Below, in pieces: positions 1 through 62,477 of a stretch of DNA of 62,477 nucleotides; position 1 is the first letter of the stretch; each line of letters starts with the position of its first letter. The stretch is from Erysipelothrix sp. GTDB taxonomy: Bacteria; Bacillota_I; Bacilli_A; Erysipelotrichales; Erysipelotrichaceae. The notes beneath the pieces were generated by a model. The model was not told the DNA's origin. It did not search any database and saw only the letters and a list, made by a program, of their open reading frames with translations. The translations under genes were made by a program, and so were the position numbers. The DNA is taken from assembly GCA_012727815.1 (NCBI GenBank), contig JAAYGI010000035.1:1-62477 (forward strand), given 5' to 3'.

Positions 1-48
1 GAAGAAGATGGTATCTTGAATAGCTTTATACTTAATAATCTAATATAA
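1..48 (+). CDS. possible 3' end of an upstream gene
   Basis: Frame 1 is open from the window edge for 15 codons and ends at TAA (46-48), giving a tail that reads EEDGILNSFILNNLI. It is followed 37 bases later by a strong bidirectional terminator, as expected for the end of a gene convergent with the isomerase on the other strand. The tail is too short to recognise a family, and chance openness over 16 codons is quite possible. Confidence 0.25.
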   Translation, partial: EEDGILNSFILNNLI

Positions 49-84
49 TTTTTAAAATAAGTTGGCTAAATCTCTAGTCCATTA

Positions 85-116
85 AAAAAGTGTGTATTAA
101 TAAATACACACTTTTT
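85..116. terminator. bidirectional rho-independent terminator
   Basis: A perfect 14-bp stem (85-98 with 103-116) has a 4-base loop and A/T tracts on both flanks, so it can end transcription from either side. It lies just downstream of the isomerase gene that stops at 133 on the minus strand. Confidence 0.8.
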
Positions 117-132
117 CTACTCATGGTGAGGA

Positions 133-1047
133 TTAAATTAAAAATTGTCGAAGATATCTATAACTTAAGATAACGGATTTATCCAAATCTTCATTTGAAT
201 CCTCATATGATTTATCTTCTACTTCAACACATGCATGTCCTTTAAAGTTGATATCATTTAATGCTGATATATACTTTCCCCAATCAACATCTCCCAATCC
301 AGGTAGTTTTGGGCTCATGTATTCTAATGGGTTTGCCATAATGCCAACATCATCCAATTTATCTTTATAAATTTTTGTATCTTTAAAGTGTACATGAAAT
401 ATTCTGTCTTTGAATTCATATAAAGGTTTAATGTAATCTATATGTAACCAAACTAAGTGAGAAGGGTCGTAGTTAATTCCGAAGTTATCATTAGGAATAA
501 TTTCAAATACACGTCTCCAATTGGCAGGAGTTGTAAATAAGTTTTTACCTGAAGGCCACTCATCATCTGAAAACCACATAGGACAGTTTTCTATTGCTAT
601 TTTAACATCTTTATTTTGTGCATAATTAACAATGGCAGGCCATGTTTTTTCAAATAGTTCAAAGTTTTCATTTAGTGTTAGCTTATGATTTTTACCTATG
701 AATGTTGTAACCATATTAACATCCAAGAGTTTTGCTGCATCGATTACTTTGTATAAATGATTAAGGTTGTTATCCCTTGTATCAGCGTCATCATCCAATA
801 CATTAGGATAATATGCCAGTGCTGATATTTCTAGGTCATTGTCATAAAATAATTTTTGTATGTGTCTTATCTTAGCGTCATCCAAATTGTTAACGTCGAT
901 ATGTGATACACCTGCATAACGTCGATCAGCTTTGCCACTTGGCCAGCAAGCAACTTCAATTGATTCATAACCAATACCACTTACAAATTCTACCATTTCT
1001 TCAAGTGTGTAGTGTCCTAGTATTGCGCTGTTGATTCCAAATTTCAT
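133..1047 (-). CDS. sugar phosphate isomerase/epimerase-like TIM-barrel protein
   Basis: A 304-residue protein of the xylose-isomerase-like TIM-barrel superfamily (AP endonuclease 2 fold). The expected metal-ligand strands are visible: IAIENCP (Glu), NYDPSHLVW (Asp/His), FHVHFKDTK (His) and CVEVED (Glu). Members isomerise, epimerise or eliminate on sugars and cyclitols, and the substrate cannot be read from sequence. Its start overlaps the stop of the LacI regulator by 4 bases (ATGA), so the two are translationally coupled on the minus strand. It is divergent from a second set with two dehydrogenases and another isomerase-like protein, suggesting one pathway. It is probably cytoplasmic, as no signal peptide is seen. 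Confidence 0.8.
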   Translation of the reverse strand: MKFGINSAILGHYTLEEMVEFVSGIGYESIEVACWPSGKADRRYAGVSHIDVNNLDDAKIRHIQKLFYDNDLEISALAYYPNVLDDDADTRDNNLNHLYKVIDAAKLLDVNMVTTFIGKNHKLTLNENFELFEKTWPAIVNYAQNKDVKIAIENCPMWFSDDEWPSGKNLFTTPANWRRVFEIIPNDNFGINYDPSHLVWLHIDYIKPLYEFKDRIFHVHFKDTKIYKDKLDDVGIMANPLEYMSPKLPGLGDVDWGKYISALNDINFKGHACVEVEDKSYEDSNEDLDKSVILSYRYLRQFLI

Positions 1048-2078
1048 AATGTCTCCTTTTTAACTACCATTGGGGTAGATTCTCGAATGATTAATTCTGT
1101 TTCTAAATATAATTGCTTGTTTGGTGTATTGGGTTTGTATATCTTTTCCATTAGGAGTTCACAAGATTGGTATCCTAATAGGTAGGTAGGTTGATCAATT
1201 GTTGTTAAAGTAGGGGATATCATGGTTGATAAATCAATGTTATCAAATCCAATGACTGCAACATCTTCTGGAACTCTCAACCCAAGTTTTTTAGCTGCGT
1301 TGATAGCGGCGGCTGCAAATACATCCGATACACAGATAATTGTATCTGGGGGTGTTTTTTGTTTTAGTAAGTGCATCGAGTTTGTGTATGCCAGATTATA
1401 AGATACTGAGGATAAATGAATAATATAATCTTCATTAACTTCGATCTTATATTCAGCCATGGCATCTCTGAAACCTGCTTCTCTTCGCCTTGCATAACTT
1501 TGATTCAAAGATGCATTTAGAAATGCTATATTACGGCTTCCGATTGATAAAGCATATTTAGTAGCTTTCTTCATAGATGCCACATCATCTATACAAACAT
1601 AAGGGATATCCATATCGTGTATATATTCAGAGCATAATACAATAGGTAATCGATAGTTTAATTTTTGAGTAATGATTTTTAATTGATTGCTTGTAATTGA
1701 GGATAAAAATATTACTCCTGCAAATCTTTGAGACTTTAAGACAGATTCATAATCAGAAAATTCTTTATATAACTCTTTTGTCTGTAATATCAATAAATCA
1801 TAGCCATGTTTATAGCTAGAGTTTTGTATTCCATCTAAAACAGGTACAAAGAATGGATTTCTTAGTTCTGTTACAAATACAAGAATTGTCTTTGAATCTT
1901 GATCATAAAGATCCGTATCTTGTTTTATGATAAAGTCTAATTCTTTGATAGCGTTAAGTACTGCTGTTTTGGTTTTATCACTTACCTTATCTTTAGCATT
2001 AATTACACGTGATACTGTAGCTGTTGAAACGCCTGCTTTCTTAGCGACATCTGCAACTGTTGGATTTTCTTTCTTCAT
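1044..2078 (-). CDS. LacI-family transcriptional regulator
   Basis: A 344-residue regulator. The N-terminus PTVADVAKKAGVSTATVSRV is the classic LacI helix-turn-helix plus hinge region, followed by a periplasmic-binding-protein-like sensor domain ending in the typical VIGFDNIDLSTMISPTLTT stretch. I place the start at 2078 because GGAGGGG lies 5-11 bases upstream. An in-frame start 17 codons earlier would run through this site and the promoter. It is the first gene of a two-gene minus-strand operon and is divergent from the dehydrogenase and importer genes, so it most likely represses them in response to the imported sugar or cyclitol. It probably also regulates itself, since dyads overlap its own promoter. 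Confidence 0.92.
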   Translation of the reverse strand: MKKENPTVADVAKKAGVSTATVSRVINAKDKVSDKTKTAVLNAIKELDFIIKQDTDLYDQDSKTILVFVTELRNPFFVPVLDGIQNSSYKHGYDLLILQTKELYKEFSDYESVLKSQRFAGVIFLSSITSNQLKIITQKLNYRLPIVLCSEYIHDMDIPYVCIDDVASMKKATKYALSIGSRNIAFLNASLNQSYARRREAGFRDAMAEYKIEVNEDYIIHLSSVSYNLAYTNSMHLLKQKTPPDTIICVSDVFAAAAINAAKKLGLRVPEDVAVIGFDNIDLSTMISPTLTTIDQPTYLLGYQSCELLMEKIYKPNTPNKQLYLETELIIRESTPMVVKKETL

Positions 2079-2100
2079 ATAACCCCTCCGAACTAAAGTC

Positions 2101-2129
2101 ATTATACATAATAATGTAACGAATGACAA
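2101..2129 (-). promoter_or_regulatory. promoter of the LacI-regulator operon
   Basis: Read on the minus strand: -35 TTGTCA (2129-2124), 17-base spacer, -10 TATAAT (2106-2101). It sits 23 bases or more upstream of the regulator start. A cre-like dyad covers the -35 and a second dyad fills the spacer, which fits autoregulation. Confidence 0.7.
2105..2119. promoter_or_regulatory. TACATAATAATGTAA dyad, copy 1
   Basis: This 15-base element is repeated exactly at 5250-5264, just upstream of the binding-protein gene of the same locus. Its core ACAT-AATA-ATGT-like symmetry and its position inside the spacer of the regulator promoter suggest an operator. That LacI binds it is an inference, since LacI-family operators usually have a central CG, which is absent here. 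Confidence 0.45.
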
Positions 2130-2137
2130 CGGTTACA
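2124..2137 (-). promoter_or_regulatory. cre-like / LacI-type operator
   Basis: On the minus strand this reads TGTAACCGTTGTCA, which fits the cre consensus TGWAANCGNTNWCA at every position, with the central CG typical of LacI/CcpA-type operators. It overlaps the -35 of the regulator promoter. It could serve the local LacI protein or CcpA. Confidence 0.5.
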
Positions 2138-2155
2138 CGCAAATCTACATACAAA

Positions 2156-2169
2156 TGTAAGCGTTTGTG
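2156..2169 (+). promoter_or_regulatory. second CG-centred LacI-type operator candidate
   Basis: TGTAAGCGTTTGTG has the left half of a cre/LacI operator and a degenerate right half. It lies upstream of the divergent dehydrogenase promoter and 32 bases from the first CG-centred dyad, about three helical turns, an arrangement that would allow cooperative binding. Confidence 0.35.
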
Positions 2170-2207
2170 GGAAATTTCGTGTTTTTGAACTTTTTGAGCA
2201 TTTTTTA

Positions 2208-2236
2208 TTGACATTAGCACATGTAAACCCTATCAT
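2208..2236 (+). promoter_or_regulatory. promoter of the dehydrogenase/importer operon
   Basis: A consensus -35 TTGACA (2208-2213), 17-base spacer and -10 TATCAT (2231-2236) drive the rightward operon. An inverted repeat CACATG-N10-CATGTG (2218-2239) straddles the -10 and is another possible repressor site. Confidence 0.75.
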
Positions 2237-2288
2237 GTGTGTAAAGAGCATGTAATAAACGAAAAGTTTACAGTAAAGGATGTATATT

Positions 2289-3434
2289 ATGAACAATAAA
2301 ACTATCAAAGCTGCCATTGTTGGTACAGGATTTATCGGTCGCCAACATTATGAAGCAATTCGTCGTTTACCCAATACAGAAATTATAGCAATTGTTGAAT
2401 CAAATCCTGATACAGCAAAATCATTTGCTAATACATATGGTATTAAAAACTATATGACTAACTATGAAGATCTATTTAAATTAGAAGATTTAGATGTTGT
2501 ACATATTTGTACACCCAATGCATTACATTTTCCAATGGCAAAACTTGCGTTGGAAAATAATGTTAATGTTTTTTGTGAAAAGCCTTTATCCTTGACGGCA
2601 GAAGAATCCAGGATTCTTGTTGATATTGCTAAAGATAAAGACGTTTTTCATGCCGTTAACTTAAACTACCGTTCAAATGTAATGGTAAGAGAGATGAAAG
2701 CAAGAATATCTAATAAGAGCATTGGTGATGTATTGATGGTCAAGGGTGAGTATATCCAAGACTGGTTGATGTATCAAACAGACTATGATTGGCACTTTGA
2801 TCCAAAACTAGTTGGAGCATCTCGTACCGTTGCAGATATTGGAACACACTTATTTGATTTGGTTCAATTTATAACTGGAAAAGATATTGTATCAATCTAT
2901 GCAAATCTGATTACAGTTTATCCAACACGTATTAAAAGAGAGCAAACAGGAACAACATTTGCTCAAACATATACAGGTAAAGCTGAAAATGTTGAAGTTG
3001 TGAATGAAGATGCGGCTATGATTATTGCAAAACTAAGTGATGGAACGTATGTATCTATGAATCTATCTCAAGTAACAGGCGGATACAAGAATGGTATAAG
3101 TCTTGTGATTAGTGGTTCTAAAGAATCTCTAACATGGAATCAAGAAACTTCAGATAAATTAATGATTGGTAAAAGAGATACAGGAAACGAAATCCTATAT
3201 GCTGATCAAAAATATGTAGAAAAAGACTTAAGTAGATTTATAAACCTTCCTAACGGTCATGCTGTTGGATGGGCTGATGCATTCAAAAATTCACTGGGTG
3301 AATTTTACTTAAGATTAAATGGAACAGTCGATAATTCAGATTCATATGTTGACTTTGAAAAAGGCCATCAACTTATGAAACTTGTTGAAGCAAGTGTACT
3401 GAGTAGTAAAGAGAATAGATGGGTTGATCTTTAA
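2289..3434 (+). CDS. Gfo/Idh/MocA-family oxidoreductase
   Basis: A 381-residue NAD(P)-dependent dehydrogenase. The N-terminal Rossmann fold shows AAIVGTGFIGRQHYEAI, followed by the family hallmark CEKPLS and, in the C-terminal domain, DIGTHLFD with the Asp/His pair used in catalysis. Related enzymes oxidise a ring hydroxyl of sugars or inositols, often at C3. The start at 2289 is chosen because AAAGGA ends 8 bases upstream. An ATG three codons earlier overlaps that site. It is the first gene of the rightward operon and lies 10 bases before an isomerase-like gene. The substrate is unknown. Cytoplasmic. Confidence 0.88.
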   Translation: MNNKTIKAAIVGTGFIGRQHYEAIRRLPNTEIIAIVESNPDTAKSFANTYGIKNYMTNYEDLFKLEDLDVVHICTPNALHFPMAKLALENNVNVFCEKPLSLTAEESRILVDIAKDKDVFHAVNLNYRSNVMVREMKARISNKSIGDVLMVKGEYIQDWLMYQTDYDWHFDPKLVGASRTVADIGTHLFDLVQFITGKDIVSIYANLITVYPTRIKREQTGTTFAQTYTGKAENVEVVNEDAAMIIAKLSDGTYVSMNLSQVTGGYKNGISLVISGSKESLTWNQETSDKLMIGKRDTGNEILYADQKYVEKDLSRFINLPNGHAVGWADAFKNSLGEFYLRLNGTVDNSDSYVDFEKGHQLMKLVEASVLSSKENRWVDL

Positions 3435-3444
3435 GGAGGAAAAT

Positions 3445-4263
3445 ATGAATAGAAAAATTGTTGTTAACTCCAATTGCTATCATGGATATAGTATTGATGA
3501 AGCAATTGAAGGTATATCAAATGCAGGATTTAAATATATAGAACTCACAGCTACTAAAGGTTGGACAGAACATGTTTTCTTCGATCATAGCTTTGAAACA
3601 TTACAAAAAGTAAAAGACAAACTCCAAGATAAAAATCTTGAAGTTATCGCAATGAGTGGTCACACAAGTTTAATGGATGAATCAAGAATAGAAGACTTCG
3701 TTAAAAATATTCACCTTGCAAACTTCTTTGGTGCTAGATATATCGTCACATCAGTTGGTGAGGCACATCTAGAAGATATGGCAAATAGTGGTAATGACCT
3801 AATTGTTAAACATTTAAAATCATTTACAACACTACTTAGAAAATATGATATGCAACTGGTACTTGAGGTACATGGTAAAGATCATGGAACAGGTGTTATT
3901 CTTCAAAAGATAATTGATGAAGTAAATGATCAAAATGTAAGGATAGCTTATGATACAGCAAATGCAATATTCTATGGTGATGTAGATCCAGTTGAGGATT
4001 TAAAAGAATCTATAGATGCCATTACTTATGTTCATATTAAAGATAAAGCAGGCGAAAAAGATGCTTGGAACTTCCCAGCACTGGGTGAAGGTTATGTTGA
4101 TTTTAAAGCATTGATAAATGTTTTAGATACTCATAAAAACGATGCACCCTTAAGTATTGAGATTGAATTTACTGAAAAAGGTCCAAGAGATCTTGATGAA
4201 GTAAATACAGCCCTTATAAAATCGAGAGATTATTTAGAAAACTTAGGTCTAAAGGTTAGGTGA
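3445..4263 (+). CDS. second TIM-barrel isomerase/epimerase-like protein
   Basis: A 272-residue xylose-isomerase-like TIM-barrel protein. Candidate metal ligands are in LVLEVHG, IAYDTANAIFY, YVHIKDK and LSIEIEF. AAGGAGGA at 3433-3440 fixes the start at 3445; an upstream in-frame TTG is inside the preceding gene. Sandwiched between two Gfo/Idh/MocA dehydrogenases, it plausibly isomerises or eliminates on the keto intermediate made by one of them. It is only distantly similar to the minus-strand isomerase at 133-1047, so the two are unlikely to be redundant. Confidence 0.82.
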   Translation: MNRKIVVNSNCYHGYSIDEAIEGISNAGFKYIELTATKGWTEHVFFDHSFETLQKVKDKLQDKNLEVIAMSGHTSLMDESRIEDFVKNIHLANFFGARYIVTSVGEAHLEDMANSGNDLIVKHLKSFTTLLRKYDMQLVLEVHGKDHGTGVILQKIIDEVNDQNVRIAYDTANAIFYGDVDPVEDLKESIDAITYVHIKDKAGEKDAWNFPALGEGYVDFKALINVLDTHKNDAPLSIEIEFTEKGPRDLDEVNTALIKSRDYLENLGLKVR

Positions 4264-4267
4264 AGCA

Positions 4268-5239
4268 ATGTTAAAAGTAGGAATTGTCGGCTTGGGAGGT
4301 ATGGGTACTGTTCATTATATGAACTACAAACATATCCCACAAGTAAAAGTCGTAGCATGTGTTGGAACAACAGATGCAGATAAAGAAAAAGCAAAACAAT
4401 GGGACTTACCCATATTTGACTCTATTGAAGCAATGGGTAAAGAAGTAGATCTAGATATTGTAGATATATGTACCCCAACATTTCTTCATAAAGACCATGT
4501 TGAGCAAGCATTAAATTTAAATAAGAATGTTATCTGTGAAAAACCCTTAGCACTGAAATCGGAAGATGCAAAATATCTCTTTGATTTAGCAAAGGATAAA
4601 GGAAAACATTTATATGTAGCTCAAGTGGTTCAGTTTATGAAACAAACAGAGATACTAAGACAAATCATAAATGAAGGAAAATATGGAAAACCACTGGATG
4701 CAGTATTCCATAGATTATCAGCAAAACCCAATTGGGGAAGCGGATCTTGGATGTTTGATAAATCCAAAGCAGGATTGATACCTTATGATTTACATATTCA
4801 TGATTTAGATTTAATTGTAAGTTTATTTGGAGCACCAGATTCAGTAGAGATACAAGAAACACAAGGGATCTTAGATTTCCCAGAACATTACCGTTTCTTA
4901 TATAACTACGATGGACTCAATGTAGTAGGAGAGGCAGCATGGTTTAATGCTAACATTCCTTTTACAGCAAAATGGACTGTCTACTTTGAAAAAGCATTTT
5001 TAGTAAATGATCAAAATGGATTGATCCTATATCCAAGTGATGGTGAAGCTATTATTTATGATATTGAAGAAGAAAATAAGATTGAAACAGGTATTAACGT
5101 ACCCCCTACAGAAATGTATTTAAATGAATTAAAACATTTCGTAGCATGTATTCTTGAAGATATTGATTCACCAATAGTGACTGAAAAACAAGTTATCAGT
5201 ACACTAGAAATATTAGAAACAATATCACAACTTAATTAG
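4268..5239 (+). CDS. second Gfo/Idh/MocA-family oxidoreductase
   Basis: A 323-residue NAD(P)-dependent dehydrogenase with KVGIVGLGGMGTVHYMNY at the Rossmann nucleotide loop, CEKPLALKSED as the catalytic-Lys motif, and YDLHIHDLDLI as the Asp/His region. AGGTGA of the preceding stop region acts as ribosome binding site 4 bases upstream, so the two genes are coupled. It is shorter than the first dehydrogenase and diverges from it, so the pair may catalyse an oxidation and a later reduction on either side of the TIM-barrel step. Substrate unknown. Confidence 0.88.
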   Translation: MLKVGIVGLGGMGTVHYMNYKHIPQVKVVACVGTTDADKEKAKQWDLPIFDSIEAMGKEVDLDIVDICTPTFLHKDHVEQALNLNKNVICEKPLALKSEDAKYLFDLAKDKGKHLYVAQVVQFMKQTEILRQIINEGKYGKPLDAVFHRLSAKPNWGSGSWMFDKSKAGLIPYDLHIHDLDLIVSLFGAPDSVEIQETQGILDFPEHYRFLYNYDGLNVVGEAAWFNANIPFTAKWTVYFEKAFLVNDQNGLILYPSDGEAIIYDIEEENKIETGINVPPTEMYLNELKHFVACILEDIDSPIVTEKQVISTLEILETISQLN

Positions 5240-5247
5240 GTTTTAAA

Positions 5248-5265
5248 CTTACATAATAATGTAAG
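5248..5265 (+). promoter_or_regulatory. dyad/hairpin upstream of the binding-protein gene (copy 2 of the shared element)
   Basis: CTTACAT-AATA-ATGTAAG forms a perfect 7-bp stem with a 4-base loop and has no T tract, so it is not a normal terminator. Positions 5250-5264 are identical to 2105-2119 in the regulator promoter. It may be an operator for an internal promoter or an mRNA hairpin that sets the level of the binding-protein message. Confidence 0.5.
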
Positions 5266-5305
5266 AAAACATATGCGAATAACACAAAATAAAGGAGGAT
5301 TAGTT

Positions 5306-6262
5306 ATGAAGCGTATATTTAAAGGATTATTAGTTGCAGTATTAGTGATTGGATTGGCAGGATGTAGTGCAAAACCAGGCGATGATGGTGGCGATAAAGA
5401 TGAAAAATACAAAATTGGTATCTTAGCACCTGCTGTTACACACGGTTGGGTTGCAGCGGTTGCATATCATGCTGAAGCACAAGCCAAAGATTTAGGTGAA
5501 GAAATTGAGTATAAAATCTATACAAGTAATGATGCTGCAGAAATGACAGGACAACTTGATGACCTTAAAACATGGGGCGCACAAGCAATTGTTGCATTCC
5601 CACAATGGGAAGGTATGGAAGTACCAATTAAAGAAGTTGTAGATGAAGGTATTAAAGTTGTAAACTTTGATATTGAAATTGATGTTGATGGTGTATACCG
5701 TGTAACTGGAGACAACAAAGAAATGGGTGTCAAAGGTGCAGAATATATTGTTGATAAAGTAGGTAAAGAAGGAACAGTTGTTATATTAGATGTTCCTACT
5801 TCAGGATCAGTTGCAAGACTTCGTAAAGAAGGATTTGAAGAAACAATGAAAGAATTAGCTCCAGAAATGAAGTTAATTACTTATGCAACACAATTCACAC
5901 GTGAAGATGGTCTTAAAGATATGTCAGATATTCTAACAGCAAACCCAAAAATAGATGCAGTATTCTCAATGGATGATGAAACATCAATTGGTGCACTACA
6001 AGCGATTTCTGAAGCTGGTAGAACAGATATTAAAGCAATTACAGGTGGTGGCGGTAGTCAAGAATACTTCAAGATGATGCCAGAAAACGAAGAAATTTGG
6101 ATTTCATCAGCACTATATAGCCCTGCAATGGTTAAAGATGCAGTTAAAACAGCATTAAAATTATTAAAAGGTGAAACAGTTGATGAAGTACTCGTAATTC
6201 CTACTCAAATTATTGATAGAGAGAACTACGAAGAATTATTAGATGAAAAATCACCATACTAA
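5306..6262 (+). CDS. sugar ABC transporter substrate-binding lipoprotein (RbsB-like)
   Basis: A 318-residue lipoprotein. A basic, hydrophobic signal peptide ends in the lipobox LAGC, after which a Gly/Asp/Lys-rich linker leads into a type-I periplasmic-binding fold (YKIGILAPAVTHGWV, later IDAVFSMDDETSIGALQAI). It captures the substrate at the outer membrane-facing surface for the ATPase and permease that follow. The start at 5306 follows AAAGGAGGA; an ATG 11 codons upstream lacks a site. Family members bind ribose, xylose, inositol and similar monosaccharides, in keeping with the neighbouring cyclitol or sugar dehydrogenases. Confidence 0.9.
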   Translation: MKRIFKGLLVAVLVIGLAGCSAKPGDDGGDKDEKYKIGILAPAVTHGWVAAVAYHAEAQAKDLGEEIEYKIYTSNDAAEMTGQLDDLKTWGAQAIVAFPQWEGMEVPIKEVVDEGIKVVNFDIEIDVDGVYRVTGDNKEMGVKGAEYIVDKVGKEGTVVILDVPTSGSVARLRKEGFEETMKELAPEMKLITYATQFTREDGLKDMSDILTANPKIDAVFSMDDETSIGALQAISEAGRTDIKAITGGGGSQEYFKMMPENEEIWISSALYSPAMVKDAVKTALKLLKGETVDEVLVIPTQIIDRENYEELLDEKSPY

Positions 6263-6279
6263 GTAGTAAGTAAATATTT

Positions 6280-6304
6280 AGGGCTGATGCAGCGCATTAG
6301 CCCT
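6280..6304 (+). terminator. intercistronic hairpin between binding protein and ATPase genes
   Basis: An 11-bp stem (6280-6290 with 6294-6304, one G-U pair) with loop AGC, followed by only TTC before A-rich sequence. It is a weak terminator or 3'-end stabiliser, a typical arrangement that lets the binding-protein message exceed that of the ATPase and permease. Confidence 0.65.
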
Positions 6305-6325
6305 TTCAAATAAAGAGGTGAAACG

Positions 6326-7831
6326 ATGATAGAAATGAAAAATATTAGTAAGTCATTCGGAAGTAATTTAGTATTGGATGATGTAAATTTAACTTTGCAC
6401 AAAGGTGAGATTTTAGCGCTTTTGGGTGAAAATGGCGCAGGTAAGTCAACTTTAATGAATATACTGGGTGGTGTCTTGCCGGCTGATAGTGGAGAATTAA
6501 ATTTAGATGGATCCAATGTATCATTTAACTCACCATCAGAGTCTATCAATGCAGGTATTGCTTTTATACACCAAGAACTGAATCTAATTAATGATTTACC
6601 AATCTATGAGAACATGTTCTTAGGAAATGAAATCATGAAGAATAAATTTACACCTGATATGAAGGCAATGGAAAAAAGAACTAAAGAAATATTCCAACAA
6701 CTAGAAGTTGATTTAGATCCTACTTTAAAAGTTGGGGCACTTGATGCATCATACAAGCAAATTATAGAAATATCTAAAGCAATGATGATGGATGCACAAT
6801 ATATTATTATGGATGAACCTACAACATCACTTACAGGGGCTGAAATAAAACGTATCTTCGATATGATGACAGTCCTAAAGAAACAAGGTGTAGGAATTAT
6901 ATTTATCTCTCATAAATTAGAAGAAGTCATGGCTGTTTGTGATCGCTATACAATTCTAAGAAATGGGAAAATGGTTGCAACAGGTAGTGTAGCAACAACA
7001 GATGAAAGACAGATTGCACGACACATGGTAGGACATGATGTACGTGATGAAATACTAACAAGAGATATAAACTATGGCGAAGAAGTTTTAAGAGTTGAAA
7101 ACCTTAGCAATGAAGCAAACTTTAATGAAGTCAGTTTCAGTGTTAAAGAAGGTGAAATCTTAGGTGTAACTGGTTTAATGGGGGATGGAAGAAGTGAGTT
7201 GTTCTTAACTCTTTTCGGAGATATGCCCGATTATTCTGGAGATATCTATGTAAGAGATAAACTTGTTAAGATTGGTAGTATCCAAAAAGCACTGGATTAT
7301 AAGATAGGATATCTACCCCGCAACAGAAAAGAAAATGCAATTATTAAAGATATGGATATACTTGAGAATGGTACCATTGTATCGATTAAAGATTTCTTAA
7401 GTAATCTAAAGTTTATCAAAAGAGACAAACAAATATCTGCATTTGAAAAAGAGAAAGAAAGACTTAATGTAAAAATGGGACAGGCAAAAGATTTAATCGG
7501 AAGTCTGTCAGGTGGAAACCAACAAAAAATCGTATTGTTAAAATGGTTATTAAGCAAACCAGATTTACTTATATTAGACAATCCAACTCAAGGTGTTGAT
7601 GTTGGATCAAAAGAGGAAATATATGATATTATTCATCAACTATCAAATGAAGGTGTAGCAATTATCGTATTATCTAACGAAGTAAATGAAATTATTAGAA
7701 TTTGTGATCGTACACTTGTAATGTACCATGGACAAGTTATGGGCGAATGTATCGGCGATACACTCAATGAGAATGATGTCATGTATCTTGCAACAGGTGG
7801 TCGCTTGTTAAATGAAGAATTGGCGAAGTAA
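6326..7831 (+). CDS. sugar ABC transporter ATP-binding protein (RbsA/MglA-like)
   Basis: A 501-residue tandem ATPase, the usual length for this family. The first nucleotide-binding domain has Walker A GENGAGKST and Walker B YIIMDEPTTSL; its signature region is the degenerate DASYKQIIEISKAM typical of the family. The second domain has a degenerate P-loop (TGLMGDGRSE), an intact LSGGNQQK signature and LLILDNPTQGVD. GAGGTGA precedes the start. It energises import by the permease 12 bases downstream. Cytoplasmic, peripheral to the membrane. Confidence 0.93.
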   Translation: MIEMKNISKSFGSNLVLDDVNLTLHKGEILALLGENGAGKSTLMNILGGVLPADSGELNLDGSNVSFNSPSESINAGIAFIHQELNLINDLPIYENMFLGNEIMKNKFTPDMKAMEKRTKEIFQQLEVDLDPTLKVGALDASYKQIIEISKAMMMDAQYIIMDEPTTSLTGAEIKRIFDMMTVLKKQGVGIIFISHKLEEVMAVCDRYTILRNGKMVATGSVATTDERQIARHMVGHDVRDEILTRDINYGEEVLRVENLSNEANFNEVSFSVKEGEILGVTGLMGDGRSELFLTLFGDMPDYSGDIYVRDKLVKIGSIQKALDYKIGYLPRNRKENAIIKDMDILENGTIVSIKDFLSNLKFIKRDKQISAFEKEKERLNVKMGQAKDLIGSLSGGNQQKIVLLKWLLSKPDLLILDNPTQGVDVGSKEEIYDIIHQLSNEGVAIIVLSNEVNEIIRICDRTLVMYHGQVMGECIGDTLNENDVMYLATGGRLLNEELAK

Positions 7832-7843
7832 GAGGAGGTAACT

Positions 7844-8878
7844 ATGGAAGCAAAGAAGAAAGATACTATAGGAAATTTAAAAACACTATGGAGTACGAAT
7901 CCCTTATTCAGTACCCTTGTAGCATTGATTATTATGATAATATTCCAAACCTTAGCATTAGGGTTTGACTATCCATCATTTGGAAAATGGTTTGATGTGT
8001 GGTTAAACAACTGGTTTAACATACTTAGAAATAATGCCAACATTGGTATTGTGGCACTGGGGATGACTTTTGTTATTATTTCAGGCGGGATCGAACTTGC
8101 GGTTGGATCAACCCTTGTAGCAGTCAGTGCAGTATTGATGGTTATTATAGATAATGGTCCTAATGGATTATTAAAAAATATGGGTGTAACAGGAGTACCA
8201 GTATTTGTAATAGGAATTGTTATAGCACTCTTACTATCTACATTACTGGGAACAGGAACAGGTCTTCTTATTACAAAAGGGAAGATTCCACCCTTTATTG
8301 CAACCCTTGGAACAATGAAAGTATTGAGAAGTGTTACCCAACACTTCATGCAATCACAATCACCAATGGTTCCAGTAGGATTTCTAAATATTTCAAACTT
8401 TAAGATATTTGGTAAGTATCTTCTACCCATATTCTATTGGGTAATTCTTGCAGTCCTACTTCATTATGTTGCAACTAAGACAACCTTTGGACGTCGTGTA
8501 TATGCAATTGGTTCAAATGAAAGAGCAGCAAAACTATCAGGTATTAATGTTAACAAAGTAAGAGTTGGTGTTTATGCTCTAATTGGTTTACTGGTAGGTA
8601 TCGCATCAATTATTCAAGTTGCACGTATTGGATCAATGGACTTTGCTAATGCAGGTAGTGGCTATGAAATGGATGCTATAGCGGCAGTTATAGTTGGTGG
8701 AACCAGTATGTCAGGTGGTAAAGGAACAATAGCTGGTACTGTAATGGGTACATTAATAATTGCAGTTATGAATAACCTTTTAAACCTATTAGGCGTACCT
8801 CCTTTCTTAAGAGAAGCATTTAAAGGATTCATCGTAGTAATCGCAGTATTACTTCAAAAAAATGATTCAAGTAACTAA
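7844..8878 (+). CDS. sugar ABC transporter permease (RbsC-like)
   Basis: A 344-residue multi-spanning permease of the RbsC/XylH/MglC family. It has several hydrophobic segments and the conserved cytoplasmic loop around GRRVYAIGSNERAAKLSGI followed by the Gly-rich AVIVGGTSMSGGKGTI. GAGGAGG lies 8 bases upstream of the start. It completes the importer with the preceding lipoprotein and tandem ATPase and is the last gene of the operon, as a strong terminator follows. Confidence 0.92.
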   Translation: MEAKKKDTIGNLKTLWSTNPLFSTLVALIIMIIFQTLALGFDYPSFGKWFDVWLNNWFNILRNNANIGIVALGMTFVIISGGIELAVGSTLVAVSAVLMVIIDNGPNGLLKNMGVTGVPVFVIGIVIALLLSTLLGTGTGLLITKGKIPPFIATLGTMKVLRSVTQHFMQSQSPMVPVGFLNISNFKIFGKYLLPIFYWVILAVLLHYVATKTTFGRRVYAIGSNERAAKLSGINVNKVRVGVYALIGLLVGIASIIQVARIGSMDFANAGSGYEMDAIAAVIVGGTSMSGGKGTIAGTVMGTLIIAVMNNLLNLLGVPPFLREAFKGFIVVIAVLLQKNDSSN

Positions 8879-8900
8879 TAAATATAGTAATTAAATATAT

Positions 8901-8935
8901 AAGGGATACGACAAATCGTATCCCTTCTTCTTTTA
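8901..8935 (+). terminator. rho-independent terminator of the sugar importer operon
   Basis: A perfect 11-bp stem (8901-8911 with 8916-8926), loop CAAA, followed by CTTCTTTTAT. Confidence 0.85.
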
Positions 8936-8946
8936 TATTTATGGCA

Positions 8947-8975
8947 TTCACTCTAGAGTGGTATATAACTATAAT
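8947..8975 (+). promoter_or_regulatory. candidate promoter of the uracil permease transcript
   Basis: -35-like TTCACT (8947-8952), 17-base spacer and consensus -10 TATAAT (8970-8975). The -35 partly overlaps the palindrome CACTCTAGAGTG. This would give a leader of about 250 bases including the PyrR site. A closer promoter cannot be excluded. Confidence 0.45.
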
Positions 8976-9114
8976 GTATATACGATCGATATAGATTAAT
9001 ATAGGAGAAGATTCAAGGAGTGAAATATAAAAAACAAACATACAAATATGAAAGATAATTAAATACTTATATACAAGAGATTTCTAATGTGTTATTATAG
9101 ACCATAGTAAAGGT

Positions 9115-9145
9115 CCTTTAAGTTATGACAGAGAGCATAACAAGG
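9115..9145 (+). promoter_or_regulatory. PyrR-binding loop (pyrimidine attenuation)
   Basis: CCTTTAA then a 6-bp upper stem GTTATG/CATAAC around the loop ACAGAGAG, closed by AAGG pairing to CCTT. This purine-rich loop with a bulged lower stem matches the RNA hairpin bound by UMP/UTP-loaded PyrR in Bacillus-type pyr operons. It lies 32 bases before a terminator and upstream of a uracil permease gene, so high pyrimidine levels should cause termination. Confidence 0.8.
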
Positions 9146-9176
9146 TAAGCACATAATATTTGCATACCCCATACTT

Positions 9177-9200
9177 AAAGGCGCACTTGCGTCTTTTTTT
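9177..9200 (+). terminator. attenuator terminator of the uracil permease leader
   Basis: Stem AAAGGCGC/GCGTCTTT (one G-U pair) with loop ACTT runs into seven Ts. It sits between the PyrR loop and the permease ribosome binding site. Confidence 0.75.
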
Positions 9201-9232
9201 ATAAGGCACCTTACTGTAGGAGGGTATAGAAT

Positions 9233-10531
9233 ATGAGTAAAAGTAATTTAGTAGTTGGAATTAATGAGAAACCAAAAACAAAGTTAGAATGGTTTATCTT
9301 AAGTTTACAACATGTATTCGCAATGTTTGGAGCAACAGTTTTGGTTCCAGTATTAACAGGTCTTGATGTAGGGGTGTCCTTAACAGCAAGTGGAATCGGT
9401 ACATTAATATATATAGCATGTACAAAAGGTCAAGTTCCTATATATCTAGGAAGTAGTTTTGCATACATCGGCAGTATTATTGCAGCAATCGCATCAACAG
9501 GTGGTGTAGAGAGTGCATATACAGGTTTAATGGTAGTTGGTATTATCTACGTTATCGTAGCAGCAATTATCTCAGTAACAGGATCAGCTTGGATTAAAAG
9601 CTTACTGCCACCGGTAGTAGTTGGACCAATGATTATGATTATTGGTTTATCACTAGCTCCAACAGCTGTAACTGAAACAGGTTTAATGGGTATTGAAATG
9701 CTTCTAGAGCAAGGCAAATACATTGGTGTTGTAGGTGCAGCTTGGAAAGTTCCACTCATTGCATTTGTAACATTTGCAACAGTAGTACTTGTTCAAATGA
9801 AAGCAAAAGGATTCTTTAAAATAGTGCCATTCTTAATTGCAATATTTGTAGGATACTTCACATCAGTAATTCTAGGTGTTGTTGATTTATCAACAGTATT
9901 AGAAGGATATTCATTCTTCCAAATTCCAAACTTTAAGTTTATTGGAACATACGAATTTAACTTCAGTGCAGTAGCAGCATTTGCACCACTTGCACTTGTA
10001 ACAATTGCAGAACATATTGGAGATCATATAGTTCTAGGTGAAATTGTAGGAGAAGACTTCTTAGAGACACCAGGACTTAACCGTACAATCTTAGGCGATG
10101 GAGTTGCAACATTTGTTTCAGCATCACTGGGTGGACCAGCAAATACAACATACGGTGAAAACACAGGTGTTGTAGCTGTAACAGGTGTTGGTTCAGTATA
10201 CGTAATAGGACTTGCAGCAGTTATTGCAATTGGTCTTGGATTCTTAGGATGGGTACAAGCATTCATCACAAGTATTCCATGGGCAGTAATTGGAGGTATG
10301 ACAATCATACTTTACGGATTAATCGCATCAAATGGTGTAAAAGTTCTAATCCAAGATAAAACAGATTTAGGAAATATTAAAAACTTAGTAATCGTCGCTA
10401 CAATGTTAGTAGTCGGTTTAGGTGGAGCTTCAATCCAAGTAACATCACAAGTAGCATTAAGTGGAATGTCACTAGCAGCAATCTTTGGTATATTACTAAA
10501 TCAAGTTCTTAACTTTATTGAGAAAATATAA
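9233..10531 (+). CDS. pyrP: uracil permease (NCS2 family)
   Basis: A 432-residue membrane protein of the nucleobase:cation symporter-2 family. The N-terminal LSLQHVFAMFGATVLVPVL, the substrate-site region QVPIYLGSSFAYIG and the later AEHIGDHIVLGEIVGEDF and GPANTTYGENTGVV are close to the UraA/PyrP pattern rather than the xanthine branch. GTAGGAGGG precedes the start. It imports uracil with protons for salvage. The PyrR attenuator directly upstream supports a pyrimidine substrate. It is followed by its own terminator, so it is probably monocistronic. Confidence 0.93.
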   Translation: MSKSNLVVGINEKPKTKLEWFILSLQHVFAMFGATVLVPVLTGLDVGVSLTASGIGTLIYIACTKGQVPIYLGSSFAYIGSIIAAIASTGGVESAYTGLMVVGIIYVIVAAIISVTGSAWIKSLLPPVVVGPMIMIIGLSLAPTAVTETGLMGIEMLLEQGKYIGVVGAAWKVPLIAFVTFATVVLVQMKAKGFFKIVPFLIAIFVGYFTSVILGVVDLSTVLEGYSFFQIPNFKFIGTYEFNFSAVAAFAPLALVTIAEHIGDHIVLGEIVGEDFLETPGLNRTILGDGVATFVSASLGGPANTTYGENTGVVAVTGVGSVYVIGLAAVIAIGLGFLGWVQAFITSIPWAVIGGMTIILYGLIASNGVKVLIQDKTDLGNIKNLVIVATMLVVGLGGASIQVTSQVALSGMSLAAIFGILLNQVLNFIEKI

Positions 10532-10560
10532 AATCATAAACATTTAAATATTAGTATAGA

Positions 10561-10587
10561 AGGAGAGATCATGTGACCTCTCTTTTT
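10561..10587 (+). terminator. terminator after uracil permease
   Basis: AGGAGAG pairs with CTCTCTT-type bases across a short loop and one mismatch, followed by a T run. Confidence 0.7.
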
Positions 10588-10644
10588 CATTGGACTCAAT
10601 ATATATTAAAAAACACATAAAATTATGTTCGTGTAAACAATGTT

Positions 10645-10680
10645 TTAGTCTTGACTAACAACTATCTTATGATAGACTAA
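10645..10680 (+). promoter_or_regulatory. promoter and candidate MntR operator of the metal importer operon
   Basis: TTAGTC-TT-GACTAA (10645-10658) is a palindrome with perfect 6-base arms whose right part forms the -35 (TTGACT, 10651-10656). A further GACTAA half-site lies at 10675-10680. The -10 is probably TAGACT (10673-10678, 16-base spacer). A very similar palindrome lies in the antiporter promoter at 13939-13953. Binding by the DtxR-family regulator encoded in this operon is inferred. Confidence 0.6.
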
Positions 10681-10698
10681 TATTAAGAGGTGAGTATT

Positions 10699-11430
10699 AT
10701 GATAAGTGTTAAGGACTTAACTGTTTCATACAGTGATAAAAAAGTTTTAGAAAATATAAATATAGAATATGATTCTGGAAGTATCGTTGGAATTATTGGT
10801 CCCAATGGTGCAGGAAAATCTACCATGATCAAAGCGATACTAAATCTAATACCAAAAGATTCATGTGAGATAGTTTGGACAAATGATGATTTAAACAAAA
10901 AAACTGTGGCATATATTCCACAAAAAAGTGATGTTGATTGGGATTTTCCCTTAAGTGTCTTGGATTTAGTCATGATGGGGTTGTATCCGAAAATAGGAAC
11001 TGGAAGACGTGTTGATAAATCATATAGGGAATTAGCAAAAGAAGTTTTAAAAAGTGTGGATATGTTAGAGTATAAAAACCGACAAATTGGACAGTTATCA
11101 GGTGGTCAACAACAACGTGTATTTATGGCGCGTGCACTCATTCAAGAACCAAGTATATTATTTCTTGATGAACCCTTTGTTGGTATTGACACAAGAACTG
11201 AAAAACTATTGATGAATATATTAAAAGAACTAAGAAATAAAGGAAAGCTGATATTTATAGTTCATCACGATTTATCAAAAGTAAAAGAATACTTTGACGA
11301 TATAATTTTAATCAATAAAACTATTATTGCACAAGGAAAAGTTGATCAAGTATATAACAACAGTAATTTAAAGAAAGCATACTTAAGTCAAGTATCGGAA
11401 TTAGGAGGTCAAGATGAGCTTCATATCTGA
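10699..11430 (+). CDS. mntB: manganese-type ABC transporter ATP-binding protein
   Basis: A 243-residue ATPase of the metal (MntB/ZnuC/PsaB) subfamily: Walker A GPNGAGKST near residue 35, Q-loop region YIPQKSDVDWDFPLSVLDLV typical of metal importers, signature LSGGQQQR, Walker B ILFLDEPFVGID. AGAGGTGA places the start at 10699 rather than at a GTG three codons earlier. It is first in a four-gene operon with permease, binding lipoprotein and DtxR-type regulator, all overlapping by 4 or 17 bases. Confidence 0.9.
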   Translation: MISVKDLTVSYSDKKVLENINIEYDSGSIVGIIGPNGAGKSTMIKAILNLIPKDSCEIVWTNDDLNKKTVAYIPQKSDVDWDFPLSVLDLVMMGLYPKIGTGRRVDKSYRELAKEVLKSVDMLEYKNRQIGQLSGGQQQRVFMARALIQEPSILFLDEPFVGIDTRTEKLLMNILKELRNKGKLIFIVHHDLSKVKEYFDDIILINKTIIAQGKVDQVYNNSNLKKAYLSQVSELGGQDELHI

Positions 11431-12250
11431 TTTATTAACATATGGCTTTTTACAAAAAGCTATGGTTACAGCAATTGTAGTTGGAATTATAGCAGGTGTC
11501 ATTGGATGTTTTATCATCTTAAAAGGAATGGCACTAATGGGCGATGCGATAAGTCATGCCATTTTACCAGGAGTTGCCCTGTCTTATATATTTGGGATTA
11601 ACTATTTCATAGGAGCAGTAGCAACAGGTTTACTTGTAACTTATTTAATCAATCAAGTATCGTACAAGACAAAACTAAAAAATGATGTTTCTGTAGGCGT
11701 TATATTCTCGGCATTCTTTGCCTTAGGAATACTCTTATTACTCAAAGCACAAACAGCAGTTGATCTAACACAAATACTATTTGGAAATGTATTGACGATT
11801 AAAGATACGGATATGTATATAACCTTTGGTGTAGGAATTGTAGTATTAATACTAATTATTATATTTTATAAGGAATTTCTTATTACAAGTTTTGATCCAG
11901 AAATGGCAAAGGTGTATGGGATTAATGTTAACTTATTTAACAGTTTATTAATGGTTCTACTAACACTTGTTACAGTAGCATCACTTCAAACAGTAGGTGT
12001 TATTTTGGTAGTATCAATGCTTGTAACCCCCGCTGCTACAGCATATCTATTAACAGAAAAGATGAAGGTAATGTTGGTGCTTTCTGCCATCTTTGGTGGA
12101 GTATCAAGTATTATTGGACTCTACTTAAGTTTTAAATATAATTTAAGTTCAGGAGCAATTATAGTGTTGGTATCATTTGGATTCTTTGTATTAGCATATT
12201 TATTTTCTCCACAACAAGGAATACTAATGCGAAAAGGAGTCGTAAAATGA
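11414..12250 (+). CDS. mntC: manganese-type ABC transporter permease
   Basis: A 278-residue ABC-3 family permease with about eight hydrophobic segments and the conserved LKGMALMGDAISHAILPGVA motif near residue 38. It overlaps the ATPase gene by 17 bases, with GGAGG inside the end of that gene. With the ATPase and the lipoprotein it forms a divalent metal importer. The lipoprotein's ligand set favours manganese. Confidence 0.92.
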   Translation: MSFISDLLTYGFLQKAMVTAIVVGIIAGVIGCFIILKGMALMGDAISHAILPGVALSYIFGINYFIGAVATGLLVTYLINQVSYKTKLKNDVSVGVIFSAFFALGILLLLKAQTAVDLTQILFGNVLTIKDTDMYITFGVGIVVLILIIIFYKEFLITSFDPEMAKVYGINVNLFNSLLMVLLTLVTVASLQTVGVILVVSMLVTPAATAYLLTEKMKVMLVLSAIFGGVSSIIGLYLSFKYNLSSGAIIVLVSFGFFVLAYLFSPQQGILMRKGVVK

Positions 12251-13158
12251 AAAAGTTTATAAGTTTATTATCTGTGTTATTTATTTTAACAGCATGTTCT
12301 AGTAGTAAACCAGATACAAAAAATGATAAGTTAAGTATTGTAACTTCATATACAATACTTGAAGATATGGTACACCAAATTGGAAAAGAACTGGTTGATA
12401 TTCATAACTTAGTACCATCAGGTACTGACCCTCATGAATATGAGCCCCTTCCAAATGATATAAAACAGGCAAGTGATGCAGATATTTTACTTTACAATGG
12501 TTTAAATCTTGAAGGTGGAGAACATGGTTGGTTTATGAAACTCGCACGTTCTGTAAATAAAGATACTGAAAAGATCCATGATTTAAGTCTAGGAATAACT
12601 CCTTTATCACTGTTCTCAGATGACAATGTTGTTGATGAGATTAATCCACATGCATACTTAAGTCCAAAAAATGGATTAATAATGGTAGAAAATGTTTTGA
12701 AAATTCTAATAGAAAATGATGTAGATAATAAAGATATCTATGAAGAGAATGCACAAGCTTATATAAAAACATTGAATGACATAGACCTTTCTTATAGAAA
12801 AGAGTTTGATACACTTGAATCCAAAGTATTGGTAACAAGTGAAAGAGCATTCCAATACATGAATAAGGAATATGGTTTAGAAGAAGGATACATTTGGCAA
12901 ATAGATACAGAAGAAACAGGAACTGCCAAACAAATCAAAGAATTAACAGCATTCATAAAAGAAAAAGATGTTAAAATTCTATTCTTAGAATCTAACGTTG
13001 ATCCAAGACCGATGGAGACAGTATCACAAGAGTCAGGTGTTCCAATATATAAAGAACACTTATACTCTGATGATATTGGAAGTAAAGGATCAGCTGTAGA
13101 TACTTATGAGAAACTACTTATACACAATCTTGAAGCTATTATTGGAGGTTTGAAATGA
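12247..13158 (+). CDS. mntA: manganese-binding ABC transporter lipoprotein (MntA/PsaA-like)
   Basis: A 303-residue cluster A-I metal-binding lipoprotein. The signal peptide ends in LTAC with the lipidated Cys at residue 17. Metal ligands can be matched to PsaA: His63 in DPHEYEP, His135 in NPHAYLSP, Glu199 in VTSERAFQY and Asp275 in LYSDDIG. A Glu as third ligand and the absence of a His-rich loop point to Mn rather than Zn. The gene overlaps the permease by 4 bases and the regulator by 4 bases. I infer Mn from these residues; Fe is possible. Confidence 0.88.
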   Translation: MKKFISLLSVLFILTACSSSKPDTKNDKLSIVTSYTILEDMVHQIGKELVDIHNLVPSGTDPHEYEPLPNDIKQASDADILLYNGLNLEGGEHGWFMKLARSVNKDTEKIHDLSLGITPLSLFSDDNVVDEINPHAYLSPKNGLIMVENVLKILIENDVDNKDIYEENAQAYIKTLNDIDLSYRKEFDTLESKVLVTSERAFQYMNKEYGLEEGYIWQIDTEETGTAKQIKELTAFIKEKDVKILFLESNVDPRPMETVSQESGVPIYKEHLYSDDIGSKGSAVDTYEKLLIHNLEAIIGGLK

Positions 13159-13823
13159 AAAAAATGACCCGCTCACAGGAAGACTACCTAAAAGTAATCT
13201 ATGTGGAAAACTTAAAGAGGAATATGATTACCAATAAACTAATTTCAGAAAAAATGGAGGTTTCAGCTCCTTCGGTTTCTGATATGTTGAATAAGTTAAT
13301 AAAGGCAGATCTATTAGTTAAAAGTAAGGACTACGGATATAAATTATCTGAGTCAGGAATTGAAGCAACACAAGAACTCCTAAAGAAACATAGATTGTGG
13401 GAGGTGTTTCTAATTGAGAAGTTAGGTTATTCATGGGATGAAGTACACGAAGAATCAGATGTACTAGAACATGTAACTTCCTTAAAGTTAATGGATAAAC
13501 TCAATGAATATTTAGATAAACCACAATACTGCCCACATGGTAAAGTCATTTATGGAAATGGAATTGAAGAAAATTTAGAAGATATCAAGAGTATGAACTT
13601 TATGCAAGTTGGTGATACAGGTTCAATTCATATCATTGAAGATGATATCTTATTACTGCAATACCTATCTAAAAAAGAAGTGAAAATTCACGACATATTT
13701 TTAGTGGAATCACAGGATGCCTTTGATGGAACATTGCATTTAAGTGTAAATGGTACAAAGGTAGATATTAGTGAACGTGCTGCAAGTATGATTTATGTTA
13801 GAAGTGAAACATCGAAGGCATAG
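13155..13823 (+). CDS. DtxR/MntR-family metalloregulator
   Basis: A 222-residue protein with an N-terminal winged helix (RSQEDYLKVIYVENLKRN, then EKMEVSAPSVSDMLNKLIKA), the dimerisation and metal-binding segment HRLWEVFLIEKLGYSWDEVH...LEHVTS, the CPHG region and a C-terminal SH3/FeoA-like domain, so it has the long three-domain form. It most likely represses the importer when Mn is replete. It is the last gene of the operon, so it is probably subject to its own control. TTAGTC palindromes at both neighbouring promoters are its likely targets. Confidence 0.88.
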   Translation: MKKMTRSQEDYLKVIYVENLKRNMITNKLISEKMEVSAPSVSDMLNKLIKADLLVKSKDYGYKLSESGIEATQELLKKHRLWEVFLIEKLGYSWDEVHEESDVLEHVTSLKLMDKLNEYLDKPQYCPHGKVIYGNGIEENLEDIKSMNFMQVGDTGSIHIIEDDILLLQYLSKKEVKIHDIFLVESQDAFDGTLHLSVNGTKVDISERAASMIYVRSETSKA

Positions 13824-13829
13824 TGAATA

Positions 13830-13839
13830 TTTAGTCTTG
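13830..13839 (+). promoter_or_regulatory. TTAGTCTTGA half-site
   Basis: TTAGTCTTGA repeats the left half of the importer operator just after the regulator gene, 100 bases upstream of the antiporter promoter site. The right half is degenerate. It could be an accessory regulator site or chance. Confidence 0.25.
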
Positions 13840-13881
13840 AAAATCAATTAAAATGTTGGCAAAATAAAGTTAAAAATGTCG

Positions 13882-13910
13882 TAAAAACTCTTTATATAGA
13901 AGAGTTTTTA
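13882..13910 (+). terminator. terminator of the metal importer operon
   Basis: A 10-bp stem AAAAACTCTT/AAGAGTTTTT with a 7-base loop, ending in the T-rich arm. Confidence 0.75.
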
Positions 13911-13922
13911 TATGTTGAAGAT

Positions 13923-13953
13923 TTGACTATAAGTGATATTAGTCTTATACTAA
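13923..13953 (+). promoter_or_regulatory. promoter of the antiporter operon with overlapping TTAGTC palindrome
   Basis: -35 TTGACT (13923-13928), 17-base spacer, -10 TATACT (13946-13951). The imperfect palindrome TTAGTCTTATACTAA (13939-13953) covers the -10 and resembles the operator of the metal importer operon (10645-10658). This suggests shared control by the DtxR-family protein encoded between them. Confidence 0.6.
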
Positions 13954-13973
13954 AGCAACTGGAGGTGTGAATA

Positions 13974-15146
13974 TTGAATATATATTTTAAGTTAGGATTC
14001 CTACTAATGTTTGGTCTAATTGGAGGCCGCGTTGCTAGGAAATTCAATTTGCCCAACGTAACGGGTTATTTAATCGGAGGACTATTTTTAGGACCTTCAT
14101 TTCTAAATGTTATCGGTGCACAAGATGTGCCTATTATAAATTTTATTAACGAAATAAGTTTATCTGCAATCGCATTTAATATAGGTGGAGAATTTCTACT
14201 TAGCACCATAAAAAGAATCGGTAAAGATATCTTTATTATTACTGTTTTTGAGGTATTAGGAGTTGTTGCACTTGTATTTGGTGTTATGTATTTTATAGCA
14301 GGGCAAAGTTTTGTTTTCAGTATAATCATTGCATCCATGTCTGCTGCAACAGCACCAGCAGGAACGCTAATGGTTATTAGACAATATAGAGCAAAAGGTG
14401 TTATGACCGATGCAATTCTTCCTATAGCAGCATTAGATGATGCTTTAGGGATTATGGTGTTTGGTTTAGCAATGGCAGCAGCACAATTTAGCATTGGTAA
14501 TGTTGAAGGTGGCACACTGGCATTAATAGCAGCGCCATTTATCGAAATCATATTATCAATTGGTATTGGTGCACTGATCGGACTTGCAATCACAAGAATT
14601 ACAAATAGAATAAAATCTGAAGAAGAGTTAACAGTATTTGTGTTCTTATCAATTCTGATTGCACCAGCAATTGGACAAGTTCTTCCAGTAAGTTCACTGC
14701 TTGTAGCAATGGCAATGGGTGCAACCTATGTTAACTTGGGTAGACAACCTGCCAGAACATTTAATAATTTAAATAGTTTAGTACCACCAATCAATGTCTT
14801 GTTCTTTGCATTTGCAGGAGCAAGTCTAGATTTAAGTATTCTTGCAAACATTGGTCTACTGGGAGCCTTATATGTATTAAGTAGAACTTTTGGTAAAGTA
14901 TGGGGAACCACACTGGGTGCTAAAGTAACAAAAAGTGATCCTAAGATGGTTAAATACCTTGGATGGGCATTGCTACCACAAGGTGGTATATCCATAGGAT
15001 TATCGATGATCGTAAGAAATCAATTACCAGACCATGCAGGTGGTGTTGTAACATTGATCTTATTTGCGGTTTTATTCTTTGAAATCGCTGGACCAATTCT
15101 TGCAAAGGTAGCAATATCTAAAGCTGGAGAACTTGGAACTGATTAA
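13974..15146 (+). CDS. CPA2-family monovalent cation:proton antiporter
   Basis: A 390-residue membrane protein with about 12 hydrophobic segments. It has the CPA2 features GRVARKFNLPNVTGYLIGGLFLGP at the N-terminus (first 20 residues of this stretch are enough to place it) and the ion-site region ALDDALGIMVFGL near residue 155, with two adjacent Asp residues. There is no C-terminal RCK/TrkA-N domain, unlike KefB/KefC. The start is TTG: GGAGGT lies 7 bases upstream and no ATG fits. It is followed 17 bases later by a PII-like gene that may replace the missing regulatory domain. The transported ion is unknown. Confidence 0.85.
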   Translation: MNIYFKLGFLLMFGLIGGRVARKFNLPNVTGYLIGGLFLGPSFLNVIGAQDVPIINFINEISLSAIAFNIGGEFLLSTIKRIGKDIFIITVFEVLGVVALVFGVMYFIAGQSFVFSIIIASMSAATAPAGTLMVIRQYRAKGVMTDAILPIAALDDALGIMVFGLAMAAAQFSIGNVEGGTLALIAAPFIEIILSIGIGALIGLAITRITNRIKSEEELTVFVFLSILIAPAIGQVLPVSSLLVAMAMGATYVNLGRQPARTFNNLNSLVPPINVLFFAFAGASLDLSILANIGLLGALYVLSRTFGKVWGTTLGAKVTKSDPKMVKYLGWALLPQGGISIGLSMIVRNQLPDHAGGVVTLILFAVLFFEIAGPILAKVAISKAGELGTD

Positions 15147-15163
15147 TTAGAAGGAGGGCTTAT

Positions 15164-15511
15164 ATGCAAGCATTAATATTAGTTTTAAATAAAGTTGAAT
15201 TATTAGAAGATATACTTGCGGCAATGAGTAAGGCAGGTGTGAGTGGTGCAACAATCCTTGATTCACAAGGAATGGGATCCGCTATTGTATCAGGAAAACA
15301 AGATGTACCAATGTTTGGTAGCTTGAAAGCATTCTTTGATAGAGAACATCCTTACAATAAAACACTCTTCACAATTGTTGAAAATGAAGAAAAATTACAA
15401 AATGCAATTGATGCAATAATATCAGTTGCTGGAAGACTTGAAAATGCAAACGAAGGTCTTATGTTCACAGTTCCTGTTGGACAAGTTATTGGACTTAGAA
15501 AAACAGACTAA
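15164..15511 (+). CDS. PII-like (P-II superfamily) signalling protein
   Basis: A 115-residue protein with the ferredoxin-like PII pattern: MQALILVLNKVELLEDILAA at the N-terminus, a Gly-rich loop region ATILDSQGMGSAIV where the T-loop begins, and a second half ending in MFTVPVGQVIGLRKTD. GAAGGAGGG lies 9 bases upstream. PII-like proteins bind nucleotides or anions and often gate the transporter encoded next to them; here the partner would be the CPA2 antiporter. Which ligand it senses cannot be told from the sequence. Confidence 0.75.
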   Translation: MQALILVLNKVELLEDILAAMSKAGVSGATILDSQGMGSAIVSGKQDVPMFGSLKAFFDREHPYNKTLFTIVENEEKLQNAIDAIISVAGRLENANEGLMFTVPVGQVIGLRKTD

Positions 15512-15516
15512 TTATT

Positions 15517-15560
15517 AAAAAACGATGTTTCTACTATTATTGTGGAGACATCGTTTTTTT
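15517..15560. terminator. rho-independent terminator
   Basis: A 12-bp stem (15517-15528 with 15548-15559) closed by A6/T6 ends, with a 19-base loop. It ends the antiporter operon and could also act on the convergent deacetylase pseudogene. Confidence 0.8.
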
Positions 15561-15606
15561 AAATCTTGTAGATTAGTAATAAGTAATATTAATTGTTTTA
15601 AACCCT

Positions 15607-16820
15607 TTAATTGTTAGGGGTATGTCTGTAAGGTTTTGTATCCCTTGTGATTACTTCAAAATGGTAACCGTGTTCTTTTGCATATCGTATTATATCTTTT
15701 AGTGCTAATGCACTTTGAGCCTTAGTATCGTGCATTAAGACATGATTTGATTTTGTTTTAGAGAGATTTTGTGTAACATTTTGATATATTTTTTGAGAGC
15801 CAATATTTCCAATAGCATCTTGAGAATCTACATTCCAGTCAAAGTATGTATAACCTTTATTTAGAACATTATTTGCTAGAAAAGTCATTATGCCATTACT
15901 ATATTTACGACTAACTGTATTAGAACTTCCCCCTGGAATCTAATAATACTTGAGGAAGTTTGTGTAAGTCTTGTGACTCTATCACTTACCTTGTTAAGGT
16001 CACTATAATAGTTGTCTACAGAAGCATAAACATCACTGTAAAGATGAGAATAGGTGTGGAGTGCAATTGTGTGGCCTTCATTATATGCGCGTACAATCAG
16101 TGCATCAGGACCTTTTCCTGTAACAAAGAAAGTTGCTTTAACACCTTCTTCTTTAAGGGTATCTAATATATCAGAAGTAACTGTAGGATGTGGCCCATCA
16201 TCAAAACTCAAGTATATGACCCCAGGTGTGCTGTTTGTGTTTCCTTTATTAGTTGAATTTGAAAGTACAATTGGTGGGATGATAATAGGTTTATATACTT
16301 TGACGATTCGTTTTAACTCTGTTTGATTATTGGAGCTGTCTTTGGCAAGATAAGTCAGTTCATAAGTACCTTCAGTTTCAGTATCAAGGGTACCACTTAT
16401 GAGGACTTCAACAGTATCATCATAATTGTCTTCTACATTATACCCTTGTTCTTGGTATGAATCTCCAACTTTTAAACTTGTCTCTAAGTCACCTTTTAGT
16501 GATAGGGAAGGTGCTAAATCATCAATTACTTCAATATTTCTAGTAACGGATTTCATATGGTAGATCCACTTATATTCATATGTTATAGAGTAAGAACCAA
16601 TCTTATCGAGATTAAGATCCGTCTTTAAAAAAGGTGAGTCCTCAATTGTTTTATTCATGTATTTTACAAGGGCGCCTGCATCTTCGTAGTTGTCGCCATA
16701 TTTTAAAACAATATCAGATGACCCTAATAATGTGAGTTTAGAGTATGTATCCTTATGCCAAAGATACATGGATAAGGATAAAAGTAAGATTAAAGGTAAT
16801 ATCCATTATAATTTCTTCAT
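15607..16820 (-). pseudogene. polysaccharide deacetylase with Ig-like domain, broken by a stop and a frameshift
   Basis: Read across the breaks, this is a membrane-anchored or secreted CE4 deacetylase: an N-terminal hydrophobic segment, a DUF5011-like Ig-fold region (about residues 40-170), then the NodB domain with SFDDGPHP, HTYSH, RFPGG, DWNVDSQD and HVLMHDT. The natural start at 16820 has a good site (AAAGGGGAT) but codon 5 is TAA (16808-16806). Translation could restart only at 16769, losing the signal segment. Near 15935 one base is missing in the RFPGG motif (TTC-CAG-GGG instead of TTC-CCA-GGG), shifting frame. Catalytic motifs beyond the shift are intact, so decay is recent, or the assembly has two errors. 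Confidence 0.85.
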
Positions 16821-16935
16821 AATTAACATCCCCTTTATACCTTTATTATAAATGAAGATAAATATAAATCATTCTATGTGCGTATAAATCTATAGAGAAG
16901 TATCCTTAATAAATATATTCAAGTCAGTATATAAA

Positions 16936-16972
16936 AATAAGCCTAATACAATTGATATGTATCAGGCTTATT
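16936..16972. terminator. bidirectional terminator after the GH92 gene
   Basis: AATAAGCCT pairs with AGGCTTATT and the stem continues through a mismatch with ATAC/GTAT. A T run follows on the minus strand after the GH92 stop at 16982, and another on the plus strand. Confidence 0.75.
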
Positions 16973-16981
16973 TTTTAATGA

Positions 16982-19105
16982 TTATTTAGTTATAGAGTAA
17001 GGTTTTTCGTGTCCTGATTTATCCTCAGGAAGTAATGATAATTCAAATGTAATATTTGCACCTTTGATAAGTTCATCATGATTTAGATAGTTTCTTTTAA
17101 TTACTTGGTCATTAACACTGACACCTTTAACAAAGTTAAAGTGTTTGTGATTGTTTTTAGTATTAATTGAAATAACCGCATCATAACTTGTATTGATCTT
17201 AATGCTATCATACATAGAGATACCAAGAGTATATTGCTTTGTACCACTACAGAATGGATAGAAGCCCATACTTGAGAAAATATACCATGATGCCATACTT
17301 CCATTGTCTTCATCTCCTGGATACCCTTCATATCCTAAAGTGAAAAGCTCACTCATGATATTTTTAAGTAGAAGTTCTCCATTTTCTGGATTGTTTGTAA
17401 AATTAAACATATATGGGATATGGAAGCTTGGTTGATTTGATATACCGATTTGACCAAAATCAATTGAAGCAACTTCACTCATTTCATGAATTTCGAATCC
17501 ATAAGTATTAACATCGAAATTTGGTAAAGTGTTTGCAGATTCTACAAGTTTATCGTGTAAACCATTTTTATCTTTGAAGAGTTTTTTGAAACCTTCAACA
17601 TCATGGAATATCGCAAATCCATTTTGCCAAACAGACCCTTCAGTATAATCACCGCCCCATTTCAATGGAGAGAAATCTTTCGACCAATTACCATCTCTGT
17701 CTTTACCAACCATAAACTCTACATCTTTATTAAATAAGTTCTTATAGTTTTTAGCATAGTCCATAAATGTATTATAGTCCTTATCTTTACCTAAGGATTT
17801 AGCAACTTTTGCAATACAGAAATCTGAATAAGTATTATCCAAACTCTGGTTGACGTTTTCACTGAAATCATTCGGAACATATCCTAATTCTCTATATAAA
17901 GAAGCAGCACGCCTTCCGAATTTAGGATCTTCTGCATCCTTGTTTGCTGTATCTAACATTGCATCAAAATATGATTCCATAAGGTGTGGTGCGATGTTTT
18001 TTGTAGCTGCATCAGCAATAACAGCATCAATCAGTGTTCCAGGCATTAAACCTCTTTCATCAGGTGATAACCATTTAGGTAGATATCCACTGTTATGATA
18101 TGAGTTTAAAAATCCTTCTAATATTTCAGCATATTCTTCTTTTGCAATGAGTGAGTAAAGTGGATAAACAGTTTTTGAAGTATCCCAGAATCCATTGTTT
18201 GTATACATGACTCCGTGTTTTACAGATTTTGAATATGTATCATAATGTATCTTTTCAAGGTCTTCATTAACTTCATAGAATTTCATTGGGAATAAAAATG
18301 CACGATACATATTTTGATAGAATAATTTTACTTTATCAAAGTCTTTATCCTTGACTTCAATTCGGTTCATGTAAGAGGACCATGCTTTTTTAATAGAATG
18401 TGTGTAGTCTTCCATGTCATCTTCATGCTCTCGCTTGAGATTTAGTTCTGCTTGTTCATAAGATATAAAAGATGTTGCCAATATAAGGATTGAGTGTGAA
18501 CTATTTCCTTTAATAAAGATTGTGTTATCTTTTTGAGTGATTTCAATCTTGTGATTGAATGTCATCGTAACATACATTGTAAAGTCTTTATCGTGTGAAT
18601 CAGAAAAGTTAGCAACACTGAAGTTTAATGTATTATCAGTAGTATTATGGAAAGCAAGCTTATCAGCTTTTAGTACATAATTTACAGATTCACCATTTCT
18701 TGTAATATTCTCACTCATTGCAGAATAAGTTTTAGCAGAAAGAGTGGAATCTATTTGGTAGCGTTGTAGGTAATGTTTCATGACGTGTGGGTTGAAAGTT
18801 GAATCTTCAGGTCTGTATGAACTCTGGAAGAATACCTCTTCATCGTAACGATCAACATTTGTTACAGGCATCAGAGCAAAATGAGAGAAATCTCCCATCC
18901 AAGGGCTTGGTTGGTGTGTTAAACGGTAACCGCTAAAACTTTTGTGATTAGGATTAAAAAAGAAACTTCCTTGTGAGACGTCCGTTTGTACAACGAAATA
19001 ATTCATTCCGAAAGGTGATCCAGTGAAAGGAAGTGTATTTCCATTGGAATAAAGAAATCTATTGTCTGATCCATGTCTTGTATCGATAAAATCTAATATA
19101 TTCAT
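16982..19105 (-). CDS. GH92 alpha-1,2-mannosidase-like exo-mannosidase
   Basis: A 707-residue GH92 enzyme, near the usual family length but without a signal peptide (starts MNILDFIDTRHGSDNRF). Clear family marks are GSPFGMNYF near residue 30, GYRLTHQPSPWMGDF near residue 78, and the catalytic-base motif GDEDNG at 597-602 followed by SMASWYIFSSMGFYPFCSG. GH92 enzymes are Ca-dependent inverting alpha-mannosidases acting on high-mannose N-glycans or yeast mannan. The start overlaps the stop of the regulator gene by 4 bases, with AAGGAG upstream, so it is coupled to that gene. Exact linkage specificity cannot be assigned. Confidence 0.93.
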   Translation of the reverse strand: MNILDFIDTRHGSDNRFLYSNGNTLPFTGSPFGMNYFVVQTDVSQGSFFFNPNHKSFSGYRLTHQPSPWMGDFSHFALMPVTNVDRYDEEVFFQSSYRPEDSTFNPHVMKHYLQRYQIDSTLSAKTYSAMSENITRNGESVNYVLKADKLAFHNTTDNTLNFSVANFSDSHDKDFTMYVTMTFNHKIEITQKDNTIFIKGNSSHSILILATSFISYEQAELNLKREHEDDMEDYTHSIKKAWSSYMNRIEVKDKDFDKVKLFYQNMYRAFLFPMKFYEVNEDLEKIHYDTYSKSVKHGVMYTNNGFWDTSKTVYPLYSLIAKEEYAEILEGFLNSYHNSGYLPKWLSPDERGLMPGTLIDAVIADAATKNIAPHLMESYFDAMLDTANKDAEDPKFGRRAASLYRELGYVPNDFSENVNQSLDNTYSDFCIAKVAKSLGKDKDYNTFMDYAKNYKNLFNKDVEFMVGKDRDGNWSKDFSPLKWGGDYTEGSVWQNGFAIFHDVEGFKKLFKDKNGLHDKLVESANTLPNFDVNTYGFEIHEMSEVASIDFGQIGISNQPSFHIPYMFNFTNNPENGELLLKNIMSELFTLGYEGYPGDEDNGSMASWYIFSSMGFYPFCSGTKQYTLGISMYDSIKINTSYDAVISINTKNNHKHFNFVKGVSVNDQVIKRNYLNHDELIKGANITFELSLLPEDKSGHEKPYSITK

Positions 19106-20148
19106 TTTGTATCTCCTTGACTTGATTGTCTAATGATTAATTGAGTTTTTACTTTAACTTTTTTTATAGGGGTATTGGGTACGAGAATTGTTTCAATTAG
19201 AGTTTGTGCAGCAATTTCTCCAATTTTATGAAAATCTTGCTGAACTGTAGAAAGTGTTGGAACACTCATTTCGGATGCTTGAATATTATCGAAACCAATA
19301 ATTGGAATAATATCTAAATCCATAGATTTAAATTTATTTATTATGCGAATTGCTTGTATGTCGTTTTCGCATACAATGCCATCACATCCTACATCTATTA
19401 AACCTTTAATTAAGTCTTCTAATTGACTTTCAGAATCAATAATTAGGATATCATCATGGTATGAAAAAGGATGATTATATTCTTTCTTTGCTTCAACAAA
19501 TCCTAAAAATCTTTCCATGACTGAAGAGTGTGATTCTATTTTCGTACTGGTAACAAATTTTAAGTTTTTTGAACCATTTTCAATCAACTCTTTAGCTGCC
19601 AGATACATTCCATCCATATTATCTGATGTAATACTTGAATAGGGAATTCCTACAAAATCCTTATCTAATAGAACACAAGGAACTCCTTGATATAGAAGGT
19701 TTGAAGTGAATTCTAATGCTTCTTCATTTGTTTGCGGATAGTAGAGTACACCTTTGTATTTATCTTTAATACTATCAACAAATTCCTTTGTAAGATTCAA
19801 ACTATCTCTCATGTGTAGGTTTAAACCGTACTCATCAAAAACTGATAAGAATCCACTTGAATAGTTTCCAAAAGATGGAGTATCAGGATAGGGAATTAAA
19901 CAAAGTATATCGTAAGATGAAAGTTCATTTGGATGTTTTTGAGTAACGAAACTTCCTTTACCTTGAACTCGTTTGATTACTTTAAGTTTTTCAAGTTCAT
20001 TTAAAGCTCTTTTACTCGTAATTCTACTAACTTTATAATGTTTACACAGATCATTTTCACTGGGTAACATTGTACCAGATTTATAAAATCCAGTTTCAAT
20101 TTTATTGAGAATATCATCAATAATAACTTGGTATAATGGTATAGACAT
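19102..20148 (-). CDS. AraR-like regulator (GntR DNA-binding domain, LacI-type sensor domain)
   Basis: A 348-residue regulator. Residues 1-70 are a GntR-type winged helix (MSIPLYQVIIDDILNKIETG, LPSENDLCKHYKVSRITSKR); the rest is a periplasmic-binding-like sensor as in LacI and AraR (PIIGFDNIQASEMSVPTLST). CGGAGGT 5-12 bases upstream fixes the start at 20148. It leads the operon with GH92 and is divergent from the GH125-GH38-GH20 operon. AraR-type proteins repress until a sugar binds. The palindrome ACTTG-GTATA-CAAGT nearby and its relatives at 31804-31822 are its likely operators. Confidence 0.88.
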   Translation of the reverse strand: MSIPLYQVIIDDILNKIETGFYKSGTMLPSENDLCKHYKVSRITSKRALNELEKLKVIKRVQGKGSFVTQKHPNELSSYDILCLIPYPDTPSFGNYSSGFLSVFDEYGLNLHMRDSLNLTKEFVDSIKDKYKGVLYYPQTNEEALEFTSNLLYQGVPCVLLDKDFVGIPYSSITSDNMDGMYLAAKELIENGSKNLKFVTSTKIESHSSVMERFLGFVEAKKEYNHPFSYHDDILIIDSESQLEDLIKGLIDVGCDGIVCENDIQAIRIINKFKSMDLDIIPIIGFDNIQASEMSVPTLSTVQQDFHKIGEIAAQTLIETILVPNTPIKKVKVKTQLIIRQSSQGDTK

Positions 20149-20182
20149 ATCGTACCTCCGAGTAAATGATATCATAAATACA

Positions 20183-20211
20183 CTATAATACAATACTATT
20201 TACCTAGACAA
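20183..20211 (-). promoter_or_regulatory. promoter of the regulator-GH92 operon
   Basis: Minus strand: -35 TTGTCT (20211-20206), 17-base spacer, -10 TTATAG (20188-20183). Its -35 overlaps the -35 of the divergent GH125 promoter, so the two promoters compete for polymerase. Confidence 0.5.
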
Positions 20212-20233
20212 ATCTGTTTTCAATGGATATAAT
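20205..20233 (+). promoter_or_regulatory. promoter of the GH125-GH38-GH20 operon
   Basis: -35 TAGACA (20205-20210), 17-base spacer, -10 TATAAT (20228-20233). The predicted transcription start is near 20240, about 10 bases before the candidate operator, a position suited to repression. Confidence 0.7.
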
Positions 20234-20250
20234 TGATGTGTTGATATATA

Positions 20251-20265
20251 ACTTGGTATACAAGT
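20251..20265. promoter_or_regulatory. candidate operator ACTTGGTATACAAGT
   Basis: ACTTG and CAAGT are perfect inverted arms around GTATA. The same arm and core (ACTTGTATAC) recur at 31804-31813 in the other glycosidase promoter region. The form resembles AraR operators (ATTTGT-ACGT-ACAAAT type), matching the AraR-like regulator encoded alongside. Confidence 0.6.
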
Positions 20266-20284
20266 TTTAATATAGGAGGATAAT

Positions 20285-21586
20285 ATGTTTGATACTAATA
20301 TGAAAAAATTGAATGAAGTCTCAAAACCAGTTTTAGACTTTATTGAGGAAATAAAAGAAAAAACAAAAGATCATAATAAATGGGGAGATATATTTGAAAA
20401 TGTATTTACTAATACATTGGAAACAACGGTTAAACGTTATGAAGATGGAGACACTTATGTACTTACAGGTGATATCCCAGCAATGTGGCTTCGAGACTCA
20501 ACCGCTCAAGTAAGACCTTATTTAGTTTTAGCAAATAAAGACAAGGATATGGCCGACATGATAAAAGGGTTGGTTAATAAGCAATTTAAATTTATTCAAC
20601 ATGATCCTTATGCAAATGCATTTAATGAAACATTTAATGGGGCCGGACACCAAAAAGATAATACGGACTTAACAGATTTAATATGGGAAAGAAAATATGA
20701 AATTGATTCACTTGCTTACCCAATGCAACTTGCATATCTATATTATAAAAATACTAATGATTCATCAGTATTTAATGAAGAGTATGTAAAAGGTGTAAAA
20801 GAAATATTAAGAGTATGGACAATAGAACAAGACCATAAAAATTCCAGTTATAAATTTGAAAGAGATACATGGAGACTTGAAGACACACTGACACATGATG
20901 GATACGGAAGTCCAGTCGCTTATACAGGTATGACATGGTCAGCATTCAATCCATCAGATGATGCATGTAAGTATCATTACTTAGTTCCTTCAAATATGTT
21001 TGCAGTTGTTGTATTAAAATATTTAGAAGAAGTATCTAAAGATATCTTGAAGGATGATGAACTTTATCAGGAAGCTCGTAAACTAAGAGAAGAGATTGAT
21101 AAAGGAATACAAGAGTTTGGAATTGTAGAACACAAAGGTAAAAAAATCTATGCGTATGAGGTTGATGGATTAGGAAACTATTCATTAAAAGATGATCCAA
21201 ACGTTCCAAGTTTACTAGCAGCATCTTACTTAGGTTATTGTGATTTTGATGACGAAATCTACCAAAATACACGAGAATTTATCTTAAGTAAAGACAATCC
21301 TTATTACTATGAAGGTGAAGTTGCAAAGGGATGCGGAAGTTCCCATACACCTGTTGATTATATATGGCCAATTGCACTTTCAATTCAAGGATTGACAGAT
21401 CCATCTAAAGAAAACAAAAAAGAACTCTTAGATATTCTGGTAAGAACAGATGGCGATACATTAATGATGCATGAGAGTTTCAATGTGAACAATCATCATT
21501 TATATACAAGAGAATGGTTCTCATGGGCAAATATGATGTTCTGTGAACTACTCTTAGACTACTTAGATATAAAGGTTAAAATTTAA
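20285..21586 (+). CDS. GH125 exo-alpha-1,6-mannosidase
   Basis: A 433-residue GH125 enzyme, full length, no signal peptide. The hallmark TGDIPAMWLRDSTAQVRPYL spans residues 61-80, with later WERKYEIDSLAYPM, CGSSHTPVDYIWPI and ESFNVNNHHLYTREWFSWAN. Characterised members remove non-reducing alpha-1,6-mannose, including the one left after GH92 and GH38 action on N-glycan cores. TAGGAGG precedes the start. It heads an operon with GH38 12 bases downstream. Cytoplasmic action is inferred from the lack of an export signal. Confidence 0.95.
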   Translation: MFDTNMKKLNEVSKPVLDFIEEIKEKTKDHNKWGDIFENVFTNTLETTVKRYEDGDTYVLTGDIPAMWLRDSTAQVRPYLVLANKDKDMADMIKGLVNKQFKFIQHDPYANAFNETFNGAGHQKDNTDLTDLIWERKYEIDSLAYPMQLAYLYYKNTNDSSVFNEEYVKGVKEILRVWTIEQDHKNSSYKFERDTWRLEDTLTHDGYGSPVAYTGMTWSAFNPSDDACKYHYLVPSNMFAVVVLKYLEEVSKDILKDDELYQEARKLREEIDKGIQEFGIVEHKGKKIYAYEVDGLGNYSLKDDPNVPSLLAASYLGYCDFDDEIYQNTREFILSKDNPYYYEGEVAKGCGSSHTPVDYIWPIALSIQGLTDPSKENKKELLDILVRTDGDTLMMHESFNVNNHHLYTREWFSWANMMFCELLLDYLDIKVKI

Positions 21587-21597
21587 AGGAGATAAAA

Positions 21598-24258
21598 ATG
21601 AAGAAAACAGTACATATAATTTCACATACACACTGGGATAGAGAATGGTATCTTGCATTTGAACAACACAGAATGCGTCTAGTAGAACTATTTGATGATC
21701 TATTTGAACTATTTGAAAATGATAAAGACTATGATAGTTTCCATCTTGATGGACAAACTATCTTATTGGATGACTATCTAGAAGTTAGACCTCAAAACAG
21801 AGATCTGGTTCAAAAATATATAACAGAAGGTAAGATTAAAATTGGACCTTTCTACATATTGCAAGATGACTATTTAATCAGTGCAGAAGCAAATACAAGA
21901 AATACATTAATTGGTCTTGAAGAGAGTTATAAATGGGGACAACCTGTAAAATTAGGTTACTTCCCAGATACTTTTGGAAACATGGGTCAAGCTCCACAAA
22001 TGATGAAACAATCAGGAATTGATACAGTTGCATTTGGTCGTGGTGTTAAAACAACTGGTTTTAATAACGTAGTTGTTGATGAAGACTATGCAACACAATT
22101 TAGTGAGATGTGGTGGGAAGGATCAGATGATACAGAAATCATGTCGATACTGTTTGCAAACTGGTACAGTAATGGTAATGAAATACCAAGTACAAAAGAC
22201 GAAGCAATTAAGTTTTGGGATATCAAACTTGCAGATGTTGAAAAGTTCGCATCTACAAATCAATTACTGATGATGAATGGTGTTGACCACCAACCAGTTC
22301 AAAAAGATATTACTCAAGCTATAAAATTAGCAAATGAACTTTATCCAGACTATCATTTTATTCACTCAAACTTTGAAAAATATATGAAGGACTTAAATGA
22401 CAATATAGATAAAGATCGCATTGGTAAAGTTAAAGGAGAACTGACAAGTCAGGAAACAGATGGTTGGTATACTTTAACAAATACAGCATCAAGTAGAGTA
22501 TATTTAAAACAAGCAAACACAATGGTACAAAACCAATTAGAATTGATCACAGAACCATTAGCTTTAATGGCACAAGATGTTACTAAGAAATATCCACATG
22601 ATATGATTACATTTGCATGGAAAACACTACTACAAAATCACCCACATGATAGTATTTGTGGTTGTTCAGTAGACGTTGTTCACCGCGAAATGGAAACACG
22701 TTTTGAGAAGTCAAATGAAGTTGCTAAGTTTGTTGAAAGTGAAGCACTAAGACATTTAACATCAAATATGGATTTATCAAAATTTAGTGATGATGCAAAA
22801 ACATTTACTGTATTTAATACATTATCATTTGATAAAGAAGCAGTATATGAAACAGAAATTGAATGGGAACGAGTAATACTTGGTAGTGATCAACCTCATA
22901 TGATTTATGATAAACTTGATAAAAAGGCTGTCCCAGACCTTCAATTACTGGATGATGAAGGAAATAACATTCCATTTGAAATCGTTAATAGTGAAGTTCG
23001 CTTTGACTATGATTTACCAAAAGATGGATTTAGAGTTCCATACATGGCACGTATTATTAAGGTTAGATTTACTCCTAATATAAAAGGTTTTGCATGGAAG
23101 ACATACGGACTTGGAGTTGGTTCAGGTGCATATGTTTCTGAAGATAATAAAGATATTGCATTAGAAAATCATGCAATTAAGATCATTTTCTCTGAAAAAG
23201 GAAAAGTTGATGTCTTAAATAAGGAAACAGGAAAAACACACGAAAACTTCTTCTACTATGAAAATACTGGAGATATTGGTAATGAGTATATTTACCGTCA
23301 ATCAGCAGATAATAAAGCAATTTTATCAACAGACTTTGATGCTTCTTATGAAGTATTAGAATCTACAGAACTAAGAAAAATTGTTCGTATGACTCAAACT
23401 TGGATGATACCAAAGTCTGCAGACGATTTACTTGATGTAGAAAGAATTTCTGTAAAAGAACTTACGCTACGTCAATCTCATAGAAATGACACATTAATTC
23501 CATATAAAGTAGAAACAGACTTTATACTGGAAAAACATGCATCAATGGTTCGTATTAATACACACGTAAATAACACAGCAAAAGATCACCGAATACGTGC
23601 AATATTTGATTCAGGTATGGTTTCAGATAATCACCTATCAGAAAGTATCTTTGAAGTTATTGAAAGACCTAATACAGTAAGTCCAAGATGGATGAATCCA
23701 ACTAACCCACAACGTCAACAAGCATTCATGAGTATGAATAATGATGAGTATGGGTTAACTTTAATGAACTTTGGTTTACATGAGTATGAGGTTGTAGACA
23801 AGCAATATATCGCAGTTACAATTCTAAGAGCTGTTGGAGAAATGGGTGACTGGGGATACTTCCCAACACCAGAAGCACAGTGTCTAGATTCCTACACATT
23901 AAATCTAGGATTTATGTTTACAAATGATAGTACTAGAAATGATAGTTATAGAAGTGCTTATGCAATGCAAGTTCCTTTTGTTTCTATGCAAAATATGGAA
24001 AAAGGAAACCAACTTAAATCAAGCGATCAATTCTTAGATTTCAAAGCAGATGGCGCAATGGTTACAAGTCTTAAAGGTACTAAAGATTCAGATGCAAAAG
24101 TCTTAAGATTCTACAATCTATCTAATACTGAAGAAGCAAGTTATAGTCTTAATGCAGAAAAAGTATATGAATCAAATCTTTTAGAACAGAAACTTGAAGG
24201 AAATGATAGTGATACATTGAAACATGCTGAGATTAAAACATTATTGATTGAAAAATAA
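21598..24258 (+). CDS. GH38 alpha-mannosidase
   Basis: An 886-residue GH38 enzyme of the bacterial cytoplasmic type. Zinc and active-site motifs are present: HTHWDREW (His10, His12, Asp14), and GYFPDTFGNMGQAPQM with the predicted nucleophile Asp124. NHPHDSICGCSVDVVH near residue 350 is also family-typical, and the C-terminal two-thirds forms the usual beta-rich domains. No signal peptide. Such enzymes trim alpha-1,3 and other linkages of N-glycan mannose. AAAGGAGAT precedes the start, and spacing within the operon is 11 bases. Confidence 0.95.
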   Translation: MKKTVHIISHTHWDREWYLAFEQHRMRLVELFDDLFELFENDKDYDSFHLDGQTILLDDYLEVRPQNRDLVQKYITEGKIKIGPFYILQDDYLISAEANTRNTLIGLEESYKWGQPVKLGYFPDTFGNMGQAPQMMKQSGIDTVAFGRGVKTTGFNNVVVDEDYATQFSEMWWEGSDDTEIMSILFANWYSNGNEIPSTKDEAIKFWDIKLADVEKFASTNQLLMMNGVDHQPVQKDITQAIKLANELYPDYHFIHSNFEKYMKDLNDNIDKDRIGKVKGELTSQETDGWYTLTNTASSRVYLKQANTMVQNQLELITEPLALMAQDVTKKYPHDMITFAWKTLLQNHPHDSICGCSVDVVHREMETRFEKSNEVAKFVESEALRHLTSNMDLSKFSDDAKTFTVFNTLSFDKEAVYETEIEWERVILGSDQPHMIYDKLDKKAVPDLQLLDDEGNNIPFEIVNSEVRFDYDLPKDGFRVPYMARIIKVRFTPNIKGFAWKTYGLGVGSGAYVSEDNKDIALENHAIKIIFSEKGKVDVLNKETGKTHENFFYYENTGDIGNEYIYRQSADNKAILSTDFDASYEVLESTELRKIVRMTQTWMIPKSADDLLDVERISVKELTLRQSHRNDTLIPYKVETDFILEKHASMVRINTHVNNTAKDHRIRAIFDSGMVSDNHLSESIFEVIERPNTVSPRWMNPTNPQRQQAFMSMNNDEYGLTLMNFGLHEYEVVDKQYIAVTILRAVGEMGDWGYFPTPEAQCLDSYTLNLGFMFTNDSTRNDSYRSAYAMQVPFVSMQNMEKGNQLKSSDQFLDFKADGAMVTSLKGTKDSDAKVLRFYNLSNTEEASYSLNAEKVYESNLLEQKLEGNDSDTLKHAEIKTLLIEK

Positions 24259-24290
24259 ACTTACTTGTAAGTAATCAGAAAGAGGAAGAA

Positions 24291-25685
24291 ATGCTAAAGA
24301 CAAATCCCTACCAACAAGTATTACCACCACTTAAAAGCATCGAAATTAAAGGTGATCAATTTGTAAATATTTCAAACATTCGTGTCAAGAATTTATCAGA
24401 TTTAGAAAACCCTTTCCAAAAGGTTTCTAAACTATTTAATCTAAAACATGAAAATGTCTTGTCTCATGAAAATGTCTCAATTTTATATGATGAAGGTTTA
24501 GAAGACGAAGCTTACCGTATTGAAGTCGGTGCTGAAATAAAACTGTATGCAAAAACGGATGCTGGTATCTTCTATGCTGCAATTACCCTTACAAACCTCA
24601 TCATGATGGAAGTAGCGCTGCCTTATGCAACACTGGAAGATGCTCCAAGTGTTGTAGAGCGTGCTTTACATCTGGATTGTGGACGCAAGTATTTTTCTAA
24701 AGAATGGATTATGAAATTTATTGATGATTTAGCCAAACGTAAAATGAATACATTACAAATGCATTTCAGTGAGAACTTAGGCTTTAGAATCGAATCCAAA
24801 ATCTTTCCAGAAATAGTCAGTGATAAACATCTTAAACAAGATGAAGTTCTAGAGATCATAAAATATGCTCAAGACCTCTTTATTCAGATAATCCCAAGTC
24901 TTGATGCACCAGGTCACTTAAGACATATTCTAGAAGTATATCCACAATATGCACTTGAAGGTACTAAAAAAGAAGCGATTGATATTAGTAATCCTAAAGC
25001 AAGAACTTTTATGAAAGAATTATATGATGAATTCTCAGACTTATTTAAATCATCTAAATATTTTAATATTGGGAGTGATGAGTTTGTAGATTTTGAAACA
25101 ATAGATTCTTTTACACCCTTGGTTGATTATGCCAGGGATATATTGAAGATAGATGATGCTAGTGCTATTGATACTTATATTGATTTTATTAATGATATGG
25201 CATCTCATCTAGAGGACAAAGGATTTATTGTTAGGGTATGGAATGATGGAATCCATCGTTTAAACCAAAGTGAAAAAATCCCTCTTAAGACTTCTATCGA
25301 GATATGCTACTGGACAAAGTACCATAAATATATGGCGCCCTTAGAAGTATTTGAAGATAAAGGTTATAGAATTATTAACTATCATGCTGAAAACTTCTAC
25401 TATGTATTTCATGTTGATGTTGGTATTAAATTATATAAAACAGAAGATTGGTTTGAGTCATGGAATCCTCATAAATTTACTTTCGGACAAGAAACCAAAA
25501 ATGAATCCAAAGTCCTTGGATCAAGTTATGCCATATGGTGTGATGCACCAGATATAGGAACTGTGAGAAGAGTATATAATGATACTTTTGAACCTATATG
25601 GGCTATGGCTGTTAAGTCTTGGAATAAGGACACAAGATTAAGTTATGATGCGTTTACTAACTTAATTCTAAATTACTACCTATAA
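24291..25685 (+). CDS. GH20 beta-N-acetylhexosaminidase
   Basis: A 464-residue GH20 enzyme. A small N-terminal alpha/beta domain (about residues 1-120) precedes the TIM barrel, which begins LHLDCGRKYFSKEWI, has MHFSENLGFRIES and SLDAPGHLRHIL, and the catalytic pair Asp263-Glu264 in NIGSDEF (usual family form GGDE). Substrate-assisted removal of terminal GlcNAc or GalNAc is the family reaction. No signal peptide. Last gene of the mannosidase operon, followed by a terminator. A second GH20 gene lies at 32038. Confidence 0.92.
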   Translation: MLKTNPYQQVLPPLKSIEIKGDQFVNISNIRVKNLSDLENPFQKVSKLFNLKHENVLSHENVSILYDEGLEDEAYRIEVGAEIKLYAKTDAGIFYAAITLTNLIMMEVALPYATLEDAPSVVERALHLDCGRKYFSKEWIMKFIDDLAKRKMNTLQMHFSENLGFRIESKIFPEIVSDKHLKQDEVLEIIKYAQDLFIQIIPSLDAPGHLRHILEVYPQYALEGTKKEAIDISNPKARTFMKELYDEFSDLFKSSKYFNIGSDEFVDFETIDSFTPLVDYARDILKIDDASAIDTYIDFINDMASHLEDKGFIVRVWNDGIHRLNQSEKIPLKTSIEICYWTKYHKYMAPLEVFEDKGYRIINYHAENFYYVFHVDVGIKLYKTEDWFESWNPHKFTFGQETKNESKVLGSSYAIWCDAPDIGTVRRVYNDTFEPIWAMAVKSWNKDTRLSYDAFTNLILNYYL

Positions 25686-25701
25686 AATCCTATAACAAAA
25701 T

Positions 25702-25736
25702 AAAAAGTTTGGTCTTGTGAGGCCAAACTTTTTTTT
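25702..25736. terminator. bidirectional terminator between convergent operons
   Basis: AAAAAGTTTGG pairs with CCAAACTTTTT, extended by TC/GG pairing toward the loop, with a long T run. It separates the GH20 gene (plus) from the GH2 gene (minus, stop at 25745). Confidence 0.85.
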
Positions 25737-25744
25737 ATTTATCA

Positions 25745-28700
25745 TCATGTTATTTCTACCGAAACATTCCCTTGAGTTTGTATAAGTTTAACAATTTTTG
25801 TATGAGATTTATCTTCAGATACGATGATATATTCGTAGTCATCGTTATTGTTAAGTTTTGTAATACTTGCGTTGTTTGTTGTATTTAGGCTAATCGTATC
25901 TAGTTGAATGTTTTCTAAGAGTAATGAGTCTTTTTCTAAATGAAAACTCATATCATTATAAGACATTACTATATCAAAACTTGATAAGCTTTTGCTTTTG
26001 CTTTCGAGAACTGACAACTCAGTAAGTTTAATAGCCTTGTTTGAGAACATTTTAATTCTCAGTGCATAGGTCATAACTCCATCGAAATTGATAGTTTCCA
26101 TTCTACCACCTTCAAATGATTTAACATTAGGATTTGAAACACTATCCCATAAATCATTATTATTGAAATCATGATCTTCATTAGCCATATTAGCAAAATC
26201 CTGTGGAAGTATTGGAGCTGTTATAGAGTTGAATGTTTCAATAATAAAATCCTGTGGCATAGCATCCTTTAAGAAACCAAGGCTCATATTATCCACATAT
26301 CTTCGTGTAATTACACCTGCATCAGCAAAGAGGATACCAACCCAGTCTTCTGTTCTACCACCTAGGTTTTGATTTGTCCACATGTTATTGTGACTGTTAA
26401 AATCTATGACAGTATCATTTAAAACTTGTACACCTCCATAGTCTTTGTTTGTATGTGATGCAATTGCTGCTGGTAAGTTAGAACCGGTCCAAAGCTGTGA
26501 GATACTATTACCTCTTTGAATATCATCACTAATCCGAATAGATATTGAAGTTCTATAAGGTGTGTTTTTGAGTTTACCTTCTATGATCAAGATTCCATTC
26601 ACATCGACTTGTTTCTTGTCGTAAGAATTCCAAATGATTTCAGAGCTATCAACATATCCTAGGACATGGTATGCCTTTGCGACTTCAGGCAAGATTATAT
26701 CTTCAGTGGATAACTTGGAATCTGAAAATCTTTCGATGCCTCTATATCCGCTCACAGTAACATTTACCTTAGGAATAACATTAGAGTTCTTTACAGATCC
26801 TGATATTTCAAAGTTTCCGAATTTATTTAATAAATCAGAGTCTATAGTGCTCCATGTAACATCAACTGGAATATCACAGAACCCTTGATAGCTTGCTTTA
26901 ATCTTAGAAGGCAAGACTAGGGGTGTGTTAATATCATGATTGATCCTAATTGTTTCAATATCTTGAATATCTCCAAGCAGGGTGTTTTCTAAAACTTGAA
27001 CTTGGATCCTATTACTGTAGAATTGCTCGATGTCGTTTGTAACTACTAAAGAAATGCTATAGATACCAGGTTCATAAAGGAATACATGATTATCAATAAT
27101 TTCTATTCCCACATTACTGGAAATTACATACTTATAATCTGCTACATCTATCTCATTATTTATCTGATCATAGTGACATGCTAAGAGTTCAAGAGTTTCT
27201 CCGACTTTTCCACTATTCTTATTGATTGATAAGTGAGTTTTATGATACTGAGCTTTTGCTTCAGAAAACTTTATATATTGTTTTCTTATTGAATCATCTT
27301 TAAACCTTATGATACAAGCTGTGTAATTGTTTATGGTATTGGCTTGAATGATTTGTAAGTATTCATTTTCTTTATCATATTCTATTTGTGGACAAACTTG
27401 TCCAAGTTCATAAACATATTTGTCTAAATCACTGGTGATAATTTTATTGTTAATAGTTAATACATTATCTGTTACAATATCATCTTCTGAATTACATATA
27501 TCTATAACTAGTTTTGCTTTCAAGTCATAAGCCGAAGAACCATAGAATGTATATCTACCTGGTTTATTGATTGATAAGGGAAAATCAGGCCATATAACAT
27601 CTTGTGTGCTTTCTTGTAAAAAGTTGTTGATGCTTATGACATTACTTGGCAATATAATGGGTTCATTTATTTTTCTTTTAATATATGTGTCTACAATAGC
27701 TTGTTCTTTTTGAATTTTGTAGACTCTCTTTGCTTTTCCATTAGTGTCAGAATAGAAGATTTTATCTTCAGTTCGTTTCTCTTTATACTTTGAAGGTATA
27801 AAATTTTGTTTTCCAACCTGGCCATCTAAATTAACAAAGTTTTGTTTTGGGTGGTCGTGGATTTTTGAATCTTTTGTATATATTATATCTGGTATCATAT
27901 ATGGAGTATTTATGCTTCTGACAATTGAACAAGTGTCTGAGCTTAAACCAGGACTGCTGACTTTTAAATCAAATGAAGCCCCTTTTTCTACTTTGATGAT
28001 TACAAGAGCTTTTCCATTAAATAAAGACCTTTTCCATACACCATCGCTTTGTATTTGATATCTTTCAAAACTAGCAGGGTTCCCATTGTCAACTCCGACA
28101 ATTTCACCATTTCCCTCGGCTTCAAAATATAAAATATGATCTGCTGTTGGGCAAGGGGTATTCTTACTATCAAGGGCATTAACCTCTATATAGACAAGGT
28201 CTTCATCATTATTGAGTAAATGTTTTTCAGGTTTTAATTGAAGATGTTTTGTTTTTAAGGCTGTTTTAATTTCTTTTGAAATTGTACTTGTCTTGTAAGT
28301 TGCGATGGCTTTTAGAGTTCCAGGAATATAAGGAACACGCCATTCTAAATAGAGTTGGTCTTCTTTTTCACCTTCTTGATAGGGTCTTAAATCTTGAGTT
28401 AATTTCTTGTTAAAATTTTTACTCCCTAAAGACTCACCATTAAGGAACAACTCAACTGATTCATAGTTTGAATATACTCTTACTGGAATGGTATTGTCAT
28501 GCGTTTTCATATTATAATCTATTAAATCTTCGTCCCAATTCCAATGGGGTAGTATATGTAATACTGCTTTATCATCTGGATGTAACCACTGACTTTGGTA
28601 GAAGTAATAATCATTCTTCTTGAAACCAGCAGTATCTACGATTCCAAAGTAGGAGGATTTTACAGATAAATCATTTTGATTATGCCAGGGAGTTGGTTCA

Positions 28701-30370
28701 CCAATGTAATCAAAGCCAGTCCATATAAATTGTCCAGCATAACTTTGACGATCACGATCGAATATCCAGGATTCAGATGCGGTTTTACCCCAGCTAACAT
28801 GATCATTTCCATAATCAGATTGTTGAAGTTTTCTTTCATCCCCATTGCTGTGGATAAGTTTTTCATCTGGATGTGCATAGACACCACGGCTTCTTGTTGC
28901 TGAGGATGTTTCGGAACCATATATTAACCATTGTGGATGTTTCTTTCTAATGTAATCGTAGTTATCCTCAGCATAGTTAAGTCCTACAATATCAACTTGT
29001 GAAGAGACTGCTTCATGTCCACCTTCTTTAGCCCAGCGGTAGACATCTTGTCCCATTGTTGTATAGCGTGTAGTATCAATCTCTTTTACCCATTTATTAA
29101 GGTTAGCAGCAGTAGTAACTGTTTTGGCATCTCCATTGTTAGATTCTCCAATTTCATTTCCTACTGACCACATGATTATTGCAGGAGAGTTCATGCCTCT
29201 TTTAACCATTTGTTTAAGGTCATACTCTGCCCAAGTTTCGTTAGGCTTAGATTCAGGGTGTGTTGCAACTAGATCGAAAAAACGACCATAGTCATATTGT
29301 TTTTTACCACCATACCAAGTATCAAAAGCTTCATCGATTAGAAGAAGTCCAATATCTTCACATATCTCTATGAACTTATCATCTGCAGGGTTGTGTGACA
29401 TTCTTATGGCATTGGCACCCATATCCTTCATCATTTGAAGTTGTCTTAGCATTGCTGTTTTATTTGCAACTGCCCCCAGTGCCCCTTGGTCATGGTGCAT
29501 GCAGACACCATGTAATTTTACATAGTTTCCATTGAGTGTGAATCCTTGAGTTGGAGAGAAATCCATAAAACGATATCCAAATCTAATATTATGAGAATCC
29601 TTTACCCCATCAGTACTTATAATCTTTGCTTTTAATGTATACAAGGTAGGATTATCTATATCCCATAGTTGGATAGATTCACTGATAATTCTATCTTTAA
29701 TATCAAGTTGTGTGTTTGCATCGACTTGATATGCATCTGATTTTGTTTCACTAATAAGATTGTCATGTGAATCAAGTATTGAATAATGTATATTAAATGT
29801 TTGAGATTTATTACTTGTATTAAGAATACTTGATTCTATGATATTGGTAACTGCAGTTTTATGTTCTTTATCCAAGTCAGGTGTTGTAATTTTTATACCA
29901 TAATGTTTAAAAGAAATATCTTTCGTAATAAGTAAAGAGACATCACGGTAGATTCCACTTCCTGAATACCAACGACTGGAAGGTTGTTTGTTTTCAACCT
30001 TTAAATCAAGTATGTTTTTTCCTTCGATAAGAAAAGAAGTTATATCATAAGAAAAAGGTGTGTATCCATTAGGATATGTTCCGATATGGTGTCCGTTTAT
30101 TCTTAAATCAGAATTCATATAGACACCATCAAAGCATATTCTAATGTTCTTATGTGCGATATTATTAACTATAAACTCTTTTTGATAATAACCTTCGCCT
30201 CCATTTAAAAGACCCGCTTCATTTTGAGCGGGTGACTTGTGATCAAAGTCAAAGTAAATAGACCAGTCGTGGGGAAGGTTAATACTGTCCCACTTCTTTG
30301 AATCCTTTAACTTAAATTTCCAATCACTATTAAAGTTTTGTTTACGAGAGTTTAAATCAATTACTTGCAT
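25745..30370 (-). CDS. large GH2 beta-galactosidase with C-terminal Ig-like and sugar-binding-type modules
   Basis: A 1541-residue GH2 enzyme. Residues 1-270 hold the sugar-binding jelly-roll and Ig domains. The TIM barrel starts KLHGVCMHHDQGALG near 285, with acid/base Glu406 in SVGNEIGES and nucleophile Glu487 in IYGSETSS, then WTGFDYIGEPTPW at 550-562. Beyond about 700 come DUF4982-like, Ig-like and Big_4-like repeats and a discoidin-like region. Such long C-terminal arrays usually belong to surface enzymes like BgaA, yet the N-terminus (MQVIDLNSRKQNFNSDWKFK) has no signal peptide and the C-terminus has no LPXTG or membrane anchor. It follows the sialidase gene by 12 bases. Confidence 0.9.
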   Translation of the reverse strand: MQVIDLNSRKQNFNSDWKFKLKDSKKWDSINLPHDWSIYFDFDHKSPAQNEAGLLNGGEGYYQKEFIVNNIAHKNIRICFDGVYMNSDLRINGHHIGTYPNGYTPFSYDITSFLIEGKNILDLKVENKQPSSRWYSGSGIYRDVSLLITKDISFKHYGIKITTPDLDKEHKTAVTNIIESSILNTSNKSQTFNIHYSILDSHDNLISETKSDAYQVDANTQLDIKDRIISESIQLWDIDNPTLYTLKAKIISTDGVKDSHNIRFGYRFMDFSPTQGFTLNGNYVKLHGVCMHHDQGALGAVANKTAMLRQLQMMKDMGANAIRMSHNPADDKFIEICEDIGLLLIDEAFDTWYGGKKQYDYGRFFDLVATHPESKPNETWAEYDLKQMVKRGMNSPAIIMWSVGNEIGESNNGDAKTVTTAANLNKWVKEIDTTRYTTMGQDVYRWAKEGGHEAVSSQVDIVGLNYAEDNYDYIRKKHPQWLIYGSETSSATRSRGVYAHPDEKLIHSNGDERKLQQSDYGNDHVSWGKTASESWIFDRDRQSYAGQFIWTGFDYIGEPTPWHNQNDLSVKSSYFGIVDTAGFKKNDYYFYQSQWLHPDDKAVLHILPHWNWDEDLIDYNMKTHDNTIPVRVYSNYESVELFLNGESLGSKNFNKKLTQDLRPYQEGEKEDQLYLEWRVPYIPGTLKAIATYKTSTISKEIKTALKTKHLQLKPEKHLLNNDEDLVYIEVNALDSKNTPCPTADHILYFEAEGNGEIVGVDNGNPASFERYQIQSDGVWKRSLFNGKALVIIKVEKGASFDLKVSSPGLSSDTCSIVRSINTPYMIPDIIYTKDSKIHDHPKQNFVNLDGQVGKQNFIPSKYKEKRTEDKIFYSDTNGKAKRVYKIQKEQAIVDTYIKRKINEPIILPSNVISINNFLQESTQDVIWPDFPLSINKPGRYTFYGSSAYDLKAKLVIDICNSEDDIVTDNVLTINNKIITSDLDKYVYELGQVCPQIEYDKENEYLQIIQANTINNYTACIIRFKDDSIRKQYIKFSEAKAQYHKTHLSINKNSGKVGETLELLACHYDQINNEIDVADYKYVISSNVGIEIIDNHVFLYEPGIYSISLVVTNDIEQFYSNRIQVQVLENTLLGDIQDIETIRINHDINTPLVLPSKIKASYQGFCDIPVDVTWSTIDSDLLNKFGNFEISGSVKNSNVIPKVNVTVSGYRGIERFSDSKLSTEDIILPEVAKAYHVLGYVDSSEIIWNSYDKKQVDVNGILIIEGKLKNTPYRTSISIRISDDIQRGNSISQLWTGSNLPAAIASHTNKDYGGVQVLNDTVIDFNSHNNMWTNQNLGGRTEDWVGILFADAGVITRRYVDNMSLGFLKDAMPQDFIIETFNSITAPILPQDFANMANEDHDFNNNDLWDSVSNPNVKSFEGGRMETINFDGVMTYALRIKMFSNKAIKLTELSVLESKSKSLSSFDIVMSYNDMSFHLEKDSLLLENIQLDTISLNTTNNASITKLNNNDDYEYIIVSEDKSHTKIVKLIQTQGNVSVEIT

Positions 30371-30382
30371 ATTATCTCTTTC

Positions 30383-31762
30383 CTATATATTAGATATTAA
30401 GTCTTCAAAAGAAAACCTTCTAAACATCATTGTCATATCACCATCATATTGTTCAGATGGGTGTTCAAAGAATATTGCGAAGTTACCATCTTTTAATTCT
30501 GCTAAGCAATTATATTCGTAGCGTCCTTTGTGGATAAGTGTTTCACTGATAAGTGTTAAACTGTCATCAGGATTTACTTCTAATAATTTTAATGTACCGT
30601 TGTTGCGTTCTGGACCACTTGCATTCGCAAGTAGGATGTATTCTTTCTTGTTTCTAATGGTATGTATTACTGAAAGCTGAACATAGACGTCTGTAATATC
30701 AAGTTTATCAAAATCATCAAGCCAAGTTTCGCCACCATCATGAGAGTTAGCAACCAATACTTTTCCAGTGTAATTACGCATGAATAGTTTAAGTGTACCA
30801 CTATTTAAAAGAACAGCTTGTGATTCAGTTGTAATATAATCTAAGTTTTTAAGTGTCATAGGAGAGATTTTTTCATTGTTGACGTATCTATTATTGGTTG
30901 AATCTAGAAACTCCCAATTTTCCCCAAAATCTTTTGATCGTATCATAGACGAAGATTGAGAATATCCTTTATGTTGATTGGTTGTATAAACAGGGAAGAG
31001 CAGATTGTTGTTTTCAAGTTGAATCCCAAGTCCAGGTCCTGTACCAATGAATTCCATCCAATCTTGTCGCACCTGTTTTGTAATATCCTTAGGTGAAGCC
31101 CATGTTGCACCATCATCATCTGAATAAGTTAGCCATAGATAAACGGTTGCTTTGGCTTTGATTGGAGTTGCTGTATAGTCTAAATAAATGTTTCCTAGGT
31201 ATGTATTATCTTTGTATAAATCTCCCAAATCATTGAAAGTGGGGTGATTGGATTCAACAATGACATGCATGCCTGAATCTTTTCTATCATTGAGTGTAAA
31301 AACTTTGCCATCCTCTTCTAAATAGTAGAAGTGACCCTCTTCATGTCTTAATAGAAGTTTATTAGAACCATCTATTTCAACGTATGGTGTTTTCATGGTG
31401 TCATTATCACTTCCGACACTAAAGAATCCTTTGCTCTCGCAAAACATATCAACCAGTAAAAATATTCTGTTAGAAATTCTATCTTGTACCATAGAGACAT
31501 CAATTAAAAAAGCAGAGTGATGTTCTCCTGATACATTTGGATTGGATTTCAAATCAATGATGACTTTGTCATCAGTCCAAGATTTACCATGATCAAAACT
31601 ACGTCTCATAGCAATATCAATATTACCCCAGTCAGACTGATGTTGGTTTCTTTTATCAATAGCAGCTAATAAAGTTCCCTCATTACTTACAAGTAGGCTA
31701 GGAATTCTATAATTTTTACTCCCTTTTTGCCCGGGTTTAAACAGTTCAATAACATCTTCCAT
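30383..31762 (-). CDS. GH33 exo-alpha-sialidase
   Basis: A 459-residue sialidase. It has the YRIP motif (Arg19 of the arginine triad), four Asp-box repeats (SFDHGKSW at 55-62, SDDDGATW, SKDFGENW and SHDGGETW), TESQAVLLNSGTLKLFMRN carrying the conserved Glu and Arg, and the Tyr region GRYEYNCLAEL. No signal peptide or anchor, and no lectin domain. AAGGAGT precedes the start. It is first in the operon with GH2, matching the order in which sialic acid then galactose are removed from an antenna. Product sialic acid is expected to feed NanA at 46108. Confidence 0.92.
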   Translation of the reverse strand: MEDVIELFKPGQKGSKNYRIPSLLVSNEGTLLAAIDKRNQHQSDWGNIDIAMRRSFDHGKSWTDDKVIIDLKSNPNVSGEHHSAFLIDVSMVQDRISNRIFLLVDMFCESKGFFSVGSDNDTMKTPYVEIDGSNKLLLRHEEGHFYYLEEDGKVFTLNDRKDSGMHVIVESNHPTFNDLGDLYKDNTYLGNIYLDYTATPIKAKATVYLWLTYSDDDGATWASPKDITKQVRQDWMEFIGTGPGLGIQLENNNLLFPVYTTNQHKGYSQSSSMIRSKDFGENWEFLDSTNNRYVNNEKISPMTLKNLDYITTESQAVLLNSGTLKLFMRNYTGKVLVANSHDGGETWLDDFDKLDITDVYVQLSVIHTIRNKKEYILLANASGPERNNGTLKLLEVNPDDSLTLISETLIHKGRYEYNCLAELKDGNFAIFFEHPSEQYDGDMTMMFRRFSFEDLISNI

Positions 31763-32037
31763 TTCAGTACTCCTTCTTCTTTTATATTCCTTAATATATA
31801 TAAACTTGTATACACGTATACATTTATAAGGAAATTATAGCATAGGCCTTTTCTTATACAATGTAATTATATGTAGTATAAGGGTAAAAACATTACAAAT
31901 AAAACTTGTATAAATATATAGTTTTTTAATCAATAGAAACTTATGCCATAATCAATATTTATTACTAAAAGTCCTATATTTATTGTATTTCATTGAAAAG
32001 CAGGGTTGTTATAATTATAAGTACATGGAGGATGTTT
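31763..32037. promoter_or_regulatory. divergent control region of the GH33-GH2 and GH20-side genes
   Basis: On the minus strand a -10 TATAAT lies at 31839-31834 with a weak -35 TTGTAT (31861-31856). A site of two overlapping palindromes follows at 31804-31822. On the plus strand an ACTTGTATAA half-site lies at 31914-31923 and a TATAAT at 32010-32015. No gene is present. Confidence 0.55.
31804..31822. promoter_or_regulatory. candidate AraR-like operator
   Basis: ACTTGTATACACGT is one mismatch from the palindrome ACTTGTATACAAGT and overlaps a perfect inverted repeat TGTATAC-AC-GTATACA. It lies just downstream of the sialidase promoter -10, mirroring the position of the related site at 20251 relative to its promoter. 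Confidence 0.6.
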
Positions 32038-33303
32038 ATGATGAAAGAAAAACTACTTAGTAAAATTAAAAAACTTAAAAAGGATTTAGTAGAGGATTGC
32101 GGGATATCTTTAGCACATGTATTTGTAGAGATAGATCCTAATGTACAAAAGGATTCCTTTTATACAGACATAGGTGAACGCTTCATTACAATCACAGGAC
32201 AAACAGAAGCTGATTTATTCTATGGTCTTTTAGATTTATTACAAAAAGTTAAAACTCGTGAAATATTGAGAATAGGTTTAAGCGAAAGTCTTGCCCCAGA
32301 ACGTGGACTTCATGTTGACTGCGGTAGGAAGTATTATACAAAAGCATCGTTTATTTCTATGATAGATTTAATGGCTTTAAATAAACTGAATATACTACAG
32401 ATGCATTTCTCAGAATATTTAGGATATCGTATAGAATCTAAGAAGTTTCCTGAAATTACTTCACGTGAACACTTAACTCAAAAAGATATAAAAGAAATCA
32501 TCAACTATGCAAAAGAATATTATATTGATGTAGTACCTTCTTTTGACTCACCAGGGCACTTAGAATATGTACTGAAATATTATCCAGAACATCAAATGCC
32601 AAATCTAAAGACTGGAATTAATATTACCAGTAACGAAGCACGTGAATTTATTAAGTCATTGTATGATGAAGTATTAGAAATATTTGATCATACAAATATC
32701 ATACATATGGGTGGTGACGAATTTATTGATTTCAACGAATATCATAAATATCCAGAACTTGAACAATATGCAAAAGAAAATATTTCAAAAGATGCAACAG
32801 CAGCTGATACATTTTTAGACTATATTAATGATATTGGTGAATACCTTATGTCAAAAGGTAAGGATGTCAGAATATGGAATGATGGATTCTATCGTCTAAA
32901 CATAAAAAACACATTAGAACTTAATCCGAATTTTGTTATAACACACTGGACAAGCTGGCATAAAGATATGGCACCTTTACAAACCTTTATTGACAAAAAT
33001 CACAGGGTCATTAATTACAATGATACCAATCTCTACTATGTTGTTGGAGAAAATGCTGGATATACATATCCAACAAAAGAAAAGATAGAAGAAAATTTCG
33101 AAATATATAACTTCTCAAAACTACATAAAGATGCAAGTGATAATACAGATCAAAATATGTCGGTGAAAGATCCACGAATGATAGGAAGTTATTTTGCAAT
33201 ATGGTCAGATTCACCAGAAGCAAAACACGAAACAGATATCTATAGAGATTTAAACCCATTATTGGAAGTATTTGGTAAAAAATTCTGGGGATTTACAAAT
33301 TAA
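32038..33303 (+). CDS. second GH20 beta-N-acetylhexosaminidase-like enzyme
   Basis: A 421-residue GH20 enzyme, paralogous to the one at 24291 (shared DCGRKYxxK start of the barrel, MHFSExLGxRIESK, and SFDSPGHL). Catalytic Asp227-Glu228 lie in HMGGDEF. GGAGG at 32027-32031 supports ATG 32038; the adjacent ATG at 32041 is nearly as good. The two GH20 copies differ in the barrel's C-terminal half, so they may cleave different linkages or residues (GlcNAc or GalNAc). No signal peptide. It precedes the oligosaccharide importer genes by 100 bases. Confidence 0.9.
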   Translation: MMKEKLLSKIKKLKKDLVEDCGISLAHVFVEIDPNVQKDSFYTDIGERFITITGQTEADLFYGLLDLLQKVKTREILRIGLSESLAPERGLHVDCGRKYYTKASFISMIDLMALNKLNILQMHFSEYLGYRIESKKFPEITSREHLTQKDIKEIINYAKEYYIDVVPSFDSPGHLEYVLKYYPEHQMPNLKTGINITSNEAREFIKSLYDEVLEIFDHTNIIHMGGDEFIDFNEYHKYPELEQYAKENISKDATAADTFLDYINDIGEYLMSKGKDVRIWNDGFYRLNIKNTLELNPNFVITHWTSWHKDMAPLQTFIDKNHRVINYNDTNLYYVVGENAGYTYPTKEKIEENFEIYNFSKLHKDASDNTDQNMSVKDPRMIGSYFAIWSDSPEAKHETDIYRDLNPLLEVFGKKFWGFTN

Positions 33304-33340
33304 TCTATAGTTTATATCTATTCATATATATTTTATACAT

Positions 33341-33386
33341 TTGAAATAGATTTCATTTTGATACAATATATATGTAAGCGGTAAGA
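33341..33386 (+). promoter_or_regulatory. candidate promoter and cre-like site of the oligosaccharide importer operon
   Basis: TTGAAA (33341-33346) and TACAAT (33362-33367) are separated by 15 bases, slightly short. TGTAAGCGGTAAGA (33373-33386) differs from the cre consensus at one position and would lie at the transcription start, suggesting carbon catabolite repression. Confidence 0.4.
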
Positions 33387-33403
33387 TTCAAAGGAGTGAG
33401 TAA

Positions 33404-34354
33404 ATGAGTGAAAAAACAACAAACCTTAAAAAATGGTTTAATAAGAATAAAACACAATTTGTATATTTAGGAATGATATTACCGGGATTTATATGGATGA
33501 TACTCTTCTTCTATATCCCAGTATTTGGAAACGTTATCGCTTTTAAAGACTTTAGATTCCATCCAGGTGGATTCCTATCAAGTATCATAAACAGTAAATG
33601 GGTTGGGTTTGATAACTTTAAGTTTCTATTCTCAACGAAAGATGCATACCTTATAACAAGAAATACCGTCTTGTATAATGTTGCCTTTATTGTATTAGGT
33701 CTGATTACTTCTGTTACTGTTGCGATAGTAATGAGTATGCTAAGATCTAAAAAGAAAATTAAGAGATTCCAAACAATGATGTTATTCCCACATTTCCTAT
33801 CTTGGGTAATTATAAGCTTCTTTGTCTATTCATTCTTGAGTCCAGACAAAGGTGCAGTAAATATGATATTAGGAATGGTTGGTGTTGATCCCATTAACTG
33901 GTACAACGCACCTAAGTTCTGGCCCTTCATATTATTACTCATAGGGACATGGAAAGGGATTGGGTATAACTCAGTCGTATACTTTGCTTCTATCATGGGA
34001 ATTGATCCTACATATTATGAAGCAGCAATTATTGATGGTGCCTCAAAATGGCAACAAATTAAATATGTTACATTACCACAACTTGCACCTTTGATCAGTA
34101 TCTTAATGATTCTGGCAGTAGGAAATATATTTAGAGCAGACTTTGGTCTATTCTATCAGGTACCGCGTGGTTCTGGTTCGTTATATAATGTAACGATGGT
34201 TCTGGATACTTATGTATATCAAGGACTGAAGATATCAGGTGACTTGGGTATGAGTGCAGCAGCTGGACTTTACCAATCAACAATAGGTTGTATCTTATTG
34301 ATCTCAACTAACGCAATTGTTCGTAAGTTAGATCCTGATTCATCATTATTTTAA
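33404..34354 (+). CDS. oligosaccharide ABC transporter permease (LplB-like)
   Basis: A 316-residue type-I ABC permease with about six membrane segments and the cytoplasmic EAA loop YEAAIIDGASKWQQIKYVTLPQL. The N-terminal ILPGFIWMILFFYIPVFGN is typical of the LplB branch, which transports complex glycans and oligosaccharides. AAAGGAG precedes the start. With the next permease and lipoprotein it makes an importer lacking its own ATPase. Its position inside the N-glycan island suggests an N-glycan-derived oligosaccharide. Confidence 0.92.
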   Translation: MSEKTTNLKKWFNKNKTQFVYLGMILPGFIWMILFFYIPVFGNVIAFKDFRFHPGGFLSSIINSKWVGFDNFKFLFSTKDAYLITRNTVLYNVAFIVLGLITSVTVAIVMSMLRSKKKIKRFQTMMLFPHFLSWVIISFFVYSFLSPDKGAVNMILGMVGVDPINWYNAPKFWPFILLLIGTWKGIGYNSVVYFASIMGIDPTYYEAAIIDGASKWQQIKYVTLPQLAPLISILMILAVGNIFRADFGLFYQVPRGSGSLYNVTMVLDTYVYQGLKISGDLGMSAAAGLYQSTIGCILLISTNAIVRKLDPDSSLF

Positions 34355-34372
34355 AAGAAAGGTTTTGATTTA

Positions 34373-35290
34373 ATGCAAGAAAAGAAAAAAATAACGAACG
34401 TAAGTGTTCGAAGTTTCGGAAAAAAAGGTGACATTATTGCCAGTATTCTTGTTGGTATTCTAGCCATATCAAGTATCTTTCCCTTTATATTCGTAATTAT
34501 CATTTCATTTACAAGTGAAACATCACTTGTAGTTCATGGATATTCATTGATTCCAAAAGAATGGAGTCTTCAAGGTTATAAATACCTATATGATTATCGT
34601 GAGGTTATACTTAGGTCATTAGGTGTCAGTGTCTTTGTTACAGTTGCAGGAACGTTTATTAATACGTCCTTCACATCACTATACGCATATGCAATCTCAA
34701 GACCTAACTTTAAATTTAGAAAGTTATTTACAGTCTTACTACTGATAACGATGTTATTCAGTGCCGGAATGGTTCCTAACTATATAGTTGTTACACAACT
34801 ATTAGGGTTGAAGGACTCAATATGGGCCTTGATTCTTCCAATGGCCCGGAGCCCCTTTAATATTATTATTATGAGAACATTTTATAGAAAGACGGTTCCC
34901 GAAGCGATTATTGAATCAGCAAGAATTGATGGTGCAAGTGAGTTAAGAATATTCTTACAAATAGTCTTGCCACTAGCAGTTCCAGGGATTGCAACAATCA
35001 GCTTGTTTACAGCATTAGGATTCTGGAATGATTGGTTCAATGCATTGTTATATATTAACAAAGCGGATCTCTATCCATTACAGTACTTGCTAATGCAAAT
35101 ACAATCTAACCTGGAATATATTTCAAAAAATATAGGACAAATTTCAGGATTAGAAGCAGCACAAAACTTACCAAAGGAAGCGACACGTATGGCCATGGTT
35201 GTACTATCAGTACTACCTATAGCAGTAACGTATCCGTTCTTCCAGAAGTATTTTGTAAGCGGACTAACGATTGGAGGGGTGAAGGAATAA
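34373..35290 (+). CDS. oligosaccharide ABC transporter permease (LplC/YtcP-like)
   Basis: A 305-residue partner permease, with the EAA-loop motif IIESARIDGASELRIFLQIVLPL and about six hydrophobic segments; the C-terminal YPFFQKYFVSGLTIGGVKE is characteristic of the LplC/YtcP branch. The ribosome site (AAAGAAAGG) is rather far from the start, 13 bases. It heterodimerises with the LplB-like protein. Confidence 0.92.
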   Translation: MQEKKKITNVSVRSFGKKGDIIASILVGILAISSIFPFIFVIIISFTSETSLVVHGYSLIPKEWSLQGYKYLYDYREVILRSLGVSVFVTVAGTFINTSFTSLYAYAISRPNFKFRKLFTVLLLITMLFSAGMVPNYIVVTQLLGLKDSIWALILPMARSPFNIIIMRTFYRKTVPEAIIESARIDGASELRIFLQIVLPLAVPGIATISLFTALGFWNDWFNALLYINKADLYPLQYLLMQIQSNLEYISKNIGQISGLEAAQNLPKEATRMAMVVLSVLPIAVTYPFFQKYFVSGLTIGGVKE

Positions 35291-35337
35291 GGTTTAATAG
35301 TGCAATTTATTTAATTCTATAAGTGAAGGAGAAATAT

Positions 35338-36765
35338 ATGAAAAACTTAAAGAAAATTTTAGCAGTATTATTAGTATTATTAGTAATTACAGGATGTACA
35401 TCTAAAAAAGAAGGCGGAGACGGTGAAGTAGTTGAACTGTTAATGTATCAAGTAGGGGATGAACCAGAATATTTCAAAGAAGTAATGGAAAAAGTTAATG
35501 CAATTTCTGAAGAAGAAATTGGCGTTAGAGTAAACCTACAGTACATCGGTTGGGGTGAGTGGGGCGAGAAAATGAATATGATCGTTTCATCAGGAGAAGC
35601 TTATGACTTATCATTTTCTGAAAACTTCGCAGTTAATGCTCAAAAAGGTGCATATGCAGACCTAACAGATTTAATTGAAGAACACGCAAGTGAGTACTTC
35701 GATTCAATTGACGATATCTATAAAGATGGAAACATTTTTGATGACAAACTATATGGTTTCCCAGTAAATGCAAACGTTTATGCACAACAAATGTTAACAT
35801 TTAACAAAGAACTATTAGACAAACATAACCTAAGCTTAGATGGTATTAATGGATATGCAGACATCGAAACATTACTATCAGTAATTAAAGAAAAAGAACC
35901 ACAAACAGTTCCTTATGCAGTAGGACGTGGATATAAAGTAGCATTAGGAAACTTTGACTACCTATTAAGTGATTCACTACCATATGCAGTTGACGTTGAT
36001 GGAGATCAAACAAAAATTGTTAACGTATTTGAAACGCCACAAGCTACGAAAAATTTAGAAATTATTCATGGATACTACAATAAAGGATATATTCCTGTAG
36101 ATGCAGCAACATCAGATACTTCATACGGACATGGTGAAAACACATGGTTTGTAAGACAAGAAACACAAGGACCAATGGACTATGGCGACTACATGCTATC
36201 AACAGTTGCAGGTAAAGAATTAGTTTCAGTACCAGTAACAGATATGCTTAAGAGTACAGCTCAAGCTAGAATGGCTAACTTTGTAGTTTCAAACAACTCA
36301 AAACATAAAGTAGAAGCAGTTAAGTTCTTAAACCTAATCAATACAAATGAAGAAGTATTAAACACATTAATTCACGGTATTGAAGGCGAGCACTGGACAT
36401 ATGATGACGCAACAAACCGCATCACTAAGAAAATTGATAAAAACGTAATGTCACCTTGGAATACAGGTAACAACAAATTAATCTATGTAACAGATGTTGT
36501 AACAGATGAAATGATTAAAGAACGCGATGTTAACATTGAAGCAGCAGTTTCTTCACCAATCGTTGGATTCAACTTTGATACAAATCCAGTTAAAAACGAA
36601 TTATCAGCTGTACAAACTGTAATGGAAAGATTCTCCGATACAATTAATACAGGTACTAAAGATCCTAAAGTTGCAGTTCCAGAGTTCTTAAAAGAACTTG
36701 AAGCAAATGGTTCAAATAAAATCATTGAAGAAATGCAAAAGCAATATGACGCTTGGAGAAAATAA
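35338..36765 (+). CDS. oligosaccharide-binding lipoprotein (LplA-like, DUF3502)
   Basis: A 475-residue extracellular solute-binding lipoprotein. The signal peptide ends in lipobox ITGC (Cys about residue 19), followed by a short charged linker. The body is a type-I/II binding fold and the C-terminus (NPVKNELSAVQTVMERFSDT onward) fits DUF3502. GAAGGAG sets the start at 35338; an in-frame GTG five codons earlier overlaps this site. It is the only clearly exported member of the glycan island, so it is expected to capture the extracellular glycan. A hairpin follows and may raise its message level. Confidence 0.92.
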   Translation: MKNLKKILAVLLVLLVITGCTSKKEGGDGEVVELLMYQVGDEPEYFKEVMEKVNAISEEEIGVRVNLQYIGWGEWGEKMNMIVSSGEAYDLSFSENFAVNAQKGAYADLTDLIEEHASEYFDSIDDIYKDGNIFDDKLYGFPVNANVYAQQMLTFNKELLDKHNLSLDGINGYADIETLLSVIKEKEPQTVPYAVGRGYKVALGNFDYLLSDSLPYAVDVDGDQTKIVNVFETPQATKNLEIIHGYYNKGYIPVDAATSDTSYGHGENTWFVRQETQGPMDYGDYMLSTVAGKELVSVPVTDMLKSTAQARMANFVVSNNSKHKVEAVKFLNLINTNEEVLNTLIHGIEGEHWTYDDATNRITKKIDKNVMSPWNTGNNKLIYVTDVVTDEMIKERDVNIEAAVSSPIVGFNFDTNPVKNELSAVQTVMERFSDTINTGTKDPKVAVPEFLKELEANGSNKIIEEMQKQYDAWRK

Positions 36766-36793
36766 TTAACCCTTTACATTAGTTTGAATTTTG

Positions 36794-36819
36794 ATAGAAT
36801 GAGGGTAACCTCATTCTAT
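36794..36819 (+). terminator. hairpin/attenuator between importer and YesL genes
   Basis: A perfect 11-bp stem (36794-36804 with 36809-36819), loop GTAA, followed by TTTAATT. It would partly terminate or protect the 3' end of the binding-protein message, reducing expression of the regulators downstream. Confidence 0.7.
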
Positions 36820-36852
36820 TTTAATTATATTAATCATAGGAGGCACGATACA

Positions 36853-37461
36853 ATGATTGGTACATTCTTAGACAAAATATTTAGGCGAACCTTTACACTT
36901 ATGAAACTTAATTTTATGTTCATTATGATAAGTATGATGGGTGGCATTCTTTTAGGAGTAGGGCCAGCTTTTTTATCGATTACTGACCTCTATATACGCC
37001 ATGGATTTAAGCATGAAGAAATGCATTTTACCAGCTTATTTCCAATGTTTAAAGATAACTTTAAACGAGGTAATACATTATTCTATACTTATGGTTTAAG
37101 TATATTTTTTGTTGTATATAATCTTTACTTATCATTTCAATTTACAAATCCATTTGTTGTTTTAATTCAAATCATTATGGTATTTGTAATTGGATTTTTA
37201 CTGGTAAGTTATTTATATTGTGTTGTCATTAATAGTTATTATCAGATAAAATTATTGGATCTTATAAAACTAGGCACACTTTCATTTTTTGCGAATTTAA
37301 TTAAAATTGTAAGACTTATTATAAGTATGGCAGCAATTTACTTTATATATAAAATTATGCCAGGACTTCTGATATTTGGAATATTCAGTCTATTAATAAT
37401 AGTATCTGTAGAATCCTTAAGATCATGGGTTAAAATTATAGAAGAAACGATAACTTACTAA
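36853..37461 (+). CDS. YesL-like DUF624 membrane protein
   Basis: A 202-residue protein with about five membrane segments and the DUF624 opening (RRTFTLMKLNFMFIMISMMGG... GVGPAFLSITDLY). YesL proteins accompany LplABC-type importers and YesMN two-component systems, but their role is unknown. AGGAGG at 36838 supports the start at 36853; an earlier in-frame TTG is excluded because it would lie across the hairpin. It is directly followed by the sensor kinase, with a 1-base gap. Confidence 0.85.
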   Translation: MIGTFLDKIFRRTFTLMKLNFMFIMISMMGGILLGVGPAFLSITDLYIRHGFKHEEMHFTSLFPMFKDNFKRGNTLFYTYGLSIFFVVYNLYLSFQFTNPFVVLIQIIMVFVIGFLLVSYLYCVVINSYYQIKLLDLIKLGTLSFFANLIKIVRLIISMAAIYFIYKIMPGLLIFGIFSLLIIVSVESLRSWVKIIEETITY

Positions 37462-37462
37462 G

Positions 37463-39178
37463 ATGTTTAAAAGAAAAAAGAACAAATCAATGCGCGCAAT
37501 GGTTAAATCATATGCAACGATACTAATTGTAGTAATTAGTACTTTTTCCATTATCATAAGTTCTTTTATCGTTAAACAAGCCCAACATGATGCAGTTGTA
37601 TTGGTCAATGATACGACAAACGCAATCATTAATGAACTTGAATATTACAAAACAGAAGTAAGAAGAGTATCATTTGATTTCTTTTCTACACCAAAAGAAA
37701 CAGAAGATTTAAATTATTACTTTCTAAATACTTATGCAGATTATGCTTGGAAGAATATTGTAGGAGACTACATTAATTTTCCTAAAAAAGTACATAATCT
37801 ATACTTTGACTTAAAAGGCTTAGAAGCTGTAACTATCAATTTGTTAAGAACACAAGATACCTACGTTTCAAAAGTACTGAATACTTTTGGAATCTTAGTA
37901 CCAGATATCCCCGAATTTGAAGATACAATTGCATTTAATCAAACATTGATAAATCATTCTAGTTTTGAATTATTAGGATATTTAACATTCCATATTGATA
38001 AAGAAATAATTCATAATAAAATATCAAATATTGATAAGAAGTTAAGACCTGGTATCATGATTACCAACAGTCTTGGAAATATTGTATACCAATCAAATGA
38101 ACTACAATCTTTAGATGAAGAAACCGAACAAACTGCCGAAAATATTGAAGCAGTTAAGAAAAAAATTTCTGAAGGAAGTTATACAACGGACTTACAAATG
38201 ACGGACGACTATACGGTATTCTCATATATATCTAAAAATGCAATTAGAAGTCAGGCCTTTAGCATCTATTGGCCAATTATTCTAGCAACGTTTTTCTTAG
38301 ATGCACTGTTACTTTATGTATTATATCGAACATTTGGAATATACTCTGATCAAGTAGAGGATATTATAGATAGATTATCTGAAGTAAGAGAAGGGGATTA
38401 TAATTTCAGAATAAATTTAGAAGATAAAGGTTCAGAACTTTATAGTATATCTAATGGAATCAATGAAATGTTAAATAGTATTACAGAGTATGTTGAAACA
38501 ATATACCAATTAGAAATTAAACAAAGGGATATTACTTTGATGGCACTTCAGTCTCAAATAAACCCACACTTCTTATATAATACCCTTGAATTTATTAGGA
38601 TGTATGCTGTAAGTGAGGGTGTTGATGAACTGGCAGAAATAGTATTTTCTTTCTCTGAATTATTAAGAAATAATATATCTTTAGAAAGAGAAACAACCCT
38701 TGAGAGTGAGATAGAATTTACTGAGAATTATATATACTTGTATCAAATGAGATATCCAAATAGACTTGCCTATAAAGTATCAATTGAAGAGGATTTAAAA
38801 CATATCATGTTACCTAAATTCACCCTTCAACCCTTGATTGAAAACTATATTAAACACGGTGTTGATTTTGGACGAATTGACAACGCAATATTTATAGTTG
38901 TTTATAGAAGTGGTGATATCATTCATATAGAGATACAGGACAATGGTCGCGGTACAAATGAAAAGAATTTAGAGCTTATAAGAAAAAGATTAGATAGAAA
39001 TCAGATAGATATTAAAAGCAGTACATCTATTGGACTATATAACGTCCATGAACGATTAAAAGCATACTTTAAATCAGCATATTCAATTAATATAGCGAGT
39101 CAGAAAAACGAAGGTTTTAGGATTGAGATAGAAATTGATGTTAGCGAAACTAAATTAAAGTATCAGAAGAATAGTTAG
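37463..39178 (+). CDS. YesM-like sensor histidine kinase
   Basis: A 571-residue membrane kinase. Two membrane segments (about residues 13-35 and 270-290) flank an extracellular sensor domain. HAMP follows (REGDYNFRINLEDKGSELYS), then the phosphoacceptor region QSQINPHFLYNTLEFIRM with the active His and an HATPase domain with LIENYIKHG and IEIQDNGRG. This is the LytS/YesM type. It presumably senses extracellular glycans or the loaded lipoprotein. The ribosome binding site is weak and translation probably couples to YesL. Confidence 0.92.
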   Translation: MFKRKKNKSMRAMVKSYATILIVVISTFSIIISSFIVKQAQHDAVVLVNDTTNAIINELEYYKTEVRRVSFDFFSTPKETEDLNYYFLNTYADYAWKNIVGDYINFPKKVHNLYFDLKGLEAVTINLLRTQDTYVSKVLNTFGILVPDIPEFEDTIAFNQTLINHSSFELLGYLTFHIDKEIIHNKISNIDKKLRPGIMITNSLGNIVYQSNELQSLDEETEQTAENIEAVKKKISEGSYTTDLQMTDDYTVFSYISKNAIRSQAFSIYWPIILATFFLDALLLYVLYRTFGIYSDQVEDIIDRLSEVREGDYNFRINLEDKGSELYSISNGINEMLNSITEYVETIYQLEIKQRDITLMALQSQINPHFLYNTLEFIRMYAVSEGVDELAEIVFSFSELLRNNISLERETTLESEIEFTENYIYLYQMRYPNRLAYKVSIEEDLKHIMLPKFTLQPLIENYIKHGVDFGRIDNAIFIVVYRSGDIIHIEIQDNGRGTNEKNLELIRKRLDRNQIDIKSSTSIGLYNVHERLKAYFKSAYSINIASQKNEGFRIEIEIDVSETKLKYQKNS

Positions 39179-39188
39179 AGGAGATAGC

Positions 39189-40655
39189 ATGTATAAAGTT
39201 TTATTAATAGATGATGAATATATGATATTAAAAGGACTAGAGAAACTCATTGATTGGAATGATCTGGGTCTTGAATTAGTAGGTGCAGTATCAAATGGAC
39301 AAGAGGCTTACAACTTTGTTCAAGATCACCATATTGATATTGTAGTAACAGATGTAAATATGCCTGTAATGGACGGTATAGAATTTGTTAAGAAAACTAA
39401 AGATGAAGACTTAAACTTTTATATCATCCTGTTATCAGGTTACCAAGAATTTGAATATGTAAAACAAGGGATTCAATTGGGTGTGGAAAACTTTATTCAA
39501 AAACCAATTGATAAAGAAATTTTGAGACAGTCATTAATTAATATTGTGGTTAAATTAGACGAGGAAAAAAACAAATTGGAATCTGACAAGCTTGTTTTTT
39601 CTAACATTTTACTAAAGTGGGTGTCAGGAGAGGTTGAAAGTACAGACCTAAGAAGGTTGTTGAAATTAACATCACACCCTTTAAAAGCGAACGGTTCATA
39701 TTCAATCTTACTTTTCGATGATATAGGACAAGATTTACACCAGTTTTTTAGAGATGAGAATCAAATGCTTTTCTTTAAAGATTTAAGTAATATTGTTCTA
39801 ATATTTGAAGGTGATATTGGTGAATTTGAATCCTTTATATTGAAGGTTAAGCAAAAGTTTGATATAGATCAAATCGTTAAAGGTGTTGGAGAGTTTTTTG
39901 TTGAACAAGACTTTGTCCATGAAAGTTATGTACAAGCAATTCACAACTCAAATCTTATTAGTTTCTATCAAGGGCATCCCATTCCTAGATTTCTAAGTGA
40001 AGGGCGTGCATTAAATGAACCCATTAATTATGTCAAACAAGACTTTAGTAATTTTCATCAAGCACTTTCTTTAAGAGATGAGAAGAAAGTCTTTAAAGAA
40101 TTGAATGCATTAATGCGTCAGTTAAAAGAGGAGAAAACAGCTCCTGACTTTATTCGCTACAATGTCTTTATATTAATATCTGATATTTACCGCGAGTTTG
40201 GAATAGAAGATATTGAAATGATAAATAAGAGTATGCAAAAGATATATCAATCGGACACAATATTACAAGTAGAATCGACATTGTATCAGGTATATCATGA
40301 TGTCAGTCAAAGCTTAGAAGAGAAGGTTTATAGTGATCTCGTTAAAGAATTGCTATCAATCATCATTTCACGCTTCAATGAAGATTTATCATTGTTAAAT
40401 ATAGCAGATGAATTACATGTAAATTCAATGTATTTAGGTCAACTATTCATTAAAGAGTTGGGAGTAAGTTTCTCTAAATATTTGAATACATTTAGAATTA
40501 AGAAAGCTCAAGAATTTATTGTTAACACAAATACAAATTTTAGTGAGATATCAGAGAAAACTGGATATTCCAGTCCAGGTTACTTTTATAAAAAATTCAA
40601 AAAAGAATGTGGTTTATCACCTTCTGAATATCGAAATAAATATCGTCGAAAGTAA
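39189..40655 (+). CDS. YesN-like AraC-type response regulator
   Basis: A 488-residue response regulator. The receiver domain at residues 1-120 has LLIDDEYMILKGLEKLI and VTDVNMPVMDGIEFV, with Asp about residue 55 as phosphoacceptor. A middle region of about 250 residues is unrecognised, and the C-terminal 100 residues form two AraC-type helix-turn-helix motifs (HVNSMYLGQLFIKELGVSFS, SPGYFYKKFKKECGLSPSEY). It forms a pair with the YesM-like kinase and likely activates the importer operon. AGAGGAGAT precedes the start. Confidence 0.93.
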   Translation: MYKVLLIDDEYMILKGLEKLIDWNDLGLELVGAVSNGQEAYNFVQDHHIDIVVTDVNMPVMDGIEFVKKTKDEDLNFYIILLSGYQEFEYVKQGIQLGVENFIQKPIDKEILRQSLINIVVKLDEEKNKLESDKLVFSNILLKWVSGEVESTDLRRLLKLTSHPLKANGSYSILLFDDIGQDLHQFFRDENQMLFFKDLSNIVLIFEGDIGEFESFILKVKQKFDIDQIVKGVGEFFVEQDFVHESYVQAIHNSNLISFYQGHPIPRFLSEGRALNEPINYVKQDFSNFHQALSLRDEKKVFKELNALMRQLKEEKTAPDFIRYNVFILISDIYREFGIEDIEMINKSMQKIYQSDTILQVESTLYQVYHDVSQSLEEKVYSDLVKELLSIIISRFNEDLSLLNIADELHVNSMYLGQLFIKELGVSFSKYLNTFRIKKAQEFIVNTNTNFSEISEKTGYSSPGYFYKKFKKECGLSPSEYRNKYRRK

Positions 40656-40664
40656 GGGAGATTT

Positions 40665-42419
40665 ATGGTCGAATTAAAATGGTTGTGGGAAAGAATTGGT
40701 AAAGATAAACCAGGATATATTGTGGCTTTATTTTTAGCATTTATGGTGAGTGTTGCATCAATTGTAGTTCCCCATATAACAAGAATTATTGTAGATACAT
40801 TTATTACTAATCCTGATGCAGCAACAAATATTGTTGCCTTTAGATCATATCTAATACAACTTTTAGTTTTCCTTGTTGTATTTACACTCTTTAGAACAGT
40901 ATTATCTTTTATATCGATGATGTTGTTTGAAAAGATATCACAAAATGTAGTTTTCAAACTAAAGAATGAACTTTACGACAAGTTACAAAGACAAGATAAT
41001 AGTTACTATGTTAAATACTCTACAGGAGACTTAATGAGTACAATGACGGGGGATTTAGATATGATTCGTCACAGTATATCATGGCTTCTAAAGACAATCA
41101 TGGAGTCTTTAACGGTGTTTTTTATCGCGCTTGTTTATCTATATACAATTAATCATAGATTGACACTGTGGATGGCAGTATTGGCACCCTTTATATTTAT
41201 CTTAACCCATCAGTTGAGTAAAGAAGTTAGACCAATGTACGGAATACTACGTGATAGATTTACTGATTTGAACAGTGCTGCTCAGGAAAATATTGCTGCA
41301 AACAGAGTTGTTAAAGCATTTGGAACTGAACAATACGAGATTGAAAAGTTCAACAAGATTAGTTATGAATACCAAGTAGCAAATGAGAATGTTTCTTATA
41401 CATGGATTAAATATAATCCAGCACTTGAGATGTTATCACAGTCTTTCTCAGTAATCCTATTACTGGTAGGTGGAATTTACATGATGCGTGGAGATTTATC
41501 CTATGGAGATTTTGCCGCATATTCTGGATTAATTTGGGCTATTTCTAACCCAATGCGACAAATAGGTATCCTTATTAATGATATTCAAAGAATTGCTATT
41601 AGTACACATAAGATACATCAGATTAGTGAAGCAAAATCAAAAATTACAAAAGAAAAATATATACCAAATCCAAGAAGGCTTATAGGTGATATAGAGTTTG
41701 TAGATGTAAGTTTTGGACATGATGATGATGATGTTCTTAAAAATGTTAGTTTTAAATTAGACTCTAAGAAAAGAGTTGCAATAATTGGACCAACAGGATC
41801 TGGGAAAACAACACTTGTTAACCTATTGATGCGTCGCTTTGATCCATTGGAAGGTTATATAAGCGTAGATGGTATTGATATTCGAGAGTATGAACTTGAC
41901 GAATACCAATCAAACATAGCCATTACAACTCAAAATGCGATATTATTTTCAGATACAATACAAAATAACATTGCCTATGGTATGAAAGATTTCGATGAAG
42001 CTAAAATGATTGATGCTGCTAAGTCTGCATTTGCATATGATTTCATTGAAGATACTAAAGAAGGTTATGAGACATTAGTGGGTGAGGATGGTGTCGGTTT
42101 ATCTGGGGGACAACAACAACGTGTTGCCCTAGCGCGTGCATTTGCATCCGAAAGACCCATTCTAATACTAGATGATACAACATCAGCACTTGACAATAAA
42201 ACTGAAAAACTTATCTTAAAGTCACTTGATTTAAAGCGAGATGAAACTACTCAAGTAATAATTACACAAAGAGTATCCACAGCAAAAGCTTCAGATCTTA
42301 TCTTAGTTTTAGATAAGGGATCAATTATAGAGCAAGGAACTCATGAAACATTAATTGAGAAACAAGGATATTATGCGATGATGAATAAACTTCAACGTGA
42401 ACCTGAGGAAGGAGTTTAA
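40665..42419 (+). CDS. ABC exporter half-transporter
   Basis: A 584-residue type-IV ABC half-transporter with a membrane domain (residues 1-320) followed by a nucleotide-binding domain: Walker A GPTGSGKTT, signature LSGGQQQR, Walker B ILILDDTTSALD. The Walker B Glu is replaced by Asp (LDD), as in the degenerate site of heterodimeric exporters. The preceding gene ends 10 bases upstream and the partner starts right at its stop. The transported substrate cannot be told. Its partner is interrupted, so function is uncertain. Confidence 0.88.
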   Translation: MVELKWLWERIGKDKPGYIVALFLAFMVSVASIVVPHITRIIVDTFITNPDAATNIVAFRSYLIQLLVFLVVFTLFRTVLSFISMMLFEKISQNVVFKLKNELYDKLQRQDNSYYVKYSTGDLMSTMTGDLDMIRHSISWLLKTIMESLTVFFIALVYLYTINHRLTLWMAVLAPFIFILTHQLSKEVRPMYGILRDRFTDLNSAAQENIAANRVVKAFGTEQYEIEKFNKISYEYQVANENVSYTWIKYNPALEMLSQSFSVILLLVGGIYMMRGDLSYGDFAAYSGLIWAISNPMRQIGILINDIQRIAISTHKIHQISEAKSKITKEKYIPNPRRLIGDIEFVDVSFGHDDDDVLKNVSFKLDSKKRVAIIGPTGSGKTTLVNLLMRRFDPLEGYISVDGIDIREYELDEYQSNIAITTQNAILFSDTIQNNIAYGMKDFDEAKMIDAAKSAFAYDFIEDTKEGYETLVGEDGVGLSGGQQQRVALARAFASERPILILDDTTSALDNKTEKLILKSLDLKRDETTQVIITQRVSTAKASDLILVLDKGSIIEQGTHETLIEKQGYYAMMNKLQREPEEGV

Positions 42420-44189
42420 ATGGCTAGAAATAGATTTGATGAAGATGAAGTCTTAAAGACTCCTTTTGGTATCAGTCAATTCAAAAGAGCACTAACTTAT
42501 GTAACACACTACAAGATGGGAATGATTAATTCATTACTCTTAAGTGTATTATCTGCCCTTTTATCACTCAGTACCCCAATTATAACAATTCATGTTATTG
42601 ACAATATTATTCCCAGCAAGAGTATAAAGAACTTAATTTTATGGGTTACAATATTCTTAATTACCATACTTATTTCAATGTTTTTAACAACAGTAAGAGC
42701 GAAATTAATGACTAAAGTAGGTCAAGCGATTGTATATGATATAAGATCAGACTTATTTGAACATTTACAATACCTACCTTTTGATTATTATGATGCAAGA
42801 CCCCAAGGGAAAATATTGATCAGGGTTGTTAACTATGTTAACGCTGTATCAGATATGTTATCCAATGGACTTATTAACTTAATCTTAGAGGTCGTAAACG
42901 TATTTATTATTATGGGTTTTATGTTTTTTGTTAACGTTCAACTATCTTTTATTATTTTAAGTGGTGTTCCAATTGGTTTAACAGCAATCTTGATCATTAG
43001 AAATAAGCAAAGAAAAGCATGGCAAGATTTATCCAATAAATCGTCAAACACCAATGCTTATTTGCAGGAAAGTATTACTGGAATGCAAATAACACAAATT
43101 TATAATAGAGAATCACAGAATTAAAATATATTCTCAAATCTCTCAGATGATTATAGAAAATCATGGATTAAAGCTGTAAAATTGAATGCAATATTTCCAT
43201 TTATTATTGATAACTTAATGAATATTATTACAGCAGCAATTTATGGTGTAAGTTTACTTATTATTGGACCATCCAATTTAAGTCTGGGTGTTATTTTGGC
43301 GATGGGATCTTATGCATTAAGATTTTGGAATCCAATCCTAAGTATTGCAAATATATTTAATACATTTGTAACATCAATATCATATTTAGAACGTATTTTT
43401 GAAACCATGGACGAACCCTTAAGTATTCAAGATAAAGAAGGGGCATATGAACTGAAAAATATTGAAGGAAAAGTTTCCTTTAAAAATGTATCCTTTGGTT
43501 ATGAACCCCATAAATATGTCATTGAGAATATCAACTTCGATATAGAACCAGGAATGCGTGTAGCAATTGTTGGTGCAACCGGAGCAGGTAAGACAACGAT
43601 TGTAAATCTTCTTTCTAGATTCTATGACCTAGATTCTGGAAGTATAGAAATCGATGGTCATAATATTCAAGATGTAACACTCAAGTCTTTAAGAAAACAA
43701 ATGGGAATTATGATGCAAGATAACTATATCTTTAATACAAGCATAAAAGAAAATATCAGATATGGTAGCTTTGATGTGAATGATGAAAAAATATATGAAG
43801 TAACAAAATCTCTATCGATAGATTCATTTATTAACTCTTATGAAGAAGGTTATGACACCATAGTATCCAACCAAAGTGGAAGATTGTCAGAGGGACAAAA
43901 ACAACTGGTTGCAATGGCAAGAACCTTAATTAGAGATCCGAAAATACTAATATTAGATGAGGCAACCTCCTCTATTGATACACAAACCGAGATTTTAGTT
44001 CAAAATGGACTTAAGCATATTATGAAAGGTAGAACCTCATTTATAATTGCTCATAGACTCTCAACAATTAAAGATGCAGATCTAATCTTCTATATGGATA
44101 ACAAGTCAATAGAAGAAAAGGGTACTCATGAATCTCTTATGGCCCTTAAAGGTAAATATTACAATTTAGTGAATGCAAATATTGAATAA
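42420..44189 (+). pseudogene. partner ABC exporter half-transporter with an in-frame stop codon
   Basis: A continuous frame of 590 codons encodes a half-transporter like the one upstream, but codon 235 is TAA (43122-43124, context NRESQN*NIFSNLSDDY). The frame resumes without a shift. The stop falls within the membrane domain, before the nucleotide-binding domain with Walker A GATGAGKTT, LSEGQKQL signature and ILILDEATSSID. A single base change from CAA, GAA or AAA would explain it. Everything downstream is intact, indicating recent loss, readthrough, or a base-call error. This half carries the consensus catalytic Glu, so losing it should inactivate the exporter. Confidence 0.85.
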
Positions 44190-44232
44190 CCTTATTAATG
44201 ACATGAATGTTAAGAAAGACAAAGGTGAAGAA

Positions 44233-45111
44233 ATGAGTATATTAGTTTTTGATATGGGTGGAACAGCAGTTAAATATGGTGTATGGGATGAAACTTTAAA
44301 AGACCAATCAAGTTTTCCTACACCTGAAACATGGCTTGAAATGACACAGAATTTAAAAAGTGTTCAGGAAAAACTGAGTGAAAGATATAGATTCACAGGT
44401 GTTGCAATTAGTGCGCCAGGAAGCGTAGATGCTGAGCTGGGTATAATTGGTGGGATCAGTGCAATTGAGTATATCCATAACTTTAATATTAAAGATGAAC
44501 TTGAAAACTTATTTGGACTTCCTGTCAGTTTAGAGAATGATGCCAATTCTGCAGCACTTGCAGAAGTTTGGCTTGGAAGTGCAAAAGATGTTAATGATGC
44601 ATTATTTGTAGTTATAGGTACCGGTATTGGTGGTGCTGTTATACAGGATAGAAAACTACTGAAAGGTAAGAATCTTTTTGCAGGTGAATTTGGTATTATG
44701 ATGCTAAATGATACAACAAGTTTTTCTCATGGTGCTACTGCTTTTCATATGGCAAGAAGATATTGTGAACGTATGAATTTAAAACAAGGATCACTGAGTG
44801 GAAAAGATATATTTGAACTTGCTGAACAAGAAGACAAAATAGCCCAAGAAGAAGTTGATAAATTCTACTATAATCTAAGTCTTGGAATATACAATATTAT
44901 GTTTACAACAGATCCTGAAACCATTATTTTAGGTGGTGGAGTTACACAGCATAAACCGCTTGTTGGGACACTTAAAAAATATCTAGACAAAAGATTAAAG
45001 GATTCAGGGCTTGAATCTTATAACTATGATTTACAAAGTTGCACATTCTTAAATGATGCAAACTTAGTAGGTGCAGTATATGCTCATTTAAACCAGTATG
45101 GAGGTATATAG
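44233..45111 (+). CDS. ROK-family sugar kinase (first copy)
   Basis: A 292-residue ROK kinase. It has the ATP-binding motif LVFDMGGTAVKYGV at the N-terminus and the catalytic region LENDANSAALAEVW, then VVIGTGIGGAVI. The usual zinc motif CxCGxxGC is missing. AAGGTGA sets the start at 44233. Family members phosphorylate glucose, N-acetylmannosamine, N-acetylglucosamine or mannose. In this island the released GlcNAc, Man or ManNAc are candidates. It is followed after 1 base by a second ROK kinase. Confidence 0.85.
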   Translation: MSILVFDMGGTAVKYGVWDETLKDQSSFPTPETWLEMTQNLKSVQEKLSERYRFTGVAISAPGSVDAELGIIGGISAIEYIHNFNIKDELENLFGLPVSLENDANSAALAEVWLGSAKDVNDALFVVIGTGIGGAVIQDRKLLKGKNLFAGEFGIMMLNDTTSFSHGATAFHMARRYCERMNLKQGSLSGKDIFELAEQEDKIAQEEVDKFYYNLSLGIYNIMFTTDPETIILGGGVTQHKPLVGTLKKYLDKRLKDSGLESYNYDLQSCTFLNDANLVGAVYAHLNQYGGI

Positions 45112-45112
45112 A

Positions 45113-46024
45113 ATGAAGTATGCATTAAGTATCGATATTGGTGGAACAAACACAAGAGTGAGTCTTATAGACAATGCAATGCATGTTGTAGCTTATGAGT
45201 CATTCACAACGGATAACACCAGTCCATCTAATACATTAGATAGAATTAAAATAATCACAGAAGCATTTGATTACGAAGTTGAAGGAATAGGACTATCATG
45301 CCCTGGACCTTTAGATCTAAAAAAAGGAATTATATTAACCCCTCCTAACCTTCCTGGATGGCACGGATTTGAAATTGTCAAAGAAATGGAGTCTCGTTTT
45401 AATATAGCAACATACCTTGAAAATGATGCCAATCTAGCAGGTCTTGCTGAGGCATGTATTGGTTCTGGACAAACCTATGAGTCGGTTCAATATATGACAA
45501 TTAGTACAGGTGTTGGTGGTGGCTATATTCATAAAAAAGAAATCTTCCAAGGGTCTCATGGTTTTGCACAAGAAATAGCAAATGTTATTTTAGTACCAAA
45601 TGGTTATTCCGTAGGAGACCTTTTACCAGGAAGTTTAGAGTCATTGGTCTCCGGAACAGCCATTGTAAGTCGTGCAAAAGCAAAAGGATATACAATGATG
45701 CATGCTGGAGAAGTTAGTGATTTAGCAAACCTTGGCAACAAAGACTGTCTTGATATCATGAATGATGCAAAAGAATATCTTGCAAACGCAATCGCAATGC
45801 TTTATGCAGTATTAGATCCTGAAGTTGTAGTTTTAGGAGGTAGTGTTGCCCTGAAAATAGATGGTTTTGTGGAAGAAGTAGAAGCACTTGTAGAAAAGAA
45901 AGTCTATCCTGTTGTTGCAAAACATATCAACATTAGAAAAGCACAGCTTGGTGATGATAATGGAATCATGGGTGGTGCCATTCTTGTATTCAATACAAAA
46001 GGAATTAAATACACAAGATTCTAA
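45113..46024 (+). CDS. ROK-family sugar kinase (second copy), ManNAc kinase candidate
   Basis: A 303-residue ROK kinase with LSIDIGGTNTRVSLID, LENDANLAGLAEAC and TISTGVGGGYI. As in the first copy, the cysteine zinc motif is absent. TGGAGGTA places the start at 45113. It directly precedes N-acetylneuraminate lyase, so ManNAc kinase (NanK) is the best guess, though mannose or GlcNAc are possible. Its sequence is well separated from the first copy, suggesting a different substrate. Confidence 0.85.
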   Translation: MKYALSIDIGGTNTRVSLIDNAMHVVAYESFTTDNTSPSNTLDRIKIITEAFDYEVEGIGLSCPGPLDLKKGIILTPPNLPGWHGFEIVKEMESRFNIATYLENDANLAGLAEACIGSGQTYESVQYMTISTGVGGGYIHKKEIFQGSHGFAQEIANVILVPNGYSVGDLLPGSLESLVSGTAIVSRAKAKGYTMMHAGEVSDLANLGNKDCLDIMNDAKEYLANAIAMLYAVLDPEVVVLGGSVALKIDGFVEEVEALVEKKVYPVVAKHINIRKAQLGDDNGIMGGAILVFNTKGIKYTRF

Positions 46025-46053
46025 AAACAGGAAATAATTTGATATCGAAAAGA

Positions 46054-46072
46054 TGCTCATAAGAATTGAGCA
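46054..46072 (+). other. short hairpin upstream of the lyase gene
   Basis: TGCTCA pairs with TGAGCA (46054-46059 with 46067-46072) and has no T run. It lies in the 83-base gap between the second kinase and the lyase. It may tune message stability. It is short enough to be coincidental. Confidence 0.3.
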
Positions 46073-46107
46073 CAATGATATTGGACAATAAAGAAAACAG
46101 GAGCAGC

Positions 46108-47022
46108 ATGAAAAACTTAGAAAAATACAAAGGGGTATTTCCAGCCTTTTATGCATGTTATGATGCAAATGGAAAGATTAACCCTGAAGCAATAGAATCA
46201 TTAGCAAAGCATTATTTAGATAAAGGTGTCACAGGACTTTATGTTGGTGGATCATCTGGAGAATGTATCTATCAATCAATAGAAGAGCGACAAATAGTCT
46301 TGGAGCATGTTGTTAAGGCGGTTGGGGGTAAGATGGTAATCATTGCCCATGTTGGGGCACCATCAACACGTGACTCAATCATTCTTGCCAAACATGCTGC
46401 ATCTTTAAATGTAGATGCATTATCCGCAATACCACCCATATATTATGCTATGAGCCACGAATCAGTAAGAGAATATTGGTTAGGTATCGTTAATGCAACT
46501 GACTTAGACTTCATTATCTATAATATACCTCAGACCACAGGTTATAGCCTTTCACTAGAATCATATTTAGAAATGTTAAAACATGACCAAGTAATTGGTG
46601 TTAAAAACTCATCAATGGCAGTCTTAGATATTCATATGTTTAAGTATTATGCACCAAAAGATGTTGTTGTATTTAATGGTCCTGATGAACAATTTCTAGG
46701 AGGACGTATTTCAGGTGCTGATTCAGGCATCGGTGGAACATATGGTGTAATGCCAGAATTATTTATTGAAATGCATAAAGCAATTAATAATCATGATATT
46801 AAGCGTGCTCAAAAAATACAAATTGATGTTGAGAAAATCATAAGAGATATTTTATCTTGCGATGGTAATCTCTATGCTATCATCAAGAAGATTCTTGAAA
46901 AAGATAATATCTTCTGTGGTGGAGTTAGGTCTCCTTTAAAAAACATATCCCACGATGATATTTTAAGAATAGATGATATACATCTGTCCATCCAAAAAGC
47001 TAAAAATAAATATCTAGATTAA
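46108..47022 (+). CDS. nanA: N-acetylneuraminate lyase
   Basis: A 304-residue member of the DHDPS/NAL family with the NAL-specific pattern GLYVGGSSGE (rather than the dihydrodipicolinate GTTGE pattern), Tyr in IYNIPQTTG, the Schiff-base Lys in VIGVKNSS and the later FNGPDEQFLGG. It splits sialic acid into ManNAc and pyruvate. AGGAG at 46099 supports the start at 46108; an earlier in-frame TTG is unsupported. It follows the two ROK kinases, and a huge terminator hairpin follows. It would receive sialic acid from the GH33 enzyme. Confidence 0.93.
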   Translation: MKNLEKYKGVFPAFYACYDANGKINPEAIESLAKHYLDKGVTGLYVGGSSGECIYQSIEERQIVLEHVVKAVGGKMVIIAHVGAPSTRDSIILAKHAASLNVDALSAIPPIYYAMSHESVREYWLGIVNATDLDFIIYNIPQTTGYSLSLESYLEMLKHDQVIGVKNSSMAVLDIHMFKYYAPKDVVVFNGPDEQFLGGRISGADSGIGGTYGVMPELFIEMHKAINNHDIKRAQKIQIDVEKIIRDILSCDGNLYAIIKKILEKDNIFCGGVRSPLKNISHDDILRIDDIHLSIQKAKNKYLD

Positions 47023-47046
47023 GTAAATAATATCGAAATAATATTC

Positions 47047-47100
47047 ATAACCCTTCAAGAGAAAACATTAATGTTTTCTCTTGAAGGGTTATTTTATTTA
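47047..47100. terminator. very long perfect palindrome terminator
   Basis: 47047-47092 is a 46-base perfect palindrome (two 23-base arms and no unpaired loop required) followed by TTTATTTA. It closes the glycan island. Such a stem is much longer than a typical terminator and would form a strong barrier between the island and the next module. Confidence 0.85.
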
Positions 47101-47157
47101 AGAAAGTAGACATTACTTTAGATACCAATAAAGACATGAGCTTAGAGATCGTGAATA

Positions 47158-47166
47158 TGTTATAAT
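47158..47166 (+). promoter_or_regulatory. extended -10 promoter of the MazG/DUF2075 pair
   Basis: TGTTATAAT: TG, one base, then consensus TATAAT (47161-47166). No good -35 is seen at 17 bases. AAAGAGGTG follows ahead of the pyrophosphohydrolase start. Confidence 0.5.
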
Positions 47167-47190
47167 GCATATAAGATAAAGAGGTGTATT

Positions 47191-47505
47191 ATGAAAGCAT
47201 TAATGGAAAAGATAAATAAGTTTAATAATGATAGAGACTGGGATAAATTCCATTCTCCAGAGAATTTATCTAAATCTATATCAATAGAAGCAGGGGAACT
47301 TTTAGAATGTTTTCAATGGACACCTGACTACAATATAGATAATGTTAAAGATGAACTTGCAGATGTTTTCATGTATTCTATGATGCTAGCAAATGAATTG
47401 AATCTAAATATAGAAGATATCATTTTGGATAAGTTGAATAAAAACGAATCAAGATATCAAGTAGATAAAGTCAAAGGTACATCTAAAAAGTACACGGAGT
47501 TATAA
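47191..47505 (+). CDS. MazG-like nucleotide pyrophosphohydrolase
   Basis: A 104-residue all-alpha NTP pyrophosphatase of the MazG/dCTPase (RS21-C6) type. The metal motif ExxE-ExxD is visible as Glu33-Glu36 (EAGELLE) and Glu55-Asp58 (DELADVF). The family hydrolyses (d)NTPs to monophosphates, cleaning non-canonical or excess nucleotides. It is followed one base later by a GIY-YIG/DUF2075 protein, so the two are probably coupled. AAAGAGGTG precedes the start. The precise substrate is unknown. Confidence 0.85.
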   Translation: MKALMEKINKFNNDRDWDKFHSPENLSKSISIEAGELLECFQWTPDYNIDNVKDELADVFMYSMMLANELNLNIEDIILDKLNKNESRYQVDKVKGTSKKYTEL

Positions 47506-47506
47506 G

Positions 47507-49210
47507 ATGAAAATCAAAAAGATGAAATTTACCAAAGAGGCAGCACATGATATATCAGGGAAATGGTATGGAAAGAATTGGCCTGTTGTTTATATATTAA
47601 ACAATAGAAAAGAAGCCTATGTTGGTGAAACAATATCAGCAACAAATAGATTGAGACAACATTTAGAAAATGCGCAAAGAACTGAACTGACTGAAGTAAA
47701 TATTATATCTCATGACAAATTTCATAAATCAGCAGTTTTAGATATCGAGTCTAAACTTATTGAATATATGTCAGCTGATGATAAGTATAAATTGCAAAAT
47801 AGTAACAGTGGTATGAGAAATCATGATTATTATCAAAAAGAAATTTACGATAAGATGTTTCAAAAGATATGGTCGGAACTAAAAAGAAATGAAATTGTTA
47901 AAAATGATTTAGATGTACTGATGAACTCTGACCTTTTTAAATATACGCCTTATAAAAGGTTAACTGAAGAACAATATTCCGTAGTCTATGAAATGGTCTT
48001 AGACATGGTTGTATCGATAGAAATAGGTCAATCAACAACAACTGTTATAAATGGTGAAGCAGGTACCGGAAAGACTGTAATGGCAATGTACCTAATGAAA
48101 TTATTTGCAGATGATAAAGTCTTTGAATTTCTAGAAAAAGAAGATTATGCTGGAAAGTTTATAGATAGATTTGAAAAAACAAGACAGATTATCAAGGATT
48201 ATAAAATCGCATTAGTTGTACCAATGACCTCACTAAGGAAAACCTTAAAAGAAGTTGCAAAAAATATCAAAGGTTTGCAAGCATCAATGGTTATTGGACC
48301 CTCTGATGTAGTTAAGGATGATTATGATATATCGATAGTTGATGAGTCCCACCGTTTAGCAAGAAGAGTAGGACTTCCTAATTATGGAAGTCATGATAAA
48401 GTGAATAGAAGTTTAGGAATTGATATTGAAAGTTCACAACTTGAATGGATTCTATTACGATCAAAACATCAAATATTCTTTTATGATAATGCACAATCTG
48501 TAAGACCTGGGGATGTATTACCACAAGATTTTCAAGAATTAAAGAAAGATCATAATTACATCAGTTACAGTATTATTTCTCAACTGCGTGTGATGGGAGG
48601 TAATGACTATATCAATTATATAAAGAAGATATTTGAGCAAACTCAAGATCATAAGATTGAATCTTTTGGTGATTATGAATTTATGCTCTTTGAAAATATT
48701 TCCGATATGAAATTTTACATACATGAAAAAGAAGAGATGCATGGTTTATCCAGGATGCTTGCAGGTTATGCTTGGAAATGGGTAACAAAGAAAAAGAAAA
48801 ATAAAGAAATTGATCCAGACCTATATGACATTGTTATTCAAGATGAAAAATTCAAATGGAACTCAACAAATAGTGGGTGGGTGAACTCAAAAAATGCCAT
48901 CCATGAAGTCGGAAGTATCCATACAATTCAAGGTTATGATTTAAATTATGCTGGTATAATTATTGGTGAAGATTTAAAATATGATACTAAGATAAAATCA
49001 TTTACAAGTGATAAAGCTGACTACTATGATAGAAATGGAAAAGTGACAATAACTGATCCAAAACAACTTTTAAATTACATTATAAATATATACCAGGTAC
49101 TTTTAACAAGATCTATCAAAGGGACATTTATCTATGTTGTTGATGATGGTTTAAGAGATTACCTCAGTCAGTTCATAAAACTTTATGATGCCAATGGTAA
49201 TCACTCATAA
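47507..49210 (+). CDS. GIY-YIG nuclease-like plus DUF2075 helicase-like ATPase
   Basis: A 567-residue two-domain protein. The N-terminus (about 25-110) has a GIY-YIG-like core: VVYILNN, AYVGET, Arg48 and Glu81 (IESKLIEY). The second domain is a P-loop NTPase of the DUF2075/Schlafen-3-like type: Walker A GEAGTGKT at 183-190, Walker B IVDESHRL at about 277-284, then SQLRVMGG and VGSIHTIQGYDLNY as later helicase motifs. It likely processes DNA or RNA using ATP. Coupled to the MazG-like gene; role not established. Defence or nucleotide-stress response is an inference. Confidence 0.85.
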   Translation: MKIKKMKFTKEAAHDISGKWYGKNWPVVYILNNRKEAYVGETISATNRLRQHLENAQRTELTEVNIISHDKFHKSAVLDIESKLIEYMSADDKYKLQNSNSGMRNHDYYQKEIYDKMFQKIWSELKRNEIVKNDLDVLMNSDLFKYTPYKRLTEEQYSVVYEMVLDMVVSIEIGQSTTTVINGEAGTGKTVMAMYLMKLFADDKVFEFLEKEDYAGKFIDRFEKTRQIIKDYKIALVVPMTSLRKTLKEVAKNIKGLQASMVIGPSDVVKDDYDISIVDESHRLARRVGLPNYGSHDKVNRSLGIDIESSQLEWILLRSKHQIFFYDNAQSVRPGDVLPQDFQELKKDHNYISYSIISQLRVMGGNDYINYIKKIFEQTQDHKIESFGDYEFMLFENISDMKFYIHEKEEMHGLSRMLAGYAWKWVTKKKKNKEIDPDLYDIVIQDEKFKWNSTNSGWVNSKNAIHEVGSIHTIQGYDLNYAGIIIGEDLKYDTKIKSFTSDKADYYDRNGKVTITDPKQLLNYIINIYQVLLTRSIKGTFIYVVDDGLRDYLSQFIKLYDANGNHS

Positions 49211-49291
49211 ATAATAAATAATATAATTATAGAGTGTATTAATCTAATATAAATAGCCTGATAAAAGCCCTTATTTGGTAAGTGGTTGAAA

Positions 49292-49320
49292 TTGACAAGG
49301 TATCTATATTATGGTACTTT
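49292..49320 (+). promoter_or_regulatory. promoter of the lysine operon
   Basis: -35 TTGACA (49292-49297), 17-base spacer, -10 TACTTT (49315-49320). The predicted start near 49327 precedes the aptamer by about 14 bases. Confidence 0.7.
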
Positions 49321-49340
49321 AAAGATAAGTTAATATACGA

Positions 49341-49475
49341 TTTATAAAGGGGACGCGGTTTGCAAAGTAAAAGGTGCAATCGCCGAAGTGTCCATGTGAT
49401 ACTGGGGTTAAGCTGAATAAGTTTAACACTGTCTGATAAAAGTTGCCCGACTTTTATTGTGAAGCACTTTATAAA
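49341..49475 (+). promoter_or_regulatory. lysine riboswitch aptamer (L box)
   Basis: P1 pairs TTTATAAAG (49341-49349) with CTTTATAAA (49467-49475). Inside are conserved L-box elements: GGTGCAATCGCCGAAG, then CTGGGGTTA and the purine-rich loops expected around a five-way junction. It lies directly upstream of diaminopimelate decarboxylase and the rest of the lysine operon, which confirms the ligand. Confidence 0.9.
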
Positions 49476-49500
49476 TTGTGGGCAAAAGGAAGTTCTTCAG

Positions 49501-49530
49501 AGCTATTGGCCTTTTGCCAATAGCTTTTTA
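49501..49530 (+). terminator. riboswitch-controlled terminator and antiterminator
   Basis: Terminator stem AGCTATTGGC/GCCAATAGCT (49501-49510 with 49516-49525), loop CTTTT, then a T run. GGCAAAAGG (49481-49489) can pair perfectly with CCTTTTGCC (49510-49518), which would break the terminator. Lysine binding should favour the terminator and shut off the operon. Confidence 0.85.
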
Positions 49531-49550
49531 TGTTCAAAAGGAGAATTATT

Positions 49551-50840
49551 ATGAAATTTCATGGAACAATGACACAAGATAAAGACGGTTTAGTAAGTAT
49601 TGGCGGTGTTGATGTACAAACACTTAAAGAGACTTATGGAACACCTTTATATATATATGATGAAAAAATGTTAGAAGACAATGCAATGATGTTTAAAAAT
49701 AGCTTTAAACATGATGCAATACAAGGAATTGTAGCATACGCATCTAAAGCATTTTTAACCCTTGCGATGGCAAGGCTTATTAACGATGCAGGTTTAAGTA
49801 TTGATGTTGCATCTGAAGGGGAACTCTATACAGTCTATAAAGCTGGATTTGATATGAGTCGCGTTTATTTCCACGGAAATAATAAAACGCCCCATGAATT
49901 GGCACTTGCAATAGAATTAAAATGTGGACATATAATTTTAGATAATGAACACGAGGTTGATTTATTAAGTGATTTATTAAGTGAACAATCAAAACAAATG
50001 AATGTGTATCTACGTGTAAATCCAGGTATTGATGTCTTAACACATGACTATATTAAAACATCAAAATTGGATTCTAAGTTCGGTGTCGGACTTGAAGAAG
50101 CTTCCACAATAGATTTAATTAAGAAGATATATGAGAATGATAACTTTAACTTTAAAGGACTTCATGCACATATTGGATCACAGATTCACCAAGAAGAACC
50201 TTTCTTTGAAAATGTATCAACACTTCTAAAATACTATAAAACTTTAGAAACACACGGAATTCATTTTTCTGGAATTAATATCGGAGGCGGTTTTGGTATT
50301 TACTATACTAAAGATGACAAGCCAATCGATCTTAAAGTATTCTTGAAAAACTTAATTGATTACTTAGTAAGTAATGCAAAATATTTAGATTTAAAACTTG
50401 ATGAGGTTATTATTGAACCTGGAAGAAGTATGGTATCCAACGCTGGATCAACACTTTATACAGTAGGATCAACTAAATTAACACCAAGTGGAAAAGAATA
50501 TATCTTTATTGATGGTGGAATGTCAGATAATCCACGTGTTGCCCTGTATCAGGCTGAATATGAAGCAATCATTGCTAATAGAAATAATACAGAATATAAA
50601 TCATATGCAATTGCTGGTAAGTTATGTGAGTCAGGAGATATCTTGTCACACGATACACTACTAAATGAAGCAAGTCCTGATGACTTACTACTTATGAGTT
50701 CAACAGGCGCATATACATATTCTATGTCCAGTAACTATAACAGACTTACAAGACCTGCTGTAGTCTTTGTAAAAGAGGGTCAATCAAGACTTGTAGTAAA
50801 ACGTCAAACCCTTGATGATTTAATTGGGTGGGATTTATAA
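49551..50840 (+). CDS. lysA: diaminopimelate decarboxylase
   Basis: A 429-residue PLP enzyme making L-lysine from meso-diaminopimelate. PLP lysine lies in VAYASKAFLTLAM, with HIGSQIH, NIGGGFGI, EPGRSMVSNAG and KLCESGDIL as further family motifs. AAAAGGAGA sets the start at 49551; an upstream in-frame ATG at 49530 lies in the terminator. It is first in the operon, one base before aspartokinase. Confidence 0.95.
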   Translation: MKFHGTMTQDKDGLVSIGGVDVQTLKETYGTPLYIYDEKMLEDNAMMFKNSFKHDAIQGIVAYASKAFLTLAMARLINDAGLSIDVASEGELYTVYKAGFDMSRVYFHGNNKTPHELALAIELKCGHIILDNEHEVDLLSDLLSEQSKQMNVYLRVNPGIDVLTHDYIKTSKLDSKFGVGLEEASTIDLIKKIYENDNFNFKGLHAHIGSQIHQEEPFFENVSTLLKYYKTLETHGIHFSGINIGGGFGIYYTKDDKPIDLKVFLKNLIDYLVSNAKYLDLKLDEVIIEPGRSMVSNAGSTLYTVGSTKLTPSGKEYIFIDGGMSDNPRVALYQAEYEAIIANRNNTEYKSYAIAGKLCESGDILSHDTLLNEASPDDLLLMSSTGAYTYSMSSNYNRLTRPAVVFVKEGQSRLVVKRQTLDDLIGWDL

Positions 50841-50841
50841 T

Positions 50842-52011
50842 ATGAAAAGAATTGTAATGAAGTTTGGTGGAACATCAGTTGAATCAATAGAAAAAATGAA
50901 ACGTGTTGCAAAACGTATTGAAGAGAAAAAACAAGAAGGTTACGAAGTAGTTGTTGTCGTATCAGCAATGGGAAAGCAAACGGATGAACTGGTTAGAAAA
51001 GCATTTGAGATATCAAAAGACCCATCTGATAGAGAGATGGATGTACTCTTAAGTACAGGTGAGCAGCAATCGATGGCTTTTCTGGTTATGGCACTCCATG
51101 AATTAAATTTAAAAGCGATCAGTTTAACAGGATGGCAAGCAGGTATTAAAACTACAGGAAGCCATCAAAAAAATAGAATTGCAAGTATCCCAGTAGAACG
51201 TCTAGAGGAACATTTAAATAATGGTGAAGTAGTTGTTGTTGCAGGATTTCAAGGTATCAATGAATACAATGATATTACAACCCTTGGTAGGGGAGGTTCC
51301 GATACATCTGCTGTAGCACTGGCTGTTAGTTTAAAGTGTTCTGTAGAGATTAACACAGATGTTATGGGTATTTACAGTGTAGACCCTAGAGTCTTCAAAA
51401 ATGCTCGTAAACTGGATGAATTGACCTATGATGAGACATTAGAAATGGCATCACTAGGTGCTAGTGTAATTGAACCAAGAAGTGTAGAATTAGCAAGTTA
51501 CTATAATGTACCTATGGAAATAAGACACAGTTTTGAAAATCAAAGTGGTACTAGAATAATGAGGGAAACAAGTATGTTAGAAGAAACAAGATTAAGTAAT
51601 GTATCAGTAGTTGAAGATGTTGTAATTGTTAATATAACAGCCCTTCAAACACAACCCGCTCAACTCTTTACAGAGTTAGCACATGTAGGAATTAACGTAG
51701 ACGTTATATCACAAAATATGAATCATGATATATCATTTACAATTAACAAACAAGATATCACAAGACTTGAAAAAACATTGAAAGATGAAACATTCACATT
51801 AAAAGATGGTCTTGTTAAATTATCAATTATTGGTAATGCAATGCGTACACAACCCGGAGTTGCGGCACGTGCTTATGAGATATTCTCAGAGAATGAAATT
51901 TCATTCTACCAAGTATCAACATCAGAAATTAGTATTTCATTTATTATAGATGAAAATCATAAACAAATCATTATGGAAAAAATGATTGAAGTATTTAATA
52001 TTAATAACTAA
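50842..52011 (+). CDS. lysC: aspartokinase
   Basis: A 389-residue aspartate kinase with KFGGTSVESIEKMKRVAKRI at the N-terminus, the later STGEQQSMAFL and GRGGSDTSAVALAV, and two C-terminal ACT domains starting around residue 260. It phosphorylates aspartate as first step to DAP and lysine. A ribosome site is weak (GGGTGGGA), so it likely depends on coupling to lysA. No asd gene for the next step is in the operon. Confidence 0.93.
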   Translation: MKRIVMKFGGTSVESIEKMKRVAKRIEEKKQEGYEVVVVVSAMGKQTDELVRKAFEISKDPSDREMDVLLSTGEQQSMAFLVMALHELNLKAISLTGWQAGIKTTGSHQKNRIASIPVERLEEHLNNGEVVVVAGFQGINEYNDITTLGRGGSDTSAVALAVSLKCSVEINTDVMGIYSVDPRVFKNARKLDELTYDETLEMASLGASVIEPRSVELASYYNVPMEIRHSFENQSGTRIMRETSMLEETRLSNVSVVEDVVIVNITALQTQPAQLFTELAHVGINVDVISQNMNHDISFTINKQDITRLEKTLKDETFTLKDGLVKLSIIGNAMRTQPGVAARAYEIFSENEISFYQVSTSEISISFIIDENHKQIIMEKMIEVFNINN

Positions 52012-52027
52012 AAGAAGGAGCATAGAT

Positions 52028-52891
52028 ATGTTTAAAGGATCAGGAGTCGCAATAGTTACACCATTTAATGAAGATTATTCAATTGATTATGAAGGTTTAG
52101 AAAAATTATTAAACTGGCATGTCAAAGAAAAAACTGATGCTATTATTATTACTGGAACAACAGGAGAAGCGTCAACTCTAACAAATAAAGAACACTTAGA
52201 TGTTATTGAATTTGCAGTAAAAGTAATAGATGGTAGAATCCCTGTTATTGCTGGGACTGGAAGTAATGATACATTACACATGGTTTACTTAAGCCAAGAG
52301 TCTGAAAGGCTTGGTGTAGATGCTTTACTTTGTGTAACACCTTACTATAATAAGGCAACACAAGAAGGACTTTACCTTCATTTTAAAGCAGTAGCAGATG
52401 CAGTAAATATTCCAATTATTCTATATACTGTACCATCACGTACAAATGTAGAAATTGAGCTGGATACAGTTATTAGATTAAGTAAGTTAGATAACATTGT
52501 TGGTATCAAAGATGCAACAGGTAATTTAGAATATACAGAAAGTATCACAAAGAGCTTGCTAGGATTCTATTTATACTCAGGTAATGACGATATGATCTAT
52601 GATGTACTTGAGCGTGGTGGTCATGGCGTGATATCTGTAGTTGCAAATATCAAGCCTTATGAAACACACAGACTTGTACAAGCTTATCTTGATGGAGATA
52701 AAGTAGCATCTAAAAAAACACAAGATGATATGCAAAATCTTATCTCACAATTATTCACTGAACCCAATCCAATTCCAGTTAAATATGCAATGGATAAAAT
52801 GAAGTTAGTCGACAATGGTAGACTACGTCTTCCATTGACAGAATTAAGCGAACAATACAGAGAAGCTTTAGAAGGAGTCCTCCATGATTAA
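52028..52891 (+). CDS. dapA: 4-hydroxy-tetrahydrodipicolinate synthase
   Basis: A 287-residue class I aldolase of the DHDPS family. TGTTGEASTL, the Tyr motif CVTPYYNK and the Schiff-base Lys in VGIKDATGNL are those of true DapA, unlike the NAL at 46108. GAAGGAG at 52013-52019 supports start 52028; an earlier frame start is unsupported. It condenses pyruvate and aspartate semialdehyde. Confidence 0.94.
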   Translation: MFKGSGVAIVTPFNEDYSIDYEGLEKLLNWHVKEKTDAIIITGTTGEASTLTNKEHLDVIEFAVKVIDGRIPVIAGTGSNDTLHMVYLSQESERLGVDALLCVTPYYNKATQEGLYLHFKAVADAVNIPIILYTVPSRTNVEIELDTVIRLSKLDNIVGIKDATGNLEYTESITKSLLGFYLYSGNDDMIYDVLERGGHGVISVVANIKPYETHRLVQAYLDGDKVASKKTQDDMQNLISQLFTEPNPIPVKYAMDKMKLVDNGRLRLPLTELSEQYREALEGVLHD

Positions 52892-53627
52892 GATACTACT
52901 ATGTGGATATAATGGTGCAATGGGCGAAACAATTCTATCAAGTCTTCCGAATGGCATGGAAGTTGTTGCTGGAATTTCAGCAAACTTAGATAATAGAGAC
53001 TTTGAAGTAGCAAAATTATTTGATGATATCACAGTTGATTTTGATATTATTGTAGATTTTTCTCATGTTAGCTTACTTCAAAATGTTTTAGATTTTGCAG
53101 TACTTAAAAAGAAACCACTGCTTATCGCATCAACAGGAATTACAGATGACTTACACCAAGAAATTGATAAAGCATCTGAAAGTGTTGCGATAGTTCAGGC
53201 AGGGAATTACTCTTTAGGAATTTATGCAATGACTGAAGCTGTTAAACACCTATCTGCGATACTGGATGACTTTGATTTAGAAGTTATTGAAAAACACCAT
53301 AGATATAAAAAAGACTCACCATCAGGAACAGCTGAAATGATGGTTGAAGCTTTAAAATCTTCAAGAGATGATATTTATACTGTTCATGGCCGTGAAGGAC
53401 AAAGCGAATCGAAACCTTTAAATGAGGTAGGGGTTCACAGTATTAGATCTGGTAGTATTGTGGGAGAACATAGTGTTATTTTCTCAGGAGAAGATGAAGT
53501 TTTAGAAATCAAACATACAGCAAGTTCGAAAATTATTTTTGCAACAGGTGCTTACAAGGCAATCCGTTATATCTTAAATAAAGATAAAGGAAGATATACT
53601 CTAAAGGATGTGGTTGAAAATGCTTAG
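52884..53627 (+). CDS. dapB: 4-hydroxy-tetrahydrodipicolinate reductase
   Basis: A 247-residue NAD(P)H-dependent reductase: GYNGAMGETI Rossmann loop, EKHHRYKKDSPSGTA with catalytic His and Lys, and HSIRSGSIVGEHSVIF. It overlaps dapA by 8 bases and ddh by 8 bases, so translation is coupled through the operon. Confidence 0.94.
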   Translation: MIKILLCGYNGAMGETILSSLPNGMEVVAGISANLDNRDFEVAKLFDDITVDFDIIVDFSHVSLLQNVLDFAVLKKKPLLIASTGITDDLHQEIDKASESVAIVQAGNYSLGIYAMTEAVKHLSAILDDFDLEVIEKHHRYKKDSPSGTAEMMVEALKSSRDDIYTVHGREGQSESKPLNEVGVHSIRSGSIVGEHSVIFSGEDEVLEIKHTASSKIIFATGAYKAIRYILNKDKGRYTLKDVVENA

Positions 53628-54540
53628 AATAGCAATCATAGGTTACGGAAATCTTGGTAAAGGTGTCGAAAAAGCACTTTTAAAGAGAAAAGATGCAGAG
53701 ATAGTAGGTGTCTTTACGAGAAGAAGTCCTGATACTGTAAATACTTTAGGAACAAGTGTCCATCATATGGATGATTTACTTTCTTATAAAGATGCAGTAG
53801 ATGTCGCAATTTTATGCGGAGGATCAGCAAGTGATCTACCAGTTCAAACACCAGAAATAACAAAACACTTTAATACAATTGATAGCTACGATAACCATGC
53901 TTTAATAAAAAATCATCAAGAAAATGTAGATGCTGCAAGTAATAATACAACATCAATCATATCTTGTGGATGGGATCCTGGAATATTCAGCATTCAAAGA
54001 TTGTATGTTGAATCAATTCTTGGAGTTCAAAATCAAACATTTTGGGGTGAGGGCGTAAGTCAGGGTCACTCTGATGCAATCAGAAGACTTGATGGTGTCA
54101 TAGATGCAATCCAACTTACTGTTCCAAAAGATGCAGCAATGCAAAAAGCACGATTGGGTGAATCAGATATAGAAGATAAACATAAACGTGTTTGTTATGT
54201 AGTTACTGATCGTGAAGATAAGTCTGTCTTGGCAAGTGAGATTACTACAATGCCAAACTACTTTGAACCTTATGAAACTGAAGTTCACTTTGTAACACAA
54301 GATGAGTTAAATTTAAGATTCCCAACAATGCCACATGGTGGATTTGTTATAGGAAGTGATGAAACTTCTACAATGGAGTTCTCATTAAAACTAAAAAGTA
54401 ATCCGGAATTTACTGCACAAGTTCTTGTAGCATATGCATATGCATGCAATAGAATGCATCAAGAAAAAATATATGGTGCTCACACAGTATTTGATGTAGC
54501 TCCAAAATACTTGATGCCAGATGCTTATGGTATTCTCTAG
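53620..54540 (+). CDS. ddh: meso-diaminopimelate D-dehydrogenase
   Basis: A 306-residue NADPH-dependent dehydrogenase that makes meso-DAP in one step from tetrahydrodipicolinate. It begins LRIAIIGYGNLGKGVEKAL and has TIDSYDNHALI, CGWDPGIFSIQRL and GVSQGHSDAIRRLDGV, all characteristic of Ddh. The start at 53620 is chosen from AAGGATG and the family N-terminus. Its presence with no dapD, dapE or dapF in the operon indicates the dehydrogenase variant of the lysine pathway. Confidence 0.95.
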   Translation: MLRIAIIGYGNLGKGVEKALLKRKDAEIVGVFTRRSPDTVNTLGTSVHHMDDLLSYKDAVDVAILCGGSASDLPVQTPEITKHFNTIDSYDNHALIKNHQENVDAASNNTTSIISCGWDPGIFSIQRLYVESILGVQNQTFWGEGVSQGHSDAIRRLDGVIDAIQLTVPKDAAMQKARLGESDIEDKHKRVCYVVTDREDKSVLASEITTMPNYFEPYETEVHFVTQDELNLRFPTMPHGGFVIGSDETSTMEFSLKLKSNPEFTAQVLVAYAYACNRMHQEKIYGAHTVFDVAPKYLMPDAYGIL

Positions 54541-54571
54541 TATTCAAAATAAGTAAATTAATAAAGTTACT

Positions 54572-54608
54572 AAGCCCAGTTCAATCAATAATGAATTGGG
54601 CTTTATTA
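54572..54608 (+). terminator. terminator of the lysine operon
   Basis: A 12-bp stem AAGCCCAGTTCA/TGAATTGGGCTT (one G-U) followed by TATTATT. The loop is 8 bases. Confidence 0.8.
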
Positions 54609-54628
54609 TTAAAGTTAGGAGAGAACAT

Positions 54629-55138
54629 ATGAATGATTTTCACAAAGCACTAAATTATATAAATGAAAAACTGTATAAACCCAATAATTTGAAAGTCACT
54701 GAAATTCAGGAAGAAAAGCAAAATTCAAAATATGGTGCTGGAATCTTTAAATTAGAATTCAAATCAATTCGATTCAGAGTTGCACATGTCACTCCTACTA
54801 AAATAGGACAGTTTGTTGCAATTTGGGAAAAAGACAAAGATAAGAAAAACATTCCTTTCTCATATGAAAAGGCACCTGATTTATTGGTAATAAACACATT
54901 TAAAAATGAAACAGAATTTGGACAGTTTGTTTTTCCAAAAGATCTACTTCTTAAGAAAAATATTTTAAGTTCAAACTCAAATACAGGAAAAATGGCAATA
55001 AGAGTCTATCCTGTTTGGGATAAGCCAACGAGCAAACAAGCAATGCAAACACAGACTTGGCAACTTCCTTATTTTGTAGATATGTCAAATCCAGGTCCTG
55101 AATCATTAGAAAGATTAAAAAAACTATATTTACTTTAG
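54629..55138 (+). CDS. MepB-family protein
   Basis: A 169-residue protein that fits the MepB family: central GAGIFKLEFKSIRFRVAHVT, then VAIWEKDKD and the C-terminal IRVYPVWDKPTSKQAMQTQ. It is named after an uncharacterised partner of the staphylococcal MepRA efflux locus. Function unknown; a nucleic-acid-like or ligand-binding role is only speculation. TAGGAGAG supports the start at 54629. It sits alone between two terminators. No efflux pump is adjacent. Confidence 0.8.
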   Translation: MNDFHKALNYINEKLYKPNNLKVTEIQEEKQNSKYGAGIFKLEFKSIRFRVAHVTPTKIGQFVAIWEKDKDKKNIPFSYEKAPDLLVINTFKNETEFGQFVFPKDLLLKKNILSSNSNTGKMAIRVYPVWDKPTSKQAMQTQTWQLPYFVDMSNPGPESLERLKKLYLL

Positions 55139-55159
55139 CACTAATTTATCGCAATTTAT

Positions 55160-55190
55160 AACCATGATGAAAATTCATCATGGTTTTTAT
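55160..55190. terminator. terminator after the MepB-like gene
   Basis: Stem AACCATGATGA/TCATCATGGTT with loop AAAT and a T run. Confidence 0.85.
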
Positions 55191-55250
55191 TATTTTAATG
55201 TTACAATAGACTATGTAGAAAGTATGTTAAAAATATAACGGGGTTTAAAG

Positions 55251-56660
55251 ATGAGAAAAAATAAGAATGGATTGAAGATAATAGCATTACTATTACCAAT
55301 TATAATTTATGGTCTATCAAATATTACAAAGGTTAATTTCGATGCTTTGTTTGTAGTTGGAGTATTTTTATATGGAATTATTTTATGGGTTAAAGTAGGT
55401 ATTGATTGGCCTTCTCTTTATGTTATTATGATGCTTATGCTGGTACCAAAATTAAGTATTCAATCTGTATTTTCATCATCCTTTGGACATCCAACATTCA
55501 TATTCTTGATGTTCACCTTTGCACTGACACATGCATTAAGTCAAACACCCTTCATCAAAAGAGTTGCTATTTACTTTGTAAATCTACCTTTTGCCAAGAA
55601 AAGTATCAAACATTTGATTATATCTTTTCTTGGAGCAACACTTTTGATGGGTTTGATTATGTCCCCCACTGTCTTATTCTTTATATTATATCCTGTACTT
55701 CAAGAAATATTTGTCACCTTAAAGATTAAAAAAGGTGATAATATTGCCAAGCTTATGTTGATGGGACTTGTCATGACTGTTAGTTTATCTTCAGGTATGA
55801 CACCTATTGCCCATGTTTTCCCTTTATTATCATTAAATGTATTTACAAGTATTACATCAATAGAGATATCCTATGTATCTTATATGGCATTTGCAATTCC
55901 CTTTGGTCTTATCATATTTGCATCATTACTAACATTGCTATTTTTTACCTATCGACACGATCTGGATTCAAAAAAATTGCTAGAAAATATTGATATTGAA
56001 ATTACTAAAATAAGACATCAAGAAATAATAACTGTAGCTGTCTTTATGTTTGTAGTGCTCTTGTGGATTATTCCTGATATATTAGGGTACAAGTCTATTA
56101 ATATTGCATTTCCACCTATGATTGGTGTATTGCTTTTAGCACTGATACAGGTAGATGAGAAACCATTACTCAATTTAAATGAATCGTTTACAAAAGGCAT
56201 GAATTGGCCAAGTTTATTAATGACAGCTGCCGCACTTGCCTTAGGCAGTGCACTAACAAATCCTGACATTGGTATCATTACTTATATAACACAACATACT
56301 TCTAGTTATATAGAAAACATGCCGGGCATACTTCTTATTCTAATCTTCATTGTGTGGGCATCACTTCAATCGAATATTTCATCTCACATGGTAACATCCC
56401 AACTGGTATCATCAATCGCAGTTCCAATCTTTATAAGTGTTGAAAGTTTGAGTGCATCTGCAATTGCCGCATTAATTGGAATGCTAGCATCACTTGGATG
56501 TGCAACACCTCCATCTATGCCTTATGTAGCAGTTGCTACTTCAAGTGGTTATGTAAGTCCTAAGGATATGATGTCAGTAGGATTCAAGTTAATGGGTATC
56601 ATTATCATATTAAGCCTTCTGATAGGTTATAATTTAGCCAACTACTTTATAGGAGGATGA
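55251..56660 (+). CDS. SLC13/DASS-like anion transporter
   Basis: A 469-residue membrane protein with about 12 hydrophobic segments in two repeats. Membrane-embedded Ser/Thr-rich loops (SPTVLFFILYPVLQEI, SSGMTPIAHVFPLL, and in repeat two NISSHMVTSQLV, CATPPSMPYVAVATSSGY) resemble the SNT motifs of SLC13 carriers. Substrates could be dicarboxylates, citrate or sulfate. It ends 3 bases before a patatin-like gene. Exact substrate unknown. Confidence 0.75.
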   Translation: MRKNKNGLKIIALLLPIIIYGLSNITKVNFDALFVVGVFLYGIILWVKVGIDWPSLYVIMMLMLVPKLSIQSVFSSSFGHPTFIFLMFTFALTHALSQTPFIKRVAIYFVNLPFAKKSIKHLIISFLGATLLMGLIMSPTVLFFILYPVLQEIFVTLKIKKGDNIAKLMLMGLVMTVSLSSGMTPIAHVFPLLSLNVFTSITSIEISYVSYMAFAIPFGLIIFASLLTLLFFTYRHDLDSKKLLENIDIEITKIRHQEIITVAVFMFVVLLWIIPDILGYKSINIAFPPMIGVLLLALIQVDEKPLLNLNESFTKGMNWPSLLMTAAALALGSALTNPDIGIITYITQHTSSYIENMPGILLILIFIVWASLQSNISSHMVTSQLVSSIAVPIFISVESLSASAIAALIGMLASLGCATPPSMPYVAVATSSGYVSPKDMMSVGFKLMGIIIILSLLIGYNLANYFIGG

Positions 56661-56663
56661 CAT

Positions 56664-57566
56664 ATGAAAGAAACATTTGGAATTGCTTTTGCAGGTGGTG
56701 GTGCTAAATCATTAACACAAATTGCTTTTATCGAATGGTTGCAAAAAAACAAGATTCAAATTGATTATGTTAGTGGTACCAGTGCAGGTGCACTGATGGC
56801 ATCGCTTTTTGCAATGGGCTTAACATCCGAACAAATAAAAGAAGAGGTAAGTGAGGCTTTAAAAATGATAGACAGTCATAAGTATATGAACTTGTCGGGT
56901 CTCAATGTGCTTTTCTCAAACGTAAAACATGGTATTGTTGATGCATCATGGTTAGAAGATATTATTGATAATATATGTAAGAAATATAAGATTCATCATA
57001 TAAGTGATGTTAAGACACCTCTTGCAATTACATCTGTTGATTTATACACAGGTGAACTGATCGTATTTGTATCACATCCTTCACTCTATACATCCACCCA
57101 TCGCCGTACGAAAGTGATCTCTGATATTACCCTAGCACGTGCTGTTAGGGCGAGTATGAGCTTCCCACTTGTCTTTGGGTCCCTAGAATATGAGAACATG
57201 GCACTTATTGATGGTGGTGTTCGTATGAACTGTCCACTCCCCATGTTAAAAGACTATGGTGCTGATAAAACTATCTCTGTTACAATGCGAGGTAAGATAG
57301 ATAGTGATGCTAATATAATTAAAAAGATGGAAGTTATGAGTCGTGTATATGAAGTTATGAGTCGCGAGGCAGAATATAGATACGCAGAAGATGCTGATTA
57401 TCATTTAAATGTTCCACTACCATCTATAGAATTATTTGATACCCAAGCATCTGATCAAATGTATAAATATGGAAAGAAAACTGTGATGGAACATGAAGAA
57501 AGATTGAATGAATTCTTCAAACGAAAAAGTATAATCAAAAGATTTCTAGATAATCTTGGAAAATAA
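56664..57566 (+). CDS. patatin-like phospholipase
   Basis: A 300-residue patatin-fold lipid acyl hydrolase. The oxyanion loop AGGGAKS, nucleophile motif GTSAG (Ser about residue 41) and catalytic Asp in DGGVRMN are all in place. No signal peptide. GGAGGATGA (overlapping the preceding stop) is the ribosome site. It is probably cotranscribed with the transporter. Substrate is likely phospholipid or another acyl ester. Confidence 0.88.
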   Translation: MKETFGIAFAGGGAKSLTQIAFIEWLQKNKIQIDYVSGTSAGALMASLFAMGLTSEQIKEEVSEALKMIDSHKYMNLSGLNVLFSNVKHGIVDASWLEDIIDNICKKYKIHHISDVKTPLAITSVDLYTGELIVFVSHPSLYTSTHRRTKVISDITLARAVRASMSFPLVFGSLEYENMALIDGGVRMNCPLPMLKDYGADKTISVTMRGKIDSDANIIKKMEVMSRVYEVMSREAEYRYAEDADYHLNVPLPSIELFDTQASDQMYKYGKKTVMEHEERLNEFFKRKSIIKRFLDNLGK

Positions 57567-57567
57567 G

Positions 57568-57606
57568 AAGGTAATTGGTGTAATTTTATACGCCAATTAC
57601 CTTTTC
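57568..57606. terminator. terminator after the patatin-like gene
   Basis: AAGGTAATTGGTGTA pairs with TACGCCAATTACCTT (one G-U pair), followed by TTCTTAT. Confidence 0.8.
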
Positions 57607-57621
57607 TTATTTAGATTAAGA

Positions 57622-57650
57622 TTGATATAAGACAGCTTAGACCCTATAAT
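57622..57650 (+). promoter_or_regulatory. promoter of the aldose epimerase-like gene
   Basis: -35 TTGATA (57622-57627), 17-base spacer, -10 TATAAT (57645-57650). Confidence 0.75.
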
Positions 57651-57675
57651 GAATATATAAATTGGGAGGCTTAAT

Positions 57676-58518
57676 ATGCAATTAAAAAACAATTACATAC
57701 GTTTAACTCTAGATCCAGTAGGTGCTGAGTTAAAAGGCTTATATAATATAGAAACAGGTAAGGAAGTCATGTGGAATGGGGATGCTACTTGGTGGAGTGG
57801 TATTTCACCACTACTATTTCCTTTTATAGGAACATCCAAAGATCATAAATATACATATGAAGATAAAACATATGATATGAGACCTCATGGTTTTATAAAG
57901 GATAGAGAATTCAAAGTTGCTGAACTTACAGAAGATGCTGTTAGATTTGTGTATACATCTACTGAAAGTGACTATGAAGTTTATCCATTTAAATTTGAAA
58001 TATCAGTATCTTATACAATCGAATGGTCAATTGTTAAAGTAGATTGGAATGTTAAAAACCTTGATACAAAAGAAATGCTTTATACAATAGGAGCACATCC
58101 TTCATTCATTTGTGAAGATGGTGATGTCCTATCATTTGAAACAAAAGGTGACAAAACAAACTTCTATAGCCTAGAAGGTCCATTAATCAAAGATAAAGAA
58201 CTGATGGAACCAAAACGTCTAGAATTGAATGCAGATGCATTCCCAATAGATACATGGATCTATGATGGTGTTAAATCAGCGACACTTTTCAATGTTAATA
58301 AAGGGAGCTCAGTTAAAGTCACATTTGATGATTTTACATATGTAGGTGTATGGTCACCTGTTAAAAACGGTCAAATGGCACCTTTTGTATGTATTGAACC
58401 TTGGGAAGGTTTACCAGATTATACAACTGCAACAGGTAATCTTAAAGATAAGATTACTGCAACAAAACTGGGTCCAGGCAATGAAAAGGCTTACACTTAT
58501 TCAATCGAAATAGCGTAA
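57676..58518 (+). CDS. aldose 1-epimerase-family protein (LacX-like)
   Basis: A 280-residue beta-sandwich protein of the galactose mutarotase superfamily, resembling LacX-type members: LTLDPVGAELKGLYN, YDMRPHGFIKDREF with a conserved His, TIGAHPSF with another and CIEPWEGLPD with a carboxylate near the end. It likely interconverts anomers of a hexose or hexose phosphate. GGGAGG precedes the start. It is preceded by its own promoter and followed by a terminator. Confidence 0.88.
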   Translation: MQLKNNYIRLTLDPVGAELKGLYNIETGKEVMWNGDATWWSGISPLLFPFIGTSKDHKYTYEDKTYDMRPHGFIKDREFKVAELTEDAVRFVYTSTESDYEVYPFKFEISVSYTIEWSIVKVDWNVKNLDTKEMLYTIGAHPSFICEDGDVLSFETKGDKTNFYSLEGPLIKDKELMEPKRLELNADAFPIDTWIYDGVKSATLFNVNKGSSVKVTFDDFTYVGVWSPVKNGQMAPFVCIEPWEGLPDYTTATGNLKDKITATKLGPGNEKAYTYSIEIA

Positions 58519-58565
58519 TTATTTATGAATAAGTTTACTTTGAACTTTAAGTTATAATTTTCACA

Positions 58566-58631
58566 AGCAAAGCGGTTACAGGTTAAGAAAATGATTTTTT
58601 CCTAACTTAATGTAACTGTTTTGCTTTTTTA
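58566..58631 (+). terminator. large structured terminator upstream of adhE
   Basis: AGCAAAGCGGTTACA (58566-58580) pairs with 58611-58625 over 15 bp including two G-U pairs, enclosing a second stem of AAAA/TTTT-type pairs, then a T run. It ends the epimerase transcript. GCAAAGCGGTTACA on its left arm also resembles a cre site (12 of 14 positions). Confidence 0.75.
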
Positions 58632-58663
58632 TTGTTTGAAAGATCAAATACAAGGTATATGAT
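58632..58663 (+). promoter_or_regulatory. adhE promoter with Rex-like inverted repeat
   Basis: TTGAAA (58636-58641), 16-base spacer, TATGAT (58658-58663). TTGTTTGA (58632-58639) and TCAAATACAA (58644-58653) form an imperfect inverted repeat over the -35, somewhat like the TTGTGA...TCACAA boxes of the redox sensor Rex. Rex control of adhE is common in this group; here it is inferred. Confidence 0.45.
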
Positions 58664-58697
58664 GTTAGTGAAAGATATAACAAGGAGGAGCTTATAT

Positions 58698-61322
58698 ATG
58701 GCGAAAGAAAAAGTAGACAACATTATCGATAACGAAGTAGACCAACTGGTTGAAAAGGCACAAGGTGCTTTAAAATCATTTATGGACCTTAATCAGGAAC
58801 AGGTAGACTACATCGTAGCTAAGGCAAGTGTTGCAGCATTAGACCAACACGGTGTACTTGCACAACTTGCAGTAGAAGAAACAGGTAGAGGTGTCTTTGA
58901 AGATAAAGCTACAAAGAACTTATTTGCTTGTGAACACGTTATTAACTATATGAGACATTTAAAAACAGTAGGTGTTATCAGTGACGATGATGTTACAGGT
59001 ATTACTGAAATTGCTGATCCAGTAGGTGTTATTTGTGGTATTACTCCAGTAACTAACCCAACATCAACAACAATATTTAAAGCACTAATCAGTTTGAAAA
59101 CAAGAAATCCAATTATTTTCTCATTTCACCCATCTGCTCAAAAGTGTTCAATCGCAGCAGCACAAGTTGTACTTGATGCAGCAGTAGCAGCAGGAGCACC
59201 AAAAGATGCAATCCAATGGATTGTTAAAGGTTCAATGCAAAAATCAAACGACTTAATGAAACATGATGGTGTTGCAACAATTCTAGCAACAGGTGGTAAC
59301 GCAATGGTGCGTGCTGCATACTCATGTGGAAAACCAGCTCTAGGTGTTGGTGCAGGTAACGTTCCTGCATATGTTGAGAAATCAGCAAACGTTGCACAAG
59401 CTGTAAATGATATCGCGATGTCAAAAGCATTCGATAACGGTATGATTTGTGCTTGTGAATCAACAGCAATTGTTGATACAGAAATCTATAAAGAATTTAA
59501 AGACGGACTTAAAACATACGGTGTACAATTCCTAAATGCACAAGATAAAGCTAAACTAGAAAAATACATGTTTGGTGTAACATCTAAAGATGCAAACTAC
59601 ATGGATGCAGTATTAAACCCACTAGTTGTTGGTAAAGATGCATCATGGATTGCAAACGAAGCAGGAATTAAAGTACCAGAAGAAACACGTGTTCTAGCAG
59701 TAGAATGTGCTCAAGTGGGTCCTAAAGAAATTATGACTCGTGAAAAACTAGCACCAGTACTTGCTCTAGTTAAATCTAAAGACCGTGAAGAAGGTGTAGC
59801 ACTTGCTAAACAAATGGTTGAATTTGACGGTTTAGGTCACTCAGCTGCAATTCATACTACAGACAAAGACTTAGCAGTTCACTTTGGTGAAATTGTTCCA
59901 GCAATCAGAATTATCTGGAATGCTCCATCAACATTTGGTGGAATTGGTAATATCTATAACGACTTCATCCCTTCATTAACACTAGGGTGTGGATCATATG
60001 GTAAAAACTCAGTTGGTGACAACGTAAGTGCAATTCACTTACTAAACATTAAAAAAGTAGGGAGACGTAACAATAATATGCAATGGTTTAAAGTTCCACC
60101 TAAAATCTACTTTGAAAGAAACTCAGTTCAATACTTAAAATCAATGAGAGATGTTGAAAGAGTATTCGTTGTTACAGACCGTTCAATGGTTGACTTAGGA
60201 TTCTATAATACAGTTGTAGAACAATTGAATGCACGTAGAAATAATGTACAAATTCAATTATTCTGTGATGTAGAACCAAACCCATCATTAGATACAGTTA
60301 AAAAAGGTTATAAATTAATGCAATCATTTAAACCAGATACAATTATTGCCCTGGGTGGTGGATCACCAATGGATGCTGCTAAAGCAATGTGGGTATTCTA
60401 CGAACATCCAGAAGTTGACTTTAATGACCTAAAACAAAAATTCATTGACATACGTAAGCGTGCATTTAGATATCCTGATCTAGGACAAAAATCACAATTA
60501 GTATGTATCCCAACAACATCAGGTACAGGAGCTGAGGTTACTCCATTTGCAGTAATCACAGATACAGAGAAGAATACTAAATATCCATTAGCAGACTACT
60601 CACTAGTACCAACAGTTGCAATTATTGACTCACAATTTGTTGAGCATTTACCACCAGTTGTTACAGCTGATACAGGAATGGACGTATTAACACATGCGAC
60701 TGAAGCATATGTTTCAACACTGGCAAATGACTATACAGATGGACTTTGTGTTCAGTCAATCAAGATGGTATTTGAATATCTTGAAAGAAGTTACAAAAAC
60801 GGTGCGAATGATATTGAAGCACGTGACAAGATGCATAATGCATCAACACTTGCTGGTATGGCATTTGGTAATGCATTCTTAGGAATGAACCACTCACTTG
60901 CACATAAAATTGGGGCACTATTCCCAGTAGCACACGGACGAATCAACGCGATCTTGATGCCACATGTTATCCGTTATAATGGACAAATTCCTTCAAAACC
61001 AAGTCTTTGGCCAAAATACAACAGATATGTTGCACACGAACGCTATGCTGAACTGGCAAGAATGCTAGGATTACCAGCAAGTACAGTTGAAGAAGGTGTT
61101 GAAAGTTACGCAAAAGCATGTCATGACCTAGGTGTTAAAGTTGGTATTGATATGAGCTTCAAAGCACAAGGTATTGAAATTGAAGATTTCGAAAAAGAAA
61201 TTGAAAATATCGCATACTTAGCATATGAAGACCAATGTTCACCATGTAACCCACGTGTTCCAATGGTAAAAGACATGATCCAAATTCTGAAAGATTCATA
61301 CGAACCTACAGAAGCAAAATAA
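58698..61322 (+). CDS. adhE: bifunctional acetaldehyde-CoA/alcohol dehydrogenase
   Basis: An 874-residue fusion. Residues 1-440 are a CoA-acylating aldehyde dehydrogenase with the catalytic Cys251 in MICACES. From about 450, an iron-type alcohol dehydrogenase shows GGGSPMDAAKAMW (NAD site) and the metal-binding GMNHSLAHKIGALFPVAHG. It reduces acetyl-CoA to ethanol, regenerating NAD+. AAGGAGGAG sets the start at 58698. It supports an anaerobic fermentative lifestyle. Confidence 0.96.
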   Translation: MAKEKVDNIIDNEVDQLVEKAQGALKSFMDLNQEQVDYIVAKASVAALDQHGVLAQLAVEETGRGVFEDKATKNLFACEHVINYMRHLKTVGVISDDDVTGITEIADPVGVICGITPVTNPTSTTIFKALISLKTRNPIIFSFHPSAQKCSIAAAQVVLDAAVAAGAPKDAIQWIVKGSMQKSNDLMKHDGVATILATGGNAMVRAAYSCGKPALGVGAGNVPAYVEKSANVAQAVNDIAMSKAFDNGMICACESTAIVDTEIYKEFKDGLKTYGVQFLNAQDKAKLEKYMFGVTSKDANYMDAVLNPLVVGKDASWIANEAGIKVPEETRVLAVECAQVGPKEIMTREKLAPVLALVKSKDREEGVALAKQMVEFDGLGHSAAIHTTDKDLAVHFGEIVPAIRIIWNAPSTFGGIGNIYNDFIPSLTLGCGSYGKNSVGDNVSAIHLLNIKKVGRRNNNMQWFKVPPKIYFERNSVQYLKSMRDVERVFVVTDRSMVDLGFYNTVVEQLNARRNNVQIQLFCDVEPNPSLDTVKKGYKLMQSFKPDTIIALGGGSPMDAAKAMWVFYEHPEVDFNDLKQKFIDIRKRAFRYPDLGQKSQLVCIPTTSGTGAEVTPFAVITDTEKNTKYPLADYSLVPTVAIIDSQFVEHLPPVVTADTGMDVLTHATEAYVSTLANDYTDGLCVQSIKMVFEYLERSYKNGANDIEARDKMHNASTLAGMAFGNAFLGMNHSLAHKIGALFPVAHGRINAILMPHVIRYNGQIPSKPSLWPKYNRYVAHERYAELARMLGLPASTVEEGVESYAKACHDLGVKVGIDMSFKAQGIEIEDFEKEIENIAYLAYEDQCSPCNPRVPMVKDMIQILKDSYEPTEAK

Positions 61323-61402
61323 TCCGTAAACTGTTAGATACAGAATAAATACTGAGTTTACTATAAGACTCCTCAAAGCTCTTAAACTCAAAGCGGAAGT
61401 AT

Positions 61403-61434
61403 AAAGCCAACAAAATTGACTTGTTGGCTTTTTA
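61403..61434 (+). terminator. terminator of adhE
   Basis: A perfect 11-bp stem AAAGCCAACAA/TTGTTGGCTTT with a 7-base loop, followed by TT. Confidence 0.85.
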
Positions 61435-61453
61435 CATACTTAGACACATCTTA

Positions 61454-61462
61454 TGTTATAAT
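61454..61462 (+). promoter_or_regulatory. extended -10 promoter of deoD
   Basis: TGTTATAAT (TG then TATAAT at 61457-61462). No consensus -35 lies at the normal distance. Confidence 0.55.
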
Positions 61463-61485
61463 ATATTTATTATTAGGAGGTATTT

Positions 61486-62202
61486 ATGGCAACAGCACAT
61501 ATAAATGCAGAAAAAGACGAAATCGCAAAAGTAGTATTAATGCCCGGAGATCCATTACGCGCTAAGTTCATTGCGGATACATTTTTAGAAAATGTAGTTC
61601 AGTTTAATGAAGTACGTAATATGTTTGGATATACAGGAACTTATAAAGGACAAAAAGTATCTGTAATGGGATCAGGTATGGGTATGCCAAGTATTGGTAT
61701 TTATTCATATGAGTTATATACACAATATGATGTAGAGGCAATCATTAGAATTGGATCTGCTGGATCATATAGTGAGAAAGCAGCTGTATATGATGTAGTA
61801 CTTGCAGATAGTGCATATTCAGAATCATCATTTGCAGAAGTTGCATTTAATGTTAAGGATGATGTATTATATCCAAGTGAATCACTTAATACATTACTTA
61901 AAGATAAAGCAGAAGCTTTAGACTACAAAGTAATTGAAGGACGTATTCACTCAAGTGATGTATTCTATCGTGATTCAGGCAAAACATGGGAAAATATTAG
62001 AGACCAACACGATGTAGTATGTGTTGAAATGGAATCTTTCGCATTGTTTGCAAATGCTAAACACTTAAATAAACAAGCAGCATGTATTTTAACAATTTCA
62101 GATTCATTTGTAACAAATGAAGTAACATCAGCAGATGAGAGACAAAACTCTTTCACACATATGATGGAAATTGCACTAGATGCAGCAATAGAAGTTAAAT
62201 AA
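61486..62202 (+). CDS. deoD: purine nucleoside phosphorylase, DeoD type
   Basis: A 238-residue trimer-of-dimers PNP family member. MPGDPLRAKFIAD (phosphate site), MGSGMGMPSIGIYSYEL, RIGSAGSY and VCVEMESFALF, with the late Asp in TISDSF (catalytic base region), are all characteristic of DeoD. TAGGAGG precedes the start. It cleaves purine (deoxy)ribonucleosides to base and sugar-1-phosphate. It stands alone between terminators. Confidence 0.96.
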   Translation: MATAHINAEKDEIAKVVLMPGDPLRAKFIADTFLENVVQFNEVRNMFGYTGTYKGQKVSVMGSGMGMPSIGIYSYELYTQYDVEAIIRIGSAGSYSEKAAVYDVVLADSAYSESSFAEVAFNVKDDVLYPSESLNTLLKDKAEALDYKVIEGRIHSSDVFYRDSGKTWENIRDQHDVVCVEMESFALFANAKHLNKQAACILTISDSFVTNEVTSADERQNSFTHMMEIALDAAIEVK

Positions 62203-62209
62203 TAATTTT

Positions 62210-62243
62210 AAAGTTTCATAATTTATATTATGGAACTTTTTTT
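62210..62243 (+). terminator. terminator of deoD
   Basis: AAAGTTTCATAAT pairs with ATTATGGAACTTT (one G-U pair), loop TTAT, then a long T run. Confidence 0.85.
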
Positions 62244-62421
62244 ATTCAAACTTTCTTTACAATAGGTTAGAAAACTTGAGTTAATAAGAAGACTTAATTC
62301 CATGAAAAAATAGCGGAGAATGATTATCCCTTTAAAATCATATATTGTCAAAGAGGTTCATAAGAGTCTCTTTTCTACAGTTAAAACAATAAGTAATTTT
62401 CATGAAATTAAGTATATATTC

Positions 62422-62470
62422 TTGTGTGTAGAACCTTTAAAACATATAATTAGGGTAAAGAAAGCAGGAG
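62422..62470 (+). promoter_or_regulatory. promoter and ribosome site of a gene beyond the window
   Basis: -35 TTGTGT (62422-62427), 17-base spacer, -10 TATAAT (62445-62450), then AGGAG (62466-62470) at the very end of the window. A coding start should follow within about 10 bases after it. Upstream, 62244-62421 holds only a weak hairpin around 62350-62373 and no gene I can identify. Confidence 0.55.
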
Positions 62471-62477
62471 ATTTTTA

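Follow-up and report, generated by a model that had tools for sequence, protein, structure and literature searches.

Sequence analysis of a manganese importer operon and an adjoining antiporter-PII-like gene pair in Erysipelothrix sp. suggests two separately controlled units

Gene content and organization of the locus

The DNA analyzed here, a stretch of 62,477 nucleotides from an Erysipelothrix sp. genome (the window), harbors two neighboring gene sets on the forward strand. The first comprises genes for the ATPase of a manganese/metal ABC importer (10690 to 11430; GTG start as listed, with ribosome-binding-site spacing favoring an ATG at 10699), an ABC-3 permease resembling SloB (11414 to 12250), and a substrate-binding lipoprotein of the ZnuA family (12247 to 13158), which is EfaA/SloC/MntC-like and scores under the NCBIfam cut-offs. 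The adjoining gene (13155 to 13823) specifies a SloR/MntR-type regulator of the DtxR family with three domains, and a hairpin resembling an intrinsic terminator, with a U tract (13881 to 13911; −12.4 kcal/mol, z −4.9), closes this unit. The second set begins 150 nt beyond dtxR on the same strand and encodes a CPA2-like cation/proton antiporter of the NapA fold (13974 to 15146; 390 amino acids, TTG start, Asp155-Asp156), followed by a PII-like protein with a P-II domain, belonging to a CPA2-linked subfamily (15164 to 15511), and by an intrinsic terminator hairpin (15518 to 15560; −22.6 kcal/mol, z −8.5). This arrangement agrees with a previous sequence-only reading of the window, which placed a DtxR-family gene between two palindromes and a PII-like gene behind the antiporter.

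The regulator and the importer operator

The N-terminal helix-turn-helix, metal-binding/dimerization, and C-terminal FeoA domains of the regulator all score over the Pfam cut-offs, and its closest solved relatives are SloR (PDB 5cvi; E value of 6e-41 over 213 residues) and ScaR (PDB 3hrs). Its Asp10, conserved as Asp in 16/16 aligned sequences, occupies the manganese-type metal-ligand position, which we take to be that of Asp8 in Bacillus subtilis MntR and Met10 in DtxR. The score of 102.5 bits against the NCBIfam MntR equivalog NF047407 lies below the cut-off of 350, this model covering another subfamily.

The palindrome TTAGTCTTGACTAA at positions 10645 to 10658 consists of the arms TTAGT and ACTAA separated by a 4-nt spacer (14 bp) and, exactly as had been read from the sequence, overlaps the importer −35 hexamer TTGACT (10651 to 10656). 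It is the only TTAGTC-N0..4-GACTAA site in the window (0.02 expected), and no exact second copy was found elsewhere in the genome. A degenerate copy, TTATGATAGACTAA, is located 22 bp downstream (10667 to 10680); the tandem spacing is likewise 22 in G006 and is 23 in G012, the two nearest mnt relatives of the window. Both boxes overlap a weak putative promoter, TTGACT-16-TAGACT (10651 to 10678; 9/12 consensus match). In ten other Erysipelothrix genomes, a perfect TTAGG-N4-CCTAA in the same 14-bp register precedes 15 of the 16 mnt/dtxR promoters, and searches of these whole genomes returned perfect boxes at such promoters only, save for two extra matches, in G002 and G009, which lie within an open reading frame. 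From this conservation, the palindrome is assessed to be a genuine SloR/MntR-type operator of variant sequence, and the proposed DtxR/SloR-type control of the importer is supported by the operator together with the SloR-like regulator. A further candidate, TTAGTCTTATCCAA, precedes a second antiporter gene (contig C24) but falls within a TetR-like coding sequence and was dismissed as a chance match.

Residue 43 of the regulator is Asp in the window and Glu in its relatives. In IdeR, Gln43 touches the first cytosine of CCTAA; a Q43A variant nevertheless shows normal binding, and replacement of C by T is tolerated at position 1 (PMC8464063). Because Q43A binding is normal and G007, whose regulator retains Glu43, already possesses one ACTAA half-site, the Glu43-to-Asp change is regarded as a correlation of one and is not claimed to be the cause of the altered box.

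The unit spanning positions 10690 to 13823 is believed to specify a manganese importer of the SloABC/MntABC type and, in its last gene, a SloR/MntR-type repressor of its own, such that the metal-loaded repressor, bound at the two tandem promoter boxes, would switch off the importer and itself together. The streptococcal SloABC-SloR/ScaR systems share the importer type, the three-domain regulator, and several operator copies over the promoter, including its −35 element; they differ from the window in its TTAGTCTTGACTAA operator and in the position of the regulator gene at the end of the importer operon, dtxR being located apart from mntABC in G006 and G012. The manganese side of the locus is ordinary.

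The upstream region of the antiporter

The sequence-only reading had further proposed that manganese status controls the antiporter through a second palindrome, TTAGTCTTATACTAA (13939 to 13953), which does overlap the −10 element of the highest-scoring promoter-like sequence ahead of the antiporter, TTGACT-17-TATACT (13923 to 13951; 10/12 consensus match). The two palindromes are nevertheless not the same kind of site, as the spacer before the antiporter is 5 nt (15 bp) versus 4 nt (14 bp) before the importer. In the 14-bp register, the best site within 200 nt 5′ of the antiporter still differs at 3 of the 10 arm positions, while for a 12-position form the best intergenic site, TTAGTCTTGAAAAT, has 3 mismatches and is equaled by chance in 12% of simulated 150-nt stretches. 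Judged by these comparisons, the antiporter palindrome as an operator is no better than chance, and TTAGTCTTATACTAA probably does not function as one.

Direct control of the antiporter-PII operon by the regulator bound at 13939 to 13953 would be consistent with the proximity of the manganese operon, with the TTAGT..ACTAA arm pair on the antiporter −10 (a chance of approximately 1% per 150 nt when any gap of 0 to 8 is allowed), and with the tolerance of SloR for imperfect sites (PMC12096823). In addition, the window contains three copies of the half-site string TTAGTCTT: one belongs to the importer operator, and the other two lie in the gap between dtxR and the antiporter, as an isolated copy directly 3′ of dtxR (13831 to 13838) and at 13939. 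Two copies in one stretch occurred in 0 of 5,000 simulated stretches, a residual hint that counts against separate control of the two units. Against such control stand the register, the terminator between the two units, and four other Erysipelothrix antiporter promoters, at which no box was found. The restriction of perfect boxes in relatives described above argues in the same direction, and a look-alike palindrome just 3′ of the Streptococcus mutans mntH −10 is not bound by SloR (PMC12096823). An mnt/dtxR neighbor of the antiporter was encountered only in the genome of the window and at none of the other loci and genomes examined. Direct manganese control is, on balance, considered improbable.

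Transcription reading through the first terminator could also confer an indirect manganese response, given that the units lie 150 nt apart on one strand and that the A-U-rich hairpin was missed by a consensus scan; its z score of −4.9 and U tract, together with the promoter-like site 3′ of it, render this very unlikely. The suggestion that the antiporter exports manganese draws on gene position only and is scarcely credible: it has the fold of antiporters that exchange monovalent cations for protons, no manganese genes lie near 75 other antiporter-PII pairs, and control by one shared repressor would have the wrong sign, since an exporter ought to be produced at high manganese, when that repressor turns the importer off. 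The manganese link between importer and antiporter is, in our assessment, probably not real.

The antiporter and its PII-like partner

The antiporter matches the Pfam family PF00999 (Na_H_Exchanger) with 102 bits (cut-off, 26.2) and scores 39 bits against the NCBIfam CPA2 model TIGR00932 (cut-off, 238.3). Its best fold match is Thermus thermophilus NapA (TM score of 0.80 to PDB 5bz2), with which it shares the Asp-Asp motif and a similar length without a cytosolic domain, at an identity of 21%; we know of no PII partner of the latter protein. Of the 28 PII-linked antiporters that were aligned, 23 have DD at this motif and 5 have NG or DG. The absence of a C-terminal RCK/TrkA domain, to which the sequence-only reading had drawn attention, is real, yet ordinary for NapA-type antiporters.

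Among 79 loci encoding the PII-like protein in Bacillota and Anaerolineaceae, 75 harbor the antiporter gene adjacently on the same strand, 70 of these in the order antiporter to PII, so that both orders occur. PII linkage is, furthermore, clustered on the antiporter tree (3 changes versus 11.5 in shuffles). Such findings favor a functional partnership, as previously proposed, whereas the gating of the antiporter by the PII-like protein goes a step further and may be regarded as plausible. A role of the PII-like protein away from the antiporter, such as that of a co-expressed sensor with a different target, would accommodate the sister family of homologues found without this antiporter (L081 to L099) and the ability of known PII-regulated transporters to work as trimers (PMC10710835), but is unlikely, given that the two genes of the close subfamily are almost always neighbors, whichever comes first, and that the linkage is clustered. 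The partnership is widespread and apparently uncharacterized; no publication on the pair was found among the open-access papers searched, which constitutes weak evidence.

A cyclic di-AMP (c-di-AMP) riboswitch (RF00379) is located 16 to 150 nt 5′ of the pair at 35 of 76 scanned loci and at none of 16 control loci. None was detected in the window, including the antiporter leader, or in 11 Erysipelothrix genomes, and the c-di-AMP link therefore extends to the window by kinship only; a diadenylate cyclase domain is encoded in its genome and in ten relatives. As the unit is under this riboswitch in many relatives, its role is probably in Na+/K+/pH balance rather than in manganese metabolism, and c-di-AMP/osmotic balance appears, from these associations, to be the better outside link for the antiporter.

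The PII-like protein exceeds the cut-off of the P-II Pfam domain (40.1 bits versus 25), and its top fold matches are PII chains. The classical ATP-binding B-loop TGXXGDGKI is absent, the window protein having ENANEGLMF, and GDGK is not conserved in 43 sequences; the position equivalent to Gln39 of classical PII is mostly Ser or Ala in the aligned proteins, in which the Lys58 equivalent, Lys66, is invariant. By alignment, then, it is a PII-like protein without the classical ATP/2-oxoglutarate motifs. The conserved pairing of a membrane transporter with a PII-fold protein recalls GlnK-AmtB and SbtB-SbtA, from which the window differs in its NapA-fold partner, antiporters of this fold being dimers, and in the missing B-loop and Gln39. 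PstA/DarA, the PII-like c-di-AMP receptor, shares the PII fold and the lack of a classical B-loop motif; the window protein, in contrast, matches the P-II Pfam family and keeps a long T-loop-like segment, and neither it nor its aligned relatives contain TKLXXXGGFLXXGNTT, the PstA motif (PMC4316997). Staphylococcus aureus CpaA is likewise a cation/proton antiporter connected to c-di-AMP, which it binds (PMC4316997). The window antiporter has a separate PII-like protein and no RCK domain, whereas sensing of c-di-AMP by CpaA is generally attributed to its own RCK_C domain.

Proposed model and significance

We consider it reasonably probable that the locus comprises two neighboring, separately controlled units: a manganese importer operon under autoregulation, and an antiporter of the NapA fold that serves Na+/K+/osmotic balance and is gated by its PII-like partner. 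The second unit (13974 to 15511) would be transcribed from its own promoter behind the terminator and would supply the antiporter together with its dedicated partner, which most likely binds the cytosolic face of the antiporter and switches it according to a small ligand that reflects the ionic or osmotic state. More tentatively, and as a possibility rather than an expectation, this PII-like subfamily may represent a detachable subunit that gates NapA-fold antiporters lacking an RCK domain and reads an osmotic signal, be it c-di-AMP, a different nucleotide, or an ion. A trimeric PII-type regulator would thus be placed on a dimeric transporter.

PII-type proteins gate ammonium, bicarbonate, nitrate, and urea transporters. 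According to a 2023 review, the use of PII seems restricted to transporters able to work as trimers, and the review contains no precedent for a dimeric transporter controlled by a PII trimer, which counts against the model favored here (PMC10710835). The interest of the locus lies in the antiporter-PII pair: if the proposal is true, a PII-like partner of dimer-fold cation/proton antiporters would break the trimer-only rule. It would also account for the control of antiporters that have no RCK domain and connect a PII-type sensor with the osmotic balance linked to c-di-AMP.

Organization of the importer and antiporter units

Two plus-strand units occupy 10.6 to 15.6 kb of the window. The first (positions 10690 to 13823) encodes an ABC importer (ATPase, permease, and lipoprotein) for manganese or a similar metal, followed by a DtxR-family regulator (13155 to 13823), with a four-base overlap between importer and regulator genes. 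The second (13974 to 15511) encodes a 390-residue Na_H_Exchanger protein and, after a gap of 17 bases, a 115-residue P-II-domain protein, and has a separate promoter-like site (TTGACT-17-TATACT). A hairpin with a U tract is located at the 3′ end of each unit, at 13881 to 13911 (−12.4 kcal/mol, z −4.9) and 15518 to 15560 (−22.6 kcal/mol, z −8.5), respectively; because a consensus terminator scan of the window reported neither, these putative terminators are based on folding.

Elsewhere in the window, a minus-strand polysaccharide-deacetylase-like gene (15607 to 16769) is split into two frames with a break near a G run, representing either a pseudogene or an assembly error. A lysine riboswitch (RF00168, 53.1 bits) is present on the plus strand at 49339 to 49477, and a uracil permease leader (about 9100 to 9200), for which Rfam gave no match, contains a GAGAG-loop sequence reminiscent of PyrR-binding attenuators.

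The importer operator and its regulator

Comparison within the genus indicates that the importer palindrome (10645 to 10658) is a real operator. The window contains a single match to the pattern TTAGTC-N0..4-GACTAA, where 0.02 would be expected. Upstream regions (200 bp) were compared for 16 mnt or dtxR genes from ten other genomes of the genus: 15 carried a perfect TTAGG-N4-CCTAA, the sixteenth (in genome G007) carrying TTAGGTTAGACTAA instead. Whole-genome searches of the ten returned nought to two copies of perfect TTAGGYNNRCCTAA per genome, located at mnt/dtxR promoters with the exception of one intragenic match in each of two genomes (G002 and G009). The window site shares the 14-bp register and position of the genus operator, with one base altered per half. 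Because the altered base is position 1 of the CCTAA repeat, where IdeR tolerates a C-to-T change (PMC8464063), it is plausible, by analogy, that the variant is functional. A degenerate second copy lies 22 bp downstream of the first, as is also observed at the nearest importer promoters, those of E. urinaevulpis (22 bp) and E. inopinata DSM 15511 (23 bp). This arrangement of several operator copies overlapping the −35 matches that of SloR, which binds cooperatively to several copies and overlaps the −35 at mntH (PMC12096823).

SloR and ScaR are the closest solved relatives of the window regulator. Promoter block by the metal-loaded regulator is established for SloR, and by analogy the metal-loaded window regulator would occupy both boxes and block the importer promoter, thus switching off both importer and regulator. 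Residue 43 of this regulator, a recognition-helix position, is Asp, a state confined to it among the full-length family members compared, the others having Glu or, once, Gln. The equivalent IdeR residue is a base-contacting position (PMC8464063), and Asp43 and the altered operator possibly reflect a co-change of protein and site; as this is a single example, and as IdeR Q43A binds normally (PMC8464063), Asp43 is a lead rather than a mechanism.

The antiporter palindrome

The sequence-only reading proposed that manganese status controls the antiporter via a palindrome common with the importer. While the importer palindrome is upheld by its conservation in the genus, the antiporter palindrome (13939 to 13953) is probably not an operator for the manganese regulator. 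Its arms are one base wider apart (15 bp versus the 14-bp register); in register, the best site in the 200 bp before the antiporter has 3 mismatches of 10, comparable to the 2 to 3 seen at four further antiporter promoters of Erysipelothrix, and the best 12-position match of the stretch was equalled in 12% of simulated 150-base stretches. In favor of regulator binding, the window holds three copies of TTAGTCTT, of which one belongs to the operator and the other two lie in the stretch separating dtxR from the antiporter, a doubling reproduced in 0 of 5,000 simulated stretches; as this test was chosen after the sequence was seen, it carries limited weight. A similar-looking S. mutans palindrome just downstream of the mntH −10 failed to bind SloR when tested (PMC12096823).

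The comparative context decides against a manganese link. The antiporter-PII pair is also found in E. inopinata, E. urinaevulpis, and strain HDW6A (54 to 63% identity), where it is remote from mnt and dtxR, and neither an importer operon nor a close regulator relative adjoins the pair at any of 79 loci of the PII-like family. Manganese control of the antiporter is improbable and should be dropped.

The antiporter-PII pair

These 79 loci were retrieved by scanning 84,980 species genomes, and at 75 of them the PII-like gene has an antiporter gene as its same-strand neighbor (antiporter first in 70, PII first in 5). The genomes that carry the pair are Bacillota, apart from a single Anaerolineaceae genome. 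In a tree built from 91 antiporters, the distribution of PII linkage required 3 changes versus 11.5 in shuffles. This conserved pairing and clustering argue that the pair is a unit by evolution, its position beside the manganese operon being local; to this extent, the earlier interpretation is retained. At two Acetivibrio loci (L202 and L227), an antiporter-free PII-like gene of the CPA2-linked subfamily adjoins a weak DtxR relative (30%; DtxR/MntR-like, opposite strand), together with a feoB-like gene. Loci L081 to L099, mostly a sister family in the same order, harbor PII-like homologues (35 to 43% identity) without an antiporter.

The best fold match of the antiporter model is NapA (TM 0.80, 21% identity), and the protein carries Asp155-Asp156. 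It lacks an RCK domain, which is normal for NapA-type antiporters. As it scores 39 bits against the 238 cutoff of the CPA2 model TIGR00932, "CPA2-like" is the safe name. This ion-binding DD pair is replaced by NG or DG in 5 of 28 aligned PII-linked antiporters, and members may thus differ in ion coupling.

The PII-like protein is predicted to fold as PII (mean pLDDT 78), with a poorly resolved T-loop-like segment (residues 34 to 65). Neither Gln39 nor the B-loop motif for ATP binding is present, while the Lys58 equivalent is invariant. In PII proteins, the T-loop segment contacts targets; the most conserved stretches, SQGM (34 to 37) and PYNKTIF (63 to 69; PYNKTLF in the window), flank the corresponding segment. 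Given the gene pairing, and with GlnK-AmtB and SbtB-SbtA as models, the PII-like protein would, independently of the metal response, dock via this segment on the antiporter's cytosolic side and hold or release the antiporter depending on ligand. Antiporters of the NapA fold are dimers. Since PII control seems restricted to transporters able to work as trimers (2023 review, PMC10710835), the stoichiometry of such docking is problematic.

Association with c-di-AMP riboswitches

A c-di-AMP riboswitch (RF00379) was detected 16 to 150 nt upstream of the antiporter start at 35 of 76 loci scanned (L190, L198, L211, L212, L215, L217, L219-L223, L226, L228, L229, L231, L232, L234-L241, L243, L244, L247, L248, L251-L255, L257, and L261), always in antiporter-first order, and at 34 of the 68 with enough upstream sequence. 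None of 16 control antiporter loci carried it; as these come from one order, taxonomy contributes to the contrast. RF00379 was not found in the Erysipelothrix genomes examined, including the antiporter leader of the window, and a diadenylate cyclase domain is present in these genomes. In one characterized example, a c-di-AMP riboswitch terminates transcription at high c-di-AMP, a level signaling that osmotic distress is absent (PMC9337991); this polarity would fit an ionic-stress antiporter (e.g., Na+ extrusion) better than K+ export. No description of the antiporter-PII pair was found in the open-access literature searched and, with the manganese link dropped, this pair is the part worth following.

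Follow-up and report, generated by a model that had tools for sequence, protein, structure and literature searches.

Heterodimeric ABC exporters with one degenerate ATP site, such as TM287/288, TmrAB and BmrCD, are encoded by adjacent subunit genes and combine Glu in the Walker B motif of one subunit with Asp in that of the other. Where PMC7756269 treats degenerate sites, the change from Glu to Asp is the second most frequent one, and such sites are described as hydrolysing ATP too slowly for sustained transport. A gene pair with the same arrangement and the same Glu/Asp pair is present in a genome of Erysipelothrix sp., within the 62,477-nucleotide stretch of contig JAAYGI010000035.1 that was analysed here and is called the window. 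Gene B of this pair directly adjoins the end of gene A (42419/42420). Its frame (42420-44189, forward strand) comprises 589 codons plus the final stop and holds exactly one internal stop codon (Table 1).

Table 1. Coordinates of the exporter gene pair, of the internal stop codon and of a second interrupted gene in the window
Feature	Positions	Strand	Remarks
Gene A, intact exporter subunit, 584 aa	40665-42419	+	Walker B Asp (degenerate-site side), signature LSGGQ
Gene B, first piece, 234 codons	42420-43121	+	first part of membrane domain
In-frame TAA, codon 235 of B	43122-43124	+	read as a sense codon in each of 80 distinct related loci (best 80 of 274)
Gene B, second piece, 354 codons plus stop	43125-44189	+	end of membrane domain, ATP-binding domain with canonical Glu, signature LSEGQ
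Ig-like/polysaccharide deacetylase gene, frame-shifted	15607-16769	-	frame change near 15930

An earlier note on this DNA had described the frame as unshifted after the TAA and the segments on both sides of it as exporter-like, and both descriptions hold. There is no frame shift, and the frame stays open for 354 codons up to the stop at 44187-44189. The first piece of B covers positions 1-201 of the 274 positions of the Pfam ABC_membrane model. The second piece takes up the same model at positions 206-268, with 21.8 bits (below the cut-off of 28) and an E value of 0.00017, and continues into a full ABC_tran domain. On the solved chain of TM_0288 (3qf4_B), which the two pieces match over its length, they align to residues 17-236 and 242-588. 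Since the pieces abut on both the solved chain and the Pfam models, nothing is missing at the break, and B is one gene cut by a single codon. Because the second piece continues the same family and shares 66% identity with its nearest relative, the 354-codon continuation is not a chance open reading frame. Hydrophobic stretches lie at residues 32-98 and 146-196 of the first piece, and a further hydrophobic group follows beyond the break at residues 257-297.

The two adjacent genes each encode a membrane domain and an ATP-binding domain, which for B is the case only if the stop codon is read as X. The Walker B motif of B reads ILILDE and that of A ILILDD, so that the interrupted half is the one with the consensus Glu, as previously pointed out. 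The catalytic motifs of B are all retained. Its Walker B Glu is kept in 80 of 80 relatives of B (the best 80 of 274 loci), and the Asp of A is kept in all 74 relatives of A that were retained. Given this conservation, the asymmetry of the pair is the standard one of heterodimeric exporters. The domains of both genes and the conserved asymmetry thus bear out the earlier interpretation as a heterodimeric exporter, and the sequence evidence supports an ordinary ABCB-like ABC exporter. An intact partner gene and conserved motifs are not by themselves proof of a working pump.

The pair starts 9 bases past a gene for a YesN-like response regulator. Two ROK-family genes and a DHDPS-family gene follow downstream, and sugar uptake genes, glycosidases and a BNR-repeat gene are found nearby. 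Judging from the spacing, B and the ROK genes may be co-transcribed, in which case the stop codon could lower ROK expression by polarity. In the search for operon signals, promoter-like sites were no more frequent than in shuffled sequences (35 versus 38.8). Terminator-like sites numbered 6 versus 2.1 in shuffles, and none lies between 40665 and 44189. The wider surroundings (16982-47022) form a glycan-foraging region with GH92, GH125, GH38, two GH20 and a GH2 enzyme with a BgaA-like binding domain. The region also contains a BNR-repeat (sialidase-like) protein, a sugar importer with a DUF3502 binding protein, a YesM/YesN-like pair, the two ROK proteins and the DHDPS-family gene. Beyond it, directly 3' of a MazG-like gene, a Schlafen group 3 helicase-domain protein is encoded at 47507-49210 (forward strand), and this stretch has a DNA match in contig 6 of the Erysipelothrix genome G010.

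Comparison of the locus with that of relatives, a check proposed in the earlier note, found the stop codon in none of them. Relatives of B were collected in one scan of genome_contigs, in which the best 80 of 274 loci were kept; locus L090 is identical to locus L009 and was left out of the 80 distinct loci. An internal stop was present in 0 of these 80 (best 80 of 274), with every match spanning codon 235. The column of the stop codon is variable among the relatives, so that no special residue occupies that place, and the preceding residue is identical in all rows. Among 13 genomes of the genus, the genome under study included, a clear ortholog of B was found in one other, G010, with 66% identity over the second piece and an open frame of 593 codons. 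The best matches in the remaining 11 genomes reach 41-47%. Across 115 sampled genomes of the family, at most about 630 of the 1770 bases of B are covered by DNA matches outside its own genome. In locus L009, the A-B pair is the sole part that matches the window. The stop is known from one genome only, this being the one genome of the species that was compared.

These observations are most economically explained by a single substitution. We favour the reading, with a probability of roughly 0.56, that an ordinary heterodimeric ABC exporter has recently been hit by one nonsense mutation in B. Translation of B would then terminate within the membrane domain, with 234 residues made. As a consequence, the membrane domain would be incomplete and the pair would lack its canonical ATP site, and the exporter would be expected to be inactive, provided that the base is real and that truncated B does not work. 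A real lesion is favoured by the single stop without frame shift, the abutting pieces, the stop-free relatives and the drift of the ATP-binding domain described below. Against a loss of B stand the post hoc nature of the drift test, the retained motifs and the absence of any further stop or frame shift in the frame of B.

The second piece still resembles a protein-coding sequence, which suggests that the lesion is young or an error. Compared with L009, the nearest intact relative, pN and pS are 0.246 and 0.733 in the second piece and 0.282 and 0.775 in the first. Synonymous sites are near saturation in this comparison, and most of the divergence between B and L009 must predate the stop; the pN and pS values thus speak against an old lesion and show nothing more. 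In the second piece, a single-base change would create a stop in about 4-5% of cases. Since no second stop is present, neutral change after the lesion is bounded at about 61-75 substitutions in 1062 bases.

Drift was further assessed by counting private changes at columns conserved in at least 80% of the 79 other loci. The ATP-binding domain of B has 18 such changes in the window versus 3 in L009 (p 0.0015; post hoc), and 10 versus 0 changes fall on the 97 invariant columns that follow the stop. Among 80 full-length rows, the window has the most deviations in this domain (12; the next row has 8). Of 300 sampled control pairs, not independent of one another, 5 show a difference as large. Half of the 10 unusual residues at invariant columns are absent from all 43 distinct paralogs, and the other half are present in some. 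The membrane domain of B carries 6 private changes in the window versus 6 in L009. For the A subunit, 74 of the 80 loci were kept, four being dropped because A is cut off there and the best match was therefore probably B, and two because they were short. Its ATP-binding domain has 10 changes versus 7, and the contrast with B gives p 0.08. Directly past the stop, at residues 236-330, there are 2 changes versus 1. As this segment has no excess, the excess of changes follows the ATP-binding domain and not the lesion. The faster drift of this domain in B may reflect relaxed constraint. Such drift is predicted by loss of constraint but not by a base error. The same pattern would result from a functional shift that preceded the stop.

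The main rival to a nonsense mutation is an error in base calling or assembly, or a variant carried by a minority of a mixed strain population, with the real B intact. We regard this as a serious but lesser possibility. It agrees with a fragmented assembly (123 contigs, 84% complete, 3% contamination), with a stop seen in a single genome and with a protein-like second piece free of any second lesion. It does not predict the faster drift of the ATP-binding domain, and 12 other exporter genes of the same genome, A included, have no internal stop (among the 13 of 60 matches listed). A second copy of B was not found in this genome, where the remaining DNA matches are short stretches at 66-90% identity. 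An error is also suggested by another gene of the window, a putative deacetylase on the reverse strand. The polysaccharide-deacetylase ORF at 15888-16769 gives way to a second ORF in another frame (15607-15939), and the frame change adjoins a run of five G. Runs of this kind are sites where consensus errors occur. The Pfam match of the first ORF breaks off at position 102 of 124. Residues 117-226 of the peptidoglycan GlcNAc deacetylase chain 5jmu_A are matched by the second ORF (E 4.3e-19), which also matches plasmid genes annotated as polysaccharide deacetylases. Matches to the second ORF were confined to its own genome (1 of 13 genomes of the genus), and those to the first are weak elsewhere in the genus. 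No close intact ortholog was seen in these 13 genomes, and a scan of viral_contigs with a piece of this gene gave no relative. B as the sole interrupted gene of the window is ruled out by this frame shift. Pfam scans, in which 46 other long ORFs each had at least one family at E 1e-5, missed it, so such scans are no proof that the other genes are whole. The presence of two unlike lesions within 62 kb is compatible with gene decay, which would support the loss of B, and equally with a weak consensus. The second broken gene shifted the probability of a real lesion from 0.62 to 0.56 and moved error or polymorphism from a rather unlikely explanation to a substantial minority one. Of the earlier proposal that a nonsense mutation has switched off the exporter, the substitution therefore stands as the most economical account, and the inactivation is still rivalled by an error.

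The earlier note had also considered programmed readthrough or a split protein, for which no positive evidence was obtained. If the stop is real but leaky, readthrough would yield a little full-length B and the exporter would be turned down, not off. The low pN relative to pS in the second piece and the retained catalytic motifs agree with this, and many bacterial in-frame stops are argued not to be pseudogenes in the part of PMC7918605 concerned with them. However, nearly all of the divergence is probably older than the stop and is then no evidence of present function, and the stop is shared by none of the best 80 of 274 related loci. RNA folding 3' of the stop is no better than in shuffles (z 0.68). 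Three signs of recoding, namely a stop kept in relatives, a stimulating structure and a suppressor tRNA, were not found, the last in an incomplete tRNA set. TAA terminates 32 of the 48 long genes of the window. A suppressor tRNA and a missing release factor were rejected as candidates: none of the 21 tRNA matches has a UAA-reading anticodon in this 84% complete genome, and both release-factor models match above the cut-off. Leaky readthrough is thus improbable. A variant in which the stop is tolerated, leaky readthrough keeps B low so that the nonsense codon dims the exporter in this lineage, and the ATP-binding domain of B has been retuned is very unlikely. The split form, in which the two pieces of B would be translated separately and then join A, is the least credible. 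The break does fall between two hydrophobic groups, at residues 146-196 and 257-297, and the second piece is in frame. No split form occurs among the 80 relatives (best 80 of 274), though, and a search for restart sites in the 570 bases that follow the stop (43125-43697) found no strong ribosome-binding site before ATG, GTG or TTG. Near the beginning of the second piece, pairing energies are -3.1 (TTG 43182) and -1.9 kcal/mol (ATG 43218) versus -12.5 at the start of B itself. The best ATG or TTG starts in this stretch (43296 and 43302, -6.3 kcal/mol) both lie inside the membrane domain. The strongest site precedes CTG 43452 (residue 345; -8.8 kcal/mol), a rare start codon that would give an ATP-binding-domain fragment at most, and ATT 43599 has -7.1 kcal/mol. 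Weak pairing speaks against a restart but is suggestive and not proof, because 17 of 41 control starts are also weaker than -5, partly as the starts of longest ORFs were used.

With a recent nonsense mutation as the preferred reading, the stop in B would represent a common kind of gene damage, leaving one exporter probably inactive in one genome, and its value is mainly for annotation. If the stop is real and read through, B would instead offer a natural system in which to test leaky termination of a membrane transporter. As far as PMC7918605 deals with them, in-frame stops in bacterial genes are widespread and mostly short-lived, and the cases described there have a nonsense codon inside an otherwise protein-like gene, as in B. 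That survey, in its account of the selection, kept only stops common to at least two genomes to exclude errors, whereas the stop in B is seen in one. Unlike TM287/288, TmrAB and BmrCD, the pair described here has one subunit gene interrupted by a stop codon.
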